From an uncultured Flavobacteriaceae bacterium (lineage in GTDB: Bacteria > Bacteroidota > Bacteroidia > Flavobacteriales > Flavobacteriaceae), in assembly GCA_943789305.1 (NCBI GenBank), contig CALSTP010000001.1, positions 1,689,178 through 1,753,177 of the forward strand: 64,000 bases of DNA, given 5' to 3'. Positions within the stretch are counted from its first letter, which is position 1; each line of letters opens with the position of its first letter. Of the stretch, positions 1-64,000 are shown piece by piece. The translations under genes and the position numbers were made by a program. The notes below the pieces were generated by a model that did no database searches, was not told the origin of the DNA, and saw only the letters and a program-made list of their open reading frames with translations.

Positions 1-39
1 AAGTATTTAAATTTACTTTTTATCTTTTGAGCTCTTATT

Positions 40-684
40 TCATTCAAATTGTTTAAAGATAAGATCATTCATGATATTAGCATGAATCTCAATGTTTTCT
101 TTGGTAAATGGAGAAATTCCGTATTCTGCCTCCAGGGTTTGTGCTAAAACAAAAAAACTACTCGAGGCACCAAACATAATGCTTACAAAATTTGCAACAG
201 GTATGGATTTAAATTCTTCCAAATCATTACTTTCTGTAATGGGTTTGTGACCAAACCAAACTACCGGCATGAGTAAATGTTGACTGACAAAATCATACCT
301 CCAAGACTTTCTACCCATTTCTTGTAATAAAACCTTGTACATAGGTGGAAATTCAGCCATCAAGTAAAGATACTCTTTTGAAAATGCCTTTAAAAGGGAA
401 ATTCCTTTTAAATGTAGGTGTTCTTTTCTTACTTTTTCATAGCGAAGCATTATTTTTTCAGAAAGATGAATGATTGATTTCTTCCACAAATCTTCTTTAT
501 TTTCAAAATGATAACTTATCAAAGGTGTCGTCACACCCACTTTTTGTGCAACCTCTTTGAGTTGAGCTCCTTCATATCCGTGATCAGAAAAAACATCTAA
601 TGCAGCTTCCAAGATAATTTCTATGTTTAACTTCTGCGAAGCAATAGGTCTACCCCTTTTTCTTTTTATATTCAAACTACTCAT
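40..684 (-). CDS. TetR/AcrR family transcriptional regulator
   Basis: A 214-residue DNA-binding regulator. Residues about 22-70 carry the TetR N-terminal helix-turn-helix (AALDVFSDHGYEGA followed by VAQKVGVTTPLISYHF), preceded by a basic stretch KRKRGRP. The remaining two thirds is a helical ligand-binding domain with no recognisable signature, so the effector is unknown. It is divergent from etfB-etfA across a 175-bp gap holding three tandem 11-bp repeats, so control of the etf pair and of itself is the simplest inference. Fatty-acid-responsive TetR proteins often sit beside ETF genes, but nothing here proves such a ligand. Confidence 0.88.
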   Translation of the reverse strand: MSSLNIKRKRGRPIASQKLNIEIILEAALDVFSDHGYEGAQLKEVAQKVGVTTPLISYHFENKEDLWKKSIIHLSEKIMLRYEKVRKEHLHLKGISLLKAFSKEYLYLMAEFPPMYKVLLQEMGRKSWRYDFVSQHLLMPVVWFGHKPITESNDLEEFKSIPVANFVSIMFGASSSFFVLAQTLEAEYGISPFTKENIEIHANIMNDLIFKQFE

Positions 685-723
685 AAAGAATTTCTTGTAA
701 CAATTTTTTTGTCTTCAAAAACA

Positions 724-756
724 ATTGAAAATTAATTGAAATTAAATTGAAATTAA
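724..756. repeat. Three tandem 11-bp repeats in the TetR/etfB intergenic region
   Basis: ATTGAAAATTA (724-734) is followed without a gap by ATTGAAATTAA (735-745) and an identical ATTGAAATTAA (746-756). The period of 11 bp is about one helical turn, so the copies would lie on one face of DNA. The position between divergent TetR and etfB starts suggests an operator, but AT-rich simple sequence is an alternative. Confidence 0.5.
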
Positions 757-859
757 ATAAAATTTTTATCATTTTTGTGTTAAATAAAATTTTATATAGT
801 TTGGAAGCATGCAAATTGATTAGAACCAAACAAAAAAAGAAAATTATTAAAGTTTAAAT

Positions 860-1606
860 ATGAAAATTTTAGTTTGTATCAGTAATGTTCCAGACACGAC
901 CTCAAAGATAAATTTTGTTAACTCCAATACAGAATTTGACACACAAGGAGTGCAATTTATAATCAACCCAAACGATGAATTTGGATTGACTCGTGCCATC
1001 TGGATGCAGCAAAAACAACAAGCCGAAGTAACGGTAATCACTGTCGGTGATTCTAGTTGTGAGCCCACCCTTAGAAAATGTTTAGCAATTGGAGCAGACA
1101 AAGCCATTAGGATTGATGCTGAACCAACAGATGGTTTTTTTGTTGCTAAACAAATCGCAGAAATATGCAAAAAAGAAAGTTACGATTTGATTATTGCTGG
1201 TCGGGAGTCTATTGATCACAACGGAGGTATGGTTCCAGGTTTAATTGCAGGTATGCTGGATTATGAATACATTACCAATTGTATTTCACTAGAAATAGAC
1301 AACGGACAAGCTACTGCTTCAAGAGAAATAGATGGTGGAAAAGAAGTTGTTACTAGTGAAATTCCTCTGGTAATAGGATCTCAAAAAGGTCTTGTTGAAG
1401 AGTCTGATTTAATCATCCCAAACATGAGAGGGATTATGCAAGCGCGGAAAAAACCTTTAGAGGTAATGGCTCCTTTGGATGTAAGTTCCGCTTCCAAAAC
1501 GGAATCCTTTCAAAAACCAGCTCCTAAAGGAGAGGTTAAGCTGATTGCACCAGATGACATTGACACCCTAATAGATTTACTTCACAATGAAGCAAAAGTT
1601 ATTTAA
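860..1606 (+). CDS. etfB: Electron transfer flavoprotein subunit beta
   Basis: Beta subunit (248 residues) of the soluble ETF heterodimer, which takes electrons from acyl-CoA and other dehydrogenases and hands them to ETF:quinone oxidoreductase. The N-terminus MKILVCISNVPDT and residues about 112-132 (AGRESIDHNGGMVPGLIAGM) are typical of the family, and the length is normal. etfA follows after 18 bp, so the two are one operon. No exact Bacteroidota -7 box was found upstream; the nearest candidate has one mismatch. The gene starts 175 bp from the divergent TetR regulator. Confidence 0.95.
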   Translation: MKILVCISNVPDTTSKINFVNSNTEFDTQGVQFIINPNDEFGLTRAIWMQQKQQAEVTVITVGDSSCEPTLRKCLAIGADKAIRIDAEPTDGFFVAKQIAEICKKESYDLIIAGRESIDHNGGMVPGLIAGMLDYEYITNCISLEIDNGQATASREIDGGKEVVTSEIPLVIGSQKGLVEESDLIIPNMRGIMQARKKPLEVMAPLDVSSASKTESFQKPAPKGEVKLIAPDDIDTLIDLLHNEAKVI

Positions 1607-1624
1607 TCCCTTTTAAAAAAAATT

Positions 1625-2581
1625 ATGGCAGTAATAATATATACAGAATCAGAACAAGGGAGTTTTAAAAAAGTAGCCTTTGAAATAGCCTCCTATGGAA
1701 AAGCTTTGGCGGACCAAACCAATCAAAAATTAATAGCTGTAACCTTTAATCAGGCTGACTCAAGTGAGTTGGGGAATTACGGTGTTGACCAAGTAGTTAA
1801 TATCACGGGAGCTTTTACAGAAAGTTTTTCCGCAAAAAAATATGCAGCTGCAATAGCACAAGTTACCAAACAGCATGAATCCTCTTTAGTGGTTGTTAGT
1901 TCTAGTGCAGACAGTAAATATTTAGCTCCCCTTTTAGCGGTTAAATTATCGGCGTCTTATACCTCAAACGTAGTTGCTTTACCCGAAAGTAAAGAACCTT
2001 TAACTCTCAAGAGAACTTGTTTTACCAATAAAGCGCTTAGTAAAGTAACTTCAAATCAAGCAGTAAACATTATTGGCTTATCGAGTAATGCCTTTGGAAT
2101 TATTGAAACTCAAACTTCTCCAAAACAAAGTGAAGTCACTGTAGATGAAGTAAGTAGCACCATGAAAATTTCTGCAGTTGAAAAAGTTACAGGAACAATT
2201 ACCATTGCTGATGCTGATGTTGTTGTGTCTGGAGGTAGAGGTCTTAAGGGTCCTGAAAATTGGCATTTAATCGAAGACTTAGCAGCAACTCTTGGGGCAG
2301 CAACTGCATGTTCAAAACCTGTTTCGGATATGGGATGGAGACCCCATAGTGAGCACGTTGGGCAAACTGGAAAACCCGTAGCTTCAAATTTATACATCGC
2401 AGTTGGTGTGTCGGGTGCAATTCAACACCTTGCTGGAATCAATGCTTCCAAGGTAAAAGTAGTAATCAATATTGATCCCGAAGCACCGTTCTTCAAAGCT
2501 GCTGATTATGGGATTGTTGGAGATGCTTTTGAGGTTCTTCCAAAACTTATCGAGAAATTAAAAGCATTTAAAGCTGCATAA
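1625..2581 (+). CDS. etfA: Electron transfer flavoprotein subunit alpha
   Basis: Alpha subunit (318 residues) of ETF. The C-terminal FAD-binding domain begins at about residue 200 (VVSGGRGLKGPENW) and includes SDMGWRPHSEHVGQTGK, GVSGAIQHLAGI and NIDPEAPFFKAADYGIVGD, the strongly conserved ETF-alpha signature. It pairs with the beta subunit encoded 18 bp upstream and probably serves fatty-acid or amino-acid oxidation. A strong intrinsic terminator lies about 20 bp after the stop, which closes the two-gene operon. Confidence 0.96.
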   Translation: MAVIIYTESEQGSFKKVAFEIASYGKALADQTNQKLIAVTFNQADSSELGNYGVDQVVNITGAFTESFSAKKYAAAIAQVTKQHESSLVVVSSSADSKYLAPLLAVKLSASYTSNVVALPESKEPLTLKRTCFTNKALSKVTSNQAVNIIGLSSNAFGIIETQTSPKQSEVTVDEVSSTMKISAVEKVTGTITIADADVVVSGGRGLKGPENWHLIEDLAATLGAATACSKPVSDMGWRPHSEHVGQTGKPVASNLYIAVGVSGAIQHLAGINASKVKVVINIDPEAPFFKAADYGIVGDAFEVLPKLIEKLKAFKAA

Positions 2582-2599
2582 ATTTTAAATCAAAAAACT

Positions 2600-2628
2600 A
2601 AAGGTGCTAGAGTAGCACCTTTTTTTTT
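2600..2628 (+). terminator. Intrinsic terminator after etfA
   Basis: GGTGCT (2603-2608) and AGCACC (2614-2619) form a hairpin with loop AGAGT, extended by A/T pairs and followed by nine T residues. It lies just downstream of the etfA stop. Confidence 0.85.
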
Positions 2629-2760
2629 GCTTAAAGAACTCAATATTTGTAAAACGATTTATATGCAAGACTAGCTTTACAATCAAAGCTATTTGTCTAT
2701 TTTTACTTTTCTAAATTTAAACCTTTAAGTTCATAAAAGCCAATTCAAAAAATCCATGAA

Positions 2761-5319
2761 GTGACAAAAGCCATTTCAAATAAAAAATTTACCCTTGGAT
2801 TACTGCTTTTTGGAGTCAATTTAATGATGGGGCAAATTGGTACTCCTCCTGTTTTAAATGCTGAAGGTGATCAAATGTATTGCCCCCAAGCTGAACAAAA
2901 TATCGTCACTGATTTTTCAATTCAAAATAGTGATGCCCAGACTATTGAAAAAGTTTATATTCAAATATCAACGGGGTACGCTTTAGGTGAAGACATTCTA
3001 AGACTCAATGGAACACATCCAAAGGTTACTAGCGGTTGGAATGTAGCAGAAGCAAAATTGACCTTGCGAAACAACTCTACTGATAATGATTTGAGTCATT
3101 TGGTTAATGCTGTTAAAAATGTAATTTTTTCAAGTACAAATCCTAATCCAAGTAGGGATAAATATTTTTCGATAACTATAGGGAGTGCCAATTATCTACC
3201 ATCAACAAAACATTACTATGAATTTATTCCAAGTTTAAACATTTCTTGGACTGAGGCTAAAACTGCGGCTGAGAATAAAAATTATTTTGGAATCAAAGGA
3301 TATTTGGTTACAATCTTGTCTCAAGATGAAGCAGATATTTCTGGAAAACTAACCAATGGAGTTGGTTGGATAGGAGGATCAGATCAAGAATCTGAAGGAA
3401 CTTGGAAATGGGAAACAGGTCCAGAAGCAGGAACTGTTTTTTGGACTGGTGGTATCAACGGTAGTACTACAAATTACGCCAACTGGAATACAAACGAACC
3501 CAATAATGCTGGAGGCGAAGATTATGCTCATATCACAGATCCGTCAATAGGTTTTTCAGGCTCTTGGAACGATTTGCCAAACATAACTGCACCCTCTGGA
3601 CCTTTTCAAGCAAAAGGTTATGTAGTGGAGTACGGTGGCTCAGTAGGAGATCCTGAACTAAATATTACTGCAAGTACTCGTCTAAAAATGCCCAAGATAA
3701 TCAGTATCAGCAATACCAATGCCTGTTTTGGAGAAACACAAACACTAACGGTAAGTGCAACAAACTCAGAAATTAATTGGTACGACAGTAAAACGGGAGG
3801 TAATTTAATACATTCTGGAACATCATTTTCAATTCAACCAACAAACACCATCATTTATTGGGTTGATATTATTCCCTTAGACTGCCCCTCAGAAACTCGA
3901 ACTCCAATCACAGCAGTTGTTCATCAATACCCCGAAATTCTTAAAAAAAATCTAATCGTTGAACAATGTGATAATGATGATGTCAATGACGGTAAAACCG
4001 TTTTTAACCTCAACACTTATCAATCCTTAATTTCAGTAAATCCTCAGGAAGAAACTTTTGAATTTTTCAAATCGCCTGACTTAGATATTAATTCAAAAAT
4101 ATTAAATCCTGAAGCCTACACAAACACTTCTTTTATCGAGCAATTATTTGTTAAAATTAACACCCCTTTCAATTGTTCTGAAACCTCTTCTTTAACTCTA
4201 AAGGTAGGAGCAAGTCTTATTGATTCTGATTTTTACATGGAATTTGAAACTTGCGAAACAGAAACAAAAACGCTTGATTTAGGAATTGAAAACTGGGGAC
4301 AAACAACCTTTGAAGATCTAAGAGAAAGTCTTATCAATTCAAATTCGAAGTTCAGCTCTCAGAACATACAAATCAGCTTTTACTCGAATGAAACCGATGC
4401 ATATTTACGCCAAAATATAATTGAAATTGAAAATGAGGAAGCTTTTTACACCATGCAAACCCCCTATCTTCAAAAAATTTGGGCACGTATTGATAATTTA
4501 GACCTCGATACCCTATCCTGCCTTGGGGTTAAAGAAGTCGCCCAACTTCAAGTAAACAAACTACCTGAGTTTGGACGTAGTGATGATCTAATCATCGTCT
4601 GTCTAAACCTTGATCCTGTTCCTATTGGAGTGGAATCAATTGACGGAAGAGTTTATAATTACAGTTGGACAAAAAACGGTTTGGACTATCCCTTGAATAT
4701 TGATAATGTAGACAATCAAGTTCTGATATCAGAAGGAGGTTTTTACGAAGTCACGGCAACTACAACGGATGGTAAAGATTGCTCTAAAAAAATTGGGATA
4801 ACAATGATATCCTCAGAGATAGCTACGCTTACCCAAGAAGACTTGGTTGTAATTGATCTGGTTGGAGACACAGGATCTATCGAAATTTTGGCTGATAATT
4901 TGGGGGTTGGAAATTATGAATACGCAATTGGCGACCCAACAGGCATTTATCAAGATCTCCCATTTTTTGACAACTTACTTCCTGGGATACATACAATTTA
5001 CATTCAAGACAAAAACAACTGTGGACGCGTTGAAATTGAAGGCTCCGTTTTGGGGCATATGAAATTTTTTAGCCCCAACGGGGATGGCATAAACGATCGT
5101 TGGAAAATTTTGGGAGTCAATGAAAATTTTCAGCCTAAAACTAGAGTTTACATTTACGATCGATGGGGAAGATTATTAGTTGATCTTGACCCTCTTGACT
5201 ATGGATGGGATGGCACTTTTAATGGGGCTAAACTCCCTCAGGATGATTATTGGTTTAGAGTGTTTTTTGAAAATGGAAAAGAATACAAAGGACATTTTAG
5301 CCTCTTAAGACCACAATAA
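2761..5319 (+). CDS. Secreted C-type-lectin protein with type IX secretion sorting domain
   Basis: An 852-residue exported protein with a GTG start (the ATG 5 bp upstream is followed by a stop within two codons). Residues 1-25 are a signal peptide ending near LMMGQ. Residues about 150-295 form a C-type lectin domain (SWTEAKTAAENKNYFG, GVGWIGGSDQESEGTWKW, NYANWNTNEPNNAGGEDYAH, GSWNDLP, GYVVEY), whose EPN motif fits mannose-type sugar binding. A cysteine-containing Ig-like middle region follows. Residues about 768-852 are the gliding-motility type (type B) C-terminal domain: FFSPNGDGINDRW, VYIYDRWGRL, YGWDGTFNG, LPQDDYWF. It is presumably secreted by T9SS to the cell surface. The next gene (PorP/SprF-like) starts inside its stop codon, as is usual for such pairs. 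The sugar target is unknown. Confidence 0.9.
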   Translation: MTKAISNKKFTLGLLLFGVNLMMGQIGTPPVLNAEGDQMYCPQAEQNIVTDFSIQNSDAQTIEKVYIQISTGYALGEDILRLNGTHPKVTSGWNVAEAKLTLRNNSTDNDLSHLVNAVKNVIFSSTNPNPSRDKYFSITIGSANYLPSTKHYYEFIPSLNISWTEAKTAAENKNYFGIKGYLVTILSQDEADISGKLTNGVGWIGGSDQESEGTWKWETGPEAGTVFWTGGINGSTTNYANWNTNEPNNAGGEDYAHITDPSIGFSGSWNDLPNITAPSGPFQAKGYVVEYGGSVGDPELNITASTRLKMPKIISISNTNACFGETQTLTVSATNSEINWYDSKTGGNLIHSGTSFSIQPTNTIIYWVDIIPLDCPSETRTPITAVVHQYPEILKKNLIVEQCDNDDVNDGKTVFNLNTYQSLISVNPQEETFEFFKSPDLDINSKILNPEAYTNTSFIEQLFVKINTPFNCSETSSLTLKVGASLIDSDFYMEFETCETETKTLDLGIENWGQTTFEDLRESLINSNSKFSSQNIQISFYSNETDAYLRQNIIEIENEEAFYTMQTPYLQKIWARIDNLDLDTLSCLGVKEVAQLQVNKLPEFGRSDDLIIVCLNLDPVPIGVESIDGRVYNYSWTKNGLDYPLNIDNVDNQVLISEGGFYEVTATTTDGKDCSKKIGITMISSEIATLTQEDLVVIDLVGDTGSIEILADNLGVGNYEYAIGDPTGIYQDLPFFDNLLPGIHTIYIQDKNNCGRVEIEGSVLGHMKFFSPNGDGINDRWKILGVNENFQPKTRVYIYDRWGRLLVDLDPLDYGWDGTFNGAKLPQDDYWFRVFFENGKEYKGHFSLLRPQ

Positions 5320-6332
5320 TGAAGTCTAATTTAAAAAAAATTACTCTTGTTATTGTTCTGTTTTGGGGAACTAACAAAACATTTGGGCAAGGTTTTGTGC
5401 CTTTATTCAACGAATATCTTTCAGAAAACCTCTACATGATTCACCCAGCAATGGCTGGAACCAATCTAAAAACTATGCGGATTAACACCGGAAGTCGTCA
5501 GCAGTGGTTTGATCTTCCCGAGGCACCTCAAACTAATCTTCTGACCCTTGAATATAGAGCCTCCAGAAATTCAATCCTTGGGGGACAATTTTTAAAAGAT
5601 CAAAACGGTTATCACTCTAAAAACTCATCCTACCTTACCTATGCTTATCGAATTTATTTGAGTGATGAAATATGGAATACGCGCAGGTCATTTCCTACAA
5701 AAAATGATAATATCAAAGAACTCTCTTTTGGATTAAGCGTTGGGTCTGTTCGGTATAGTTTTGACCAAAGTAGTTTTGATCCACGAATAACCGACCCTTT
5801 ATTGAATAATAATAACAGAAGTGGTATTGGATATATTACTGTTGATGTAGGGGCTGCATATGTTTCCACACATTTATCAACTCAAATTTCAATTAAAAAC
5901 ATTACGCTAAGTCCTACTAAATATTCGCAAAGTCAAGAAGATCCAAATTTCGATACAACAAAATACAAACACTATCTACTTTCTCTTCAATATGAAATAT
6001 ACTCGAACAAGGGCTGGAATTTTGAACCCTCATTTTTGATCCAATACCTTGAAAGAACTCAAGAAAGTAGCCTTGATTTAAACTTTAAAATTTATAAGCT
6101 GGTATCCAATGGTCGACTGTGGTTAGGCGCTTCCTATAGAAGAAACTTTACTCCTGTAAAAACTCCTTCTGAACCAAGTTCTGCTGAACAAAACTACCGT
6201 CATTTTACACCCGTTTTTGGCCTCAACTACAAACAATTTATGGTTTCGTATCATTATACAAACACCTTAGGGAAAATAAACCTCGGAACTACAGGTTTGC
6301 ATTATTTCTCTCTTGGCATAAGCATATTTTAA
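5319..6332 (+). CDS. PorP/SprF family outer-membrane protein
   Basis: A 337-residue beta-barrel-type outer-membrane protein of the PorP/SprF family. It begins with a signal peptide ending near NKTFGQ and continues with FNEYLSENLYMIHPAMAG, the family's opening after processing. The ATG overlaps the TAA of the lectin gene (TAATG), so the two are translationally coupled. SprF-type proteins are needed for secretion or surface attachment of their partner adhesin with a type B sorting domain. The partner is inferred from position. Confidence 0.88.
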   Translation: MKSNLKKITLVIVLFWGTNKTFGQGFVPLFNEYLSENLYMIHPAMAGTNLKTMRINTGSRQQWFDLPEAPQTNLLTLEYRASRNSILGGQFLKDQNGYHSKNSSYLTYAYRIYLSDEIWNTRRSFPTKNDNIKELSFGLSVGSVRYSFDQSSFDPRITDPLLNNNNRSGIGYITVDVGAAYVSTHLSTQISIKNITLSPTKYSQSQEDPNFDTTKYKHYLLSLQYEIYSNKGWNFEPSFLIQYLERTQESSLDLNFKIYKLVSNGRLWLGASYRRNFTPVKTPSEPSSAEQNYRHFTPVFGLNYKQFMVSYHYTNTLGKINLGTTGLHYFSLGISIF

Positions 6333-6366
6333 AATAATAAAGAAAAAATAAACTAATTTTAAGACT

Positions 6367-7062
6367 GTGAATAAAATTATCGTCGAAATATGTTGCAGTT
6401 CTTTGGCATCCGTGTTGAATGCAATAAAAGGAAACGCACACCGAATTGAATTGTGTCAAAACCTTTTAGCGGATGGACTCAGTCCATCATCCAATTTTCT
6501 GAAAGAAGTAACCGCTGTATGCAAACTTCCCATTCATGTTTTGGTGCGACCCCGAGCTGGAAATTTCTTTTACAATTCGGCAGAAATTAAACAAATTGAA
6601 AAGGATATCGAACGTATAAAAAAATTTCCAATCCAAGGAATTGTAATCGGCGCATTAAACAAAGACAACTCTTTAGCAACAGAACTTCTTGACAAGTGGA
6701 AGAAAATGTGTCCAAATTTGGATTTTACTTTCCATCGTGCTTTTGACGTTGTAAAAGATCCTGAAAAAGCAATCCTTCAATTAATCAATTTGGGCTATAA
6801 TCGAGTATTGACCTCCGGAACAGAACCAAAAGCAACTGAGGGGTTGGATTTACTAAAAAAACTAAATTCAAAATACTCAAATCATATAACTCTTATGCCT
6901 GGAGGTGGAGTAAATCATAAAAACGCTCATCAATTCCTTGAGGCTGGATTTAATCAAATTCACTTATCTGCAAAGGATAAAAATGAAAATTTTAGTGGAG
7001 ATCCCGTTTCTAACCTCAACATCATTAAGTCGGTTGTTGAAACTGCTTCTCAATTTGAATAA
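6367..7062 (+). CDS. cutC: CutC family protein
   Basis: A 231-residue TIM-barrel protein of the CutC family, using a GTG start. The characteristic N-terminus IVEICCSSLASVLNAI, then HRIELCQNLLADGLSPS, VLVRPRAGNF, DFTFHRAFDV, RVLTSGTEPKA and MPGGGVN are all present, and the length is typical. CutC was named for copper homeostasis in E. coli, but its biochemical role is unsettled and a metal function should not be assumed. No metal-transport genes are nearby. Confidence 0.92.
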   Translation: MNKIIVEICCSSLASVLNAIKGNAHRIELCQNLLADGLSPSSNFLKEVTAVCKLPIHVLVRPRAGNFFYNSAEIKQIEKDIERIKKFPIQGIVIGALNKDNSLATELLDKWKKMCPNLDFTFHRAFDVVKDPEKAILQLINLGYNRVLTSGTEPKATEGLDLLKKLNSKYSNHITLMPGGGVNHKNAHQFLEAGFNQIHLSAKDKNENFSGDPVSNLNIIKSVVETASQFE

Positions 7063-7202
7063 ATTATATTAAGAGGCAAAAACCATTCCTCAAAGAAATA
7101 TATTTTGGAAGCGAGCGAACTTTTGGTTTAATATTAAATATTTATATTTATTATTAAAATTTAAATCTATTGAATTGTCATTTATAAATTTATATCAAAA
7201 AA

Positions 7203-7511
7203 ATGAAAATAATCTATGTTGATCTTGATGGAGTTGTAGCTGATTTTGACAAAGGAAAAAAAGAACATCCGCTTGGAAATGTGACGCCATATAAGGGAAG
7301 ACCGGACAAATTGCCTGGTGTTTATGAAAATTTAGATTTCAGCGTCTTTTTTGAAAAAAGTTTAAAAATAGGAATGTATATTGTAAGAAAATTTTTATTC
7401 TACTCCATTAAAATCATTACAGGTGTATTTTTCATCAACCTCTATTTGATGTACTCCACACATTTTAGATTCTACCTGAATATTGAGGCAATTCAAACAA
7501 CCATTACTTAG
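7203..7511 (+). pseudogene. N-terminal fragment of a HAD-type 5'(3')-deoxyribonucleotidase
   Basis: Residues 1 to about 50 resemble the N-terminus of small HAD nucleotidases: YVDLDGVVADFDKG holds the DxD catalytic motif and KLPGVYENLDF resembles the cap region. After about residue 52 the reading (FEKSLKIGMYIVRK onward) no longer resembles the family, and the remaining HAD motifs are absent in a 102-codon frame where the family needs about 180. The tail is antisense to a plausible small gene (7395-7526). I read this as a truncated remnant; a short expressed peptide is not excluded. Confidence 0.55.
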
Positions 7512-7526
7512 ACTTAAATTATCCAT
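7395..7526 (-). CDS. 43-residue CxxC/CxxH small protein, possible zinc-binding
   Basis: A 43-codon gene from ATG at 7526 to TAA at 7395. It contains C10-x2-C13, then C23-x2-H26 (KMCGVH), and a further YTC ending at C36, a layout that suggests a small zinc-ribbon-like site. It runs antisense to the non-HAD tail of the 7203-7511 remnant. That fits the HAD remnant having lost its 3' part and its frame running by chance into this gene. I recall similar short cysteine proteins in Flavobacteria but cannot name the family, and function is unknown. Confidence 0.5.
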   Translation of the reverse strand: MDNLSLSNGCLNCLNIQVESKMCGVHQIEVDEKYTCNDFNGVE

Positions 7527-7843
7527 AATTATATATTTTATTCAAACATACAAAAAAAATTACTTAAACAATTGAAATATAAGTATTTATATATAGATTA
7601 AATAAAAATTAGTGTCAACTTTCTGTACTTCATTTTGAAATATAGTTCGCTGTTTTTGGTTTATAACATATTAAATAAGATTTACCAATTTGGATTTGGT
7701 TTGTGCGTTGCAGATATTATTTCAAAAAATTAATTGAAAGATCTTTAGATTCAGCTTCTTTTGTAGATGTTAAAAAATTAAAAATCCTCACTTTTGTAGT
7801 TGCTTTCGATAGAGATTTTTATTAAATTTATTATTTAGCTGTT
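7527..7843. other. 317-bp AT-rich gap without a supported gene
   Basis: No frame here has convincing coding signals. A 48-codon open stretch on plus (7679-7825) lacks an ATG and resembles nothing I recognise. The stretch is probably degraded sequence between two gene remnants and may contain the promoter for the 7844 frame. Confidence 0.5.
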
Positions 7844-8044
7844 ATGGAACTTAATATCTTTGGTAATCCTTTAATATCATGTTGCAACAATCCATTGACC
7901 GGTTACTTAGGAGATGAAATTTATGATTTAATGTCCCATGTTTGGGGAGATGAAGGAAATGAGTCTCTTATGAATCATTTCAGTGAAGAGGTTACAAATA
8001 AAATTCTTCAAGACTCAGGTAAATACCTAGATACAAAGAATTGA
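7844..8044 (+). pseudogene. Short frame with DUF2237-like N-terminus
   Basis: A 66-codon frame. Residues 3-24 (LNIFGNPLISCCNNPLTGYL) resemble the opening of DUF2237 proteins (consensus near N-x-G-x-P-L-x-x-C-x-x-x-P-x-T-G-F). DUF2237 proteins are about 120 residues and continue with a glycine- and cysteine-rich segment that is missing here. The rest (SHVWGDEGNESLMNHF) is unlike them. It could be a truncated gene or an unrelated small protein. It sits beside other remnants, which favours decay. Confidence 0.35.
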
Positions 8045-8153
8045 TTCCAGAGATTAATTTAATGGAATTTATAACACACTTTAATTACTTCTCTTTTCAA
8101 AAATCAGTATAACCTACTGATTCCTATATAATTACATGATATTATTAAAAATA

Positions 8154-8172
8154 GGGAGGGATTCGAACCACC
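8154..8172 (-). other. Possible tRNA 3'-end (T-arm) remnant
   Basis: Read on the minus strand, GGTGGTTCGAATCCCTCCC looks like a tRNA T-arm with loop TTCGAAT followed by a few acceptor bases. No complete tRNA accompanies it, and the T-stem pairing is imperfect. It lies 52 bp downstream of the tRNA-Asp 3' end. Such fragments are left by lost tandem tRNAs or by integration events. Confidence 0.3.
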
Positions 8173-8173
8173 T

Positions 8174-8204
8174 AAAAAAATAACTCCTTGAAAATCAAGG
8201 AGTT
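8174..8204 (-). terminator. Terminator after tRNA-Asp
   Basis: A 10-bp perfect inverted repeat (8182-8191 with 8195-8204, AACTCCTTGA arms, 3-nt loop) followed on the minus strand by seven T residues. It is placed 20 bp past the tRNA-Asp 3' end. Confidence 0.8.
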
Positions 8205-8223
8205 ATAAATTTCGAAGTGGTTG

Positions 8224-8297
8224 CGGTCTGGACGGGACTCGAACCCGCGACCCCCTGCGTGACAGGCAGGTATTCTAACCAGCTGAACTACCAGACC
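8224..8297 (-). tRNA. tRNA-Asp (anticodon GTC)
   Basis: A 74-nt cloverleaf on minus: acceptor GGTCTGG pairs with CCAGACC, discriminator G. The anticodon stem is CCTGC/GCAGG around loop CTGTCAC (anticodon GTC), and the T-arm is GCGGGTTCGAGTCCCGT. CCA is not encoded directly after the discriminator (CAA follows). Confidence 0.96.
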
Positions 8298-8381
8298 TGT
8301 TTGAATGATTGCAAATATACATTGCATTTTTGTTATCTAAAAATAAAAATCCACTAAAAAGGGAAAATTTAAAAAGAAGAT

Positions 8382-8699
8382 TTAAATCAATGCATCAAGT
8401 GCGTCAGCATAAGCTGTTTTTGGAGAAACACCCACTTTACGATCGACGATTTCTCCGTTTTTAAACACCAAAACTGTAGGGATATTTCGAACTCCATATT
8501 TAGCAGCAAATTCTTGATTTGAATCAACATCAAGTTTTCCAACAACTGCCTTTCCTTCAAAATCAGTGCTAATTTCTTCAATTATTGGGCCAACCATACG
8601 GCAAGGGCCACACCATGCTGCCCAAAAGTCAACCAGTACTGGTTTAGTAGATTTTAAAACAATTTCATCGAAGTTTGCATCTGTTATTTCTAAAGCCAT
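8382..8699 (-). CDS. trxA: Thioredoxin
   Basis: A 105-residue thioredoxin starting MALEITDANFDE. It holds the redox motif WCGPC within FWAAWCGPCRMVGP, the family cis-proline segment RNIPTVLVFKNGE, and a normal length. It reduces protein disulfides in the cytoplasm. An ATG seven codons further upstream (8720) is in frame, but a TAnnTTTG box at 8718-8725 would place the transcript start downstream of it, so the ATG at 8699 is preferred. dnaE lies upstream on the same strand. Confidence 0.96.
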   Translation of the reverse strand: MALEITDANFDEIVLKSTKPVLVDFWAAWCGPCRMVGPIIEEISTDFEGKAVVGKLDVDSNQEFAAKYGVRNIPTVLVFKNGEIVDRKVGVSPKTAYADALDALI

Positions 8700-8717
8700 A
8701 ATATTATTTATTTTATA

Positions 8718-8725
8718 CAAATGTA
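8718..8725 (-). promoter_or_regulatory. Probable -7 box of trxA
   Basis: TACATTTG on minus matches the Bacteroidota -7 consensus TAnnTTTG exactly and ends 18 bp before the chosen trxA ATG. No clear -33 TTG was seen. Confidence 0.4.
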
Positions 8726-8787
8726 TCTTTTTTTTTAAGCATAAAATAGTCTCAGCATCTGATTTTCTTATACTTAAATTATTAATC

Positions 8788-11700
8788 TTAATTTAATTGA
8801 TATGGAATCTTTTGTTGCTCTAAAACCGACAGTAATTCATTATTGACTTCAAGGCGTTGTTTTCTACTGGGAAGTGTTAATTTAATTTTCTCCTCGGTAT
8901 CAAAAACATCAACATACAGTGCCTTTTCCCCTTTAAAAGAACTAAAAACCTTTTTGAGTTCACTTACCCTTTCTTCATTAAGCTGTTTTACTTCAAACAT
9001 CAAAGTGATTTTTTTAACATTTGTTTTCAGGGTATCATGAAGCATTTCAAAATTGTTAAATTGAATTCTAGGAGGTCCAAGCTGTCCCGTCTCACGATTC
9101 CTCCAGCCTTCGGCTACTCGAATCCGAAGACGAACAAAATTGTTAGGCAGTATGAAGTGTCTGAACTTTAAATAGTCTTCACCAAAGATTTTGAATTCAT
9201 ACTGGTCAGAAAAATCTTCAATAGAAAATTTGCCCCATCCCTTTCCATTTTTGCTAACTAAATGTTCTACATCATTGATAATTCCACCAAAACTTAAATC
9301 TCTGTTGATTAATGGATCCAGATCATTTAAAACATCAAAGGTTGAAGAAGAAAAATATTTCATCTCCCGTTTGAAATCGTCTAATGGATGGGCAGATATA
9401 TAAATCCCAACAACCGCTTTTTCTTTTTTCAACAACTCCAAAGTTCCCCATGATTCACATTCGGGAATTTTAATTTCTTGAATTTGTTCTTGACTATCAT
9501 CCCCAAACAAATTGGTTTGAGAAGAATTTAAATTTTCTTGATATTTAGCTCCGTATCGGATTGCTTTCTCTAGGAAAATTATTCCATCCCCATCGGGATT
9601 AAAATATTGTGCACGGTGACAGTTTCCAAAAGAATCTAAACCTCCTGCCAAAGTCAAGTTTTCAAGTGCTTTTTTATTTGCAGCTCGTAAATCAATTCTT
9701 TTGGTCAAATCAAAAACAGAGGTATACCTGCTTTCCTCACGATGCTCAATAATGGTCTCTACGGCTCCTCTACCGACTCCTTTTACAGCTCCCATACCAA
9801 AACGAATAGCTTGTTGATTATTTACAGTAAACTTATAAAAGGATTCGTTTACATCGGGCCCAAGTACATTGAGTCCCATCCGGCGACACTCTTCCATAAA
9901 AAAGGTTACTTGTTTGATGTCGCTCATGTTATTTGATAAAACCGCTGCCATGTATTCAGCGGGATAATGTGCTTTTAAATAAGCGGTTTGATACCCAATC
10001 CAAGCGTAGCATGTCGAATGCGATTTATTAAAAGCATAAGAAGCAAACGCTTCCCAATCTTTCCATATTTTTTCTAATTTTTTTGGGTCATGTCCATTGG
10101 CTGTTCCTCCTTCAATGAACTGGGGTTTCAACTTGGCCAGCAGTGCATGTATCTTTTTACCCATTGCCTTACGCAAAACATCTGCTTCACCTTTGGTAAA
10201 ACCTGCAAGTTTTTGAGAAAGTAACATCACTTGCTCTTGATAAACAGTTATCCCATAGGTTTCTTGAAGATATTCCTCCATATCATCCAAATCGTAGGAA
10301 ATTTCTTCTTTTCCATTTTTACGAGCAACAAAACTTGGAATATACTCCAAAGGACCCGGACGATACAAAGCGTTCATTGCTACTAAATCTGCAAAAATAG
10401 TGGGTTTTAAATCCTTTAAATATTTCTGCATCCCGGCAGATTCGTATTGAAAAATCCCAACCGTTTCTCCCCTTTGAAAGAGTTCATAGGTTTTGACATC
10501 ATCTAAAGGGAAAGTATCTGGATCTAAATCTATGTTGTGTTTATATTTAACTAATTTGACGGTGTCTTTGATTAAGGTCAAGGTCTTCAATCCTAAAAAG
10601 TCCATTTTCAACAAGCCCGCGTCTTCTACTACAGAATTATCAAATTGAGTCACAAACAAATCAGAATCTTTCGCAGTTGCAACGGGAACAAAATTGGTGA
10701 TATCATCTGGAGTGATAATTACCCCACAAGCATGAATTCCTGTATTTCGCAAAGAACCTTCCAAAACCTTTGCTTGTTGAATTGTTTCTCCCGACAAACT
10801 TGCTTCTTGTGAGAGTGATAAAAATTCTTTCACTTTTTGGAACTCATCGGCTCTCAAGTTTTTTTGAAGTTCTTTTTCTTCAAGGCCAAAAATCTTTGAC
10901 AGTTTAATGTTTGGTAACATTTTTGAAATTCGATCAGCCTCATTCAATGCTAAATCCAATACGCGTGCAGTGTCACGAATTGAGGATTTTGCAGCCATAG
11001 TTCCGTAGGTTATGATTTGTGCTACCTGATTAGAACCGTATTTGTCGATTACATAATCCATTACCTTTCCACGACCTTCATCATCAAAATCAATATCAAT
11101 ATCCGGCAGACTTACCCGATCGGGATTAAGAAAACGCTCAAAAAGAAGATTGTATTGAATGGGATCCAAATTTACAATCCACAAACAGTATGCAACTACG
11201 GATCCAGCCGCTGAACCCCGGCCGGGTCCAACCGAAACTCCCATATCTCTTGCAGCTGCAATCAAATCTTGAACAATTAAAAAATACCCCGGATAGCCTG
11301 TGTTAGCTATGACACTCAATTCAAAATCAATTCGTTCCGAAATTTCATCGGTCAGTGTACCATACCTTTTTTTAGCACCTTCATAAGTTAAATGACGAAG
11401 AAAATTATTTTCCCCCAGTTTACCATCTGGGTCTTCTTGAACTAAATATTCTTTTGGAATATCGAATTTTGGCAGTAACACTTCTCGTGTCAATTCAAAA
11501 GGCTCTATTTTATCAATCAGGGCTTTGATATTCAAAATCGCCTCAGGCAAATCTTGAAACAAAAGTTTCATTTCTTCGGGGGATTTGATGTAGTATTCTT
11601 GATTAGGGAAGCCATAACGAAAGCCACGTCCTCTTCCTATCGGTGTGGCTTGTTTTTCTCCTTCTTTTAAACAGAGTAGAATGTCATGAGCATTCGCCTC

Positions 11701-13107
11701 TTCTTTAGCGGCATAATAGGTATTGTTGGATGCAATTAAAGGAATTTGATGTTGTTGAGACAAAGAAATTAAAACCTCATTTACTCGTTTCTCGTCTTCT
11801 TGACCATGACGCATGATCTCAATGTAAAGATCCTCTCCAAACATTTTGTGCCACCATTGCAAAGCCTCTTCTGCCTGACGGTTTCCAATGTTTAAAATTT
11901 TCGAAGGAACTTCACCATAGAGATTTCCTGTCAAAACAATGAGATCTTCTTTGTATTGTTCAACAATCGTACGATCAATTCTTGGAACATAATAGAAGCC
12001 TTCAACATAGGCTATTGATGTCATTTTGGCTAAGTTGTGATATCCTTTTTTGTTCTTTGCTAAGAATACAATTTGATACCCATCATCACGTCGAGTTTTA
12101 TCTTTATAATCTTCGCAAACATAAAATTCACATCCAACAATGGGTTTAATTTGTGCTTCCGAATCAGCCCCTTTATTGTGATTGTTTATTGTCTTTATAA
12201 AGTGAAATACCCCCATGAGATTTGCATGATCTGTAAGGGCTATGGCCGGCATTTGGTGTTTTGAAGCAATACCAACCATCTGACTCATTTTGGAAGTAGC
12301 TTGAAGTACAGAAAATTGTGAATGATTGTGTAAATGCACAAAAGGGGCTTGCTCAAGTTCGGGACTAATGGTTTCCGATGGCGGTTTGGCAGGCTCTGGT
12401 TCTTGGTTTTGAACTATTTTTTTTGAAGCTTCTTTTAAGTTCTGGTGGGTTAGTCCAATTAATGAAATGGTATCTTCTTGTTCCTGGAGCGTTCTCAGAA
12501 GATCTCCTTTTCCTGCTAAAGCTTTAGGATGTAATTGATCTGTCCGGAGTAATTCCAAAAAGCAACGAGTCGTTGCCTCAACGTCAGCAGTTGCATTATG
12601 AGCCTCGCCAAAACCTTTTCCAAACAGATGAAGATACAACTCGGTTAGGGTTGGAAGCTTAAATTTACCTCCTCGCCCTCCCGGTATTTTACACAAGTTT
12701 GCCGTCTCTTCGGTACAAGTGTCAATGATTTGAACATCCTCTAAAGGGTTATGATCTCCCAAACGCAAATATTCTGCTCCCAAAATGTTGAGGTCAAAAC
12801 TTACATTATGGCCCCCAACATAATCCGCCTCAGATAAAGCTTGGGTAAAAAGATTTAAAACCTCCTTTAAACGTACACCCTGATCGAGAGCTAATTCAGT
12901 AGATATCCCATGAATCTGCTCCGCATCAAAAGGCACGGTAAACCCATCAGGGGTTACTAAATAATCTTCATGAGAAACCAACGCCCCTCTTTCATCGTGA
13001 AGTTGCCATGCAATCTGAATGCAACGTGGCCAATTTTCAGAATCAGACAAAGGTGCATCCCAACGTTTTGGGAGTCCTGTCGTTTCGGTGTCGAAGATGA
13101 TGTACAT
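8788..13107 (-). CDS. dnaE: DNA polymerase III alpha subunit with N-terminal DEDD exonuclease
   Basis: Replicative polymerase catalytic subunit, 1,439 residues. The N-terminal ~180 residues are a DnaQ-like 3'-5' proofreading exonuclease (FDTETTGLP, then GGHNVSFDLNILGAEYL and AHNATADVEAT). A PHP domain begins at about residue 254 (VHLHNHSQFSVLQATS). The C-family palm has GPGRGSAAGS near 625 and the catalytic PDIDIDF near 667. OB-fold and tau-binding regions follow. Such a fusion of proofreader and polymerase is normal in Bacteroidota. The frame extends 13 codons upstream to an ATG at 13146, but homology starts at MYIIFDTETTGL (13107), which I chose. Confidence 0.95.
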   Translation of the reverse strand: MYIIFDTETTGLPKRWDAPLSDSENWPRCIQIAWQLHDERGALVSHEDYLVTPDGFTVPFDAEQIHGISTELALDQGVRLKEVLNLFTQALSEADYVGGHNVSFDLNILGAEYLRLGDHNPLEDVQIIDTCTEETANLCKIPGGRGGKFKLPTLTELYLHLFGKGFGEAHNATADVEATTRCFLELLRTDQLHPKALAGKGDLLRTLQEQEDTISLIGLTHQNLKEASKKIVQNQEPEPAKPPSETISPELEQAPFVHLHNHSQFSVLQATSKMSQMVGIASKHQMPAIALTDHANLMGVFHFIKTINNHNKGADSEAQIKPIVGCEFYVCEDYKDKTRRDDGYQIVFLAKNKKGYHNLAKMTSIAYVEGFYYVPRIDRTIVEQYKEDLIVLTGNLYGEVPSKILNIGNRQAEEALQWWHKMFGEDLYIEIMRHGQEDEKRVNEVLISLSQQHQIPLIASNNTYYAAKEEANAHDILLCLKEGEKQATPIGRGRGFRYGFPNQEYYIKSPEEMKLLFQDLPEAILNIKALIDKIEPFELTREVLLPKFDIPKEYLVQEDPDGKLGENNFLRHLTYEGAKKRYGTLTDEISERIDFELSVIANTGYPGYFLIVQDLIAAARDMGVSVGPGRGSAAGSVVAYCLWIVNLDPIQYNLLFERFLNPDRVSLPDIDIDFDDEGRGKVMDYVIDKYGSNQVAQIITYGTMAAKSSIRDTARVLDLALNEADRISKMLPNIKLSKIFGLEEKELQKNLRADEFQKVKEFLSLSQEASLSGETIQQAKVLEGSLRNTGIHACGVIITPDDITNFVPVATAKDSDLFVTQFDNSVVEDAGLLKMDFLGLKTLTLIKDTVKLVKYKHNIDLDPDTFPLDDVKTYELFQRGETVGIFQYESAGMQKYLKDLKPTIFADLVAMNALYRPGPLEYIPSFVARKNGKEEISYDLDDMEEYLQETYGITVYQEQVMLLSQKLAGFTKGEADVLRKAMGKKIHALLAKLKPQFIEGGTANGHDPKKLEKIWKDWEAFASYAFNKSHSTCYAWIGYQTAYLKAHYPAEYMAAVLSNNMSDIKQVTFFMEECRRMGLNVLGPDVNESFYKFTVNNQQAIRFGMGAVKGVGRGAVETIIEHREESRYTSVFDLTKRIDLRAANKKALENLTLAGGLDSFGNCHRAQYFNPDGDGIIFLEKAIRYGAKYQENLNSSQTNLFGDDSQEQIQEIKIPECESWGTLELLKKEKAVVGIYISAHPLDDFKREMKYFSSSTFDVLNDLDPLINRDLSFGGIINDVEHLVSKNGKGWGKFSIEDFSDQYEFKIFGEDYLKFRHFILPNNFVRLRIRVAEGWRNRETGQLGPPRIQFNNFEMLHDTLKTNVKKITLMFEVKQLNEERVSELKKVFSSFKGEKALYVDVFDTEEKIKLTLPSRKQRLEVNNELLSVLEQQKIPYQLN

Positions 13108-13282
13108 ATAAACGAAAATAACAAATTCAATTGAAGGATTGAACATGTTTTATATGGAGTTATTAACTGATTTGTGTAAAGTAAAAATTCTACTCTATTT
13201 TTTTGAAAATCCACAAAATTAAATTAAAAAAAAGATAATATTTCTGAGGTGTAAATACCAAAGAAACAAGCAAAAGAAAAAA

Positions 13283-16200
13283 ATGAGCTTATATTTGCAA
13301 AAAATAATTCGGATCGAATCTTTGATCACTTCTTTTTCGGAAACCCAAAATCAAAAAACGCTTGAAGAGCGACTTTTAAGGGATGACTCTTGTTTATTTT
13401 TAAAAGGAACCGTTGGCTCTGGAATAAGTTTTGTGCTTGCAAATAGCTTTAAAGCTATAGGAAAGACAATGCTTTTCATATGTGAAAACCGCGAAAAAGC
13501 TGCCTATCAACTGAATGATTTTGAGCGGATTCTTGGAAACGATAACGTCCTTTTTTTTCCTTCGAGTTATAGAAAACCTTATCAAACAGAAACCACAGAC
13601 AATGCTAATGTATTGCTTCGTTCAGAGGTTTTAACCAAACTAGGGAATTCAAAAAAACCTAAACTCATAGTCAGCTATCCGCAGGCTATTTTTGAAAAAG
13701 TAGTCTCTCAATCTACTTTAAAAAGGAACACCCTTGAAGTTGTAACAGACAGTTCGCTTTCAATCGATTTTGTCAACGAAGTACTTTTCGAATATCAATT
13801 TGAGCGGGTTGACTTTGTCACTCAACCGGGAGAATTTTCAGTTCGTGGTGGAATTATCGATGTATTTTCTTTTTCAAATCAGCATCCCTACAGAATTGAA
13901 TTTTATGATGATCGAGTTGAGAGTTTGAGGAGTTTTGACGTTGCAACACAACTATCTATTTCTCCACTCAATAAAATTCAATTACTCCCAAATACTTCTG
14001 AAGGTTTTACCAAAGCCAAACGAAAAAACTTAATCGAGGTCATTGCGCCTAGAGGGTTGTTAATTACTCAAAATTTTGATTTTATAGGTTCCCGAATAGA
14101 ACACTATTTCAAAGATGCCGTTACAAGTTTTGAAAAACTAGAAACAGAAACTCACCATCTTCCCCCCGATGTTTTATTTACCTCCAATGAAGAATTTACT
14201 CAGTCTGCTACCTTACTATCTCTGGTAAGTTTAAGTATGACTAATGCTCTTTCAAAACAAGAAAAAATTTTTTTTAAACAAAGTCCCCAACCTGCCTTCA
14301 ATCGTAAATTTGATCGTTTGATCAATTATCTTAACGACAACCACGAAAAGGGTTACCAAAACTATATTTGTTGTGCCAGTGACCAACAAGCCCAAAGGTT
14401 CAAAGATATTTTTGAGGAAGGAGAGGAAATTGTTCATTACAAAACAGTAGTTACTCCCCTTTTTGAAGGTTTTGAAGATGTTGATGCTAAGATTGCTTGT
14501 TTTACTGATCATCAAATTTTCGAACGTTATCACAAATATCAACTTAAAACAACAAAAGCTAAAAAAGAAGCACTCACCCTTAAGGAGCTCACGCATTTGA
14601 AGGTTGGAGATTATGTGACCCACATAGACCACGGAATTGGTCAATTTGGAGGGCTTCAAAAAATTGATGTTGAAGGAAATAAACAAGAAGCGATTAAACT
14701 GGTCTATGCAGACCGCGATATTCTGTATCTCAGCATTCATTCTTTACACAAAATCTCTAAGTTTAACGGAAAAGATGGGAAGGTTCCTAAGATTTACAAA
14801 CTGGGTTCTACTGCCTGGAAAAGTCTTAAACAGAAAACAAAAACTCGGGTTAAACAAATTGCATTTAACCTGATCGAACTCTATGCAAAAAGACGCCAAA
14901 AAATAGGTTATGCATGTGATCCAGACAGTTATCTACAACACGAACTAGAGGCTTCTTTTATCTTTGAAGATACTCCAGATCAAAGCACTGCAACTGCTGA
15001 TGTCAAAAAAGACATGGAAAGTGAGCAACCCATGGATCGTTTGGTTTGCGGAGATGTTGGTTTTGGAAAAACTGAAGTTGCCATTCGAGCAGCATTCAAA
15101 GCAGTTGACAACAGTAAACAAGTTGCTGTTTTGGTTCCTACAACCATTCTAGCTTTTCAACATTTTAAGAATTTTTCTAAACGCCTAGAAAACCTTCCTG
15201 TTCGGGTAGATTACCTGAATCGCTTTCGTTCAGCCAAACACAAAAAACAAATCATTGAAGACCTTAAAGGCGGTAAAATTGATATTCTCATTGGCACCCA
15301 TCAATTAGTAAGTAAAAGTGTAGAATTTAAAGATCTTGGTCTTTTGGTGGTTGACGAAGAACAAAAATTTGGAGTTGCAGTTAAAGAAAAGCTTCGAGCA
15401 CTCAAAACCAATGTTGATGTTTTAACACTTACTGCTACTCCCATTCCTCGTACGCTTCAATTCAGTTTAATGGCGGCTCGAGACATGTCAGTTATTGCTA
15501 CTCCCCCACCAAATCGATACCCCATTGAAAGTGAAGTGATTCGTTTTAACGAAGAATTTATTCGAGATAGTGTTTCCTACGAAATACAGCGAGGGGGTCA
15601 AGTTTTTTTCATTCATAACCGCGTAGAAAACATTACCGAAGTTGCTGGGATGCTTCAACGACTTATTCCTGATGCACGAATACGGATTGGGCATGGCCAA
15701 ATGGATGGAAAAAAATTAGAAGAAAATCTTTTGCAATTTATGGATGGAGGATACGACATTCTAGTTGCAACAACAATTATCGAAAACGGTTTGGACGTTC
15801 CCAATGCCAATACCATTTTCATAAACAGTGCACAAAACTTTGGCTTGAGTGATCTTCATCAAATGAGAGGCCGTGTTGGGAGAAGTAACAAAAAAGCATT
15901 TTGTTATTTCATTACTCCTCCATACAGTGCACTGACCAGCGATGCCCAAAAAAGAATTCAAGCTATTGAGCAGTTTGCGGCTTTGGGTTCAGGAATTCAG
16001 ATTGCAATGAAAGATTTAGAGATTCGAGGAGCCGGAGATTTACTTGGAGGAGAACAAAGCGGTTTTATAAACGACATCGGATTTGAAACTTATCAAAAAA
16101 TTTTAAAAGAAGCCATCGAGGAATTGAAAGAAAATGAATTCAAATCCTTGTATGGCAAGTCTAAAAAAGAAGATCCAAAAACTTTTGTGAAAGAAATTCA

Positions 16201-16648
16201 AATTGACACAGACTTAGAAGTACTTTTTCCAGATCACTACATCAATAGCGTAAGTGAACGTCTTACATTGTACAACCGCTTAGGAACCTTGAAAGACGAA
16301 ACTGAATTAGAAACATACCAAAAAGAAATTGAAGATCGGTTTGGGCCCTTACCCAATCAAGCAGAAGCTTTATTGGATAGTGTACGTTTGAAATGGAAAG
16401 CGGCTCATTTGGGAATTGAACGCATTCTACTCAAAAAAAATCAATGCATTGGATATTTTATTGCTGATCAAGAAAGCACATTTTATCAAAGTAATCGTTT
16501 CAAACAACTTTTGGCTTGGGTACAACAAAATCCAAATCGAGTAAACATGAAAGAGAAACAAACCAAAAATGGTTTAAGATTGCGACTTGCCTTTAACAAG
16601 ATTGGTTCTGTAAAACAAGCTATTGAACTTCTCCCTGATTTAGAGTGA
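13283..16648 (+). CDS. mfd: Transcription-repair coupling factor
   Basis: A 1,121-residue SF2 translocase that removes RNA polymerase stalled at lesions and recruits UvrA. It has a UvrB-like N-terminal region ([12 protein letters not shown]), then the RNA-polymerase-interacting CarD-like domain near residue 437 ([17 protein letters not shown]). The helicase part has Walker [11 protein letters not shown] near 589, DEEQ near 690 ([10 protein letters not shown]), [10 protein letters not shown] and [14 protein letters not shown]-terminal TRCF domain follows. It is divergent from dnaE, and its 3' end overlaps the convergent ACT-domain gene by 9 bp. Confidence 0.97.
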
Positions 16649-17299
16649 CTTCAAGTCTTTAATCACTTTAAATGCTGTATTTACTGACTCTTCATCAACC
16701 AGAATTGTAAATTCATTAGAAGTCGAAATAACTTGTGTAATATTAACTCCTTCCCAAGACAGGCGTTGAAAAATAAAATAATAAATTCCGGGAATATTCA
16801 CATTCTCTGTTGGCAACTTTATGGTTACAGAAGATAAGTTTTCGGATTTTTCAAGTAATTGTTCTTTACTAAAAAAAGTATCAACCAAATGACTCATATT
16901 ACTGCTGATTACAATATTAGATTCTGAAACTCCCCGAGAAGAAGTATAAAAAGCTGTTTTATTATCGTTAACCTGAGACAAAAAAGAAGCTTGAGCACTC
17001 AATAAAGTATCCGAAATTTTAAAACTGTAATCAACCAGTGATGAACGAACAGTTATGTCTCCTATTTCTTTTAAAACCTTTACAATCTTATGAGTTGAAA
17101 GAAATTCCATATTATCTGAAATTCTTTTTAAGGCCATCACTATTGCACCGCTACGAGCTTCTTTTTGAAGTGCAATTTCAATTTCAGGTTGAATTTGTCG
17201 TGCCAAGGAGGTTAAATTTATAATCCCCTGAGAAAGGGCTGTAGACAAAAAAGGTTTAGTTTTAATATAATTCTCAACCACTGAAGCAATAGTTTTCAT
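16640..17299 (-). CDS. ACT-domain protein, aspartate-kinase regulatory-like
   Basis: A 219-residue protein. The C-terminal ~70 residues (VNIPGIYYFIFQRLSWEGVN, ITQVISTSNEFTILV) fit an ACT ligand-binding fold as in the aspartate-kinase regulatory tail (LSWEGVNI, ISTSNEFTI). The N-terminal half is helical and carries no kinase motif. A regulatory or amino-acid-sensing role is inferred; the ligand is unknown. Similar stand-alone proteins in Flavobacteria are often labelled aspartate kinase, which overstates what is present. It converges on mfd with a 9-bp overlap. Confidence 0.7.
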   Translation of the reverse strand: MKTIASVVENYIKTKPFLSTALSQGIINLTSLARQIQPEIEIALQKEARSGAIVMALKRISDNMEFLSTHKIVKVLKEIGDITVRSSLVDYSFKISDTLLSAQASFLSQVNDNKTAFYTSSRGVSESNIVISSNMSHLVDTFFSKEQLLEKSENLSSVTIKLPTENVNIPGIYYFIFQRLSWEGVNITQVISTSNEFTILVDEESVNTAFKVIKDLKSL

Positions 17300-17368
17300 T
17301 CATGAAATTGTTAAATTCAAAGTAAATGTATGAAAATAAATACAAATTGTTTTTTTTATAACAATTTT

Positions 17369-17729
17369 CTAAAAAAAGTAGAACGCATTTTCTAAGTGTT
17401 TTCGATTCCATCTACCCTTTTCAACCAAATAAGTAATAATATCAAAGCGAACTTCGCCTTGGAGTTTTTTTTTGTTGAATATAGGTATCCATTGCCATAA
17501 TCAACAACTGAATTTTTTTCTTACTGACAAAAGTTTCTGGATTTCCATAAATAGATGATGATCTTGCTTTTACTTCTATGGCAACAATAAAATCATCTTT
17601 AGTAGCAATGATATCGATCTCTGCCTTACGATATCTGTAATTTTGTTACAAAATTAAATACCCTTGCTTTTTGAGATATGCCGAAGCTTTTTGTTCTGCA
17701 ATTTGACCAAAGGTGTAGGATTGACTCAT
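17369..17729 (-). pseudogene. yraN: YraN (UPF0102) endonuclease-like gene with in-frame stop and frameshift
   Basis: Read on minus from ATG at 17729, the product matches YraN/UPF0102: GQIAEQKASAYLKKQGYLIL, then QNYRYRKAEIDIIA, FIVAIEVKARSSSIYGNPE, and after a shift GEVRFDIITYLVEKGRW. Codon 28 is TAA (17646-17648). A run of nine A residues (T on plus, 17465-17473) causes a +1 shift before GEVRFD. Allowing for both, the gene would encode about 119 residues, the normal length, ending at TAG 17369-17371. The catalytic pattern E-x-D-I plus E-x-K is intact. It is either a recent pseudogene or affected by sequence error in the homopolymer. Confidence 0.75.
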
Positions 17730-17782
17730 AAGAAATTTGGATTGACCCTTACAAAATAGTTATCCGCCAAAGAAAAAAGGCT

Positions 17783-17790
17783 TATTTTTG
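17783..17790 (+). promoter_or_regulatory. Probable -7 box of metG
   Basis: TATTTTTG matches TAnnTTTG exactly. It overlaps the in-frame GTG at 17790, so transcription should begin after that codon, which supports translation from ATG 17805. Confidence 0.4.
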
Positions 17791-17804
17791 TGAAAATTAT
17801 TTTT

Positions 17805-19865
17805 ATGGCACTTACTGCAAAACGATACACCATCACTGCTGCACTTCCCTATACAAATGGTCCTATTCACATAGGACACTTAGCTGGAGTCTATATACCA
17901 GCTGATATATACAGTCGTTATTTACGTGCCCAAAAAAAAGACGTTGCCTTTATTTGTGGAAGTGACGAACACGGTGTTGCCATATCAATACGAGCTAAAA
18001 AAGAAGGGGTAAGCCCTAAAGAAATAATTGATAAATACGACCAAATGATTCGCACTTCATTTGATCAATTGGGAATTTCTTTTGATAATTACTCCCGTAC
18101 TTCATCCGACATTCATCATAAAACTGCTTCTGAAATTTTCACACAAATGAATGATACCGGGAAATTTACTGAGGAAGTAACTGAACAATTGTTCGACCCC
18201 GAAGCAAATCAATATTTAGCGGATCGATTCGTAACAGGCACTTGTCCCAAATGTCAATACCACGAAGCCTATGGAGATCAATGTGAACAATGCGGAGGTT
18301 CTTTAAATGCTACTGAATTGATTAATCCGAAATCTACATTGTCTGGCGCCACCCCTGTTTTGAAAAAAACAAAACATTGGTTTTTACCCTTAGATCATTA
18401 TCAAGACTTTATGAAGGAGTGGGTTATTCAAGGACATAAAGATGATTGGAAACCCAATGTTTATGGACAAGTAAAATCTTGGATAGATGATGGGCTCCGA
18501 CCAAGAGCAGTTACTCGTGATTTAGATTGGGGCATTCCTGTTCCTGTTGAAGGTGCTTATGGGAAAGTTATGTATGTGTGGTTTGATGCCCCTATAGGAT
18601 ATATTTCTTCAACTAAAGAATGGGCCTCAAAAAACAATAAAGACTGGAAACCTTATTGGAAGGATAAAGAGACTTCTTTAGTTCATTTTATTGGAAAAGA
18701 CAACATTGTATTTCATTGTATTATTTTCCCATGCATACTAAAAGCTGCGGGAGAATATATCTTACCAGAAAATGTTCCGGCAAATGAATTTTTGAATTTA
18801 GAAGGAAATAAAATTTCTACTTCCAAAAACTGGGCTGTTTGGCTTCATGAATATTTAACAGAATTTCCAGGTCAAGAAGATGTATTGCGTTATGTATTAA
18901 CTTCGAATGCACCCGAAACAAAAGACAACGATTTTACTTGGAAAGATTTTCAGGCAAGAAACAATAATGAATTGGTCGCAATATTCGGAAACTTCATCAA
19001 TCGAGTGAGTGTGCTTACCCAAAAATATTATGACGGAATAGTACCGGAACAAAAAGACTTAACCCAAGAAGATGAGAAAACATTAAATAAGATGAGAGCA
19101 TTTCCAGCTGTCATAGGGGGTAGTATTGAGCGATACCGTTTTAGAGAAGCGAGTCAAGAACTTATGAATTTAGCTCGATTGGGTAACAAATATTTGGCAG
19201 ACCAAGAACCTTGGAGATTAATTAAAGTAGATCCAGAACGAGTAAAAACGATCCTGAATGTTTCCTTACAGATTTCAGCTACTCTTGCCACAGTAGCAGA
19301 ACCCTTTTTGCCCTTTAGTGCGAAAAAATTGAGAGGTATTCTCAACATTAACAATCCTATGGATTGGAATACAATTGAAACTTCACAAGATATTTTACCA
19401 GCTGGTCATATTATTGGAAGTCAGGAGCTCCTTTTTGCTAAGATAGATGATAGCACTATACAAGCTCAGTTGGAGAAACTTGAAGCTACCAAAAAAAATA
19501 ACTCAGAAGCTAACTATGAATTACCTCCTGTAAAAGAAAACATAAGTTTTGAAGATTTTAGTACGATGGATCTTCGAACGGGAACAATTGTTGAAGCTGA
19601 AAAAATAAAAAAAACTAAAAAATTACTCAATCTAAAAGTAGATCTTGGTTTTGAGGTAAGAACAATTGTTTCGGGTATGGCCGAAAGCTATTCAGCTGAG
19701 GAAATAATAGGAAAAAAAGTTACTGTTTTAGTTAATCTAGCACCCAGAATCATTAAAGGAGTTGAAAGCCAAGGGATGTTACTTATGACCGAAAACAAAG
19801 AGGGTAAACTTATAGTCGTTGGTCCCGAAGACAGCAATATTGATAATGGATTTGAAATAAATTAA
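17805..19865 (+). CDS. metG: Methionyl-tRNA synthetase
   Basis: Charges tRNA-Met; 686 residues from [19 protein letters not shown]. The class I HIGH motif appears as HIGHLAG near residue 24, and the zinc-binding CPKC and CEQCG pairs near 145-164. The KMSKS-like KISTSK lies near 335. A C-terminal tRNA-binding OB domain spans about 578-686 ([33 protein letters not shown]), so this is the long dimer-forming version. The frame could open at GTG 17790, but the promoter box and homology favour ATG 17805. The histone-deacetylase-like gene follows after 6 bp. Confidence 0.97.
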
Positions 19866-19871
19866 AAAACA

Positions 19872-20780
19872 TTGGGTTTGCTCAATATTGCCTTTCATCC
19901 CATTTATCAGTTACCCCTTCCCTCAAAACATCGGTTTCCAATGGAGAAGTACGATTTACTCCCCAAACAGTTAATATATGAGGGGACTTGTAGTGCAGAA
20001 GATTTTTTTAGTCCAATTGCTGCAGAACAATCTGCTGTGGAAAGGATTCATGATCCAGATTATGTGGAAAAACTTCTAGAACTTGATTTGAACAAAAAAG
20101 AGGTGCGAAAAATTGGTTTTCCATTGAGCAAACAACTTATTGAACGAGAATTCATTATCGCAGGAGGAACGATCCAAGGAGCTATAAAAGCAATAGACTC
20201 TGGTATGGCTATGAACATTGCTGGTGGAACTCATCACGCCTTTAAAAATCATGGCGAAGCTTTTTGTCTGCTGAATGATCAAGCGATTGCTGCTCAGTAT
20301 CTTTTAGATAATAAACTGGCTGACAATATTTTAATAATTGACTTGGATGTACATCAAGGTAATGGAACAGCAAAAATTTTTGAATCCAATCCAAAAGTTT
20401 TTACCTTTTCAATGCATGGTAAAAAAAACTATCCTTTTCAAAAAGAACAAAGTAATCTGGATTTAGAACTTGAAGACAACTGTTCGGATGATGAATTCAT
20501 TAATGGTTTGAAAAAAGTCTTACCCAAATTAATTGATGAACTTAAACCGGATTTTATTTTTTATTTAAGTGGTGTTGATGTTTTGGGAACAGATAAACTA
20601 GGACGCCTAGGGATAACTATTGATGGCTGTAAACAAAGAGATCTGTATGTTTTCGAGCAATGTAAACTGCATGATATACCAGTTCAATGCAGTATGGGTG
20701 GCGGATATTCTGAAGATCTTAAAATAATTATTGATGCCCATGCCAATACATTTAGATCAGCTAAAGACATCTTTGATTAG
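19872..20780 (+). CDS. Histone deacetylase family (acetoin utilisation/polyamine deacetylase-like) hydrolase
   Basis: A zinc-dependent deacetylase-family protein of about 300 residues. The active-site elements are visible: GGTHHAFKNHGEAFCLLND, then IIDLDVHQGNGTA with the Asp/His metal ligands, FSMHGKKNYPF, and SGVDVLGTDKLGRLG with the second Asp. Bacterial members act on acetylated small molecules or proteins; the substrate cannot be read here. The start is TTG at 19872 or, fitting the family N-terminus better, TTG at 19878. It is 6 bp after metG, so probably co-transcribed, and overlaps the convergent CBS gene by 4 bp. Confidence 0.88.
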   Translation: MGLLNIAFHPIYQLPLPSKHRFPMEKYDLLPKQLIYEGTCSAEDFFSPIAAEQSAVERIHDPDYVEKLLELDLNKKEVRKIGFPLSKQLIEREFIIAGGTIQGAIKAIDSGMAMNIAGGTHHAFKNHGEAFCLLNDQAIAAQYLLDNKLADNILIIDLDVHQGNGTAKIFESNPKVFTFSMHGKKNYPFQKEQSNLDLELEDNCSDDEFINGLKKVLPKLIDELKPDFIFYLSGVDVLGTDKLGRLGITIDGCKQRDLYVFEQCKLHDIPVQCSMGGGYSEDLKIIIDAHANTFRSAKDIFD

Positions 20781-21241
20781 CGCCAGTTTTGACTTTTCAT
20801 ATTAATTGCTGCAATCACTATATCTTTTCTGCTAATTTGTCCAACTAATTTACTGTTTTCAAGGACTGGAAACCTCCTTCTACTGGTGTCATGAAACTTA
20901 GACGCAGCATCAAATAAAGTCATTGATGCTGGTAAAGTTTCAACTTTTTTTGTCATGAAATGACCAACTGTTTTATCCAAAATCGGCATATTAAAATATC
21001 GACTATCCGAAATCTCTTTCATACAATCCGCTTCAGAGATTACTCCGATAAGCTTCCCACGATCATCAACTACAGGACCTCCAGATATTTTGTTTTTTAT
21101 AAAAGAATTCATTACCTCATGAATGGACTGATCAATTGTAAAAAGAATCAGATTGGTTGTCATAATATCTTTTACCAAAACAGTTGGTTGCTCAATTTTT
21201 TTTCTCTCCTCTCGCTCTCCCTGAAAACTTTTTACTGCCAT
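20777..21241 (-). CDS. Tandem CBS-domain protein
   Basis: A 154-residue protein made almost only of two CBS repeats: about residues 22-80 (VKDIMTTNLILFTIDQSIHE, GPVVDDRGKLIGVISEADCM) and 90-150 (VGHFMTKKVETLPASMTLFD, FPVLENSKLVGQISRKDIV). Such stand-alone pairs bind adenosyl ligands and act as energy sensors; the partner is unknown. Its stop overlaps the convergent hydrolase gene by 4 bp. Confidence 0.9.
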   Translation of the reverse strand: MAVKSFQGEREERKKIEQPTVLVKDIMTTNLILFTIDQSIHEVMNSFIKNKISGGPVVDDRGKLIGVISEADCMKEISDSRYFNMPILDKTVGHFMTKKVETLPASMTLFDAASKFHDTSRRRFPVLENSKLVGQISRKDIVIAAINMKSQNWR

Positions 21242-21395
21242 AATCCTTTTTTTTGATTATCCCTAAGTTATAAAAAAATAAATTGATTCCTGTTTTTTAA
21301 TCGGCATAAAGAGCTAAAAATGAGATTCAAAGTATGTTTTATCTAATTTATCTTTAACTTCTCCTTATCTTTAATTAAAATTAAATTTAAAAATT

Positions 21396-22208
21396 TTGTC
21401 AAAAAAAATAGGCGTTTTAGGTTGTGGTTGGCTTGGACTTCCTTTAGCAGAATACTTATTAAAACAAGGTTATTATATTAAAGGAAGTACGACTTCCAAA
21501 GAAAAATTATCATTACTAAATTCTAGAAAAATTAGCCCTTTCTTACTTGAAATTTCCAAAGATGGTATTGTTGGAGAGCGCAATTTTTTTAATGATTTAG
21601 ATTTAATTATAATTGCAATTCCTCCGGGTTTAAGATCAAATCCCAAGAAAAGGTTTGATCTAATGATGGTTCAATTTAAACAAGTCTGTATCAATTTTAA
21701 CATCAAAGAAGTTATTTTTATAAGTAGCACTTCGGTTTATGGAAATCAGTCTGGGCCATTAACTGAAGAAAGTCCGTTGCTCCCAGAGTCAATATCCGGA
21801 AAACAACTCATCAGTTGCGAAAATTTGCTGATCAATACTCCCGAACTTTCTGCTACCATACTTAGAATGGGAGGACTTATTGGTCTAGAAAGACACCCTG
21901 TTTTTCAACTGAGCAATAAAACATTTGTCGACAACCCCGATGGAAGTATCAATTTGATACATTTGACTGATTGTATTCATATTATAAACACTTTAATTAG
22001 CCGAAAAATTGTCAACAATGTTTATAACTGCGTAACCCCCTATCATCCAAGTAGAAATAAATATTACACTCAAATGGCAGATCAATTTGGGTGTAAACGA
22101 CCTGTTTTCAGGGGAACTAGCAGTATTGATAAACAAATTTCATCTAACAAGTTTATCAGAGATTTCAATTATCGATTTAAAGTTCAAAATTTGTTAATAT
22201 TATCTTAA
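21396..22208 (+). CDS. NAD(P)-binding SDR / YeeZ-like epimerase
   Basis: A 270-residue Rossmann protein with a TTG start. The dinucleotide motif GVLGCGWLGLPLAEYLL is at residues 6-22, AIPPG near 75, and the extended-SDR STSVYG near 110 (FISSTSVYGNQSGPLTEESP). It resembles YeeZ-like NAD-dependent epimerase/dehydratases; the catalytic substrate is unknown. Upstream (21242-21395) I see two TATCTTTA sequences, each one mismatch from the -7 consensus. Confidence 0.75.
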   Translation: MSKKIGVLGCGWLGLPLAEYLLKQGYYIKGSTTSKEKLSLLNSRKISPFLLEISKDGIVGERNFFNDLDLIIIAIPPGLRSNPKKRFDLMMVQFKQVCINFNIKEVIFISSTSVYGNQSGPLTEESPLLPESISGKQLISCENLLINTPELSATILRMGGLIGLERHPVFQLSNKTFVDNPDGSINLIHLTDCIHIINTLISRKIVNNVYNCVTPYHPSRNKYYTQMADQFGCKRPVFRGTSSIDKQISSNKFIRDFNYRFKVQNLLILS

Positions 22209-22261
22209 GACTTCTTTTTAAAGATTTAAGAGTTCTTGGTAATTTTAATAAAACTAATAAA

Positions 22262-22723
22262 GTGTCAACCAAAAAGCATATTATTGAATTGTATCAGGTA
22301 ACACTAGCTGAATGTCGTTCAGCTAAATTATCCTACTTAAAATCTGCTGACAAACAACACCTCCCAGAGTACAAACGATTTTTTAACCTTCAAGCTACAG
22401 TAAGAAACCGAATCTATAATGACTTGTTGTCTATTTTAAATGAAAAAGGTTTAAAACTTAGTGAATTATTTCTTCAAAATCATAACCGAGGGGAAATCAT
22501 GATTTCAACCTTAGCAACTGAAAAGCAAAATGCATTCACTAAAGCGATGGAAAAAGACGAATCCATCATCAAATATCTTTTCAAAATCAAAGACAATGAG
22601 GAAAGTAGTAATATTCAAGAAAAATTAATTCGTTTTATTGATAAGCTTAAAAATTCATTCTTGACCAATCAGACTTTTGAAAAGCAAAACATAGGTCATG
22701 AAGAAGAAAAAAAAGTTGGTTGA
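22262..22723 (+). CDS. Helical DUF2383/ferritin-like small protein
   Basis: A 153-residue, GTG-started, nearly all-helical protein. The segment YKRFFNLQATVRNRIYNDLL followed by IKYLFKIKDNEES resembles the arrangement in PA2169/DUF2383 four-helix-bundle proteins, but the clear metal-ligand pattern of ferritins is not obvious. It sits 53 bp after the YeeZ-like gene and may share its transcript. The name is tentative and function unknown. Confidence 0.5.
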   Translation: MSTKKHIIELYQVTLAECRSAKLSYLKSADKQHLPEYKRFFNLQATVRNRIYNDLLSILNEKGLKLSELFLQNHNRGEIMISTLATEKQNAFTKAMEKDESIIKYLFKIKDNEESSNIQEKLIRFIDKLKNSFLTNQTFEKQNIGHEEEKKVG

Positions 22724-22756
22724 TCTTTTCAAATTGAAGTTCATTTAAATTTTATT

Positions 22757-23287
22757 TTATTCTACTTCAAATTCGTTTTTTTCAAGATTAATTTGGTTTT
22801 GAGCGACATCATCTATTCTCATAAGCAATATGTCATATGAATCAAAAAGATCTGTGAGTGAATTAGTTAGTGACTCCATATCTTCTTCTTGACTGTAATA
22901 TTTAGATCTCAAAAGATGAGTGTTGACAACACGCAATCTGCTCTTAATTGCAGGAATTTCAAAAGGATCAATCAAAACTTCATTCAACAAATCTTCGGTG
23001 GATTTTATTGCCCCTTTCAAATAAAACTCTATCCCTTCAGGGTCCAATTTTTTGAGTCCTTCTACTGAGGTTTTAAAGCGAGAAAAAACTTTACTTTTAT
23101 TCAAGGTAGAATCCAAAAGGATTTTGCTTTTTGACACATAAAATGTTTTTTTTCTTGACGCTTCAATTGGAATTAAAACAGTGTCTCGGACTGCTTTATC
23201 AACTTCTTCGGTTTTTTGAGTAACCGATTCACAACCAGTCAGCAAAACAATATAAAAACCAATACATTTTAAAAAGAATCTATTCAT
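22757..23287 (-). CDS. Predicted lipoprotein
   Basis: A 176-residue protein with a lipoprotein signal: hydrophobic residues 4-17, then a lipobox LLTGC with the acylated Cys at 19. The mature part is helical and charged (KLDPEGIEFYLKGAIKSTED) with no family I recognise. Its ATG overlaps the stop of the CruF-like gene by 4 bp, so it is the last gene of the carotenoid operon transcribed from 26083. Whether it has a carotenoid role is unknown. Confidence 0.65.
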   Translation of the reverse strand: MNRFFLKCIGFYIVLLTGCESVTQKTEEVDKAVRDTVLIPIEASRKKTFYVSKSKILLDSTLNKSKVFSRFKTSVEGLKKLDPEGIEFYLKGAIKSTEDLLNEVLIDPFEIPAIKSRLRVVNTHLLRSKYYSQEEDMESLTNSLTDLFDSYDILLMRIDDVAQNQINLEKNEFEVE

Positions 23288-23943
23288 AATAAATTTTGTA
23301 AGGTATTTATTTTTAACAATAAAATCATAAAAAACAAAAGTTGTAACAAAAACAGATGGTGAGTAAACCAGTGTTTGATATCAACTTTCCAAAAATGATA
23401 AAAAAATTGGAGGGGAAGGGCAACCAAAAACCAACCAAAATAGTTTTGCAAAGGTGCTTTTCCGCTTTGAAATTCCCAAAAATCGAGTATGGGTGCAATG
23501 GGTTCTATCATAAAATCTAATAGAAGCATCAATCCAAGACCTACGATAACTCTGGGAACAAGTTTATCATATAAATGAGAGGCAATTGCTGCAGAGCATA
23601 CAGTTAAAATACTCCAATTCGCTCCAATTAATATTGGAACCCCGTACAATTTCCATCCCAAGGCTTCTCCATATTGATATGAGCCAAATATATATCCAAA
23701 ATTAACCCCTAAAATTTCTGCTAACATTCCAACGATAAAACTGAGTGTTGTAATTTTTATAAATCCTGAAGTTTTCCAACACACTAAAACCAGTAGAAAA
23801 AAACATATAGATAGATTAAGGGGGGTTGCTTCAACAAACCACTGTGAGTTCCCATAAAGAATCCCAATAATGCCGCTCACATGAAATAACCATATTGTTG
23901 CAATGGCCATTATTTGGATATCGATGCTTTCTTTAAATTTCAT
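23284..23943 (-). CDS. Carotenoid biosynthesis protein, CruF-like 1',2'-hydratase
   Basis: A 219-residue integral membrane protein with about six to seven hydrophobic segments. It carries the DUF422/carotenoid-hydratase features GMLAEILGVNFGYIFGSYQY and LDFMIEPIAPILDFWEF. The family includes CruF and bisanhydrobacterioruberin hydratase, which add water to the psi-end of acyclic carotenoids. It directly follows the CrtD-like desaturase and overlaps the lipoprotein gene by 4 bp. The exact substrate is inferred from neighbours, which suggest a saproxanthin/myxol-type pathway. Confidence 0.8.
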   Translation of the reverse strand: MKFKESIDIQIMAIATIWLFHVSGIIGILYGNSQWFVEATPLNLSICFFLLVLVCWKTSGFIKITTLSFIVGMLAEILGVNFGYIFGSYQYGEALGWKLYGVPILIGANWSILTVCSAAIASHLYDKLVPRVIVGLGLMLLLDFMIEPIAPILDFWEFQSGKAPLQNYFGWFLVALPLQFFYHFWKVDIKHWFTHHLFLLQLLFFMILLLKINTLQNLL

Positions 23944-25416
23944 TTAATTTTTACTGGGTATTTGATCTGAAAGAATTTTTGCTGACAATAAACATAGAGG
24001 TATTCCACCTCCAGGGTGAACGCTTCCACCACAAAAATATAGATTTTTGATTTGCTGAGAAAAATTAGGGTGCCTCAAAAAAGCAGCCATTTTAGCATTA
24101 CTGGAAGAACCGTATAAAGCTCCCTGATGTGATTCTGTTTTTTGTTCAATTAAAGGAGGAGTCAAGGTGTCTTCTTCAACAATAAAATCTTGAAGGCTTA
24201 CGCTTAAAATTCGGTTGATTTTTTTTAATACGTTTGCTCGAAGAGTCTCAACTAATTCGTTCCAATCTTGACCGCAATCCGGAGGAGTGTTAATCATCAC
24301 AAACCAATTTTCACATCCCTTGGGGGCATCAGAGGGAATATCTTTCGATGAAATATTCACATAAACAGTTGGATCATCCGATACAGTTTTTTCCCAAAAA
24401 ATAGTTTTGAATTCTTTTTTATAATCCTCTGAAAAAAATATATTGTGTAAATCAAGTTCTTTGAATTCTCTTGAAATTCCCCAATAAAAAATTATGGCTG
24501 AACTTGATCGTTCTTGCTCTAAAATCTTGGAGGGTTGAAATTCTTTGTTTAGCAATTGTTTATAGGTTGGATAAACATCCATATTAGAACACACCTTATC
24601 TGCAGGATAAAAGGCATTTCCAGTTTTTACTCCAACAGACTTTTGGTTCTTGACAACAATTTGGTTTACCCTTTCATTAAAACGGAAAACTACCCCTTGC
24701 CGTTTGGAAAGTTCAAACAAAGAGCTCGTTATAGACTCCATCCCTTTTTTAGGAACAAAAGTTCCATAATAATTTTCTAAATGCTGAATCAAAGTCATTA
24801 TTCCTGGGGTCTGATATGGGCTAGAGCCATTGTAAGTAGCGAATCTATCAAAAAACTGAACTAAATGTGGTTCTTTTAGTTGTTCTTGGTTTATTTGATG
24901 AAGGCTTTTCCCCAACTCAAGAGTCCTGATTTGTAAAATTGCTTTTAGGGTTTCTGTATTTAAAAAAGACTTTAACTTGTGTAATGATTGTTTCAAGAAA
25001 ATAGATTCTGTCAAATCGTATTTTTTTTTCGCTTTCTTTAAGTAATCTGCTAATACTTTAGGAGAAACTCCTAAAACGGATTCTACTTCAGACAAAAATA
25101 ATTCTTGGTTATCGTAGGCGTTAAGTCGAGTACCGTCCTCCCAAAAATAAGAACATCCAATTTCTTTTTTTGAATACTCAAAATATTCTTTGGGATTTTC
25201 GCCACAGATTTCAAAAAGTTCTTCAACGAACTGTGGCATGGTAAATAATGAAGGTCCTGCATCAAATCTAAAATCACCCAAATTAAATGCACTCAGTTTA
25301 CCTCCTGGATAAGAATTGGCCTCAAAAACTTGAACATCATACCCTTTTCTAGCCAGTCGAATACTTGTTGCAAGTCCAGCTACTCCAGAACCAATAATAA
25401 TTACTTTATTATTCAT
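23944..25416 (-). CDS. CrtD-like carotenoid 3,4-desaturase (phytoene desaturase family)
   Basis: A 490-residue FAD-dependent oxidoreductase of the CrtI/CrtD family. The FAD motif GSGVAGLATSIRLARKGYDV, then FEANSYPGGKL, lies at the N-terminus, and the family C-terminal motif GGSVHPGGGIPL near 460. The frame extends upstream to 25524, but homology starts at MNNKVIIIGSG (25416), which I chose; this overlaps the upstream CrtA-like stop by 8 bp. Next to a CruF-like hydratase it best fits a 1-hydroxycarotenoid 3,4-desaturase (CrtD). The separate phytoene desaturase at 27091 supports this split of roles. Confidence 0.8.
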   Translation of the reverse strand: MNNKVIIIGSGVAGLATSIRLARKGYDVQVFEANSYPGGKLSAFNLGDFRFDAGPSLFTMPQFVEELFEICGENPKEYFEYSKKEIGCSYFWEDGTRLNAYDNQELFLSEVESVLGVSPKVLADYLKKAKKKYDLTESIFLKQSLHKLKSFLNTETLKAILQIRTLELGKSLHQINQEQLKEPHLVQFFDRFATYNGSSPYQTPGIMTLIQHLENYYGTFVPKKGMESITSSLFELSKRQGVVFRFNERVNQIVVKNQKSVGVKTGNAFYPADKVCSNMDVYPTYKQLLNKEFQPSKILEQERSSSAIIFYWGISREFKELDLHNIFFSEDYKKEFKTIFWEKTVSDDPTVYVNISSKDIPSDAPKGCENWFVMINTPPDCGQDWNELVETLRANVLKKINRILSVSLQDFIVEEDTLTPPLIEQKTESHQGALYGSSSNAKMAAFLRHPNFSQQIKNLYFCGGSVHPGGGIPLCLLSAKILSDQIPSKN

Positions 25417-26083
25417 GAATAAAATCTTCCAAAAGTTCAAAACGAGAAAAAAGATCTTCCTTGTACCATTTCTTCTTTCGAGTATCATTAACAATATCTG
25501 AATGAGCTTTTTCTTTGTAAGCAAAATTTTGGACCGCTTCTATATTATCCCAAATACTGATTGTTGCTTGTTGAATAAAAGGCAACTCCCCTATACCTTT
25601 GTAAAAGTGTACACCTACTGCCTGCTCAATCGCTTTACTTGCTCTAGGAACAGCTGCCCAGAAAGACAACAAACGGTTCCATCTTAGAGTAGCACGGGTA
25701 ATTATTGCTATTTTACCTTTGGGAATTTCCTTGTTTTTGGTTTTAGTTTCAAAAGGATTTATACCGTCCCACTTCCCATGACTTTGAATGGGTTTAAGAC
25801 TCAAGGTTCTTATTTTTATGGCCTTTTTTTTATACTTTTTCATTAAGCTACTTTTTTCAAAAAAAACAGAAGCTACTTGTTGATTTTCCCAAACTCCTAA
25901 AAAAGCATAGGTAGAAAAATCAGGGGCTAAACTAAAGCCACTTCCAGCACCTGTTCCCATAAGCTTAGCAAAAAGAAGCCCTTGAACTTCATTAAATGAA
26001 TAAGGAACAATCCCCATTTGCTTGAGTGCCCAAAACTTATTTGATTTGAAATGAAATAAAGTTACAGTAGTATAATTTTCCAT
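25409..26083 (-). CDS. Spheroidene monooxygenase (CrtA)-like protein
   Basis: A 224-residue protein matching CrtA-like monooxygenases: VTLFHFKSNKFWALKQMG at the N-terminus, GTGAGSGFSLAPDFSTYAFL near 43, a shortened SLKPIQSHGKWDGINPF, and RATLRWNRLLSFWAAVP with PRASKAI. CrtA of purple bacteria adds a 2-oxo group to acyclic carotenoids; the reaction of the flavobacterial form is not established by this sequence. It is the first gene of the minus-strand operon CrtA-like, CrtD-like, CruF-like, lipoprotein. Confidence 0.72.
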   Translation of the reverse strand: MENYTTVTLFHFKSNKFWALKQMGIVPYSFNEVQGLLFAKLMGTGAGSGFSLAPDFSTYAFLGVWENQQVASVFFEKSSLMKKYKKKAIKIRTLSLKPIQSHGKWDGINPFETKTKNKEIPKGKIAIITRATLRWNRLLSFWAAVPRASKAIEQAVGVHFYKGIGELPFIQQATISIWDNIEAVQNFAYKEKAHSDIVNDTRKKKWYKEDLFSRFELLEDFIHE

Positions 26084-26201
26084 AAATTATTTAAACATTA
26101 TAAAGATATGAGGTATAAGGACTAAAAAGAAGAAAAAAGCAGACGATTTATTGAATTAAATTTCTTCTTAAAAAGATGAATAATGTATCAAAAGATTTTA
26201 G

Positions 26202-26209
26202 TAATTTTG
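26202..26209 (+). promoter_or_regulatory. Possible -7 box for the microprotein and ion channel
   Basis: TAATTTTG is an exact TAnnTTTG match, 26 bp before the ATG of the 28-residue frame that precedes the channel gene. Confidence 0.35.
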
Positions 26210-26235
26210 ATTAGATTCTAAAAGCTATATTAAAT

Positions 26236-26322
26236 ATGACCATTACTTTTGTTGCGAACGTTGTTATCATCACCTCAATAATCGTTGTGATTGCGATTGT
26301 AAGAGATTTATCCAAAAAATAA
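26236..26322 (+). CDS. 28-residue single-pass membrane microprotein
   Basis: ATG at 26236 to TAA at 26320-26322. It encodes a 28-residue peptide with about 19 hydrophobic residues (FVANVVIITSIIVVIAIV) followed by a charged tail RDLSKK, as expected for one transmembrane helix with a cytoplasmic C-terminus. The TTG start of the K+ channel follows the TAA immediately, so coupled translation is likely. KdpF shows that 29-residue membrane peptides can accompany K+ transporters, but there is no sequence match to KdpF. It could also be a leader frame. Confidence 0.5.
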   Translation: MTITFVANVVIITSIIVVIAIVRDLSKK

Positions 26323-27042
26323 TTGAAGTCTTTTAATTTCATCGATCGTTTCATTTACGTTCTGATTATCGTAAATGTTATTGCAATGGTATTAGAATCT
26401 CATTTGAGTATTCGTAATACCTACGGATACTATCTTTACTTATTCGAGTTTGCATCCATTCTTGTGTTTTCAGCAGAATACATCTACAGGATTGTTCATG
26501 CTCATCAAAAAGATGGAAAAAAAGGAGTCTTAAATTATGTATTTAGTCTTTTCGGAATTATTGATTTGATTTCTATTCTTCCTTTTTACCTCAATCAATT
26601 CATCAAAATTGATGGACGATTTTTGCGAATCCTGAGGTTATTTAGACTTACAAGAATTTTCAAACTGGGGAGAAATAGTTCTTCTCTAAAAGTATTTGTT
26701 AAATCTTTATCCAGCGTAAAGGCCGAACTCATATTCACTTTATTTTTATCGGTATTAACTATTTTATTTTCTGCTTCAGCAATCTACTACCTAGAAAATG
26801 AAGCTCAACCCGATAAATTTTCTAGCATCACAGAATCCATTTGGTGGGCTACAGTTTCTTTAGCAACTGTAGGTTATGGTGATGTTTATCCAGTGACAAT
26901 TGGAGGTAAAGTGTTTGCAACTTTAATTTCATTGGTTGGAATCGGAATAGTTGCCATACCAACAGGTGTAATCTCAGCTTCATTTGTGGAAGAAATTCGA
27001 ATTGAAAGAGAAGCAAAAAGCAAAAGAGGTAACCAATCTTAA
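26323..27042 (+). CDS. Voltage-gated potassium channel family protein
   Basis: A 239-residue six-transmembrane ion channel. S1 is near residues 7-25; S4 carries regularly spaced arginines (RFLRILRLFRLTRIFKLGR); the pore helix SIWWATVSL leads to the selectivity filter TVGYGD; S6 (IGIVAIPTGVISASFV) follows. This is the Kv-type layout and it should conduct K+ across the inner membrane. The start is TTG, directly abutting the stop of the microprotein gene. crtI follows after 48 bp on the same strand. Confidence 0.9.
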   Translation: MKSFNFIDRFIYVLIIVNVIAMVLESHLSIRNTYGYYLYLFEFASILVFSAEYIYRIVHAHQKDGKKGVLNYVFSLFGIIDLISILPFYLNQFIKIDGRFLRILRLFRLTRIFKLGRNSSSLKVFVKSLSSVKAELIFTLFLSVLTILFSASAIYYLENEAQPDKFSSITESIWWATVSLATVGYGDVYPVTIGGKVFATLISLVGIGIVAIPTGVISASFVEEIRIEREAKSKRGNQS

Positions 27043-27090
27043 AATAAATTCAATTAGAATATTGAGTTTAAATAAGAGTATTTAATCTAC

Positions 27091-28557
27091 ATGAAAAAGA
27101 ATGTCATAATTATTGGGTCTGGTTTTTCTTCAATTTCAGCAGCTTGTTACCTTGCAAAAGAAGGATATTCCGTTCAAATACTTGAGAAAAATTCAACTCC
27201 AGGAGGTAGGGCTCGTCAATTCAAAAAGGATGGATTTACATTTGACATCGGTCCATCTTGGTATTGGATGCCTGATGTTTTTGAAAAATTCTTTGGAGAC
27301 TTTGATCGAAAAGTAAGTGATTACTATAGTCTTAAAAAATTAGATCCCGGATATGAGGTTTATTTTGATCAAATGGAATCGATCAAAATCGGAGATACTC
27401 TTGAGAAAATTTACACTGCTTTTGAATTAGAAGAAAAAGGTAGTGCATTGAAATTAAAAAAATTCATAAAAAAAGCTGAGGACAACTACAACATAGCTAT
27501 TAAAGACTTAGTATACCGTCCTGGTTTATCTCCAATAGAATTAATAACTCCTGCTACTGTTAAAAAAATTGGGTATTTTTTAAGTACAATAAAAAAAGAA
27601 GTAACCAAAGAGTTTTCGAATACTAGGTTGTCTCAAATTCTTCAATTTCCTGTTCTATTCTTAGGCGCTAAGCCCAGTAATACTCCTGCCTTTTACAATT
27701 TTATGAATTTTGCCGATTTTGGGTTGGGTACATGGCATCCAGACAAAGGGATGTATAGTGTTGTCGAAGGAATGGTGAAAATGGCAAAAGAGCTTGGTGT
27801 AGAGTTCAAAACCAATCAAACTGTAGAAAAAATTTGTGTTGAGAACGGTAAAACAACAGGTGTAGTTGTAAATGGTAAGAAAATTAATTCCGATGTTGTT
27901 GTCAGTGGAGCCGATTACAACCATTCTGAATCACTACTAGACCCCAAGGAAAGAGGCTATAACGATATCTATTGGAACAAAAAGGTGTTTGCCCCTTCTT
28001 CCTTACTTTTCTTTATTGGGTTAGATAAAAAAGTTGAAAATGTTTCGCATCATACTTTATTTTTTGATGTTGATTTTGACGAGCATGCAAAGAGCATATA
28101 CGATAATCCTGAATGGCCAAAAGAACCTTTGTTTTACGGTAATTTTCCTTCAATGACTGACAAATCTATGGCTCCAGAAGGTAAGGAAGCTTGTTTTCTG
28201 TTGATTCCCATAGCACCCGGAATAGAGGACAGCGAGGAGATGAGATCTAAATATTTCAACATCGTAATAAAACGACTTGAACACTTAACAAAGCAATCGA
28301 TTAAAGATGCCGTTCTATTTAAAGAGTCTTTTTGTGTTAATGATTTTGTGAGTGAATATAATTCATACAAAGGGAATGCATATGGAATGGCAAATACACT
28401 TTTACAAACAGCGTTTCTGCGACCTAAATTAAAAAGTAAAAAAATTAAAGATTTATACTTTACTGGTCAATTGACTGTTCCTGGTCCTGGAGTTCCTCCG
28501 GCTCTGATTTCGGGGAAGCTTGTAGCCAGCTTGGTGTCTCCCCCCACCACCAAATAA
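27091..28557 (+). CDS. crtI: Phytoene desaturase
   Basis: A 488-residue CrtI that desaturates phytoene to lycopene. FAD motif GSGFSSISAACYLAKEGYSV, GGRARQFKKDGFTFDIGPSW, and C-terminal FTGQLTVPGPGVPPALISGK. This is the usual flavobacterial CrtI. Unusually, crtB (phytoene synthase) and crtZ do not follow; instead the last 98 bp overlap a convergent minus-strand gene. The pathway partners CrtD-like and CruF-like lie 2-4 kb away on the other strand. Confidence 0.92.
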   Translation: MKKNVIIIGSGFSSISAACYLAKEGYSVQILEKNSTPGGRARQFKKDGFTFDIGPSWYWMPDVFEKFFGDFDRKVSDYYSLKKLDPGYEVYFDQMESIKIGDTLEKIYTAFELEEKGSALKLKKFIKKAEDNYNIAIKDLVYRPGLSPIELITPATVKKIGYFLSTIKKEVTKEFSNTRLSQILQFPVLFLGAKPSNTPAFYNFMNFADFGLGTWHPDKGMYSVVEGMVKMAKELGVEFKTNQTVEKICVENGKTTGVVVNGKKINSDVVVSGADYNHSESLLDPKERGYNDIYWNKKVFAPSSLLFFIGLDKKVENVSHHTLFFDVDFDEHAKSIYDNPEWPKEPLFYGNFPSMTDKSMAPEGKEACFLLIPIAPGIEDSEEMRSKYFNIVIKRLEHLTKQSIKDAVLFKESFCVNDFVSEYNSYKGNAYGMANTLLQTAFLRPKLKSKKIKDLYFTGQLTVPGPGVPPALISGKLVASLVSPPTTK

Positions 28558-29371
28558 TGGTCCACTCTTCTTCCTTTTTATTAATAACGGAGTCTAGTAC
28601 CCGTATATTATTTGTCAATAGGTCGTTATATGTATTCAGCTGCTCATTAATTTGGGTCCAAAGCTCTAAACGTTTAAAAAGATTATATTTAACAAAGCGA
28701 TCTTGTTGGATATAACGTCTGTTTTCTATCCAAAAATCATTGTCCTCCACATCAATTTTATTTAAATCAAAAACCCATTGATGGGCCAGACGGTGAGTAA
28801 ATTCTTCGATATAAGTTTTCTCTTCTTTATCTGTATTAATCATTAAATATTTGAGAAATGTACCATCATAATTATCATTTACCAAGCGTCCAATCTCGGA
28901 ACCTAAAAAACGAAAGGTACCATCCAACTTAATGGCATCATAAACTACCCTAGGAGGATTGAAAGGATCACGATTGGTATAATAAGCCATTAAGGGAAAA
29001 TGAAATTCCTGATCTTCTTCATAAAATATAAATATACTATCATTATCTTGTTCCCATCTGCTATACTGCTGGCGATATAATTCTGTTACCCATTCGTTTG
29101 TTCCAATATATTCTTGTGTATAAGATTGCATGCTTTTTAACTCGTCGCGAAGATTCATTAGGTTATCAACATTCTTTTCGCGATCATCAAAATTTTCTCC
29201 CTGTTGTTCAACAGAAAAAGAAACCAAGACTCCAAAAAAAACAATCAAAAATTCAACAAACCCCTTTTTTAGACGATCAAAAAAGTCTTGATATGAAAAT
29301 CGGTCTCCAAGAGTTATTAACCTCAGAAACCAATTTAGCTTAGCTCTCTCTTTCGAATCTTTATCAGCCAT
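28460..29371 (-). CDS. Membrane-anchored hypothetical protein
   Basis: A 303-residue protein with one predicted membrane segment near residues 35-52 (FVEFLIVFFGVLVSFSVEQ) and a long soluble, acidic, helical part. I do not recognise a catalytic motif; it resembles single-pass flavobacterial proteins with a short N-terminal membrane helix and an acidic C-terminal domain. The gene lies alone, transcribed towards crtI. Its last ~30 codons (GETPSWLQASPKSEPEELQD) are antisense to the conserved C-terminal codons of crtI, so that part is probably a non-essential tail. Confidence 0.6.
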   Translation of the reverse strand: MADKDSKERAKLNWFLRLITLGDRFSYQDFFDRLKKGFVEFLIVFFGVLVSFSVEQQGENFDDREKNVDNLMNLRDELKSMQSYTQEYIGTNEWVTELYRQQYSRWEQDNDSIFIFYEEDQEFHFPLMAYYTNRDPFNPPRVVYDAIKLDGTFRFLGSEIGRLVNDNYDGTFLKYLMINTDKEEKTYIEEFTHRLAHQWVFDLNKIDVEDNDFWIENRRYIQQDRFVKYNLFKRLELWTQINEQLNTYNDLLTNNIRVLDSVINKKEEEWTIIWWWGETPSWLQASPKSEPEELQDQEQSIDQ

Positions 29372-29431
29372 CTATAATTTTCAATTTAAAATATAATTTG
29401 ATTTGTAAATTTAGTAATTAAAATGAATTAA

Positions 29432-32167
29432 CTAGTTTTCCAAAGCAGCAAAAGGCTTGGAGGTATCGAATATTTCCTGTACTAGTTTAACCAAAAAGTT
29501 CTCAAATGAGTTCAACACTTCAGAATTAATTTCATTTGAAATCTTAGATTTATTTTCTTTTATGTGAGCAAAAGGGAGCAGGTAATGATCCATGCTTTTA
29601 AAACTAATAATCCCAGCCTGAATTGAGACTTCATCTGTTAAAACCTCCTTATTTACATAAGTATAAAGTAGAATTTGAAAAAGAGCGAGGCGTTTAATGT
29701 CTCCCTTCAAAGACTCCCAATCTGAAATTTTAAGCTTCGAGGATTCTATTTTCCCTAATTTATAATCAACGATTCGAAAAGCCCCATTGAATCGATCAAT
29801 TCGATCAATTTTTCCTTTTAAAAGAATTTTTCCAACTTCTGGAACATTCAATGGGTACTCAAATTCTTTTTCTAGATAAAGAACCGTTAAACTATCCCCT
29901 TTTTGTATTTTTTCTTTCTCTTTACTGAAAAGTTTTGAAATTGATTCTTCAAGTGCATTGAGCATCAAAAGATTTTTACCAAAAATCTTTTTGTCACCCC
30001 CAAAAACTTTTCGATAATGTTTTAGCAATGCAGGTGCTATTTGAAGTTCCAAATCCTTGTAATATTCTGACCGCATGGGTTTACCTATGTAGGGTGTATA
30101 GAGTTCTTCTAAAGTGTCATGTGCAATAGTTCCACTTTCCAATAATGAAAGATCATTATCAAAAAATGCTTGCTCTCGAACACCCAATATTTTTTCTTTA
30201 TAAAACTTTAAGGGGTCGATCAAATAAACACCCAAAGATGAAGGTGAAAACCCTAATTGAGCTTTTTCTCTCAGAATCCTTAGAATCTCAGGTGATTTAA
30301 AAACTTCTAAATTTTCTGAAACAAAACTTTTAGCTGGCGCAGATACCACTTGCTCTTTAATGTTGTGCTGCTCCAAACCCAAAAAGCGAAGTTGGTGAAT
30401 AAATCTACTGGGTTCCCCTGAATTTAGACCATCGCTTTCGGTATTGTAAAGTAATGTTATGTTTGATGCTCTTTGTAATAAGCGATAAAAATGATAGGTA
30501 TAAATAGCATCATTATCTAAAAATGTAGGTAGCCCAAATTTCTTTTTTATTTCAAAAGGGAAAATGCTCTGGGCTGACCTTCCTGCAGGAAGAATTCCCT
30601 CGTTTACATTAGTTAAAATTATGGATTCAAAATCTAAAACTCGGGTTTCGAGCATTCCCATAATCTGAACCCTTTCCATTGGATTTCCCATATAATCTAA
30701 AGATTGGGTAGTAATTAATTCATTCCATAAAAAATGAATACCTCGGACTGTATCTATTGATTTTAGCGTACTTCCCAAATTGAGTAAATGAAGTGATAAT
30801 TCTTGAACTAAACTGAAATGGGTAGGATACAATTCATATTCTACTCTTTTTTCCTTCTTAAAATACGTTTGAATCTCTAGGGTAAACGATAAGATTCTTT
30901 CTATAAAATTGGTTCCAGATTCAAAGTAAGAAAAAATCAAAACACCCAATGGATGATCTAATATAGGTCTGAGATCCTCGATACTAATAAAAAACTTGTT
31001 TGAATTAAATAAAGAATCTAAAAAACTAGAATTATTTTTTGAGTTGGTTTTTAATATCTGTTGAATCCAATCAAATCCGAGAACGCGAATTACATCTTGG
31101 TAAAAGAATCCATTGGGAGATGCCTTGATATGCATTTCGAAAAGATGATTAAAAAAGGAAGCAACTGGAGAATTTAGTAAGGGATAACCCATAGTAACAT
31201 TCCAGCAAGTAGCTTCTTGAGGAAGTCCAGATAAAAGTGGAATCAATAAGGTCTCATTTCCCAAAACCAAAACAGTCTTGGAATTTACTTTTGAATCTAA
31301 AATGGTTTTTTTTAGAATTGAAGCTGCGTACTTAGCCTGACCAACATTCTTAGGGATTCCTATGATCTTAATGTTTTTAGCTTGTTCAAAATTTTTAGGG
31401 AAAGCTGGTTTTTCTTTTTGTCTTAAGTAAGTCCATTCTTTGTAATGCTTTTGAATAAATCTACTTGCAGCATGTTGTTGATCTTGAAAAAAGAAATTAT
31501 CAATGTCCCAAAATATTTCTGCTCGTTGAGCTTCTAAAAAACTCTGAAGTAAATTTGCTTCTGCTGTATTGAGAGCATTAAAGCCAATGAAATAATGAAA
31601 AGACTGGGTGTTTTGAAGATAAATTTCGACTGAATCCACAGCTTCTCTAAAAAGCATACCAAGTGACCCAATCCCTTTTGATTGTAAAGATGTTTTATAA
31701 AGTTCAAAATAATTATTAAGCGAATTCCAAAAATACTGTTGCTTAATGTTTTTAGATTCGTCTTTTAGAAATGTCCCTATTTCGTGATAAGAAATTAAGA
31801 ATTCAAATGCACCAGAAACATCTACCAAATACGAATCTAAATCAGAAAAATCCTTTAATAAAGCGGGTGCCCATCTGGTAAATTCATCGAAAGAATCCGA
31901 GTATTCTTTTGGGGTATTATCACGATAAATAGTATAAAATTCGATCAGAACAGTCAGTGAAGGTGCAATTTTTAAAGAAGATATTTCTTGTATAAATTCT
32001 TCAATACTAAAAATTTTGGGAGCTAGTAAAGGCCCTTTTAATTGAGCAGTTAACTCTTCCTTAAAAAAAACACCTGCTCTTCTGCTGGGTAAAACAATTA
32101 CAAGTTCGTCAATATTAGAATGACTATTTATGATACTTGTAACGGTTTCTTCTATAAATGTTTTCAC
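29432..32167 (-). CDS. PD-(D/E)XK nuclease, AddB-like
   Basis: A 911-residue protein of the AddB/RexB-like type. The N-terminal LVIVLPSRRAGVFFKEEL resembles the opening of inactivated helicase domains in AddB. The C-terminal nuclease core has RIVDYKLGKI near residue 800 followed by LALFQILLYTYVN, the PD-(D/E)XK and QxxxY pattern. I see no Cys quartet for an Fe-S cluster. With the AddA-like helicase (33755-36883) it would form the double-strand-break resection enzyme of the RecBCD class. Confidence 0.78.
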   Translation of the reverse strand: MKTFIEETVTSIINSHSNIDELVIVLPSRRAGVFFKEELTAQLKGPLLAPKIFSIEEFIQEISSLKIAPSLTVLIEFYTIYRDNTPKEYSDSFDEFTRWAPALLKDFSDLDSYLVDVSGAFEFLISYHEIGTFLKDESKNIKQQYFWNSLNNYFELYKTSLQSKGIGSLGMLFREAVDSVEIYLQNTQSFHYFIGFNALNTAEANLLQSFLEAQRAEIFWDIDNFFFQDQQHAASRFIQKHYKEWTYLRQKEKPAFPKNFEQAKNIKIIGIPKNVGQAKYAASILKKTILDSKVNSKTVLVLGNETLLIPLLSGLPQEATCWNVTMGYPLLNSPVASFFNHLFEMHIKASPNGFFYQDVIRVLGFDWIQQILKTNSKNNSSFLDSLFNSNKFFISIEDLRPILDHPLGVLIFSYFESGTNFIERILSFTLEIQTYFKKEKRVEYELYPTHFSLVQELSLHLLNLGSTLKSIDTVRGIHFLWNELITTQSLDYMGNPMERVQIMGMLETRVLDFESIILTNVNEGILPAGRSAQSIFPFEIKKKFGLPTFLDNDAIYTYHFYRLLQRASNITLLYNTESDGLNSGEPSRFIHQLRFLGLEQHNIKEQVVSAPAKSFVSENLEVFKSPEILRILREKAQLGFSPSSLGVYLIDPLKFYKEKILGVREQAFFDNDLSLLESGTIAHDTLEELYTPYIGKPMRSEYYKDLELQIAPALLKHYRKVFGGDKKIFGKNLLMLNALEESISKLFSKEKEKIQKGDSLTVLYLEKEFEYPLNVPEVGKILLKGKIDRIDRFNGAFRIVDYKLGKIESSKLKISDWESLKGDIKRLALFQILLYTYVNKEVLTDEVSIQAGIISFKSMDHYLLPFAHIKENKSKISNEINSEVLNSFENFLVKLVQEIFDTSKPFAALEN

Positions 32168-32222
32168 CTTTAAATTTAGGAAAATGTACTCAATTGATTT
32201 CCTGATAATTTAAAATTATTGC

Positions 32223-32256
32223 AAAAAAAAACCTTGCATTTGCAAGGTTTTTTTGA
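32223..32256 (-). terminator. Intrinsic terminator after the OmpA gene
   Basis: Arms AAACCTTGC and GCAAGGTTT (32229-32237 and 32242-32250, loop ATTT) are flanked by A and T runs, so the hairpin can work in both directions. It lies 11 bp past the OmpA stop and before the AddB-like gene. Confidence 0.8.
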
Positions 32257-32266
32257 TGTAAAATTT

Positions 32267-33625
32267 CTAATTTTTTTCTATTGAAAATTGAACTCTTCTG
32301 TTGATTTTTCTTCCAGATGCAAGATTGTTATCTCCAATTGGATTATCTTCACCATAACCTATGGTTAAAATTCGTGATTCATCTGCACCTAGGGAAGTTA
32401 AGGCTTCTTTAACAGAAGCTGCACGAGCTTCAGAAAGCTTTTGATTGTATCCTTTACTCCCATCACTTGAAGCAAAGCCTTTAACTACGATCTGACTTTT
32501 AGGATAACTTTCGAGAACCAATTTGATTTTATTTAAGACTTCTTTAGACTCATCTCCATTAATAACAGAACTGGACGCAATAAATTGAATCATTAGACCT
32601 GATTTATTCATCTCGGAAATTATTTCTTCTGAAATTTCAGGGCATCCATTGTTGGAAGCTGTTCCTGCTACAGAAGGACAAGCATCATCTTTATCTGGTG
32701 TGCCATCTCCATCCATATCTCCCCAAGGACATCCTTTATTCTCAATTGGACCTGCTTCATCAGAACAAGAATCATCTTTATCGTTGATGCCATCTCCATC
32801 GGAATCTGGACATCCGTTCATTTCAGCCGAACCGGCTTGTTCCGGACATGAATCTTCGGAATCTAAAATACCATCTCCATCAGTATCGGGACAACCGTTT
32901 GTTTCTACCGAACCTGCTTTTTCAGGGCAAGCATCATCTTTGTCTGTAATCCCATCTCCATCAGTATCTGGGCAACCTGCAAATTCTTCTAATCCAGGAA
33001 CGTCAGGACATTCATCATTCTTATCATAAACTCCATCGCCATCAGTATCAACTCCTCCAAATTTAAATGCGACACCAAGTATGTGTTGAAAATAATTTCC
33101 TTCAGGTGCATCTTGTGTAGATCTATAACTGGATTCTACATAAGCACTAAATTGATCTCCTAGTTTGAAACTTAATCCAGCACCACCAAAATAGGTGTCT
33201 GTAGCGTTTCTTGCTGCATTAAATTCGTCTTCATTCCCTATTCCAAACGAAGTTCTACCGAAACCTGCCTTTAAAAATGGGCTTACTTTTGAGTCTCGTG
33301 CAAAACCATATTTTAGTGCACCTTCAATAGTTGAAAATTTTGTGTAAGAACCGCTTGATTCTTTTTGTAGTGAATTAAAAGAAAATTGAGCCCCAAGAGA
33401 AAACCCCCCATATATTGATCTGAAGACTGATAGTGAAGGTACTCCAAAACTCATTGATTTGTAATCGCTTTCTATCAATGGAGTACTTCCGGTTAAATTA
33501 CCCTGCAAACCAACTGCATTGAATCCAACGGAAACCAACCAAGGATTGTTCGTATCTTGCGCGTATGTGCTTGACAATGAAATTGTTAAGAAGCAAAAGA
33601 ATAAAACTCTTTGGATTGTTTTCAT
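32267..33625 (-). CDS. OmpA family protein with thrombospondin type-3 calcium-binding repeats
   Basis: A 452-residue outer-membrane protein. Signal peptide 1-22, then a beta-barrel to about residue 195. Five TSP3-type repeats ([45 protein letters not shown] and two more) follow to about 325 and should bind Ca2+. The C-terminal OmpA domain ([20 protein letters not shown], then RAASV) would tether peptidoglycan. The peptidoglycan-binding Asp of the usual TD motif aligns with Ser, while the Arg is kept. It lies between the AddA- and AddB-like genes, with its own promoter and terminator. Confidence 0.92.
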
Positions 33626-33656
33626 CAGTTTAGTTTACATTACCTTCAATATACCC

Positions 33657-33688
33657 CAAAAGTAGCTGTATATTCCCTAATATACAAA
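33657..33688 (-). promoter_or_regulatory. Bacteroidota-type promoter of the OmpA gene with internal palindrome
   Basis: On minus, TTG (33685-33687) and TACTTTTG (33657-33664) are 20 bp apart, a full match to TTG-N19/20-TAnnTTTG, about 31 bp from the ATG. Inside the spacer lies GTATATT-N4-AATATAC (33668-33685), a possible operator. Confidence 0.6.
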
Positions 33689-33754
33689 AAATTCGGATAG
33701 ATTTTAAGCTTTTGGATGAAAATTATAATTTAAAAAATGATTTTTAATAAAACC

Positions 33755-36700
33755 TCAAAAAGTTTTGATTTTCAAACTCCCTTTTTTTTGGATATAAATC
33801 AAGTAACATTTTATTTTTTTGTCAGTAAAAACCTGATTTACAATATTTTTATAGTTCAGTATCTGTTCTTCATCTTCTTTTTTCTGTGAACCAGTTTTGT
33901 AGTCTATCAATATCAGCTCTTGGTTTAGTTCCATAAGCCTGTCTGGCCTGATATTTTGTCCGTTAGGCACTAAAATATCATGTTCGTTCCATACCCTGAA
34001 TTCATTACTGTAAAAACGTTTTAATTCCGGGTGTTCAACAACATTCAGTAGAATTTTCTTAAATATTTTTTTGCCTTTTAAGTCAATTTTACCGGCAACA
34101 AAAGCATCTTCAATCACCCATTCTACATCCTCAGCTACTTCTATTTTTGAAAATAATTCATGAATCAAAACTCCCCATACTTTTGCTCTGCTAATCTCAG
34201 AATCTGCTGGAGTAAATGCCAAAGTTTTTATTTTATTTTGCCATGGATTTGCTTTTTGTTCGATTGAAAAAACTCTTGGTTTTTCTTTTATTTTTTCACT
34301 TACAATTATTTGTCGCTTTTGACCTAAAGTAAAAATTTCAGATTCTTTAACGTTTTTTTGTTTCAAATAGTTTTGAATCATTTCTGGATAAGAATCTTTT
34401 TTTGAAGTAGCACCATTAGAAATTAAAATTAATTGCTCAATTGATCTTGTCAAAGCAACATAAAGTACATTTAGAGCATCTAATTCATTAGAATATCGAA
34501 TTTGATCAGACAATTTTATTCCAGCATTCCCATAGTTTTGAACTTTATTTGAAAAAGAAATCCAGCTTTTCTCTAAAGTTTCTCCAAATATTTCTTTGGT
34601 ATCCAGCCAAACTTGAGTTTTATGTTTTGATTGAACTGGGTCATCTAAAAATGGAACAATAACTACTGGGAATTCAAGTCCTTTTGATTTATGTATGGTA
34701 AGTATCTGAACCGCATCTATTCCTCTGGGAGTTGCCACATATAATGACGCTCCTTGTTGATCCCAATTCGATATAAAACTCAAAAAGTCATTTTGCTTTT
34801 GTTGACTGTATTCAAAAACATGATCAAGAAAAGATTGTAAATGTGCGTCGAAAATACCACTCATTTCAAAACCGTAAAATGCCATTTCAACGGCTTCATA
34901 TATAGGTGATGACTTAAACTTTAAAAAATTAAAATGGATTTCAAACTCTTCAAAAACAACTTGAAGGGGTATCTTCAAATAGGAGGAAACAAAATCATGA
35001 TAATCTCGATCTTTTCCGTATTTTTTTTTCAAAAACTCTAAAACAACCAACTTGAATTCCAAAAGGTTTTCATTGATTGCTAAACGCAACATAGCAGTTA
35101 AGAATTGAACTTGTTTTGAATGCGATAGATTTAAAGACTCCGAGGATAAAAACGGTATTTCATTAAATGCCAAAAATTCACTTACTGCATTTACCTGATC
35201 TTTTGTCCTAACTAGTACTGTGATTTCATTGTAAGTGAAATTCTGATCCAATGCGGAGAGAATCGCATTGTATGTTTTCTCAACATGAATTTTTGTTTTA
35301 TCAGACTTGTTACCCTTTTCATAAAATTGATCTATTTCAACATATCCACCAGAGGAAGTATTCGTTTTTTGTTGACAATTTTCTTTAAATATAGAACGAT
35401 TTTTCGTGTCGTTAATAAGAGGAAGGATGCTTTTAAAAAAAGCATTATTAAAGTTAACAATGGTATCAAAACTCCTGTAATTGGTTTGAAGTGAGCTAAT
35501 GTTTGTTTCTTGTTGAAAGGGAGTTTCATTGTCAAGTAGTTTGAGAAATTGTTTTACATGTCCTCCCCTCCAACGATAAATGGATTGTTTTGGGTCTCCA
35601 ACAACTAATAAGGAACCAACAGCTCCTTGATTATCCAATCCTTCGAGAGGCTCTTTTATCAATGGAATTAAATTCGACCATTGCAAAAGGGATGTGTCTT
35701 GAAATTCATCCAAAAAATAATGCCTGTAATTTTGGCCAAGACGCTCGTAGATATAAGGAGTAGGTTGATGAAGTATCTCTTTGGAAATTCTATTATTAAA
35801 AGTTCCTAAAAGTATTTTATTGCTTTCTTGTTGATACACTTCAAGTTCTTCATCGAGAATTTTTATCAGACTCAAAGGAATCCATTGTTTGATAATGTCA
35901 TTTGCTAAAGTGAATTGATAATACAACTTTTTTCCTAGATGAAATGCTGCTCTAAGATCATTTGAAATAAAATCAATACGATTTGCTTTTTCAGTGTCTA
36001 AAGTCTTGTTATATATGTTCTTTTCAAGTTGAAAATTTTCCTCAAGTTTGTTTTCATAAAGTCTTGTAAAATCAAGGTTTTGAAGTTTCAAGAAATGTTT
36101 AAAAAGAGTGCCTCTGCTGAAATCATTCTGAGCTAAATCATTCCCCAATATAAGTTCTATGGTTTGTTTTCCCAACAAACTGATTTTTTCTTTACAGACT
36201 TTTTTGTATGATTTTAAAAATTTATGTTGGTCATTAAATACAGAGCGATCTTGCGAAAGAAAAGTATCTAAATGAATTCGATCATTTTCACTCAAGAGTA
36301 GTTTTGCAATATCGTTTAAATTTTGACTTATATCCCAGCTGAGTTGATCGTCCATTTTCTGGGAAGTAAACTGTTGCAAAAGTCGGGTTATTTCTTTGTC
36401 ATGACCTACCTTTTCAATAACTCGATCAACAACCTGAGTCAGCATTTGTTCCTGTTGTATTTCAACGTCAAAAGAAAGTGATAAGCCCAAATCTCTAGCA
36501 AAACTTCGAATAACTCTGTGTGTAAATCGATCTAAAGTTACCACTTCAAAAGCTGCATAATCGTGTAAAATAGATTTTAAGGCTTGTTGAGACCTGTAAG
36601 CTAATTCTTCATGAGATAGTTTCAATGCTTCACAAAGATCAACACTCATTTGCGAAACATCATTTTCTTGTTTTAATGAAGAAAAACTCTTTAACGTATT

Positions 36701-36883
36701 CAAAATTCTTGATTTCATCTCAAAAACTGCCTTATTTGTAAAAGTAAGCGCAATCATTTTGCGATACATTTCTCGACTTGTTGTAGAAAGAAGTGTTTTT
36801 AAGAAGTAGAAAACAAGAGTATAGGTTTTACCAGAACCTGCTGAAGCACTAATTATTTGAATGGAATTGAGATTCTGTTTCAT
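33755..36883 (-). CDS. UvrD/AddA-like helicase-nuclease
   Basis: A 1,042-residue SF1A helicase of the RecB/AddA class. Walker A ASAGSGKTYTLV is at 12-23, Walker B DEFQDTS near 395, motif III VVGDPKQSIYRWRGG, motif IV QTNYRSFDTI, motif V IHKSKGLEFPVV, motif VI VLYVALTRS, and the C-terminal nuclease motif LILIDYKTGSQ near 993. With the AddB-like protein it should resect double-strand breaks for recombination. The gene is first in the run helicase, ompA, AddB-like. Confidence 0.88.
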   Translation of the reverse strand: MKQNLNSIQIISASAGSGKTYTLVFYFLKTLLSTTSREMYRKMIALTFTNKAVFEMKSRILNTLKSFSSLKQENDVSQMSVDLCEALKLSHEELAYRSQQALKSILHDYAAFEVVTLDRFTHRVIRSFARDLGLSLSFDVEIQQEQMLTQVVDRVIEKVGHDKEITRLLQQFTSQKMDDQLSWDISQNLNDIAKLLLSENDRIHLDTFLSQDRSVFNDQHKFLKSYKKVCKEKISLLGKQTIELILGNDLAQNDFSRGTLFKHFLKLQNLDFTRLYENKLEENFQLEKNIYNKTLDTEKANRIDFISNDLRAAFHLGKKLYYQFTLANDIIKQWIPLSLIKILDEELEVYQQESNKILLGTFNNRISKEILHQPTPYIYERLGQNYRHYFLDEFQDTSLLQWSNLIPLIKEPLEGLDNQGAVGSLLVVGDPKQSIYRWRGGHVKQFLKLLDNETPFQQETNISSLQTNYRSFDTIVNFNNAFFKSILPLINDTKNRSIFKENCQQKTNTSSGGYVEIDQFYEKGNKSDKTKIHVEKTYNAILSALDQNFTYNEITVLVRTKDQVNAVSEFLAFNEIPFLSSESLNLSHSKQVQFLTAMLRLAINENLLEFKLVVLEFLKKKYGKDRDYHDFVSSYLKIPLQVVFEEFEIHFNFLKFKSSPIYEAVEMAFYGFEMSGIFDAHLQSFLDHVFEYSQQKQNDFLSFISNWDQQGASLYVATPRGIDAVQILTIHKSKGLEFPVVIVPFLDDPVQSKHKTQVWLDTKEIFGETLEKSWISFSNKVQNYGNAGIKLSDQIRYSNELDALNVLYVALTRSIEQLILISNGATSKKDSYPEMIQNYLKQKNVKESEIFTLGQKRQIIVSEKIKEKPRVFSIEQKANPWQNKIKTLAFTPADSEISRAKVWGVLIHELFSKIEVAEDVEWVIEDAFVAGKIDLKGKKIFKKILLNVVEHPELKRFYSNEFRVWNEHDILVPNGQNIRPDRLMELNQELILIDYKTGSQKKEDEEQILNYKNIVNQVFTDKKIKCYLIYIQKKGSLKIKTF

Positions 36884-36912
36884 AAGATTATGCTATAAAT
36901 GTAAAGATTCTT

Positions 36913-36920
36913 TAAGTTTG
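36913..36920 (+). promoter_or_regulatory. Probable -7 box of the superoxide dismutase gene
   Basis: TAAGTTTG matches TAnnTTTG exactly and ends 26 bp before the ATG. No clear -33 TTG was seen. Confidence 0.4.
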
Positions 36921-36946
36921 TATACTAATCTTAAAAAAATAAAAAT

Positions 36947-37555
36947 ATGGCTTTTGAATTACCAAAGTTAACTTATGCCTATGATGCATTAGAACCTCAT
37001 ATCGATGCAAGAACCATGGAAATTCATCATGGTAAGCACCATAATGGTTATACAACTAACCTGAACAATGCGATTTCGGGTTCTGGCCTGGATGGACAAA
37101 GTATTGAATTAATACTTGAGTCATTAGATATGAATAATGCTGCTGTTAGAAATAATGGTGGTGGGTTCTACAACCATCGTTTATTTTGGAGTGTTATGAG
37201 TCCAAATGGAGGCGGAGAACCCACGGGAGCACTTTCTGACGCCATAAATACTGCTTTTGGATCATTCGAGGTATTTAAAGATACTTTTGCCAAAGCTGCA
37301 GCTACCCGATTTGGCTCGGGATGGGCATGGCTTTGCGTTATTCCTGGTGGGTCTGTTGAAGTTTGTTCAACTGCTAACCAAGACAACCCTTTGATGCCTG
37401 ATGTTGGATGCAAAGGATTTCCGATTCTTGCAATAGATGTTTGGGAGCATGCCTACTACTTGAACTACCAAAATAGAAGACCTGACTACATTCAAGCTTT
37501 TTTTAATGTTGTTGATTGGAATATGGTCAGTGAATTGTATCAAAAAAACATGTAG
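36947..37555 (+). CDS. sodA: Superoxide dismutase (Mn/Fe family)
   Basis: A 202-residue cytoplasmic enzyme converting superoxide to hydrogen peroxide. Metal ligands are in [23 protein letters not shown] and [23 protein letters not shown] has Gln at the position that in Mn-type enzymes contacts the metal-bound solvent, so Mn or cambialistic use is more likely than strictly Fe. It is a single gene with its own promoter box and followed by two terminators. Confidence 0.96.
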
Positions 37556-37570
37556 TATAATAACTATTTT

Positions 37571-37610
37571 TAAACAAACAAAGGGAGCCATGGCTCCCTT
37601 TGTTTGTTTA
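37571..37610. terminator. Perfect 40-bp palindromic terminator after sodA
   Basis: The 20 bases 37571-37590 are the exact reverse complement of 37591-37610 (centre GCCATGGC). The GC core GGGAGCC is flanked by A- and T-rich arms. Symmetry makes it usable from both sides. Confidence 0.75.
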
Positions 37611-37648
37611 AAAACTCAATGAATTCAATACTTAAAGAGGGTTTAAAT

Positions 37649-37678
37649 AAAAAAGGAGGAATAAATTCCTCCTTTTTT
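37649..37678. terminator. Second intrinsic terminator between sodA and the PurF-like gene
   Basis: AAAAAAGGAGGAA (37649-37661) pairs with TTCCTCCTTTTTT (37666-37678) around loop TAAA. Flanking A and T runs make it bidirectional, insulating the convergent sodA and purF-like transcripts. Confidence 0.8.
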
Positions 37679-37792
37679 GCCCCAAATCTTACCATGAACT
37701 TAACCTACTTATGTTCTGGTTTTGTAAAAGTGCGATTTTCTTTTAAACCACTATAATAAAATCGACTAAATACATGTTTATCGGTTTATCTG

Positions 37793-39688
37793 TCAATACG
37801 CTCTTTCAGACTTACCCTCATAAAAATTCATAAAAGCACGATTTACAACTCTATTTCCACCAGGTGTAGGGTAATTACCCGTAAAATACCAATCCCCTTT
37901 ACTTCCAGGAGAAGCTTCATGTAAATTATCAATCCCCTGATAGATAATTTTAACTTCTGCTTTTAAGTTTGACGCAGACAATAAAAAGGCAATTTTATCT
38001 GAAATTTGTTCTACACTAAAAGGTTGATATAAGGCTCTAACATGATTTGACACCTCAGAACCATATGCCTCTGTTGAGGCAATACAATTTTGATAAATGT
38101 TCTCCAACGTTTCTTTTAATGTTCCTTCATCTTCATGTAAAGCTAACGCAGCTTGAAAAGCAACAAAGTCCTCTAATTTAGCCATGTCAATCCCATAACA
38201 ATCTGGATAACGAATTTGTGGAGCACTTGAAACTACAATTATCTTTTTTGGACCCAATCGATCGAGCATCGTCAAAATACTTTGTTTTAAAGTCGTTCCT
38301 CTTACAATACTGTCATCAATAATCACAAGATTATCCGATGGTTTGACAACTCCATAAGTTATGTCGTATACATGTGCCACCAAATCGTCTCTACTAGAAT
38401 CTGATGTTATGAATGTTCTAAGTTTTGCGTCCTTTATTGCTATCTTTTCGATTCTAGGGTTCAGCTTCAATAACTCAACAATTTTATCTCTGTCGATTGG
38501 AGTTTTATTAATTTCTTTTGAAATTTGCTTTTTTAGATGATTCTGTGCCTCTCCAATCAATCCATAAAAAGAAGTTTCTGCGGTATTGGGTATAAATGAA
38601 AAAACTGTATTTTCAATATCGTGGTCAATACTTTCTAAGATTTTAGGGAAAAGTAATTTACCCAGTTGTTTTCGTTCTTTGTAAATATCTACATCACTCC
38701 CTCTTGAAAAATAAATACGTTCAAAAGAGCAAGATCTTTTTTCTAAAGGTTCCAAAACTTCTTGAATTGATGCTCCTCCATTTTTTTTAATTACAATTGC
38801 ACTTCCAGGTGTAAGTTCTTTGATTTCTTCAAAAGGTACATTGAAGACTGTTTGAATTACGGGGCGTTCAGAGGTTACTGCCACGATTTCATCATCTTCA
38901 TAATAAAACACAGGTCTTATTCCAACTGGATCTCTTAAAACAAATGCGTCTCCGTGTCCAAACATCCCAGCCATAGCATAACCTCCATCCCAGTTTTTTG
39001 CTGCCTTTCGTAGAATTTTAGCTATTTTCAGTCGTTCTGCTATCAAAGGAGATGCTTGATATTTATTGTATCCCTCTTTTCTAAGTTTTTTATAAATTTT
39101 TGCAACTGCATCATCTAAAAAGTGCCCGATTTTTTCCATTACCGTTATGGTATCTGCTCTTTCTTTAGGATGTTGACCCAATGAAATAAGGTTGTCGAAA
39201 AGCTCATTTACATTAGTCATATTGAAGTTTCCAGCAACAATAAGATTTCTGTGCATCCAATTATTCTGTCTAAGAAAAGGATGAACACTTTCGATCCCGT
39301 TTTTCCCAAAAGTTCCGTAGCGAACGTGTCCCAGCATTAACTCTCCAACATAAGGAACTTTTTGCTTAAGAAAAGTTGTGTTCTTTTGAATTTCAGGATT
39401 TAAATCTATGGCTGTTTGTATTCGAGAGCTGATTTGATTAAAAATATCTTGAATAGGTTGTTTTTCACAGGAACGAACTCTGCTGATGTATCGCTCACCT
39501 GGTTCCATGTCAAACTTAATACTTGCAAAACCAGCTCCATCTTGACCCCGATTGTGCTGTTTTTCCATCATCAGATACATCTTATTGATTCCAAACAATG
39601 CAGAACCATATTTTTCTTCGTAATAAGAAAGTGGTTTTTTAAGTCGTAACAGCGCTATTCCACACTCGTGTTTGATGGCGTCACTCAT
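37793..39688 (-). CDS. Long amidophosphoribosyltransferase (PurF-like) of Bacteroidota
   Basis: A 631-residue class II glutamine amidotransferase fused to a phosphoribosyltransferase. The nucleophile is Cys9 in HECGIALLR, which requires removal of a short N-terminal leader; GQDGAGFASI and RYGTFG follow in the amidotransferase domain. The PRPP-binding motif NLVIIDDSIVRGTT is near residue 455. It is about 130 residues longer than canonical PurF because of inserts. Bacteroidota often carry such a second, longer PurF relative; whether it makes phosphoribosylamine here is unproven. It overlaps the PfkB gene by 4 bp. Confidence 0.82.
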   Translation of the reverse strand: MSDAIKHECGIALLRLKKPLSYYEEKYGSALFGINKMYLMMEKQHNRGQDGAGFASIKFDMEPGERYISRVRSCEKQPIQDIFNQISSRIQTAIDLNPEIQKNTTFLKQKVPYVGELMLGHVRYGTFGKNGIESVHPFLRQNNWMHRNLIVAGNFNMTNVNELFDNLISLGQHPKERADTITVMEKIGHFLDDAVAKIYKKLRKEGYNKYQASPLIAERLKIAKILRKAAKNWDGGYAMAGMFGHGDAFVLRDPVGIRPVFYYEDDEIVAVTSERPVIQTVFNVPFEEIKELTPGSAIVIKKNGGASIQEVLEPLEKRSCSFERIYFSRGSDVDIYKERKQLGKLLFPKILESIDHDIENTVFSFIPNTAETSFYGLIGEAQNHLKKQISKEINKTPIDRDKIVELLKLNPRIEKIAIKDAKLRTFITSDSSRDDLVAHVYDITYGVVKPSDNLVIIDDSIVRGTTLKQSILTMLDRLGPKKIIVVSSAPQIRYPDCYGIDMAKLEDFVAFQAALALHEDEGTLKETLENIYQNCIASTEAYGSEVSNHVRALYQPFSVEQISDKIAFLLSASNLKAEVKIIYQGIDNLHEASPGSKGDWYFTGNYPTPGGNRVVNRAFMNFYEGKSERAY

Positions 39689-40626
39689 GTGCTCTTTTGT
39701 TTTTTATTCCAATCAAAACTTGTTGAATTTCTAAATTGTTTAATTCTGCTCTTTATGGAATCTGATGTTACCTCTAAAATGGCTTTGGTTCCAAATTGTT
39801 CTACAGTAAACGAAGCCAATACAGTACCATATATGATTCCTTTTTTTAAGGTTTCAAAATCAATACGGTTTGTATTTGCGAGGATTCCTGAAATTCCACC
39901 TGCAAAACTGTCCCCAGCTCCTGTTGGATCAACTACATCATTGATTGGAAATGCTGGAGTTATAAAAACTTTTCCTTCACCAAAAAGCATGGCTCCATGC
40001 TCGCCTTTCTTAATAATTACATATTTTGGACCCATGGCATGAATCTTTTCAGCTGCCTTTACCAAAGAATGTTCCTCGGAAAGTTGTCGAGCTTCTTCAT
40101 CATTTATCGTTATTAGATCAACTCTAGCAATTACCTCGTCAAGAGTTTCCCTAAAATGATCCATCCAAAAGTTCATAGTGTCTAATATCACAAACTTAGA
40201 CTTTCTGTTCATCTGGTTTAATGCAGTCAACTGAACTCCAGGATGAAGATTTCCTATCATCATTACTTCAGCATTTCGATAAGAATTAGGTACATTAGGG
40301 GAAAAGTTTTCAAGAACATTTAACTGTGTTTCAAGTGTAGTTCTTCGGTTCATGTCGTCATAATATTTTCCACTCCAAAAAAAGGATTTTCCTCCAGCAA
40401 CCTGTTCAACTCCCTCAACATCAACCTCCAAGTCTGTTAGGATTTTAAGATCATTATCTTCAAAATCATCACCAATAACTGAAACCAGTCCACAGTTAAC
40501 GTCAAATTTTGAACTTGCCAAAGCAATATAAGTAGCTGCTCCACCAAGAATTCGATCTACCTTGTCATAGGGTGTTTCTATGGCATCGTATGCCATAGTC
40601 CCTACTACAAGTAATTTATTTTTCAT
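39685..40626 (-). CDS. PfkB family carbohydrate/nucleoside kinase
   Basis: A 313-residue ribokinase-like enzyme: N-terminal GGAATYIALASSKF, and the PfkB signature DVVDPTGAGDSFAGG near residue 230 with the catalytic Asp. The substrate is unknown; coupling to a PurF-type enzyme (4-bp overlap) suggests a nucleoside or ribose-derived substrate, but this is inference. A -7 box lies only 4 bp ahead of the ATG. Confidence 0.88.
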   Translation of the reverse strand: MKNKLLVVGTMAYDAIETPYDKVDRILGGAATYIALASSKFDVNCGLVSVIGDDFEDNDLKILTDLEVDVEGVEQVAGGKSFFWSGKYYDDMNRRTTLETQLNVLENFSPNVPNSYRNAEVMMIGNLHPGVQLTALNQMNRKSKFVILDTMNFWMDHFRETLDEVIARVDLITINDEEARQLSEEHSLVKAAEKIHAMGPKYVIIKKGEHGAMLFGEGKVFITPAFPINDVVDPTGAGDSFAGGISGILANTNRIDFETLKKGIIYGTVLASFTVEQFGTKAILEVTSDSIKSRIKQFRNSTSFDWNKKQKST

Positions 40627-40630
40627 ACTA

Positions 40631-40638
40631 CAAAGATA
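40631..40638 (-). promoter_or_regulatory. Exact -7 box close to the PfkB start
   Basis: TATCTTTG on minus matches TAnnTTTG and ends 4 bp before the ATG, which would give a leaderless or nearly leaderless mRNA. Confidence 0.4.
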
Positions 40639-40680
40639 AAACTTCTTTTTAGCTTATGTAGTGTAAAAAAGACTTTAGTG

Positions 40681-41151
40681 TTATTTCTTCCGTTCTTTTT
40701 CAAAAAACTTATCTTTTATTTTAGTTCCATTTTTTGCTGCCTCAACTGCTAGTTGATCACACCGCTCATTTTGGGGATGATCATTGTGTCCTTTGATCCA
40801 TTGAAAACGAACTTTATGAAGGTCATAAACTTTGAGAAATCGTTTCCATAAATCGGAATTTTTTTTTCCTTTAAAATTCTTTGTTTTCCATCCAAAAACC
40901 CATTTTTTTTCTACCGAATCAATTACGTATTTCGAATCCGAATAAACGACAACATCCATAGGATGTTTTTTTAAATTTTCTAAAGCTATAATTACTGCAA
41001 GCAGTTCCATTCTATTGTTTGTGGTGTATGTATAGCCTTGAGAAAATTCCTTCTCATATTTCTTGCCCACCAACTCCATGATAATTCCATAACCCCCCGG
41101 ACCAGGATTGCCTAATGCAGAGCCGTCTGTATAAATATTGACTTGAGTCAC
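40681..41151 (-). CDS. rnhA: Ribonuclease HI
   Basis: A 156-residue enzyme that cleaves RNA in RNA-DNA hybrids. The catalytic carboxylates are visible in IYTDGSALGNPGPGG, NNRMELLAVI, VYSDSKYVID and NERCDQLA, and KGHNDHPQN supplies the His. It is a full-length, single-domain form with a basic C-terminus. purN lies 12 bp upstream, so the two are probably co-transcribed. Confidence 0.96.
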   Translation of the reverse strand: MTQVNIYTDGSALGNPGPGGYGIIMELVGKKYEKEFSQGYTYTTNNRMELLAVIIALENLKKHPMDVVVYSDSKYVIDSVEKKWVFGWKTKNFKGKKNSDLWKRFLKVYDLHKVRFQWIKGHNDHPQNERCDQLAVEAAKNGTKIKDKFFEKERKK

Positions 41152-41163
41152 AAATAATCAGCT

Positions 41164-41730
41164 TTAATTTTTGAGAATTTTTTCGATAACCTTAGGGAAA
41201 TATTTGTGTTCCAATTGCTGTACTTTCTGCGCAATAGTACTTACATTATCTGTGGCGTTTATTTTTACTTGATTCTGAAATATTATGGCTCCTTGGTCAT
41301 AATATTCATTTACATAGTGAATCGTAATTCCTGTAAAATCATCTCCTGATTCTTTTACTGCTTGATGTACGTATGCACCATACATCCCTTTCCCACCATA
41401 TTTTGGAAGTAGAGAAGGATGAATGTTAATGATTTTTTGAGGGAAGTTTTGAACTAGAGCTTCCGGGATTTTCCATAAAAATCCTGCTAGGACAATTAAA
41501 TCAGGATTGAGATTAAAAATGAGAGATAAAAACTGTTCGGATTGATAAAATTTTTTGTCAATCCACAAACAAGGAACTCCATAAGACTTTGCTCGATCAA
41601 AAACACCTGCCTGTCGATTATTAGATATCACACTTAGGACATCAATTTCAGAAGAAGAATGAAATCGATGTATGATTTTTTCTGCATTAGAGCCGCTCCC
41701 TGAAGCAAGAATTACTATTTTTTTTTGCAT
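41164..41730 (-). CDS. purN: Phosphoribosylglycinamide formyltransferase
   Basis: A 188-residue GAR transformylase using 10-formyl-tetrahydrofolate in purine synthesis. The motifs ILASGSGSNAEKI, VLAGFLWKIP, INIHPSLLPKYGGKGMYG (catalytic Asn/His) and ITIHYVNEYYDQGAIIF are all present. It is divergent from acpP across 164 bp. Confidence 0.96.
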   Translation of the reverse strand: MQKKIVILASGSGSNAEKIIHRFHSSSEIDVLSVISNNRQAGVFDRAKSYGVPCLWIDKKFYQSEQFLSLIFNLNPDLIVLAGFLWKIPEALVQNFPQKIINIHPSLLPKYGGKGMYGAYVHQAVKESGDDFTGITIHYVNEYYDQGAIIFQNQVKINATDNVSTIAQKVQQLEHKYFPKVIEKILKN

Positions 41731-41855
41731 TGGTTTAAAAAAACAAAATAACGGATAATCCCCTAATCATAAAAGAAAATAAGTGACTACCTTAAAAAAC
41801 AGTTAAAAAAAAATCAATTTAGTGCTCTTAAATGACGTAATCCTCTAAAGTTTTT

Positions 41856-41863
41856 TATTTTTG
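41856..41863 (+). promoter_or_regulatory. Probable -7 box of acpP-fabF
   Basis: TATTTTTG matches TAnnTTTG exactly, 31 bp before the acpP ATG, giving a short leader of about 25 nt. Confidence 0.45.
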
Positions 41864-41894
41864 CCACTGAAACAAAATTAAAACCAATTACATT

Positions 41895-42128
41895 ATGTCA
41901 GACATTTCATCAAGAGTTAAAGCTATAATTGTAGATAAATTAGGCGTTGACGAGAACGAAGTAGTTACTGAAGCAAGCTTTACTAATGATTTAGGTGCAG
42001 ATTCTTTAGATACAGTAGAGCTTATTATGGAATTTGAAAAAGAATTTGATATTCAAATACCAGACGATCAAGCAGAAAATATTGCAACTGTAGGTCAAGC
42101 CATTCAATACATCGAACAAGCAAGCTAA
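41895..42128 (+). CDS. acpP: Acyl carrier protein
   Basis: A 77-residue acidic helical protein. The phosphopantetheine serine is in [15 protein letters not shown], the classic DSL site. It shuttles acyl chains in fatty-acid synthesis and is followed after 11 bp by fabF, the usual pairing. Confidence 0.98.
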
Positions 42129-42139
42129 AATCATTTTTT

Positions 42140-43390
42140 ATGACTCCAAGACGAGTAGTTGTTACCGGATTGGGTGCATTAACACCAATTGGAAACACCC
42201 TCCCTGAATATTGGGAGGGTCTTGTTTCTGGAAAAAGCGGTGCGGCCCCTATTACCTATTTTGATGCCTCTGAGTTCAAAACTAAATTTGCTTGTGAACT
42301 CAAAAATTTCAATGTTCTTGATTTCATGGATCGCAAAGAGGCCAGAAAACAAGATCGATTTACTCAGTACGCTCTTGTTTCAACTCAAGAAGCGATTGAA
42401 GATGCTAGTTTAGATCTTGAAAGTATTGATAAAGATCGAGTTGGTGTAATTTGGGGTGCCGGAATTGGAGGTTTAGAAACTTTTCAAAATGAAGTGTTGA
42501 ATTTTGCTGAAAATGATAAAAAACCACGTTTTAACCCGTTTTTTATTCCCAAGATGATTGCAGATATTGCACCAGGTTTAATCTCAATTAAGTATGGATT
42601 TAGGGGGCCAAACTTTGCAACTGTATCAGCTTGTGCTTCTTCAGCAAATGCCCTTATTGATTCTTTAAATTATATTCGACTCAATCATGCGGACATCATA
42701 GTTGCAGGAGGATCAGAAGCTTGTGTTTCCTATGCTGGAATTGGAGGTTTCAATGCAATGCATGCATTATCTACTCGAAACGATGATCCCAGAACCGCTT
42801 CTCGACCCTTTGATAAAGATCGTGATGGATTTGTTCTAGGAGAAGGAGCTGGTAGTCTAATTCTGGAAGAATATGAACACGCTAAGGCTAGAGGTGCAAC
42901 AATATATGCTGAACTGGTTGGAGGTGGACTTTCTGCAGATGCACATCATATGACTGCTCCACACCCAGAAGGAATTGGAGCTAGAAACGTAATGTTGAAT
43001 TGTTTACGTGATGCAAATTTAAAGCCAGAAGATATTGATATTATCAATATGCATGGAACTTCAACAGGATTGGGTGACATTGCTGAATCTAAAGCTATTA
43101 AAGAAGTTTTTGGAGATCATTTGTATTCCATGAACATCAACTCAACAAAGTCAATGACTGGTCATTTATTGGGGGCTGCAGGAGCTATAGAAGCAATTGC
43201 ATCTATTATGAGTATTCGAAAGAATATCATTCCTCCTACTATCAATCATCAAACTGCAGATGAAGAAATTGATCCAAAAATCAATTTTACTTTTGGAAAA
43301 GCTCAAAAAAGAGACGTGAAAGTTGCTCTTTCTAATACTTTTGGTTTTGGAGGACATAACGCTTGTGTTATATTCAAAGAAATTTCTTAA
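42140..43390 (+). CDS. fabF: Beta-ketoacyl-ACP synthase II
   Basis: A 416-residue condensing enzyme that elongates acyl-ACP with malonyl-ACP. The Cys-His-His triad is in VSACASSANALIDSL, MHGTSTGLGD and SMTGHLLGAAGA. It starts MTPRRVVVTGLGALTPIG and ends with GFGGHNACVIF, both typical. The operon is acpP-fabF-rnc. Confidence 0.98.
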   Translation: MTPRRVVVTGLGALTPIGNTLPEYWEGLVSGKSGAAPITYFDASEFKTKFACELKNFNVLDFMDRKEARKQDRFTQYALVSTQEAIEDASLDLESIDKDRVGVIWGAGIGGLETFQNEVLNFAENDKKPRFNPFFIPKMIADIAPGLISIKYGFRGPNFATVSACASSANALIDSLNYIRLNHADIIVAGGSEACVSYAGIGGFNAMHALSTRNDDPRTASRPFDKDRDGFVLGEGAGSLILEEYEHAKARGATIYAELVGGGLSADAHHMTAPHPEGIGARNVMLNCLRDANLKPEDIDIINMHGTSTGLGDIAESKAIKEVFGDHLYSMNINSTKSMTGHLLGAAGAIEAIASIMSIRKNIIPPTINHQTADEEIDPKINFTFGKAQKRDVKVALSNTFGFGGHNACVIFKEIS

Positions 43391-43398
43391 TTTGGAAT

Positions 43399-44118
43399 GT
43401 GAAATTCATTTCAAAAATATGGTCTAAAAAAAATGTAGACCATCTCCTTTTTCTTAAACTTAGAAATCTTTTAGGTTATAACCCAAAAAATAAGCATCTC
43501 TATAGGGCAGCATTTACGCATCGTTCAATGAACATAAAAAATGATCATGGCATGCCTTTGAACTATGAACGTCTCGAATATTTGGGAGATTCTGTTCTAA
43601 GTACAATTGTTTCACGTTATTTATTTGAAAAATTACCCAAAGCGAATGAAGGAAAGTTAACTCGAATGAAATCTAAAATTGTAAGTAGAGAAAAACTTAA
43701 CTTTATAGGAAAAGAGATGCAGCTTCTTGACTTATTGACTTGTAGTGGAAAAAAAGAAAGTTTTGGAGATGACATTCATGGAAATATTCTGGAAGCTTTG
43801 ATTGGTGCAATCTTTATTGATAAAGGTTATGAAGGCTGTAAAAAAATATTGATAGGTGTGTTTTTTGAACCCTATATCGATTTAAATTCAATAGCAAATA
43901 CAGTGGTTTCCTATAAAGGTCTTTTGATCGAGTGGAGTCAGAAAAACAAAAAAAATCTAATTTTTGAGACCGACATAGATAATGGTAAAGATCCCAATAT
44001 TAATTTCTATTGTAAAATACTACTCGATAACAAAGTGAAGGCTAAATCTCGAGATGTATCCAAAAAAAAGGCAGAAGAAAAGGCGGCTAAAAGAGCAGTT
44101 CATCTTCTAAAGAAATAG
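43399..44118 (+). CDS. rnc: Ribonuclease III
   Basis: A 239-residue double-strand RNA endonuclease for rRNA and mRNA processing. The signature NYERLEYLGDSVLSTIVSRY carries the metal-binding Glu and Asp, and GNILEALIGAIFIDKGYEG the second acidic set. A C-terminal dsRNA-binding domain follows (KAKSRDVSKKKAEEKAAKRA). The frame opens earlier at 43363 inside fabF; I chose GTG 43399 (MKFISKIWSKK), just after the fabF stop. Confidence 0.93.
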   Translation: MKFISKIWSKKNVDHLLFLKLRNLLGYNPKNKHLYRAAFTHRSMNIKNDHGMPLNYERLEYLGDSVLSTIVSRYLFEKLPKANEGKLTRMKSKIVSREKLNFIGKEMQLLDLLTCSGKKESFGDDIHGNILEALIGAIFIDKGYEGCKKILIGVFFEPYIDLNSIANTVVSYKGLLIEWSQKNKKNLIFETDIDNGKDPNINFYCKILLDNKVKAKSRDVSKKKAEEKAAKRAVHLLKK

Positions 44119-44193
44119 TGATTAACGATAAGCTTTTCATGGTAGTTTAACCTTCTATTAACATCAAACTGTAATCCTTTTTATGTAAATGAC

Positions 44194-44201
44194 TATCTTT
44201 G
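44194..44201 (+). promoter_or_regulatory. Exact -7 box just ahead of the IPExxxVDY gene
   Basis: TATCTTTG matches TAnnTTTG and ends 7 bp before the ATG at 44209. Confidence 0.4.
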
Positions 44202-44208
44202 TTCGTTA

Positions 44209-44682
44209 ATGAATTATAAAAAACATAATCTTGGAAAATCGATAGAGGAAGAATCTTTTTCGTTGATAGCCATTCATGCTTCAATTGAAGATTTTCAGTT
44301 GGCTTATTTCATTAATAAAAATTGTAATACACGATTTAAAAGAACCCATTATCTTTTTTCAAGTCATTTAAAAAAAGAAATCAGGGCATTGGTCTGGGAA
44401 AATAGTTGGGATGAAGAAACATTTTGGTATTTATTCCCCAATAGATATGACGCTTCAAAAAAAATAAAAAAAAATAATCCTGATTTATTATTTGAAAATG
44501 AAACACACATGGACTTATACATTCTTCCGGAATTCAAACAGGTTGATTATTTTATAAAAATCCCAAATAATGACAGCAATGATTTTTATCTAAAAAAAAT
44601 AAAAGAACTTGCGGAAATACAAACTGCCTACAGCATTCACGAAGACTCCTTAAAGTCATCAAAAAATTTAATCTTTAACTAA
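44209..44682 (+). CDS. IPExxxVDY family protein
   Basis: A 157-residue protein of the flavobacterial IPExxxVDY family, recognised by LYILPEFKQVDYFIKI near residues 105-120 (here LPE in place of IPE). Function is unknown. It sits immediately upstream of pyruvate kinase (stop and start codons adjacent), the common arrangement, so translation is probably coupled. Confidence 0.85.
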   Translation: MNYKKHNLGKSIEEESFSLIAIHASIEDFQLAYFINKNCNTRFKRTHYLFSSHLKKEIRALVWENSWDEETFWYLFPNRYDASKKIKKNNPDLLFENETHMDLYILPEFKQVDYFIKIPNNDSNDFYLKKIKELAEIQTAYSIHEDSLKSSKNLIFN

Positions 44683-46110
44683 ATGCCATTACTTAAAAAA
44701 ACAAAAATTGTTGCAACCCTTGGACCTGCGTCAGAAAGCGAAGAAGTCATAAAAAAAATGATGCTTGCTGGTACCAATGTTTTTAGAATTAATTTTTCAC
44801 ATGCCGATCATTCTGATGTAGCAGAACGAATTCAAATTATTCGAAAAATAAGTCAAGAATTAAATTTACATATATCCATACTAGGAGATCTTCAGGGTCC
44901 AAAGCTAAGAGTTGGAGTAATCGAAGAGGGAACTGTCGTGAATCCAGGCGATTTAGTTGAATTCAACACTGCAAAACCTTTTGAAGGAAATGCAAAATCA
45001 GCTTACATGACTTACAAGCAATTTCCGATGGATGTAAATCCTGGAGAACGAATTTTGTTAGATGATGGAAAATTAATCTTTGAAGTTGTTTCCAGCGACA
45101 AAAAAGAATCAGTTACAGCCAAAGTTATACAGGGAGGAGCATTCAAATCAAAAAAAGGTGTGAATCTTCCAAACACTCTAGTATCACTTCCTGCTTTGAC
45201 AAAAAAAGATATTGAGGATGCAATTTTTGCAATTGATCAACAAGTTGATTGGATTGCGCTTTCATTCGTTCGTAACAGTGAAGATTTAATTGAACTGCAA
45301 GATTTGATCAAAAAACATTCTGAATATAAAATTCCAATCATAGCAAAGATTGAGAAGCCAGAAGCAATTGAAAATATTGATAAGATAATTGCTTACTGTG
45401 ATGGGTTAATGGTAGCGCGTGGAGATCTTGGAGTAGAAGTACCGGCAGCAGAAGTCCCTATCATTCAAAAAAACTTAGTTCTAAAAGCAAAAAAAGCAAG
45501 AATTCCTGTTATTATAGCTACTCAAATGATGGAAACCATGATAGAGAGCTTAACACCTACAAGAGCTGAAGTAAACGATGTTGCAAATTCAGTAATGGAT
45601 GGAGCTGATGCAGTTATGCTTTCTGGTGAAACTTCAGTTGGAGATTATCCTGTTCAAGTTATAGAAACAATGACTTCAATTCTCAAAAGTGTAGAGGACT
45701 CTTCTTTGATTCGTGTTCCTCAAAATCCCCCCCAAATAAGAACCCCACGATTCATAACCAAGTCAGTTTGTTATCATGCGGCTCATATCGCTAATGAAAT
45801 AAATGCAAAAGCTATTTGTACCCTAACCAATAGTGGTTACACTGCTTTTCAGATTTCTGCATGGAGACCCTCAGCATCGGTGTTAGTGTTTACCTCGAAT
45901 AAAAGAATTTTATCACAACTTAATCTTCTTTGGGGCGTTAAAGCGTTTTATTACGATCGTTTTGAAAGTACGGACAATACTGTTGAAGAGGTAAATAAAA
46001 TTGCTTTTGAAGAGGGTTTTGTGGAAAAAGGAGATATGATGATTAATCTTGCTGCTATGCCAATTGTTGAAAAAGGAATGGTCAATACGCTTCGAGTTTC
46101 TTTGATCTAG
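44683..46110 (+). CDS. pyk: Pyruvate kinase
   Basis: A 475-residue glycolytic enzyme making pyruvate and ATP from phosphoenolpyruvate. N-terminal KTKIVATLGPASES, RINFSHADH, GDLQGPKLRVG, the active-site segment IIAKIEKPEAIENIDKII, and GLMVARGDLGVEVP. A C-terminal allosteric domain is present. It ends overlapping the convergent dinB stop by 4 bp. Confidence 0.97.
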   Translation: MPLLKKTKIVATLGPASESEEVIKKMMLAGTNVFRINFSHADHSDVAERIQIIRKISQELNLHISILGDLQGPKLRVGVIEEGTVVNPGDLVEFNTAKPFEGNAKSAYMTYKQFPMDVNPGERILLDDGKLIFEVVSSDKKESVTAKVIQGGAFKSKKGVNLPNTLVSLPALTKKDIEDAIFAIDQQVDWIALSFVRNSEDLIELQDLIKKHSEYKIPIIAKIEKPEAIENIDKIIAYCDGLMVARGDLGVEVPAAEVPIIQKNLVLKAKKARIPVIIATQMMETMIESLTPTRAEVNDVANSVMDGADAVMLSGETSVGDYPVQVIETMTSILKSVEDSSLIRVPQNPPQIRTPRFITKSVCYHAAHIANEINAKAICTLTNSGYTAFQISAWRPSASVLVFTSNKRILSQLNLLWGVKAFYYDRFESTDNTVEEVNKIAFEEGFVEKGDMMINLAAMPIVEKGMVNTLRVSLI

Positions 46111-47207
46111 AAAGGCAAGCTTAGTTGTAATTCTTTTCTCTCTTTGGTAAGTTTTGGTTTTTTATCAATGGTATTAAGATTTGAGATCGTAATTCCTAAA
46201 AGTCTTACAGAATTATGAATCTTTTCTTGGTACAACAAATTTAGAGCGTGTTCTACAATTAAACTTTTTTCAGAGATATAAAAGGGTAAAGTCTTGCTTC
46301 TTGTTTGTTGGACAAAATCAGAATATTTAATTTTTAAGGTAATGGTTTTTCCTGAAAGTTGATGACGTTGAATCCGCTTATCGAGTTCTTCAGCAATTGT
46401 TTTAATTTTTTCTGAAAGAAAAATTTCACTAGTCAAATTTTTATGAAAAGTTCGCTCAGCTCCAATCGACTTGGGAATACGGCTAGGGACTACTGGGCTG
46501 TTATGAATTCCTCGAATAACCTTATAATAATAGCTTCCAGATTTACCAAAGTGCCTGCTTAAAAAATCTTCAGATTTTAATTTTAAATCATTTCCCGTAA
46601 AAATACCTAAATGATACATACGCTTTGTAGTAACTTTTCCTACACCATGAAATTTTCTTATTTCTAAAGACTCTAAAAAGGATTGAACCTCTTCGGGAGG
46701 GACTGTCTTTTGACCGTTTGGCTTGTTGAAATCACTCGCAATTTTAGCAACAAATTTATTTATTGAAATCCCTGCCGAGGCATTTAAACCTGTTGTCTCT
46801 AGAATTTTGTTTCTAATTTCGGTAGCCAATAGGGTTGCAGAAAGTCCATTCTTTTTATTAACAGTAACATCCAAGTAAGCTTCGTCTAATGATAGTGGTT
46901 CTACCAAATTTGTGTAGTCATAAAAAATAGCTCTTATCTGATTAGAAATTTCTTTGTACCGATCAAATCTAGGTTTTAGAAAAATTAATTCTGGACAATT
47001 ACGCTTTGCAACCATTCCACTCATTGCACTTCTAACTCCAAACTTTCTGGCTTCATAACTTGCCGCAGCGACTACACCTCTTTTTCCACCACCGCCAACA
47101 GCAATTGGTTGATTTAATAGCGATGGATCGTCAAGTTGTTCTACTGAAGCATAAAAAGCATCCATATCAACATGTATGATTTTTCGTACTTTAGTTTCAT
47201 ATTCCAT
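46107..47207 (-). CDS. dinB: DNA polymerase IV
   Basis: A 366-residue Y-family translesion polymerase. The palm motifs HVDMDAFYASVEQLD and LSLDEAYLDVT provide the catalytic acids, and AAASYEARKFGVRSAM is the fingers element. The little-finger domain follows, and the C-terminus ends QLSLPF, a beta-clamp-binding motif. No LexA-like box was seen upstream. It is divergent from the CYTH gene by 46 bp. Confidence 0.96.
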   Translation of the reverse strand: MEYETKVRKIIHVDMDAFYASVEQLDDPSLLNQPIAVGGGGKRGVVAAASYEARKFGVRSAMSGMVAKRNCPELIFLKPRFDRYKEISNQIRAIFYDYTNLVEPLSLDEAYLDVTVNKKNGLSATLLATEIRNKILETTGLNASAGISINKFVAKIASDFNKPNGQKTVPPEEVQSFLESLEIRKFHGVGKVTTKRMYHLGIFTGNDLKLKSEDFLSRHFGKSGSYYYKVIRGIHNSPVVPSRIPKSIGAERTFHKNLTSEIFLSEKIKTIAEELDKRIQRHQLSGKTITLKIKYSDFVQQTRSKTLPFYISEKSLIVEHALNLLYQEKIHNSVRLLGITISNLNTIDKKPKLTKERKELQLSLPF

Positions 47208-47253
47208 ATGCTAAATTACATATCTTTAAGGAGTAACAAAATTATACTATTAA

Positions 47254-47709
47254 ATGATCGAAATCGAACGAAAATTCTTGGTCAATTCAAATGAGTACAA
47301 AAATAAAGCGCACAAAACCATTAAAATTATCCAAGGATATTTATCTAAAGACCCTAAAAGAACGGTTCGGATAAGAATTAGTGATGACAAAGGATATATT
47401 ACTATTAAAGGAGTTTCTTCTGAAGATGGTTTGAGTCGTTATGAATGGGAAAATGAAATTCTTTTTTCAGAAGCAAAGGAACTTATTTCAATTTGTCTCC
47501 CTACAATTATAGAAAAATCTCGTTATGAGATTTATTACAAAGGTGTTCTATTTGAAGTAGATGAATTTCAAGGAGTTCATCAAGGCCTAATTGTTGCAGA
47601 AGTCGAACTGGATTCTGTTCAAACAGAAATTAAATTACCCGATTGGATTGGAAAGGAAGTAACTGGGAATAAAAAGTATTACAATGCTGTTTTATCCAAT
47701 TCAGAATAA
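47254..47709 (+). CDS. CYTH domain protein
   Basis: A 151-residue triphosphate-tunnel metalloenzyme starting with the family hallmark MIEIERKFLV. Alternating charged strands follow (TVRIRISDDKGYITIKG, FEVDEFQGVHQGLIVAEVEL). Bacterial short CYTH proteins are usually inorganic triphosphatases or of unproven activity; adenylate cyclase labels should be treated cautiously. It overlaps the convergent XRE gene by 9 bp. Confidence 0.92.
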   Translation: MIEIERKFLVNSNEYKNKAHKTIKIIQGYLSKDPKRTVRIRISDDKGYITIKGVSSEDGLSRYEWENEILFSEAKELISICLPTIIEKSRYEIYYKGVLFEVDEFQGVHQGLIVAEVELDSVQTEIKLPDWIGKEVTGNKKYYNAVLSNSE

Positions 47710-47940
47710 AGAATTAAAAAACTTATCGATTCTCATATTATGTATATCAAGAATTCTTTTTAAACTCTTTAAGGTACAATTAGTGCCTTTTTCCATTTTC
47801 CAATATTGTATTCGACTAATTTTGTTGTCCCAAGAAAAAACTTCATAACTTTTGTATCCTGCCTTTATTCTGAGTTTCTTTAGCTCCTTACCTATTTTTT
47901 CTTTTAGAGCTTCAAATTCTTTTGATTGGATCTCGTTCAT
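47701..47940 (-). CDS. Small XRE-like helix-turn-helix protein
   Basis: A 79-residue protein whose residues 16-75 fit a lambda-repressor-like HTH: IGKELKKLRIKAGYKSYEVF, then NKISRIQYWKMEKGTNC and TLKSLKRILDIHNMRIDKF. No other domain is present. A 9-bp-arm inverted repeat about 66 bp upstream of its start could be its operator. It converges on the CYTH gene with a 9-bp overlap. Targets are unknown. Confidence 0.7.
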   Translation of the reverse strand: MNEIQSKEFEALKEKIGKELKKLRIKAGYKSYEVFSWDNKISRIQYWKMEKGTNCTLKSLKRILDIHNMRIDKFFNSLF

Positions 47941-48005
47941 TGTAATTTTGTGGGGGTATTAAATCACAAATTAAATGATAATGGGTTGTAAAATTTACGC
48001 TGTTT

Positions 48006-48027
48006 AATATGTTTATTAAAACATATT
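48006..48027. promoter_or_regulatory. Inverted repeat upstream of the XRE-like gene
   Basis: AATATGTTT (48006-48014) and AAACATATT (48019-48027) separated by ATTA. It sits 66 bp upstream of the regulator start at 47940 and could be an operator for it. Confidence 0.4.
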
Positions 48028-48132
48028 GTTTTTGATAAACATGTACTGCATTAATATTCTTTAGTCAATAAAGTGTAGTTATTTTCACTATTTTATTGTT
48101 AATTTTTTTGTTGAGATTCAATCTATTTGGTT

Positions 48133-49152
48133 TTAATTGTCTCCATATATCCGAACGGTAAGTTTTCCCTCAGAATTCATATGAGCTCTATACATTCCGG
48201 GAGTGTTGAATTCCATGGCTACATTTCCATGAGTATCCATCACAACTACTCCACCATCTCCTCCCAAATCTTCAACTTTTTGAAGTACTTGTTTTGATGC
48301 ATCTTTTACACTTAGTTTTTTGTACTCAACTAATGCTGCAATATCGTGGGCTACTACTGATCTTATAAAAAACTCACCCCATCCAGTAGCTGAAACACCG
48401 CAACTTAAGTTATTAGCATAAGTTCCAGCTCCAATAATTGGTGCATCACCAATTCGGCCCCACTTTTTATTCGTCATTCCTCCGGTTGATGTACCGGCAG
48501 CTAGATTCCCATTTAGATCTAGTGCAACACATCCTACTGTTCCATATCGTTGATTCTTAAAATAAAGTTGCTCAGAACTATTAAGAGTTATTTTTTTATC
48601 GGTTTCTAACTGTTGAACACGTTTTAAATCTCTTAAACGTCTATCTGTTATGAAATATGATTCAGGAACCGTATCCAAGTTTTGTTCTACTGCAAATCGA
48701 TCTGCTCCTGTACCCGAGAGTAAAACATGAGGTGAATTATGCATTACTTTAATTGCAGCGCTTATCGGATTCTTTATATGTTTTACTCCTGCAATTGCTC
48801 CAGAATTCAAGGTTTTTCCATCCATAAAAGAAGCATCCAGAGCAATAGATTCATTCTCAGTCAAAACCGCTCCTTTTCCTGAATTAAAAAGTGGAGAATT
48901 TTCCATTACACGGATGGTTTTTTCAATGGCATCCTGACTTGTCCCTCCTGCTTTTAAAATTGCATGTCCTGAAGTGATTGCCTCAGTCAATTTTTCAATG
49001 TAAGCTTTCTCCATTTCATCCGACATGTTTTCTTTTAAAATAGTACCCGCTCCTCCATGGATGACAATTCCAAAGGCCGGTTGTTTTTTTTCTTTTTCAG
49101 AAGAACAACCAAAGAATAACAACATTACTACTAGGGTTAAAATATTTTTCAT
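48133..49152 (-). CDS. Lipoprotein isoaspartyl peptidase/L-asparaginase (Ntn-hydrolase)
   Basis: A 339-residue protein of the type III asparaginase family, self-cleaved at the catalytic Thr in YGTVGCVALDLNGNLAAGT. FGIVIHGGAGTIL, FNSGKGAVLTENE, GRIGDAPIIGAGTYANN and SCGVSATGWGE are all family motifs. The N-terminus has a lipoprotein signal with Cys16 (LLFFGCSSE), so the enzyme acts at the cell envelope, probably on isoaspartyl peptides. It is divergent from the ALDH7 gene by 119 bp. Confidence 0.93.
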   Translation of the reverse strand: MKNILTLVVMLLFFGCSSEKEKKQPAFGIVIHGGAGTILKENMSDEMEKAYIEKLTEAITSGHAILKAGGTSQDAIEKTIRVMENSPLFNSGKGAVLTENESIALDASFMDGKTLNSGAIAGVKHIKNPISAAIKVMHNSPHVLLSGTGADRFAVEQNLDTVPESYFITDRRLRDLKRVQQLETDKKITLNSSEQLYFKNQRYGTVGCVALDLNGNLAAGTSTGGMTNKKWGRIGDAPIIGAGTYANNLSCGVSATGWGEFFIRSVVAHDIAALVEYKKLSVKDASKQVLQKVEDLGGDGGVVVMDTHGNVAMEFNTPGMYRAHMNSEGKLTVRIYGDN

Positions 49153-49271
49153 AGTGTATGGTTTAAGATTTCTGAATTACTAAATATAGAAAATCCTTTT
49201 ATTATGAATCAATAATCTTTGTGATTTTAGAAATAGTTTTACATTTAAGAAATTATTTATAAAACAAATTC

Positions 49272-50810
49272 ATGAATAAGTCTTTAGAAATATTATTAAA
49301 TAAGCTGAGCATTTCTAAAAATCAATTGGGATGCTCTTCTGGGGTTGAATGGTTTGCTAAGGGAGAAATAATTACAAGTTTTTCTCCTGTAGATGGGAAA
49401 GAAATCGGTCAAATACAAGCTTCTACTTTTGAAGACTATGAACAAGTACTTCAGACTGCAGAAGAAGCGTTTATTTCCTTTAGAAAAATTCCTGCACCAA
49501 AACGAGGAGACTTGGTTCGTCAGTTTGGAAATGCACTTCGTGATAAAAAAGAACTTCTAGGTCAATTAGTTTCCTGGGAAATGGGAAAATCACTACAAGA
49601 AGGTTTAGGTGAAGTTCAGGAAATGATTGATATCTGTGACTTTGCAGTTGGACTATCTAGACAACTGCAAGGGACTACGATGCATTCTGAAAGACCAAAT
49701 CACAGGATGTATGAACAGTATCATCCTTTAGGAATAGTAGGAATTATTTCTGCATTCAATTTTCCTGTTGCGGTTTGGGCATGGAATACGGCTTTAGCAT
49801 GGATTTGTGGGGATGTTACCGTTTGGAAACCCAGTGAAAAAACTCCACTCTGTTCAATTGCATGTCAAAAAATAATTGGAACTATTTTACAAGAAAACAA
49901 TATGCCTGAAGGTATTTCATCACTTGTAAATGGTGGGGCTGAAGTAGGTCAATGGATGAGCGAAGATAAAAGAATACCCTTGCTTTCTGCTACTGGATCT
50001 ACTGCAATGGGGAAAAAAGTAGCTCAAAAAGTGGGTGCACGACTAGGTAAATGCTTATTAGAATTGGGAGGGAATAATGCACTTATTATAAGTCCCCATG
50101 CCGATTTAAAAACCACACTTTTAGCTGCTGTTTTTGGAGCTGTTGGTACTGCAGGACAAAGATGTACTTCTACCCGTAGATTAATTGTTCATGAATCTGT
50201 GATGGAAAAGGTACTAGAAAAACTTATAAATGCGTACAAACAATTGAATATTGGAAATCCCCTAGATTCTGCAAATCACGTTGGCCCTTTGATTGATAAA
50301 GATTCTGTAAATCAATACAAAAAAGCCCTTAAAAATATTTCTGACGAAGGTGCAGAATGGTTGGTCGAGGGAGGTGTCTTGAATGGAGAAAAATACCCAA
50401 GTGGATGTTATGTAAAACCAGCTATTGCAAAAGTAAAAAAAGACAGTGCAATGGCTCAAAAAGAAACTTTTGCACCCATATTATATCTCATGGAATATTC
50501 TGGATCTATCGAAAATGCCATCAACATTCAAAATGATGTAAACCAAGGGCTTTCCTCTGCAATTATGACTCAAAATCTGCAAGAAGCCGAAATGTTTTTG
50601 TCCCATTGGGGCAGTGACTGTGGAATTGCAAATATTAATATCGGAACATCTGGAGCGGAAATTGGAGGAGCATTTGGAGGAGAAAAAGACACAGGTGGTG
50701 GAAGAGAAAGTGGATCAGATGCATGGAAAGTTTATATGAGACGGCAAACAAATACAATAAATTACTCAGATGAGCTCCCCCTTGCTCAAGGAATAAAATT
50801 CGATTTGTAG
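49272..50810 (+). CDS. amaB: ALDH7-type aldehyde dehydrogenase (aminoadipate-semialdehyde dehydrogenase)
   Basis: A 512-residue NAD-dependent dehydrogenase. The catalytic Cys is in GAVGTAGQRCTSTRRL, the general-base Glu in LLELGGNNAL, and the cofactor segment is WKPSEKTPL. N-terminal and C-terminal regions (GGGRESGSDAWKVYMRRQTN) fit the ALDH7/AmaB type that oxidises piperideine-6-carboxylate/aminoadipate semialdehyde in lysine catabolism. The substrate assignment is by similarity only. The foreign insert begins directly after its stop. Confidence 0.85.
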   Translation: MNKSLEILLNKLSISKNQLGCSSGVEWFAKGEIITSFSPVDGKEIGQIQASTFEDYEQVLQTAEEAFISFRKIPAPKRGDLVRQFGNALRDKKELLGQLVSWEMGKSLQEGLGEVQEMIDICDFAVGLSRQLQGTTMHSERPNHRMYEQYHPLGIVGIISAFNFPVAVWAWNTALAWICGDVTVWKPSEKTPLCSIACQKIIGTILQENNMPEGISSLVNGGAEVGQWMSEDKRIPLLSATGSTAMGKKVAQKVGARLGKCLLELGGNNALIISPHADLKTTLLAAVFGAVGTAGQRCTSTRRLIVHESVMEKVLEKLINAYKQLNIGNPLDSANHVGPLIDKDSVNQYKKALKNISDEGAEWLVEGGVLNGEKYPSGCYVKPAIAKVKKDSAMAQKETFAPILYLMEYSGSIENAINIQNDVNQGLSSAIMTQNLQEAEMFLSHWGSDCGIANINIGTSGAEIGGAFGGEKDTGGGRESGSDAWKVYMRRQTNTINYSDELPLAQGIKFDL

Positions 50811-51015
50811 CTTTAGTTTGATTATATTTACATCATAAAACAAGAAGGATATAAGGTTGATTCTTATATAGAAAGAATAATATTGGATGTTAGATGTAAT
50901 ATATTGATAAACAAATATATTAGAGGTAGAGAGAACTTAAATAATACTTTTAAAAAAAATAGGTTAGGATTTGATATAAAATAACATATTAAAAATATTG
51001 GATTAGGTGTTAATG

Positions 51016-51048
51016 GATAAATCATTTATATGGTTTATCTATTTTTTT
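51016..51048 (+). terminator. Terminator-like hairpin inside the insert
   Basis: GATAAATCA (51016-51024) pairs with TGGTTTATC (51031-51039) with one G-T pair and loop TTTATA, followed by TATTTTTTT. It lies just after the truncated small frame, as if closing its transcript. Confidence 0.5.
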
Positions 51049-51112
51049 GGTATAAAGTGTTGAAATCATAATAAAATAAGTTAATAGATATTAATAAGAG
51101 GTTTTTGTAATA

Positions 51113-51141
51113 TTGTATATGTTTAAAAAATATGATATAAT
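51113..51141 (+). promoter_or_regulatory. Sigma70-like promoter look-alike for the polymerase-like gene
   Basis: TTGTAT (51113-51118) and a perfect TATAAT (51136-51141) are separated by exactly 17 bp. This is the E. coli-type spacing rather than the Bacteroidota TTG-N19-TAnnTTTG. The region is very AT-rich, so chance matches are common. Confidence 0.35.
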
Positions 51142-51205
51142 ATAAAACTTATAATAAATAATATACTATTTATAAATAATAATATTAATAATCAGTAGTT
51201 TAATA

Positions 51206-52762
51206 ATGATAAAAAATAAGAAATCCGTATATGAGTTTGAATGTTTTGATTTAGATGATATAGAAGGATTGTATGGTAAGTTTAGAAAATATGGAGTTGG
51301 TAAGTTTTTAGATTTGGTTTATAGGAAAACTATAAGGAAGATGAGTTTTGAGAAAGATGGAGATTTACTGAATAATGAAGGGTTTGTATATGTTAGTAAA
51401 AGTGATATTGAAAGGTATTTAGGTAATGGGAAAGATAAGGATGGTCAATACTATTGGTGGAAGATATTAAAGAGTTTAAGTAAAAGAAAAATCATAAAAT
51501 ATAGGAGAGGTGGATTAAATAAGTTTGACTCTAATAAGATGTTGTGGTTTATAAAAATAAGTGATGAGTTATTTAATAGTGTAAAAACTAAAAGAGAAAT
51601 AGAGGATAAAAACCTAATAAAGTGGTTGAATAAAAAGAATGGTGAGAAAGTTGAAAAGTGGTTAGGTGTAAAGACTATTGGAGATAAGAAAAAGGGTAAT
51701 TGGTTAGTTGGTTATGAGTTGAATGTTTGTAAAAGAAGTAGTATTGAAATAGATGATTTAGAAGGTGTTATTGGCTATAGAATCAGTAATAAAATAAGTG
51801 AGTTAGAAGATAAAAGTAAATGGTTATGGTTAAGTAAAAAAAAGAAAGAAAATATTTTAGAGAAGTTAATAGATAAGAATAAATGGGTTGATGGATTAAA
51901 GGTAGAATACAGAAAGAAATATGAAGTGTTATTGGAGGATTTAGAATATTTGAAGAATGGAGAATATTATGAGTTGAGTGATGATTATTTTAAGAGAGAT
52001 AAGTTTGGTGGTAGAATCTATAATGTCTTTAGTAATACTATTAGAGAATATAGAAAATATATTAAGATTGATGGTAAAGAGTTAGTTGAGATAGATTTGA
52101 AGAATAGTATGATTTGTCAGTTATTCTATATGGTTAAACTATTATTAAAGGGTAGTCAGTTTGAGAGAAATACTATTTTAAATAATGTTTATTGGGAGTT
52201 AGATAAACTAAATAAAGGGTATAAGAATGATGATGATAGAAATCTAAGATTAGGATTGTTGTATTTGAATAGATGGGATTATATTTTGAATGTAGAGAAT
52301 AATCTAAATAAGGATTATTATAACTTCTTAGTGGAAGAGTTTAGATTAAGTAGTGGTGTCAGTATTAGTAGGAATAGTTTTAAAGAGTTATTATTTGTTA
52401 TACTATTTGGTAGTGAGAAAAAGTTGAGGAGTATGAGATTAGGAAATAATAAGTATAGTGATTTAGAGAGTTTATTATTAGGAGATGGTAAGTTTTTGGT
52501 AAGGGATTTGAAGAAAATAAGTTTATTTAGTTGGTATAAGAGTAGAGATTATAAAAAATATAAGAATGTCAGTCTAATATTGATGAGATTGGAAAGAAGT
52601 TTAATGGATGTTATGTCTAATATTATGATTAAAAATGGATTTGATTACATCAGTTTATTTGATGGATTTATGGTTAAGAAAAGTGAAGTAAAGGAAATAG
52701 AAAGAATATTGAATGGTAGATTGGGAAATATAGATAAGGTATTCAGATTGGTGGTAAAGTAA
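51206..52762 (+). CDS. Family-A/T7-like polymerase-fold protein of a foreign element
   Basis: A 518-residue protein. Residues 1-110 look like a winged-helix region (VYVSKSDIERYLG, WWKILKSLSKRKIIKYRR). Motif A is VEIDLKNSM with Asp297; motif B is R389-NSF-K393-ELL-F397-VIL-F401-G402, exactly the O-helix spacing of Pol I (R754, K758, F762, Y766); motif C is ISLFDGFMV with Asp486. Met302 sits where Pol I has its steric-gate Glu710. Whether it makes DNA or RNA cannot be told. No exonuclease domain, transposase or helicase is seen. Codon use is alien to the genome. A replication or primer-making role is a guess. Confidence 0.6.
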   Translation: MIKNKKSVYEFECFDLDDIEGLYGKFRKYGVGKFLDLVYRKTIRKMSFEKDGDLLNNEGFVYVSKSDIERYLGNGKDKDGQYYWWKILKSLSKRKIIKYRRGGLNKFDSNKMLWFIKISDELFNSVKTKREIEDKNLIKWLNKKNGEKVEKWLGVKTIGDKKKGNWLVGYELNVCKRSSIEIDDLEGVIGYRISNKISELEDKSKWLWLSKKKKENILEKLIDKNKWVDGLKVEYRKKYEVLLEDLEYLKNGEYYELSDDYFKRDKFGGRIYNVFSNTIREYRKYIKIDGKELVEIDLKNSMICQLFYMVKLLLKGSQFERNTILNNVYWELDKLNKGYKNDDDRNLRLGLLYLNRWDYILNVENNLNKDYYNFLVEEFRLSSGVSISRNSFKELLFVILFGSEKKLRSMRLGNNKYSDLESLLLGDGKFLVRDLKKISLFSWYKSRDYKKYKNVSLILMRLERSLMDVMSNIMIKNGFDYISLFDGFMVKKSEVKEIERILNGRLGNIDKVFRLVVK

Positions 52763-52800
52763 ATATTTATAACAAAACATAATATGTTAAGAAAGGATTT

Positions 52801-52938
52801 GTGAAAAATGACCAAAATAAAGATTTTAAGTTGAAAATAGTTGTCAGTAAAATAGAAAAGGATAGATTTGTGAGTGATTGGATTAAATGTCAAAATAACT
52901 TTTCTATAAAAAATAATCATATATGTATACTCTTTTAA
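52801..52938 (+). CDS. 45-residue small frame at the right end of the insert
   Basis: A GTG-started frame (45 residues) whose codons match the insert style until about 52920, then run into the flanking gene start (ATG 52923) out of frame. AAGGA lies immediately before the GTG with very short spacing. It may be the truncated 5' part of an element gene cut by the junction. Charged and helical; no family recognised. Confidence 0.3.
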   Translation: MKNDQNKDFKLKIVVSKIEKDRFVSDWIKCQNNFSIKNNHICILF

Positions 52939-53357
52939 AAACCGCTCACTCCTATTGGGCTTTCGCAGTTTTAATACTTTTATTTTTTGCAATTGCTAAC
53001 GCTTTTATCGGCATTGCAAAAAAGAAAACATTTGATTCCTCTGACTTTAGACGCTCATTGTTTGTTCTGATAAGCTCTCATATTCAATTCTTGATTGGAT
53101 TAATTCTTTATTTTGTTTCGCCTTGGTTCGGGAAATGGAGTGCATTAGGCATGGGAGTAATGAAAGATTCTCAAGCACGCTTGTATCTTGTAGAACATCC
53201 CATTACCAATCTAATAGCAATTGTGCTGATTACCATGGGTTGGTCGATGCACAAAAGACAATCGTTAGATGTTAAGAAGTTTTCAAGAATTGGAATATTC
53301 TATTTTCTAGGACTCTTACTATTGTTATCAAGAATTCCTTGGAATACTTGGTTGTAA
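52923..53357 (+). CDS. Four-TM conserved membrane protein
   Basis: A 144-residue protein with four hydrophobic segments (about residues 12-31, 49-66, 92-108 and 122-138). The opening MYTLLKTAHSYWAFAVL and the conserved histidine-bearing SSHIQFLIGLILYFVSP and EHPITNLIAIVLITMG are flavobacterial features. Homologues are often labelled cytochrome b-like, and the His residues could bind haem, but that is not shown. Its ATG follows the C-poor insert immediately. gpsA follows after 40 bp. Confidence 0.75.
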   Translation: MYTLLKTAHSYWAFAVLILLFFAIANAFIGIAKKKTFDSSDFRRSLFVLISSHIQFLIGLILYFVSPWFGKWSALGMGVMKDSQARLYLVEHPITNLIAIVLITMGWSMHKRQSLDVKKFSRIGIFYFLGLLLLLSRIPWNTWL

Positions 53358-53397
53358 ATATATTTGTTGATAATCATTTATAGGATACTGAGTTTTT

Positions 53398-54432
53398 ATG
53401 ATCACAGCCAAAAAACCAGAATTCAAGCACATCATCTTAAAGAATAAGCTTAAAGTAGCTGTTCTTGGGGGAGGAAGTTGGGCAACCGCATTAATCAAAA
53501 TCCTTATGGTTAATAAACGCAATATAGGATGGTATATGCGTAGTGAAAAAAACAAAGAATTCATTGAACGAAACCAACATAACCCAGCTTACTTAACCAC
53601 AACAAATCTCAATACCAAACGACTAAAAATAAGTACAGATATTAATTATGTAGTCAAAAAAGCAGACATTATTATTGTTGCCATTCCGTCTGCATTCATC
53701 AAAGAGGAGTTTTCAAAACTTCAAATTTCTTTAAAAAATAAAATTGTTGTCTCTGCAGTAAAGGGGGTTATTCCGGAAAACATGAAAATTCCCGGTACTT
53801 TTTTTCATGAAGACTTTGCGGTTCCACTCGATAGAATAGGAGTTATTTGCGGTCCTTGTCATGCTGAAGAAGTTGCCATGGAAAAACTTTCTTATTTAAC
53901 TGTCGCATCCCAAAATCAGACTTTTGCAAAATGTATTGCAGCTATGCTCAAAACAAAGTATATACGAACCAAGGTTTCAAATGATATTATTGGTACTGAA
54001 TATGCAGCAATGCTAAAAAACATATATGCAATAGCAGCTGGAATAGCTCATGGTCTCGGCTATGGAGATAATTTTCAAAGTGTTTTGATGAGTAATGCCA
54101 TTCGTGAAACAAAACGTTTTATAAAGGATGTACATAAAATGAAAAGAAACATTAATAATTCAGCCTATCTAGGAGATTTATTGGTAACTGGCTATTCTGT
54201 TTTTAGTAGAAACAGAACCTTTGGAAATATGATTGGAAAAGGATATACTGTTAAAGCAGCTCAGTTAGAAATGAGTATGATTGCTGAAGGTTATTTTGCC
54301 TCTAAATCTGCACGGATCATTAACTCTGAATTTAGAACACAAACACCCATCATTGAAGCTGTATATTTGATTCTTTATGAGAGGAAAAATGCTCAGAAAA
54401 TATTTGATAAATTAGTAAAAAAGCTTGACTAA
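53398..54432 (+). CDS. gpsA: Glycerol-3-phosphate dehydrogenase [NAD(P)+]
   Basis: A 344-residue enzyme making sn-glycerol-3-phosphate for phospholipid synthesis. The Rossmann motif VAVLGGGSWATALIKIL follows a 17-residue extension. GVICGPCHAEEVAME, the catalytic Lys in AAMLKNIYAIAAGIAHGL, and LGDLLVTGYSVFSRNRTFG are present. It overlaps the convergent pheS stop by 4 bp. Confidence 0.95.
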   Translation: MITAKKPEFKHIILKNKLKVAVLGGGSWATALIKILMVNKRNIGWYMRSEKNKEFIERNQHNPAYLTTTNLNTKRLKISTDINYVVKKADIIIVAIPSAFIKEEFSKLQISLKNKIVVSAVKGVIPENMKIPGTFFHEDFAVPLDRIGVICGPCHAEEVAMEKLSYLTVASQNQTFAKCIAAMLKTKYIRTKVSNDIIGTEYAAMLKNIYAIAAGIAHGLGYGDNFQSVLMSNAIRETKRFIKDVHKMKRNINNSAYLGDLLVTGYSVFSRNRTFGNMIGKGYTVKAAQLEMSMIAEGYFASKSARIINSEFRTQTPIIEAVYLILYERKNAQKIFDKLVKKLD

Positions 54433-55445
54433 AGTGTTGGCTTAAATTGTTTTAAAAAACGAATGTCATTCTCAAAAAACATTCGAATATCACTCACTTG
54501 GTATAATAACATCGCAATTCGCTCAATTCCCATTCCAAATGCATAGCCCGAATACTCTTCGGGGTCAATACCACAGTTTTTAAGAACATTAGGATCAACC
54601 ATTCCACAACCCATAATTTCCAGCCACCCTGTGCCTTTTGTTATTCGATAGTCAACTTCTGTCTCTAATCCCCAATAAATATCAACCTCAGCACTGGGTT
54701 CAGTAAAAGGAAAATAAGAAGGCCGTAATCGTATCTTTGATTTTCCAAATAAGCTATTTGTAAAATAACTCAAGGTTTGTTTCAAATCAGCAAAAGAAAC
54801 TTGTTTATCAATATATAAACCTTCAACCTGATGAAAGATACAATGTGCTCTGGCTGATATTGCTTCGTTACGAAAAACTCTTCCCGGAGATATAGTCCGA
54901 ATAGGTGGTTGGTTGTTTTCCATATACCGCACTTGCACAGAAGATGTATGTGTTCGCAACAAAATATCTGGATCCGTTTGAATAAAAAAGGTGTCCTGCA
55001 TATCACGAGCAGGATGGTACTCTGGCAAGTTTAATGCCGTAAAATTATGCCAGTCATCTTCTATCTCGGGTCCTTCTGAAATGTTAAACCCAATTTGAGA
55101 AAAAATATCAACAATGCGGTTTCTCACAACTGTTAATGGGTGTTGACTCCCCAAAGAAGATGGAAAGGCCGGACGAGACAAATCACCATAAATCCCAGAA
55201 CTTAAATTCGATTTGAGACCTAACTTTAAAACTTCTATTTTATCTGAAACTGCAGATTTTAATTGATTTAAAATTTGACCAAATTCTTTCTTTTCCTGGT
55301 TCGGAACTTCTCTAAATGATGCAAAGAGTTGATTCAGAATTCCCTTTTTACCAGAATAAGATATTCTAAACTGTTCGATTTCCTCTGCTCCTTTAGCTTG
55401 AAATTGAGCTACTTTCTCTAAGTGTTCTTTTACGATTTCGATCAT
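54429..55445 (-). CDS. pheS: Phenylalanyl-tRNA synthetase alpha subunit
   Basis: A 338-residue class II synthetase subunit. A helical N-terminus to about residue 85, then GFNISEGPEIEDDWHNFTAL, NLPEYHPARDMQDTFF (motif 1-2 region), and motif 3 GMGIERIAMLLYQVSDIR. It pairs with PheT, not in this window. An exact -7 box lies 4 bp before the ATG. Confidence 0.97.
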   Translation of the reverse strand: MIEIVKEHLEKVAQFQAKGAEEIEQFRISYSGKKGILNQLFASFREVPNQEKKEFGQILNQLKSAVSDKIEVLKLGLKSNLSSGIYGDLSRPAFPSSLGSQHPLTVVRNRIVDIFSQIGFNISEGPEIEDDWHNFTALNLPEYHPARDMQDTFFIQTDPDILLRTHTSSVQVRYMENNQPPIRTISPGRVFRNEAISARAHCIFHQVEGLYIDKQVSFADLKQTLSYFTNSLFGKSKIRLRPSYFPFTEPSAEVDIYWGLETEVDYRITKGTGWLEIMGCGMVDPNVLKNCGIDPEEYSGYAFGMGIERIAMLLYQVSDIRMFFENDIRFLKQFKPTL

Positions 55446-55449
55446 ACTA

Positions 55450-55457
55450 CAAAAATA
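55450..55457 (-). promoter_or_regulatory. Exact -7 box directly before pheS
   Basis: TATTTTTG on minus matches TAnnTTTG and ends 4 bp before the pheS ATG, so a leaderless transcript is possible. Confidence 0.4.
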
Positions 55458-55465
55458 CGAATATA

Positions 55466-55834
55466 CTATTGAATTAATCCTTTTCCAATAAAGTAATGCA
55501 CTACTGCATCTTTCATCAAGACACTTTGTTCTCCCGGCTTTAATGGAGGTAATTCTTCAACAAGTTTAAAATGTGGCCAACCTTCATCATCGAAGTAATC
55601 GAACTCATAATACCCAAAAGGTTCTAATACAGAACAAATACCTATGTGAATGATATCAACATTATCATCCTTTTTAAAACTATTGTGAATTTGACCCAAT
55701 TCTTGAATACCTATCAAATATAAAATCCCCTCAATATCAATTGTTTCTGTTTCAGAAAAACGTTCAGTCAATAAAGAGACAAGTGTTTGCCAACGCTCTT
55801 TTAATTCTTGGTTTCTTGATGGTACTTTGTGCAT
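55466..55834 (-). CDS. Conserved hypothetical protein upstream of pheS
   Basis: A 122-residue soluble protein starting MHKVPSRNQELKERWQTLV. It has an acidic segment (EFDYFDDEGWPHFKLVEELP) and a C-terminal VVHYFIGKGLIQ. I do not recognise the family. The frame opens six codons earlier at 55852; I chose ATG 55834 because a TAnnTTTG box (55839-55846) lies between the two. It is divergent from cvpA and 20 bp before pheS. Confidence 0.65.
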   Translation of the reverse strand: MHKVPSRNQELKERWQTLVSLLTERFSETETIDIEGILYLIGIQELGQIHNSFKKDDNVDIIHIGICSVLEPFGYYEFDYFDDEGWPHFKLVEELPPLKPGEQSVLMKDAVVHYFIGKGLIQ

Positions 55835-55838
55835 AAAA

Positions 55839-55846
55839 CAAAGATA
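55839..55846 (-). promoter_or_regulatory. Exact -7 box before the conserved hypothetical gene
   Basis: TATCTTTG on minus matches TAnnTTTG, 4 bp before the ATG at 55834. The same 4-bp spacing occurs at pheS and the PfkB gene. Confidence 0.4.
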
Positions 55847-55900
55847 TGTCATTCCACAAAAGAGAGAATAAAATGTGTAAAAAATCTTTATATTCGTTTA

Positions 55901-56410
55901 ATGAATTATATTGACATCGCAATTATAGGTTTAGTCTTTTTTGGGGCTTTCAAAGGTTTTTCTAAAGGCTTCATCGTTGAAGTTGCTTCACTAATTGCCT
56001 TAATTTTAGGTCTTATTGGAGCCTTATTATTTTCTTCTTCTTTAGGAATACTTTTAGAAAGCTTTGTTGACAACGATCAAATTCCTCCAGCAGGAGTTCT
56101 TTTTGCACTTACATTTATTGCAATAATTATTGGAATAAATTTACTTGCTAAATTCTTAACTAGAGTTCTGAAAATGGCAGCCTTAGGTGGTATCAACAGG
56201 ATTTTAGGAGCTGTCTTCGGAGGAATAAAGTTTGTGTTGATTATTAGTGCCATTTTCATGATAATGGACCAATTTCAATTTTTATTTTCCATGATGAATG
56301 AAGATATAATAGAAAATTCTCGATTCTATGAACCTGTGAAATCGATTGGCAACTATGTTTTTGAATGGTTTCTTGATAAAAAAGAATTACTACCTAAAAA
56401 ACTAGTTTAG
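55901..56410 (+). CDS. cvpA: CvpA family membrane protein
   Basis: A 169-residue inner-membrane protein with four hydrophobic helices. MNYIDIAIIGLVFFGAFKGF and SKGFIVEVASLIALILG are the family's opening, and GGINRILGAVFGGIKFVLII its conserved centre. CvpA proteins are linked to colicin V production and envelope stress; the mechanism is unclear. The frame starts at 55829, but I chose ATG 55901. It overlaps the batE stop by 9 bp. Confidence 0.88.
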   Translation: MNYIDIAIIGLVFFGAFKGFSKGFIVEVASLIALILGLIGALLFSSSLGILLESFVDNDQIPPAGVLFALTFIAIIIGINLLAKFLTRVLKMAALGGINRILGAVFGGIKFVLIISAIFMIMDQFQFLFSMMNEDIIENSRFYEPVKSIGNYVFEWFLDKKELLPKKLV

Positions 56411-57160
56411 CATTCTTAGTGATGATGATAAAACCCATCCCTCTGAACCGTTAACAATTTTTATTTTCTTCCATTGGGCTAACTCATCCAGAACCTCAAC
56501 TTTGGTTCCTTCATGAAGAACAAACAAAACCTCTGATCGATCATTTGGTTCCCCCCAAATATTAATTTTAGCTTCAAAAACAATTCCTGATAATTCATTT
56601 TCAAGTTTTAAATTTCGGGTATAAGTTAAGATGAATATAGACACAAAAAAAAGAGTGACTATCCAAAAAGAACTAAAGTATAGTCGTTTCCAAAATCCAT
56701 TAGTGTTCCACAAATACAAAACAAACAATACTACCATAATCCAAGCAATACATATGATTATTTTTGCCCATTGAGTCATTGTAAACCAAGATAAAATTTC
56801 ATTATTGACCTGATTAAAAATTGATTCTGGCAAAACTTCTATAGCATCAAGTGTCATGTTTTGAGCAAACTTGAGATTTGTAGTAATTTCATTATTTTTT
56901 GGATCCAACTGTTTGGCTTTTTCATAATAAAAAATGCTTTCCCCAACATTTCCCAAACGATAGTATGCATTGGCTAAATTAAAGTACAATTCTGAGCTGT
57001 GAACTCCCGTTTTTAAAACCTCTTGATATTGAGCAACTGCTTCATTATAATCTCCAAGATTGTAAGCCTTGTTTCCTTGATCAAAAAGTAAATTAGGTGA
57101 TTGAGAGAATAAAAATGTGCTAACAAAAAGAAATCCGATAAACAAATTTTTTATTTTCAT
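56402..57160 (-). CDS. batE: BatE: TPR and SH3-like aerotolerance protein
   Basis: A 252-residue envelope protein: signal peptide ending near LFSQS, TPR repeats to about residue 105 (LFDQGNKAYNLGDYNEAVAQ, ELYFNLANAYYRLGNVGES), two membrane helices around 128-180, and a C-terminal SH3-like domain (INIWGEPNDRSEVLFVLHEG). It is the last gene of the Bat operon, overlapping batD by 4 bp. Bat proteins were linked to oxygen tolerance in Bacteroides; the biochemical role is unknown. Confidence 0.87.
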   Translation of the reverse strand: MKIKNLFIGFLFVSTFLFSQSPNLLFDQGNKAYNLGDYNEAVAQYQEVLKTGVHSSELYFNLANAYYRLGNVGESIFYYEKAKQLDPKNNEITTNLKFAQNMTLDAIEVLPESIFNQVNNEILSWFTMTQWAKIIICIAWIMVVLFVLYLWNTNGFWKRLYFSSFWIVTLFFVSIFILTYTRNLKLENELSGIVFEAKINIWGEPNDRSEVLFVLHEGTKVEVLDELAQWKKIKIVNGSEGWVLSSSLRMLN

Positions 57161-58920
57161 AATTGCTTGTCCATTTTAGAAATTAGTTTTGAAGCGCGAT
57201 CAAAATCTTCTTGCATACGAACCGAAGTTGTTGGAGCATATCGAGCAGCCTCACAATCAGAAAGTAAAGCAACAAATTCTTTAATTAGATTAATTTCCAC
57301 TTTCTTGTCTTTCAATAAACTGATAATTCTGTCTTTACTGAAATCCGCAGTTACAATACGCAATTTTGCTTTTAAATAGTTGTGTAAAGCTCGTTCTAAG
57401 GCCTCGTAAAACGCTTCTTTTTTTCTGAGGGCTTTCTTGGCAGAACTTAAGTATTTTTTTGCCAGTCGATTGGCTGTTTTTTGACGTTCAGTTACAGGGT
57501 CAATCTTTCTTGTAGATTGTGTTTTAAACCAAATAGTAAACAAGAACAAAAATACAAAAGGTACAAATATCATTAAATAGAAGTTACGTTTCCCAAAAAA
57601 TGATTGTGATTTTATAATGGGCTGTAAATCCGTTTCTAAAGCAATAAAATTGAATTGCTTATCATTTAAATTTGGTTTCAAAAGGTTTGAAACAATTTCA
57701 CCCTTAGGTGATTTTCCGGCTAACGGACCTTCATTAACATTTACCATGTATTCTTTTGACGAAAGAGTTACATAACTTTGTTTATTGGGATCAAAATAAG
57801 AAAATGAAACTCCAGGGATAGGATAATTTCCTTGAAATTCAGGTACAATAGTATAGGTGTCTTGAATACTTCCCTGCATTCCCAAAAGATTGGTTTTAAT
57901 ACTTTCAGTATGTTCTGGTTCATATACTTCTAGAGTAGCTGGAACTGTAATCTTGGGAAGCCCAAATAACTTTAAATTTCCCCTACCTGAAACCTTCAGG
58001 GTTGCTTGAAAAGATTCTGAGGCTTTTAACACTTTTTTATTCAGGCTATAACTCAAGTCAAAACTACCAACCGCACCAGTGAAACCAATCGGCTTATTTT
58101 TTTCTGGCAGAGGTTTAACCTTGATTATTCTTTTACCAGCAGTAATAACTTTAGGCACCTGTCTATTGATTCTTTGTCCAAAAATATCACGCCTGTTTGA
58201 AGGAACTTGCACATTAATGTTTAATGTCAAAGGCTCAATTACCAACTCTCCCGTTTTCTGAGGATACAAAACTGCTTTCCGCCATGTAACATAGTTATAG
58301 GTTTCTCCTTTGAAGACTCCTTGCTTCATTTCGAGTTTTTGTATCGGAATCAAATGACTCCAAAAATCAGCAAAACTCGGACTTTCTACTTCATTGACAT
58401 TGGATATTCCTATTTGAGATGTATAGTATAATTTATAAACAACTGTAAAAGCCTCATTCAAATAAGGTCTGCCATTAGAAACCTCAGCAACCAAGTGTAC
58501 ATTTTGATCGGCAATATAATCTGCATTACCCCCTTGATTAGGGGTTTTTACTGCATCGGTAACTTCTACTTGAGCAGGAGATGTTTTGTATATTTCCCCA
58601 TCTATTTTAATTGTAGCTTGTCCTATCTTGAGGGTACCCTTTCGGGTTGGATTAAGAAAATAAGTGTAGGTTCTTGAGAAAGAACGTTTTCCATTAATCC
58701 AAGTATTACTGGTTGATTGATTGGGACCTCCCACAACTCGGAAGCCTTCAAATTTTGGTGGCCTAAAATTATCTCCATTTTTATTCATTTCAAAACTAAC
58801 CTTCAATCGTTCGTTTATGCCCATACGATTTTTACTCACCTTTGTTTGAAATGTGACTTGTGCTCCTAATTGTGAAACTAGGAATAAGAGAAACGTTGAT
58901 AAAAATATTTTTTTCAACAT
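57157..58920 (-). CDS. batD: BatD: oxygen tolerance protein
   Basis: A 587-residue protein with a signal peptide (LLFLVSQLGAQ), several Ig-like beta domains (FRPPKFEGFRVVGGPNQS, SRTYTYFLNPTRKGTLKIG) and one membrane helix near 440-460, then a cytoplasmic helical tail. This is the BatD layout. It is 6 bp after batC and overlaps batE by 4 bp. It probably scaffolds the VWA proteins in the membrane. Confidence 0.9.
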   Translation of the reverse strand: MLKKIFLSTFLLFLVSQLGAQVTFQTKVSKNRMGINERLKVSFEMNKNGDNFRPPKFEGFRVVGGPNQSTSNTWINGKRSFSRTYTYFLNPTRKGTLKIGQATIKIDGEIYKTSPAQVEVTDAVKTPNQGGNADYIADQNVHLVAEVSNGRPYLNEAFTVVYKLYYTSQIGISNVNEVESPSFADFWSHLIPIQKLEMKQGVFKGETYNYVTWRKAVLYPQKTGELVIEPLTLNINVQVPSNRRDIFGQRINRQVPKVITAGKRIIKVKPLPEKNKPIGFTGAVGSFDLSYSLNKKVLKASESFQATLKVSGRGNLKLFGLPKITVPATLEVYEPEHTESIKTNLLGMQGSIQDTYTIVPEFQGNYPIPGVSFSYFDPNKQSYVTLSSKEYMVNVNEGPLAGKSPKGEIVSNLLKPNLNDKQFNFIALETDLQPIIKSQSFFGKRNFYLMIFVPFVFLFLFTIWFKTQSTRKIDPVTERQKTANRLAKKYLSSAKKALRKKEAFYEALERALHNYLKAKLRIVTADFSKDRIISLLKDKKVEINLIKEFVALLSDCEAARYAPTTSVRMQEDFDRASKLISKMDKQL

Positions 58921-58926
58921 AAAAAT

Positions 58927-59739
58927 TTACCAGTCTTTTTTGGTTTTGGTGGGGACACCTTTAGCTTTTTGAGCATTAACTTTTTCTTGAACACCTTTTT
59001 CCTGATTATTCATTGCTTCCAAAAGACTTTTTACTTGCTCTGGAGATATTTGTCCTGGTTTAGGGGGAGGCGGTGACTGTTTTTTCTGATCACCATCACC
59101 CTCTTTTTCTGGGTTTTTTGGTTTCTTATCTTCAGGTTTTTCCTTTGGATCTTCTTTGGAATCGCCTTCTTCAGAATCTTCTTTCTCTTTTTTCTCTCCT
59201 TTGTCTTTTGATTCTTCTTTATCTCCTTTTTTATCTTGATCCTCTTCTTTGTTTTGATCTTTTTTATCTTCTTGATTTTGCTGATCTTGATTTTGATTTT
59301 CTTTTTCTAACAATTCTTTTGCAAGTGCATAATTGTATCGGGTTTCTTCATCCATTGGATTGTTCCTCAAAGCATTTCTGAAAGCTTGAACTGCTTGGGC
59401 GTAATCCTTTTGCTTCATATAAACATTTCCCATATTATGAAAAGCAGAATGTTTTTCTTCTTTAGAAGAAGCGTTTTTTTGAGTTTGGAAAAACCGTTGA
59501 CTTGCTTCATCATAATCTGCAATTCTATAATTTGTATTTCCTAGATTATGAAAAGCTTCTGATCGGTTCGGAGAAAGGGAAATGGATTTTCGATACTCCG
59601 ATTCGGCTTTAATATACTCCTCTTGGTTGTGAAGATCATTCCCTTCCACGATCAAATTAGTAGATGCTTCAGTCTGACTCCAAATCCCAATTGAAGTAAA
59701 AAGAAATAGAGTTAGATTTAAAAATTTAAAATTCATCAT
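58927..59739 (-). CDS. batC: BatC: TPR protein with long charged linker
   Basis: A 270-residue exported protein. After a signal peptide (LFTSIGIWSQ), TPR repeats fill about residues 35-140 (AFHNLGNTNYRIADYDEASQ, AFHNMGNVYMKQKDYAQAVQ). Then comes a low-complexity segment of about 85 residues made of K, E, D, Q and S, and a proline run PPPPKPGQ. The linker is typical of BatC, but its length varies. Its start overlaps the batB stop by 1 bp. Confidence 0.88.
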   Translation of the reverse strand: MMNFKFLNLTLFLFTSIGIWSQTEASTNLIVEGNDLHNQEEYIKAESEYRKSISLSPNRSEAFHNLGNTNYRIADYDEASQRFFQTQKNASSKEEKHSAFHNMGNVYMKQKDYAQAVQAFRNALRNNPMDEETRYNYALAKELLEKENQNQDQQNQEDKKDQNKEEDQDKKGDKEESKDKGEKKEKEDSEEGDSKEDPKEKPEDKKPKNPEKEGDGDQKKQSPPPPKPGQISPEQVKSLLEAMNNQEKGVQEKVNAQKAKGVPTKTKKDW

Positions 59740-60779
59740 TATTTTTTATTCTCATTGAATAGATTTAGTCTCATAATCCATTTTGTCTGAGTTTCAAACA
59801 GTAAAATCTCTATCAAAAGTAACAGAAATCCCGCAATCAAAAAAGGTTGAAAGCGATCTTTATAACTCACAAATTTTTTAGCTTCAAATTCTTTTCTTTC
59901 CATTTGTTTCAGGGTTTCGGAAACGAATTCTAAAACAACTTGGGTGTCATTGCCTTCAATGTAACTTCCTTCTGTGCTATTAGCTATTGAAGTTAACATC
60001 TCAGGGTTTCGTTTGGTCATTACTACTTCACCCTTTTCGTCTTTTTTATACGATTCAACAATTCCATTTTTCTTTATTGGAATTGGAGCTCCTTTTTCTG
60101 TTCCAACTCCAAAGGTGTAAATTTTGATTCCTAAATTTTTTGCTCTCTCAGCAGCAGCTATCGCATTATCTGAATGATCTTCACCATCTGATAAAATAAA
60201 AACAACTCGATTGGTTTGATCTTGATCATCAAAATAAGTTGCTGCCAAATCTATCGCAGCATTTATGGCAGTACCCTGAGAAGAAATCATATCAGTATTC
60301 AAAGCCTGAAGGAACATTTTAGCTGCTCCATAGTCGGTAGTAATTGGCAATTGAGGAACCGCTTGAGCAGCATAGGCGATAATGCCTACACGATCGCTTG
60401 CCAATTGATTTAGAAGCGCAGAAACCAAACGTTTTGCCTTTTCAATTCGGTTTGGCGCGATATCTTCAGCCAGCATACTTTTAGAAACATCAATTGCAAA
60501 GACAATGTCAACACCCTCTCTCTTGACAGTCTCTAGTTGCGTTCCTATCTTGGGATTTATCAATCCAAAAATCAAACTGCTGATTCCTAAACTGATTAAA
60601 ATCAATTTCAGTAAAGGCTTAAAACGAGAACGCTCTGGACTCAAGACATCCATTAATTTCGTGGAAGCAAATTGTTGTTGAGCTTTTTTCTTCCAGCTAG
60701 ATAACCAAAAAAAACCAATCCACAATATCGGAAGTATTGCAAAAGCATAAAAGTAAATTGGTGCGTCTAATTGATACAT
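59739..60779 (-). CDS. batB: BatB: membrane von Willebrand factor A protein
   Basis: A 346-residue VWA protein with two N-terminal helices (about 8-25 and 58-75) and one C-terminal helix (about 313-330). The MIDAS metal site is FAIDVSKSMLAEDIAPNRI with DxSxS, and FILSDGEDHSD supplies the second acidic loop. It lies 2 bp after batA and forms a pair with it, presumably assembled by a MoxR ATPase. Confidence 0.92.
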   Translation of the reverse strand: MYQLDAPIYFYAFAILPILWIGFFWLSSWKKKAQQQFASTKLMDVLSPERSRFKPLLKLILISLGISSLIFGLINPKIGTQLETVKREGVDIVFAIDVSKSMLAEDIAPNRIEKAKRLVSALLNQLASDRVGIIAYAAQAVPQLPITTDYGAAKMFLQALNTDMISSQGTAINAAIDLAATYFDDQDQTNRVVFILSDGEDHSDNAIAAAERAKNLGIKIYTFGVGTEKGAPIPIKKNGIVESYKKDEKGEVVMTKRNPEMLTSIANSTEGSYIEGNDTQVVLEFVSETLKQMERKEFEAKKFVSYKDRFQPFLIAGFLLLLIEILLFETQTKWIMRLNLFNENKK

Positions 60780-60781
60780 TA

Positions 60782-61786
60782 CTATATAAAACTTTTAAAA
60801 ATTGTGTTTTTTAATAACCATTCAAAAAAAAGTAATACTAATGCTATAACTAGGAGTATCCTATATTTCTCTTCATAATTATAATATTTAAATTCTTCAA
60901 TCTCTGTTTTTTCTAATTTATTGATTTCTTCATAAATATCTTTTAATTTTTTGGTGTCTGTTGCTCTAAAGTACAAACCACCTGTATCATCTGCTATGGT
61001 TTGTAAGAGCTCTTCATCAATTTCAACTTTTGTTAATCCATACTGAAACTTCCCATTGGGTAAAATGCCAACAGGTGCTTTTGCAGTTCCATTGCTACCT
61101 AGTCCAATGGTATAGGTTTTAATCTGAAATTCTACGGCTAATTCTGCTGCAATTTTAGGTTCTATAAACCCGGAGTTATTAACTCCATCAGTTAGCAGTA
61201 TTATTACTTTACTTTTTGCACGACTATCTTTCAGGCGATTTACTGCTGTTGCTAATCCCATTCCAATGGCAGTACCGTCATTAATTACGCCATCAAAGCG
61301 AATACTCGTCAAAGCGTTTTTAACAATCCTTTTGTCACTTGTAATTGGAGTTTTAGTGTAGCTTTCTCCAGCATAAACAACCAGACCTATTCGATCATTA
61401 GTTCGATCGTCTATAAAATCAGATGCAACTTCTTTGAGAGCGTTTAATCGATTGGGCTTTAAATCTTGGGCTAGCATACTCGATGACACATCGATTGCCA
61501 TCACAATATCAATCCCTTTATTGGTTTTAGTCCGTGTTGAAATATCTATAGTTTGCGGTCGGGCTAGGGCTAAAACTATAAAAGTCAAAGAGACAAGTCG
61601 AAGTAAAAATAAAATAGGGTGTAAGCGCGCCAAGTTTGAAGAAGAGCCTTCAAATCCTTTTAAAGATGAAATTGTAAGTCGAGCTTGTTGCTCTTTTCGC
61701 TTGTAAACATACCATATAATTACAAGAGGGAGTAGTGTTAATACCCACAAATATTCTGGATTCGCTAATTCTATTCCTTCAAACAC
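60782..61786 (-). CDS. batA: BatA: membrane von Willebrand factor A protein
   Basis: A 334-residue VWA protein with N-terminal helices (about 10-24 and 56-73), MIDAS AIDVSSSMLAQDLKPNRL, ILLTDGVNNSGFI and a C-terminal helix. It is paralogous to BatB and adjacent to it (2-bp gap). It follows the 540-residue membrane protein with a 2-bp gap, so the whole block is one transcript. Confidence 0.92.
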   Translation of the reverse strand: MFEGIELANPEYLWVLTLLPLVIIWYVYKRKEQQARLTISSLKGFEGSSSNLARLHPILFLLRLVSLTFIVLALARPQTIDISTRTKTNKGIDIVMAIDVSSSMLAQDLKPNRLNALKEVASDFIDDRTNDRIGLVVYAGESYTKTPITSDKRIVKNALTSIRFDGVINDGTAIGMGLATAVNRLKDSRAKSKVIILLTDGVNNSGFIEPKIAAELAVEFQIKTYTIGLGSNGTAKAPVGILPNGKFQYGLTKVEIDEELLQTIADDTGGLYFRATDTKKLKDIYEEINKLEKTEIEEFKYYNYEEKYRILLVIALVLLFFEWLLKNTIFKSFI

Positions 61787-61788
61787 AG

Positions 61789-63411
61789 TTATAATTCTTT
61801 TAAAACTTCTAGTGATTCTATAATTCGAGCTTCAATTTGATCTCCATATCGATCCTCTTTTGCATAAAGCATTCGCAATTCAATCTGAACTTGTTCAAAA
61901 GGCAAAATAATTGAACTTAATCTGCATCGAGTACGTTCCTCTGTTTTTGGATTCAAAAGATCCAAGGTTCCTGAAAGTTGTATAACGTTTGATCCATCTT
62001 TCATTTCAAATGGGTCTGTATCTATTAACATATTAGTTGCCCCCCCTTTTTCAAGGGTTTCTACAATTCCATTGATTAGAGTTTGTACTTCCTCCTGGGT
62101 TTGATCTTCTGTTTTCTTTTCTTTGGATTCTGAAGGAGGCAACTTTGTAAAACTCAACTGAACGAAAAAAGATTTCAACGGATCGCCCGATTTAAATACT
62201 GTAACCCCTTTAGGAGTTTCTGCAGTTCTAACCAAAACATTAGGTGTTGAAATCAATAAGGGGGGGGTTCCATAATGACTTTGAACCCAGTTATTGTTCA
62301 TCATAAGTTTTGTCGGATATTGAAAAACTGTATCTTTTACATTTTGATATCCGTAGGTAAAAATGGCAATAAGAATTCCAATTATTGCTGATCCTAAAAT
62401 CCCAAGTCCGGCAATCATAAATCTTTGTTGGCGTTTTTTCTTGTTTAAGAATTTTTGATAAGCTTCGGTTGCTTCTATTTCTTCTTGGGTAGGTTCGGGA
62501 AGAGCTTCCTGTGTTTTAATTACAACATCCTCCACAATATTTCTATCTCCTGTAGCTACCTCAAATTCTGGAGCTGAAAGTGCGAATTTAACTAAATCAG
62601 CATTTTCCAATACGCGCTTTAATGACCGAAGAGTTTCATTATCTAAATCAAGTTTTCCAGAATCTTTAAGCAATTCTAATTTGTTAAGCAACTCTCTTGA
62701 AGTACTTTCCAATGCAGTAACATTTGCCTCCTCTTCCAAATAGCGTCGGACTACATCGGTTAACTTAGAATAATAATCTTTGTATTCCTCTTGAAGTCTC
62801 GGACGTACCTCTTCTAGTGCTTTTAATTCTAATAAAGCACGATCAAAAGGAGGAAGTTCTTTTCTTTTTTCTTCGAGTTTCTTGCGTAACCTAAAGAAAA
62901 TAAATCCAAGTGCAACCAATAAAGCAACTACAAAAAAGGAAAAAGCAATTTGACGAACTAATTTCTTAAATCCGCGTTTCTGGGGGATTAGCGGCTTGAT
63001 GTCAAATAAGGGTTGTTTCAGAGTATCTACCAAGACAGTATTTATTCTTATTGAAATTGAATCCGTTATTTTGGGGACACCGTTTATGCTTATTTTCTGT
63101 TTTGGAATCCAGTAATTCCCTGAATCAAACTGAATTAAAGAATACTTTTTATTGAATAAGTAATGGGTTTGGGATCGAAGCGTATCCAATGGGAAATCTT
63201 CCAAAAGTTCAAAGGGAGCAAAATTAGGTTGTTCAGAAAATTGTACTTGAGACAAGCTATCTGCTTTGATTTGGATATGAAAATTGATTTGCTCTCCAAT
63301 TTTAAATTCCGTTGAATCTACAGCTACTTTTATCTCCTCAAAAGATTGGGCATCAATGCTTAGATTGAATAGCAATCCCAAACAAAAAAATAGTGTTATC
63401 GTCTTTCGCAT
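61789..63411 (-). CDS. Bat-operon membrane protein (BatD/DUF4381-like)
   Basis: A 540-residue protein: signal peptide (LGLLFNLSIDAQS), an Ig-like beta region to about residue 125, and a membrane helix near 155-172 (FSFFVVALLVALGFIFF). A cytoplasmic helical region with YYSKLTDVVRRYLEEEANV follows, which matches the tail of DUF4381/BatD-type proteins. A second membrane helix (IAGLGILGSAIIGILIAIF) precedes an extracytoplasmic C-terminal domain. It sits between DUF58 and batA; function is inferred from this position. Confidence 0.7.
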   Translation of the reverse strand: MRKTITLFFCLGLLFNLSIDAQSFEEIKVAVDSTEFKIGEQINFHIQIKADSLSQVQFSEQPNFAPFELLEDFPLDTLRSQTHYLFNKKYSLIQFDSGNYWIPKQKISINGVPKITDSISIRINTVLVDTLKQPLFDIKPLIPQKRGFKKLVRQIAFSFFVVALLVALGFIFFRLRKKLEEKRKELPPFDRALLELKALEEVRPRLQEEYKDYYSKLTDVVRRYLEEEANVTALESTSRELLNKLELLKDSGKLDLDNETLRSLKRVLENADLVKFALSAPEFEVATGDRNIVEDVVIKTQEALPEPTQEEIEATEAYQKFLNKKKRQQRFMIAGLGILGSAIIGILIAIFTYGYQNVKDTVFQYPTKLMMNNNWVQSHYGTPPLLISTPNVLVRTAETPKGVTVFKSGDPLKSFFVQLSFTKLPPSESKEKKTEDQTQEEVQTLINGIVETLEKGGATNMLIDTDPFEMKDGSNVIQLSGTLDLLNPKTEERTRCRLSSIILPFEQVQIELRMLYAKEDRYGDQIEARIIESLEVLKEL

Positions 63412-63412
63412 T

Positions 63413-64000
63413 TTATATTCTGGCTTTAAAGTAGCCTAAAAGTTTTTTTACATAGCTTTCTTCTAAACTACAATGAAGTGTTCCTGCACCATTTTTTCTA
63501 AAAAGATTTTCGAATGTATCCACATGCTTCTGAAAGCTAGTGTGATATATATCTCTTACTGCTTTTAAGGAAGTATTGACCCACTGTGTTTTTTGAGTCT
63601 CACTATCAATCATTGGAACTAAACCTATGTTTGGCATCTCACCTTCCCGCTTATCATAAACTCGAATCCCCGTTAGATCATGTTTCTTAGCTGCGATTCG
63701 CAAGGTTTTTTCGTACGAATCATCAATAAAATCGGAAAGCAAAAATACAATCGCTTTCTTTTTTAAAATCCCTGATAAAAACTCCAAAGCTTTACCAATG
63801 TTTGTTCGTTTACTTTGAGGATGAAATTCCAGCAATTCTCTGATGATTCTTAAAATATGAGTTCTCCCTTTTTTTGGTGGAATAAATAACTCTACTTGAT
63901 CTGAAAACAACAGTAAGCCAACTTTATCATTATTTTGAAGAGCAGAGAAAGAGAGAGTAGCTGCAATTTCAGTCAAAACCTCTCTTTTGAATTGTTTTCC
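63413..64000 (-). CDS. DUF58 domain protein, partial at window edge
   Basis: The C-terminal ~195 residues of a DUF58 protein. The frame is open through the right edge and reads GKQFKREVLTEIAATL in front of the VWA-like region NNDKVGLLLFSDQVELFIPP. The N-terminal part lies outside the window. DUF58 proteins accompany MoxR ATPases and the Bat operon. The internal TTG at 63976 is not the true start. The gene ends 1 bp before the next one. Confidence 0.88.
   Translation of the reverse strand, partial: GKQFKREVLTEIAATLSFSALQNNDKVGLLLFSDQVELFIPPKKGRTHILRIIRELLEFHPQSKRTNIGKALEFLSGILKKKAIVFLLSDFIDDSYEKTLRIAAKKHDLTGIRVYDKREGEMPNIGLVPMIDSETQKTQWVNTSLKAVRDIYHTSFQKHVDTFENLFRKNGAGTLHCSLEESYVKKLLGYFKARI

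Follow-up and report, generated by a model that had tools for sequence, protein, structure and literature searches.

Self-synthesizing integrative elements carry their own polymerase. In pipolins this is a family-B enzyme, piPolB, and they often contain recombinases, an excisionase-like gene and restriction-modification genes as well (PMC7385651). Among phages, the divPolA2 proteins have been described as short (430 aa in the reference), with a PolA-like palm and their own N-terminal domain, as lacking a 3' exonuclease, and as similar to both DNA polymerases and mitochondrial RNA polymerase (PMC11348598).

The window analysed here is a stretch of 64,000 nucleotides from an uncultured Flavobacteriaceae bacterium (contig CALSTP010000001.1). 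It contains an insert with one gene, whose product P0001 belongs to a polymerase family for which divPolA2 (PHROG 4756; PMC11348598) is the nearest named group found. The family shares with divPolA2 the properties listed above; unlike divPolA2, its genes occur in integrative elements as well as in other phages, and its motif A is mostly of the DIKNSQP type. With Pol I (family A) it shares the order of motifs A, B and C and the fold predicted for one family member, but there is no PF00476 match for P0001 or exonuclease domain found in the family, and Gln or Met instead of Glu stands at the presumed steric-gate site. The R-x3-K-x7-F/Y-G helix and this predicted fold are likewise shared with T7 and mitochondrial single-subunit RNA polymerases, as is a DxxGR-like motif; unlike T7 RNA polymerase (883 aa), P0001 has only 518 aa, and the family profile has no detectable match to the T7 enzyme. 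The elements of the family resemble pipolins in being integrative, in carrying their own polymerase and in their recombinases, excisionase-like genes and restriction-modification genes, so that by analogy they look like pipolins with the polymerase family swapped. Unlike pipolins, they have a PolA-like polymerase and tyrosine or serine recombinases, some of them are depleted in cytosine, and the insert in the window holds no recombinase, though the elements of its relatives do. Searches of one open-access library, judged by title and start of abstract, returned nothing on cytosine-depleted or PolA-based self-synthesizing elements.

Our main reading, to which we give a probability of about 0.6, is that a family of polymerase-carrying integrative elements, which would be copied via an exposed strand, gave rise to the insert as a single-gene derivative that has been mobile recently.

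A recently mobile insert under purifying selection

The insert comprises the following parts.

50849-50850 / 52923-52924, flanking the insert: possible 2-bp direct repeat AT, by inspection
50850..50868, no strand: left-terminal hairpin of the insert, TATAAG-N7-CTTATA, shared by the G006 copy (sequence, alignment and fold)
50851..52922, plus strand: mobile insert of ~2,072 bp with a cytosine-depleted plus strand (empty/occupied site comparison and skew profile)
51206..52762, plus strand: polymerase gene encoding no Ala, Pro or His (open reading frame, profile match, composition, dN/dS between two copies)
52763..52922, plus strand: 3' non-coding end, rearranged between copies (77.6% identity plus gaps)

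The ends of the insert and the AT duplication were judged by eye and could lie a few bases away. All 19 genomes of the genus have the right-hand neighbour gene, and in 17 of them the site is empty, with an aldehyde dehydrogenase (ALDH) gene adjoining that neighbour at a distance of a few tens of bases. The two occupied genomes, that of the window (G000) and G006, carry the insert at the same base, while in the tree of the flanks G000 pairs with the empty G001 and G006 with the empty G016. Between the two occupied genomes, dS is 0.214 for the polymerase gene and 0.634, 0.697, 0.826 and 0.963 for four flanking genes. Suppressed pyrimidine changes (see below) should lower the dS of the polymerase gene somewhat; nonetheless, third-position transversions are also fewer, at 14/518 in the polymerase gene vs 54/512 in ALDH (p = 2.6e-7). 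At this shared insertion point the two gene copies are less diverged than their flanks, which marks the insert as recent and mobile. Both lineages probably received the element after their split, at the same precise site, and two separate insertions cannot be told from an exchange. The polymerase gene is under purifying selection, as dN/dS between the two copies is 0.148, and the reading frame is intact in both.

The first-pass annotation, made from sequence alone, had placed the gene alone in a foreign segment, which the 17 empty sites bear out. Its guess that the segment is mobile also held, and is refined below, where the segment looks like a reduced version of a larger element with recombinases; the extreme GC skew and the absent amino acids had been missed. 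No other open reading frame of at least 60 aa lies wholly inside the insert, and hence no recombinase does. The lack of a recombinase, the single gene and the 3' end rearranged between copies could suggest a dead relic or a domesticated host gene. This is very unlikely given the dN/dS of 0.148, the reading frame intact in both copies, and the occurrence in only 2 of the 19 genus genomes.

Several smaller features of the locus were also recorded. Folding of the whole 356-base 5' non-coding region gave nothing more stable than shuffles (z = -0.55), and a 12-base word common to the two upstream regions is at chance level (a word of at least 12 bases in 107/500 shuffles). A hairpin followed by a T-run, resembling a terminator, lies at 51014-51047 and has a counterpart in the G006 copy. 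At the right end, both copies have a possible small open reading frame (KIxVSKxEKDRFV...IKNNHIC; 52763-52940 and L006:6555-6850) that extends into the flank, and in G006 a further acidic one of ~40 aa precedes it. On the left side, immediately outside the insert, positions 50820 and 50848 show C-to-G differences in G000, with C in G001, G016 and G006. Elsewhere in the genome of the window, two serine recombinase genes (G000:C1:1590891-1593495) could act in trans.

A divergent polymerase of the Pol I/T7 RNA polymerase superfamily

The open reading frame at 51206-52762 (plus strand) encodes 518 aa without interruption. The features of its product, all on the plus strand, are these.

51377..51565, plus strand: probable winged-helix DNA-binding domain, residues ~58-120 (order of the L121 model aligned to P0001)
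51998..52015, plus strand: DKFGGR, residues 265-270, with invariant R270 (74/74; weak-score alignment with TGRLHT of the Pol I L065)
52094..52096, plus strand: motif A Asp297 (74/74 aligned sequences)
52370..52411, plus strand: O-helix-like R389-x3-K393-x3-F397-x3-F401-G402 (conservation; weak-score alignment with the O-helix of L065)
52592..52594, plus strand: invariant Glu463 in the helix preceding motif C (74/74)
52661..52663, plus strand: motif C Asp486, with Phe here where 71/74 have His just before (74-sequence alignment)

Annotation libraries gave little help with this protein. P0001 had nothing above cut-off in Pfam, NCBIfam or PADLOC, no Pfam family even at E 10, including the family-A DNA polymerase model PF00476; with PHROG 4756 its match was marginal (E 0.048). 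Rfam gave nothing. Twenty relatives compared with Pfam, and ten with NCBIfam, likewise failed to reach any family's cut-off. Some relatives do match PHROG 4756 (5e-9 and 1.7e-7), to which the divPolA2 reference AUR84708 matches at 1.8e-91.

Membership of P0001 in the family is beyond chance. A profile of 72 relatives, built with P0001 and its 93%-identical copy left out, scores P0001 at 65.1 bits (E 1.3e-19), and the best of 500 shuffles reaches 3.1 bits. The family alignment holds 74 non-redundant sequences from 99 collected, and R270, D297, K393, E463 and D486 are invariant in all of them. Residue 389 is Arg in 54 and Lys in 16, residue 401 is Phe in 59 and Tyr in 11 (70/74 together), and S301 is present in 70. 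Most members also have Gln (65) and Pro (68) after motif A and His (71) before motif C; P0001, which has M302, I303 and F485 instead, lacks these features, which are those of a majority and not invariant. In P0001, motif A is EIDLKNSM with D297 and the following M302, the O-helix-like stretch reads R389-N-S-F-K393-E-L-L-F397-V-I-L-F401-G402, and D486 lies within ISLFDGF. The R270 site we take to be the position of the DX2GR/TGR motif of T7 RNA polymerase and Pol I, and position 302 the steric gate, which is Glu in Pol I. Since this position is Gln in 65/74 family sequences and Met in P0001, sugar choice cannot be read from the sequence.

The similarity to known polymerases is remote and concerns the core. 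The AlphaFold model of P0001 as a single sequence was poor (pLDDT 36) and was not used, so the evidence on fold rests on a phage relative, L121, which is 19% identical to P0001 and was modelled with 50 sequences at a mean pLDDT of 92.0 and pTM of 0.86. In Foldseek searches of PDB this model had 791 matches at E up to 10, only one of them at or below 0.001 (best E 6e-4). Among the 50 listed, 49 are family-A DNA polymerases or single-subunit RNA polymerases and the remaining one is a DRT9 complex; query TM-scores of 0.11-0.44 are modest, so that the predicted resemblance is a remote one. The N-terminus of the L121 model has a strand-helix-helix-strand-strand order, and a similar order appears at low confidence in the single-sequence model of P0001. 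A winged helix is thus the likely identity of this domain, as read from the secondary structure of a model.

At the sequence level, the family profile scores only 1.6-7.0 bits against ten Pol I of related bacteria. For L065, a Pol I of the same order (from G095) and the only one of the ten whose full three-part alignment was inspected, TGRLHTTF fell on the R270 region, REQRSNAKAVNFGLIYG on the O-helix and LQVHDELVF on motif C, that is, three parts in the right order at a weak score. With hhalign against the ten, motif C was in register, again weakly (E 0.007, probability 5.5%). Profiles searched against PDB sequences gave motif C of Pol theta as the sole polymerase match, which is not significant (E 1.5), and T7 RNA polymerase scored -0.5 bits with the family profile, which is no detectable match.

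Instead of a DNA polymerase, the protein could be an RNA polymerase transcribing the element or a primase priming it. This remains possible: mitochondrial RNA polymerase appears in Foldseek at probability 1.00 beside DNA polymerases, the presumed steric-gate site is Met here and Gln in 65/74 rather than Glu, and the authors of divPolA2 raise the same option for their proteins (PMC11348598). Against it, the top eight PDB matches of L121 are DNA polymerases, the best match in BFVD is named 'Putative DNA polymerase I', and no promoter-specificity domain was recognised, without a dedicated test. We conclude by homology that P0001 is very probably a divergent polymerase of the Pol I/T7 RNA polymerase superfamily, with polymerase activity inferred and DNA and RNA not decidable.

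This agrees with the first-pass annotation, which had proposed such a polymerase, not clearly DNA- or RNA-specific, and had named R389, K393, F397, F401, G402, D297, M302 and D486, all correctly placed. Of the two ways in which it could have failed, conservation came out in its favour, with D297, K393 and D486 in 74/74 and Arg or Lys at 389 in 70/74; the fold speaks for it only through the palm/fingers prediction for L121, not through the badly modelled P0001.

Distribution and neighbourhoods of the family

The polymerase family is found in Bacteroidota elements and in large phages. A first search of 149 relatives gave P0001 itself, the 93%-identical copy and three weak partial matches, and a profile from these five sequences matched in 27/299 genomes of the taxonomic family. 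The phylum-level sample contained the polymerase family in 15/395 genomes, and one sub-group led to 73 loci in IMG/VR. Members also occur in six uncultured phages of 595-735 kb in the annotated-phage collection and on one Hymenobacter plasmid in the plasmid collection; P0001 as the query had found nothing significant in these two collections. The reading frames seen are about 370-600 aa long. The family is common in large-phage contigs (L066-L138, up to 476 kb). Two neighbour gene families each recur in 29/48 phage loci with no PHROG at E 0.001 (one representative each), and a third, in 28/48, is glycosyltransferase-like.

Twenty neighbourhoods were chosen by hand from the hits, with Pfam names taken from one representative per gene family. 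A tyrosine integrase homologue is present in 11 of them and a homologue of an excisionase-like HTH_17 gene in 12, of which one is weak; 5 have homologues of serine recombinases, and 4 have one of a type I restriction subunit. In 8/20, an integrase, an HTH_17-like gene and the polymerase follow in that order on one strand, and 4/20, including the G006 copy, have no recombinase. The type I restriction subunit genes beside family members (L145, L154, L161 and L162) may be defence cargo. Within the genus of the window, L144 (G012) has a family member with a ParB_N/N6-N4 methylase fusion before it and a large serine recombinase after it, and L143 (G017) is a 4.9-kb contig with the polymerase, a serine resolvase and a MerR-like gene. 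That L143 is a small plasmid was not shown, as no terminal overlap was found, and is still possible. A role as plasmid Rep is weakened, because the complete Hymenobacter plasmid that carries a relative also has a protein of its own annotated for replication initiation, so that the polymerase need not be a replication initiator.

A fuller relative element

A wider search matched 2/397 genomes, including G1063 of a different genus. The G1063 polymerase is full-length, 27-29% identical to P0001, and keeps the five invariant residues and R389. Its locus, L201, contains an element of ~7.7 kb beside tRNA-Met, with bounds set by skew. The backbone consists of seven depleted genes on one strand (skew 0.91-1.0), which are, by Pfam, a large serine recombinase, an HTH_17 gene, a serine resolvase, three small open reading frames and the polymerase. 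The polymerase gene has 7 C per 1,566 bases, the HTH_17 gene and two of the small open reading frames (62, 88 and 74 aa; L201:3406-10835) have none in 672 bases, and the intergenic gaps have 0-2.1%. A MvaI/BcnI-type endonuclease and a methylase in the same element have 7-9% C on their own coding strands and are likely to be cargo. As genes and gaps alike are depleted and the cargo far less so, the depletion belongs to the element backbone and not to one gene. Motif C of the G1063 polymerase is YDG, as would be expected if His codons lose C. By comparison, the single-gene insert in the window looks like what remains of a larger element that carried recombinases.

No further depleted copies were found among 281 relatives of G1063, and the G1063 protein and a three-row profile gave no further copy in viral contigs, plasmids or phages. 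Searches over 1,522 genome slots (overlapping draws) gave only three copies of the depleted branch. Elsewhere in the family, skew reaches at most 0.40 in 25 cellular loci (in the split copy L019), ranges from -0.06 to 0.32 in 73 viral loci, and is at most 0.37 in further neighbourhoods. As skew is ordinary in most members of the family, possession of the polymerase is not in itself enough to cause depletion, and within what was sampled the depletion is confined to this branch. In two viral loci, 1-kb windows away from the polymerase gene have skews of 0.51 (L071:1301-2300) and 0.56 (L078:1701-2700).

Cytosine depletion and its possible causes

The coding strand of the polymerase gene in the window has base fractions of A 0.404, C 0.024, G 0.239 and T 0.333, and the non-coding parts of the insert have 3.1% and 5.8% C. 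GC skew in the gene is 0.82 over 1 kb, compared with a host background of mean 0.011, sd 0.095 and extremes -0.32/+0.29 (3,820 windows over 400 kb of the same genome). Ala, Pro and His are wholly absent from P0001 and its 93% copy, leaving 17 amino-acid types; among 332 open reading frames of at least 150 aa from a genome sample and the window, the next lowest share of these three is 3.1%. At positions where Pro or His is common in the family, P0001 has Ile303 (Pro in 68/74), Leu425 (Pro in 69) and Phe485 (His in 71), while the Asp, Lys, Arg and Glu of the active site, whose codons can do without C, are retained.

At two-fold sites, C falls to 9/170 in the gene vs 142/644 in seven host genes (p = 6e-8), and G rises to 87/207 vs 172/758 (p = 8e-8). 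At four-fold sites, G is not enriched (7/81, p = 1.0) and the drop in C is not significant (5/81, p = 0.11), a result that misfits a simple model of uniform single-strand deamination. Third-position transitions between the copies are 6 C/T to 29 A/G, vs 42 to 43 in ALDH (p = 0.001).

The composition could have been inherited whole from an unsampled strand-biased donor replicon and now be static in the chromosome. The small number of depleted-branch copies (three in the 1,522 overlapping genome slots) and the far weaker depletion of the restriction-modification cargo in G1063 agree with this. It is nevertheless unlikely, since symmetric mutation after divergence would have left more pyrimidine transitions between the copies (6:29 vs 42:43), and the copies are younger than the split of the flanks, so that both seem to come from a still-depleted pool.

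It is also possible that selection, and not mutation, is responsible, in that avoidance of C on one strand would keep a cytidine deaminase, or a defence that recognises C, from attacking a stage of single-stranded DNA or RNA. In support of this, hardly any of the remaining C stands before a G: CG dinucleotides number 1, 2 and 0 in the elements of the window, G006 and G1063 (50851-52918; L006:4593-6800; L201:3461-5055 and 6900-11060), that is, 3 in ~10 kb vs ~37 expected from the share of T preceding G. Protein composition is also bent further than four-fold sites. Against it, the non-coding parts are depleted too, no deaminase came to light, without a dedicated search, and a targeted defence would, by inference, be expected to select on motifs and not on nearly every C. 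The near absence of CG and the four-fold sites leave an additional effect of context or selection possible. C after G is also rare in the window and G006 elements and not in L201, which is unexplained.

Proposed replication cycle

In our main reading, an element copied via an exposed strand, the winged helix would bind the element's own DNA, and the palm would copy that DNA after excision, replication function, activity and excision all being inferred. Integration may rely on a recombinase supplied in trans. During copying the coding strand is presumed to stay single for long, and exposed C would gradually deaminate to T, leaving almost no cytosine; both the single-strand forms and this cause are inferred. 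In mitochondria, C-to-T changes accumulate on one exposed DNA strand, which is also copied by a family-A enzyme. The inferred deamination draws support from the depletion of non-coding parts, the same-strand backbone, the few C/T changes and the less depleted cargo.

Independently of this mechanism, the data show that P0001 belongs to the family and keeps its catalytic residues, that the gene is under purifying selection, that the empty sites are precise and the arrival recent, and that a fuller relative exists. Against the main reading stand an insert without a recombinase, untested polymerase activity, a good model only from the 19%-identical L121, the four-fold sites, the ordinary skew of most family members, and a plasmid with its own replication initiation protein. 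A bolder reading would be that these are a new class of mobile elements, which replicate or transfer via a long-lived single coding strand copied by their own PolA-like enzyme and which shed cytosine as a consequence, to zero in some genes, with loss of Ala, Pro and His. Taken jointly, these claims fall a little short of even odds in our judgement.

Implications

The locus presents a polymerase of the Pol I/T7 RNA polymerase superfamily in a setting like that of the family-B enzymes of self-synthesizing elements, and a polymerase family that escapes the annotation libraries that were tried. More broadly, the analysis uncovers a branch of such polymerase-carrying elements in which cytosine is nearly abolished on one strand. 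This cytosine-starved branch is a natural experiment, with an enzyme of 17 amino-acid types, without Ala, Pro or His, still kept intact by selection. With it one can test how a mutational or selective force that acts on a single strand can remove one base from that strand of a living replicon, and whether such elements go through a single-stranded stage.
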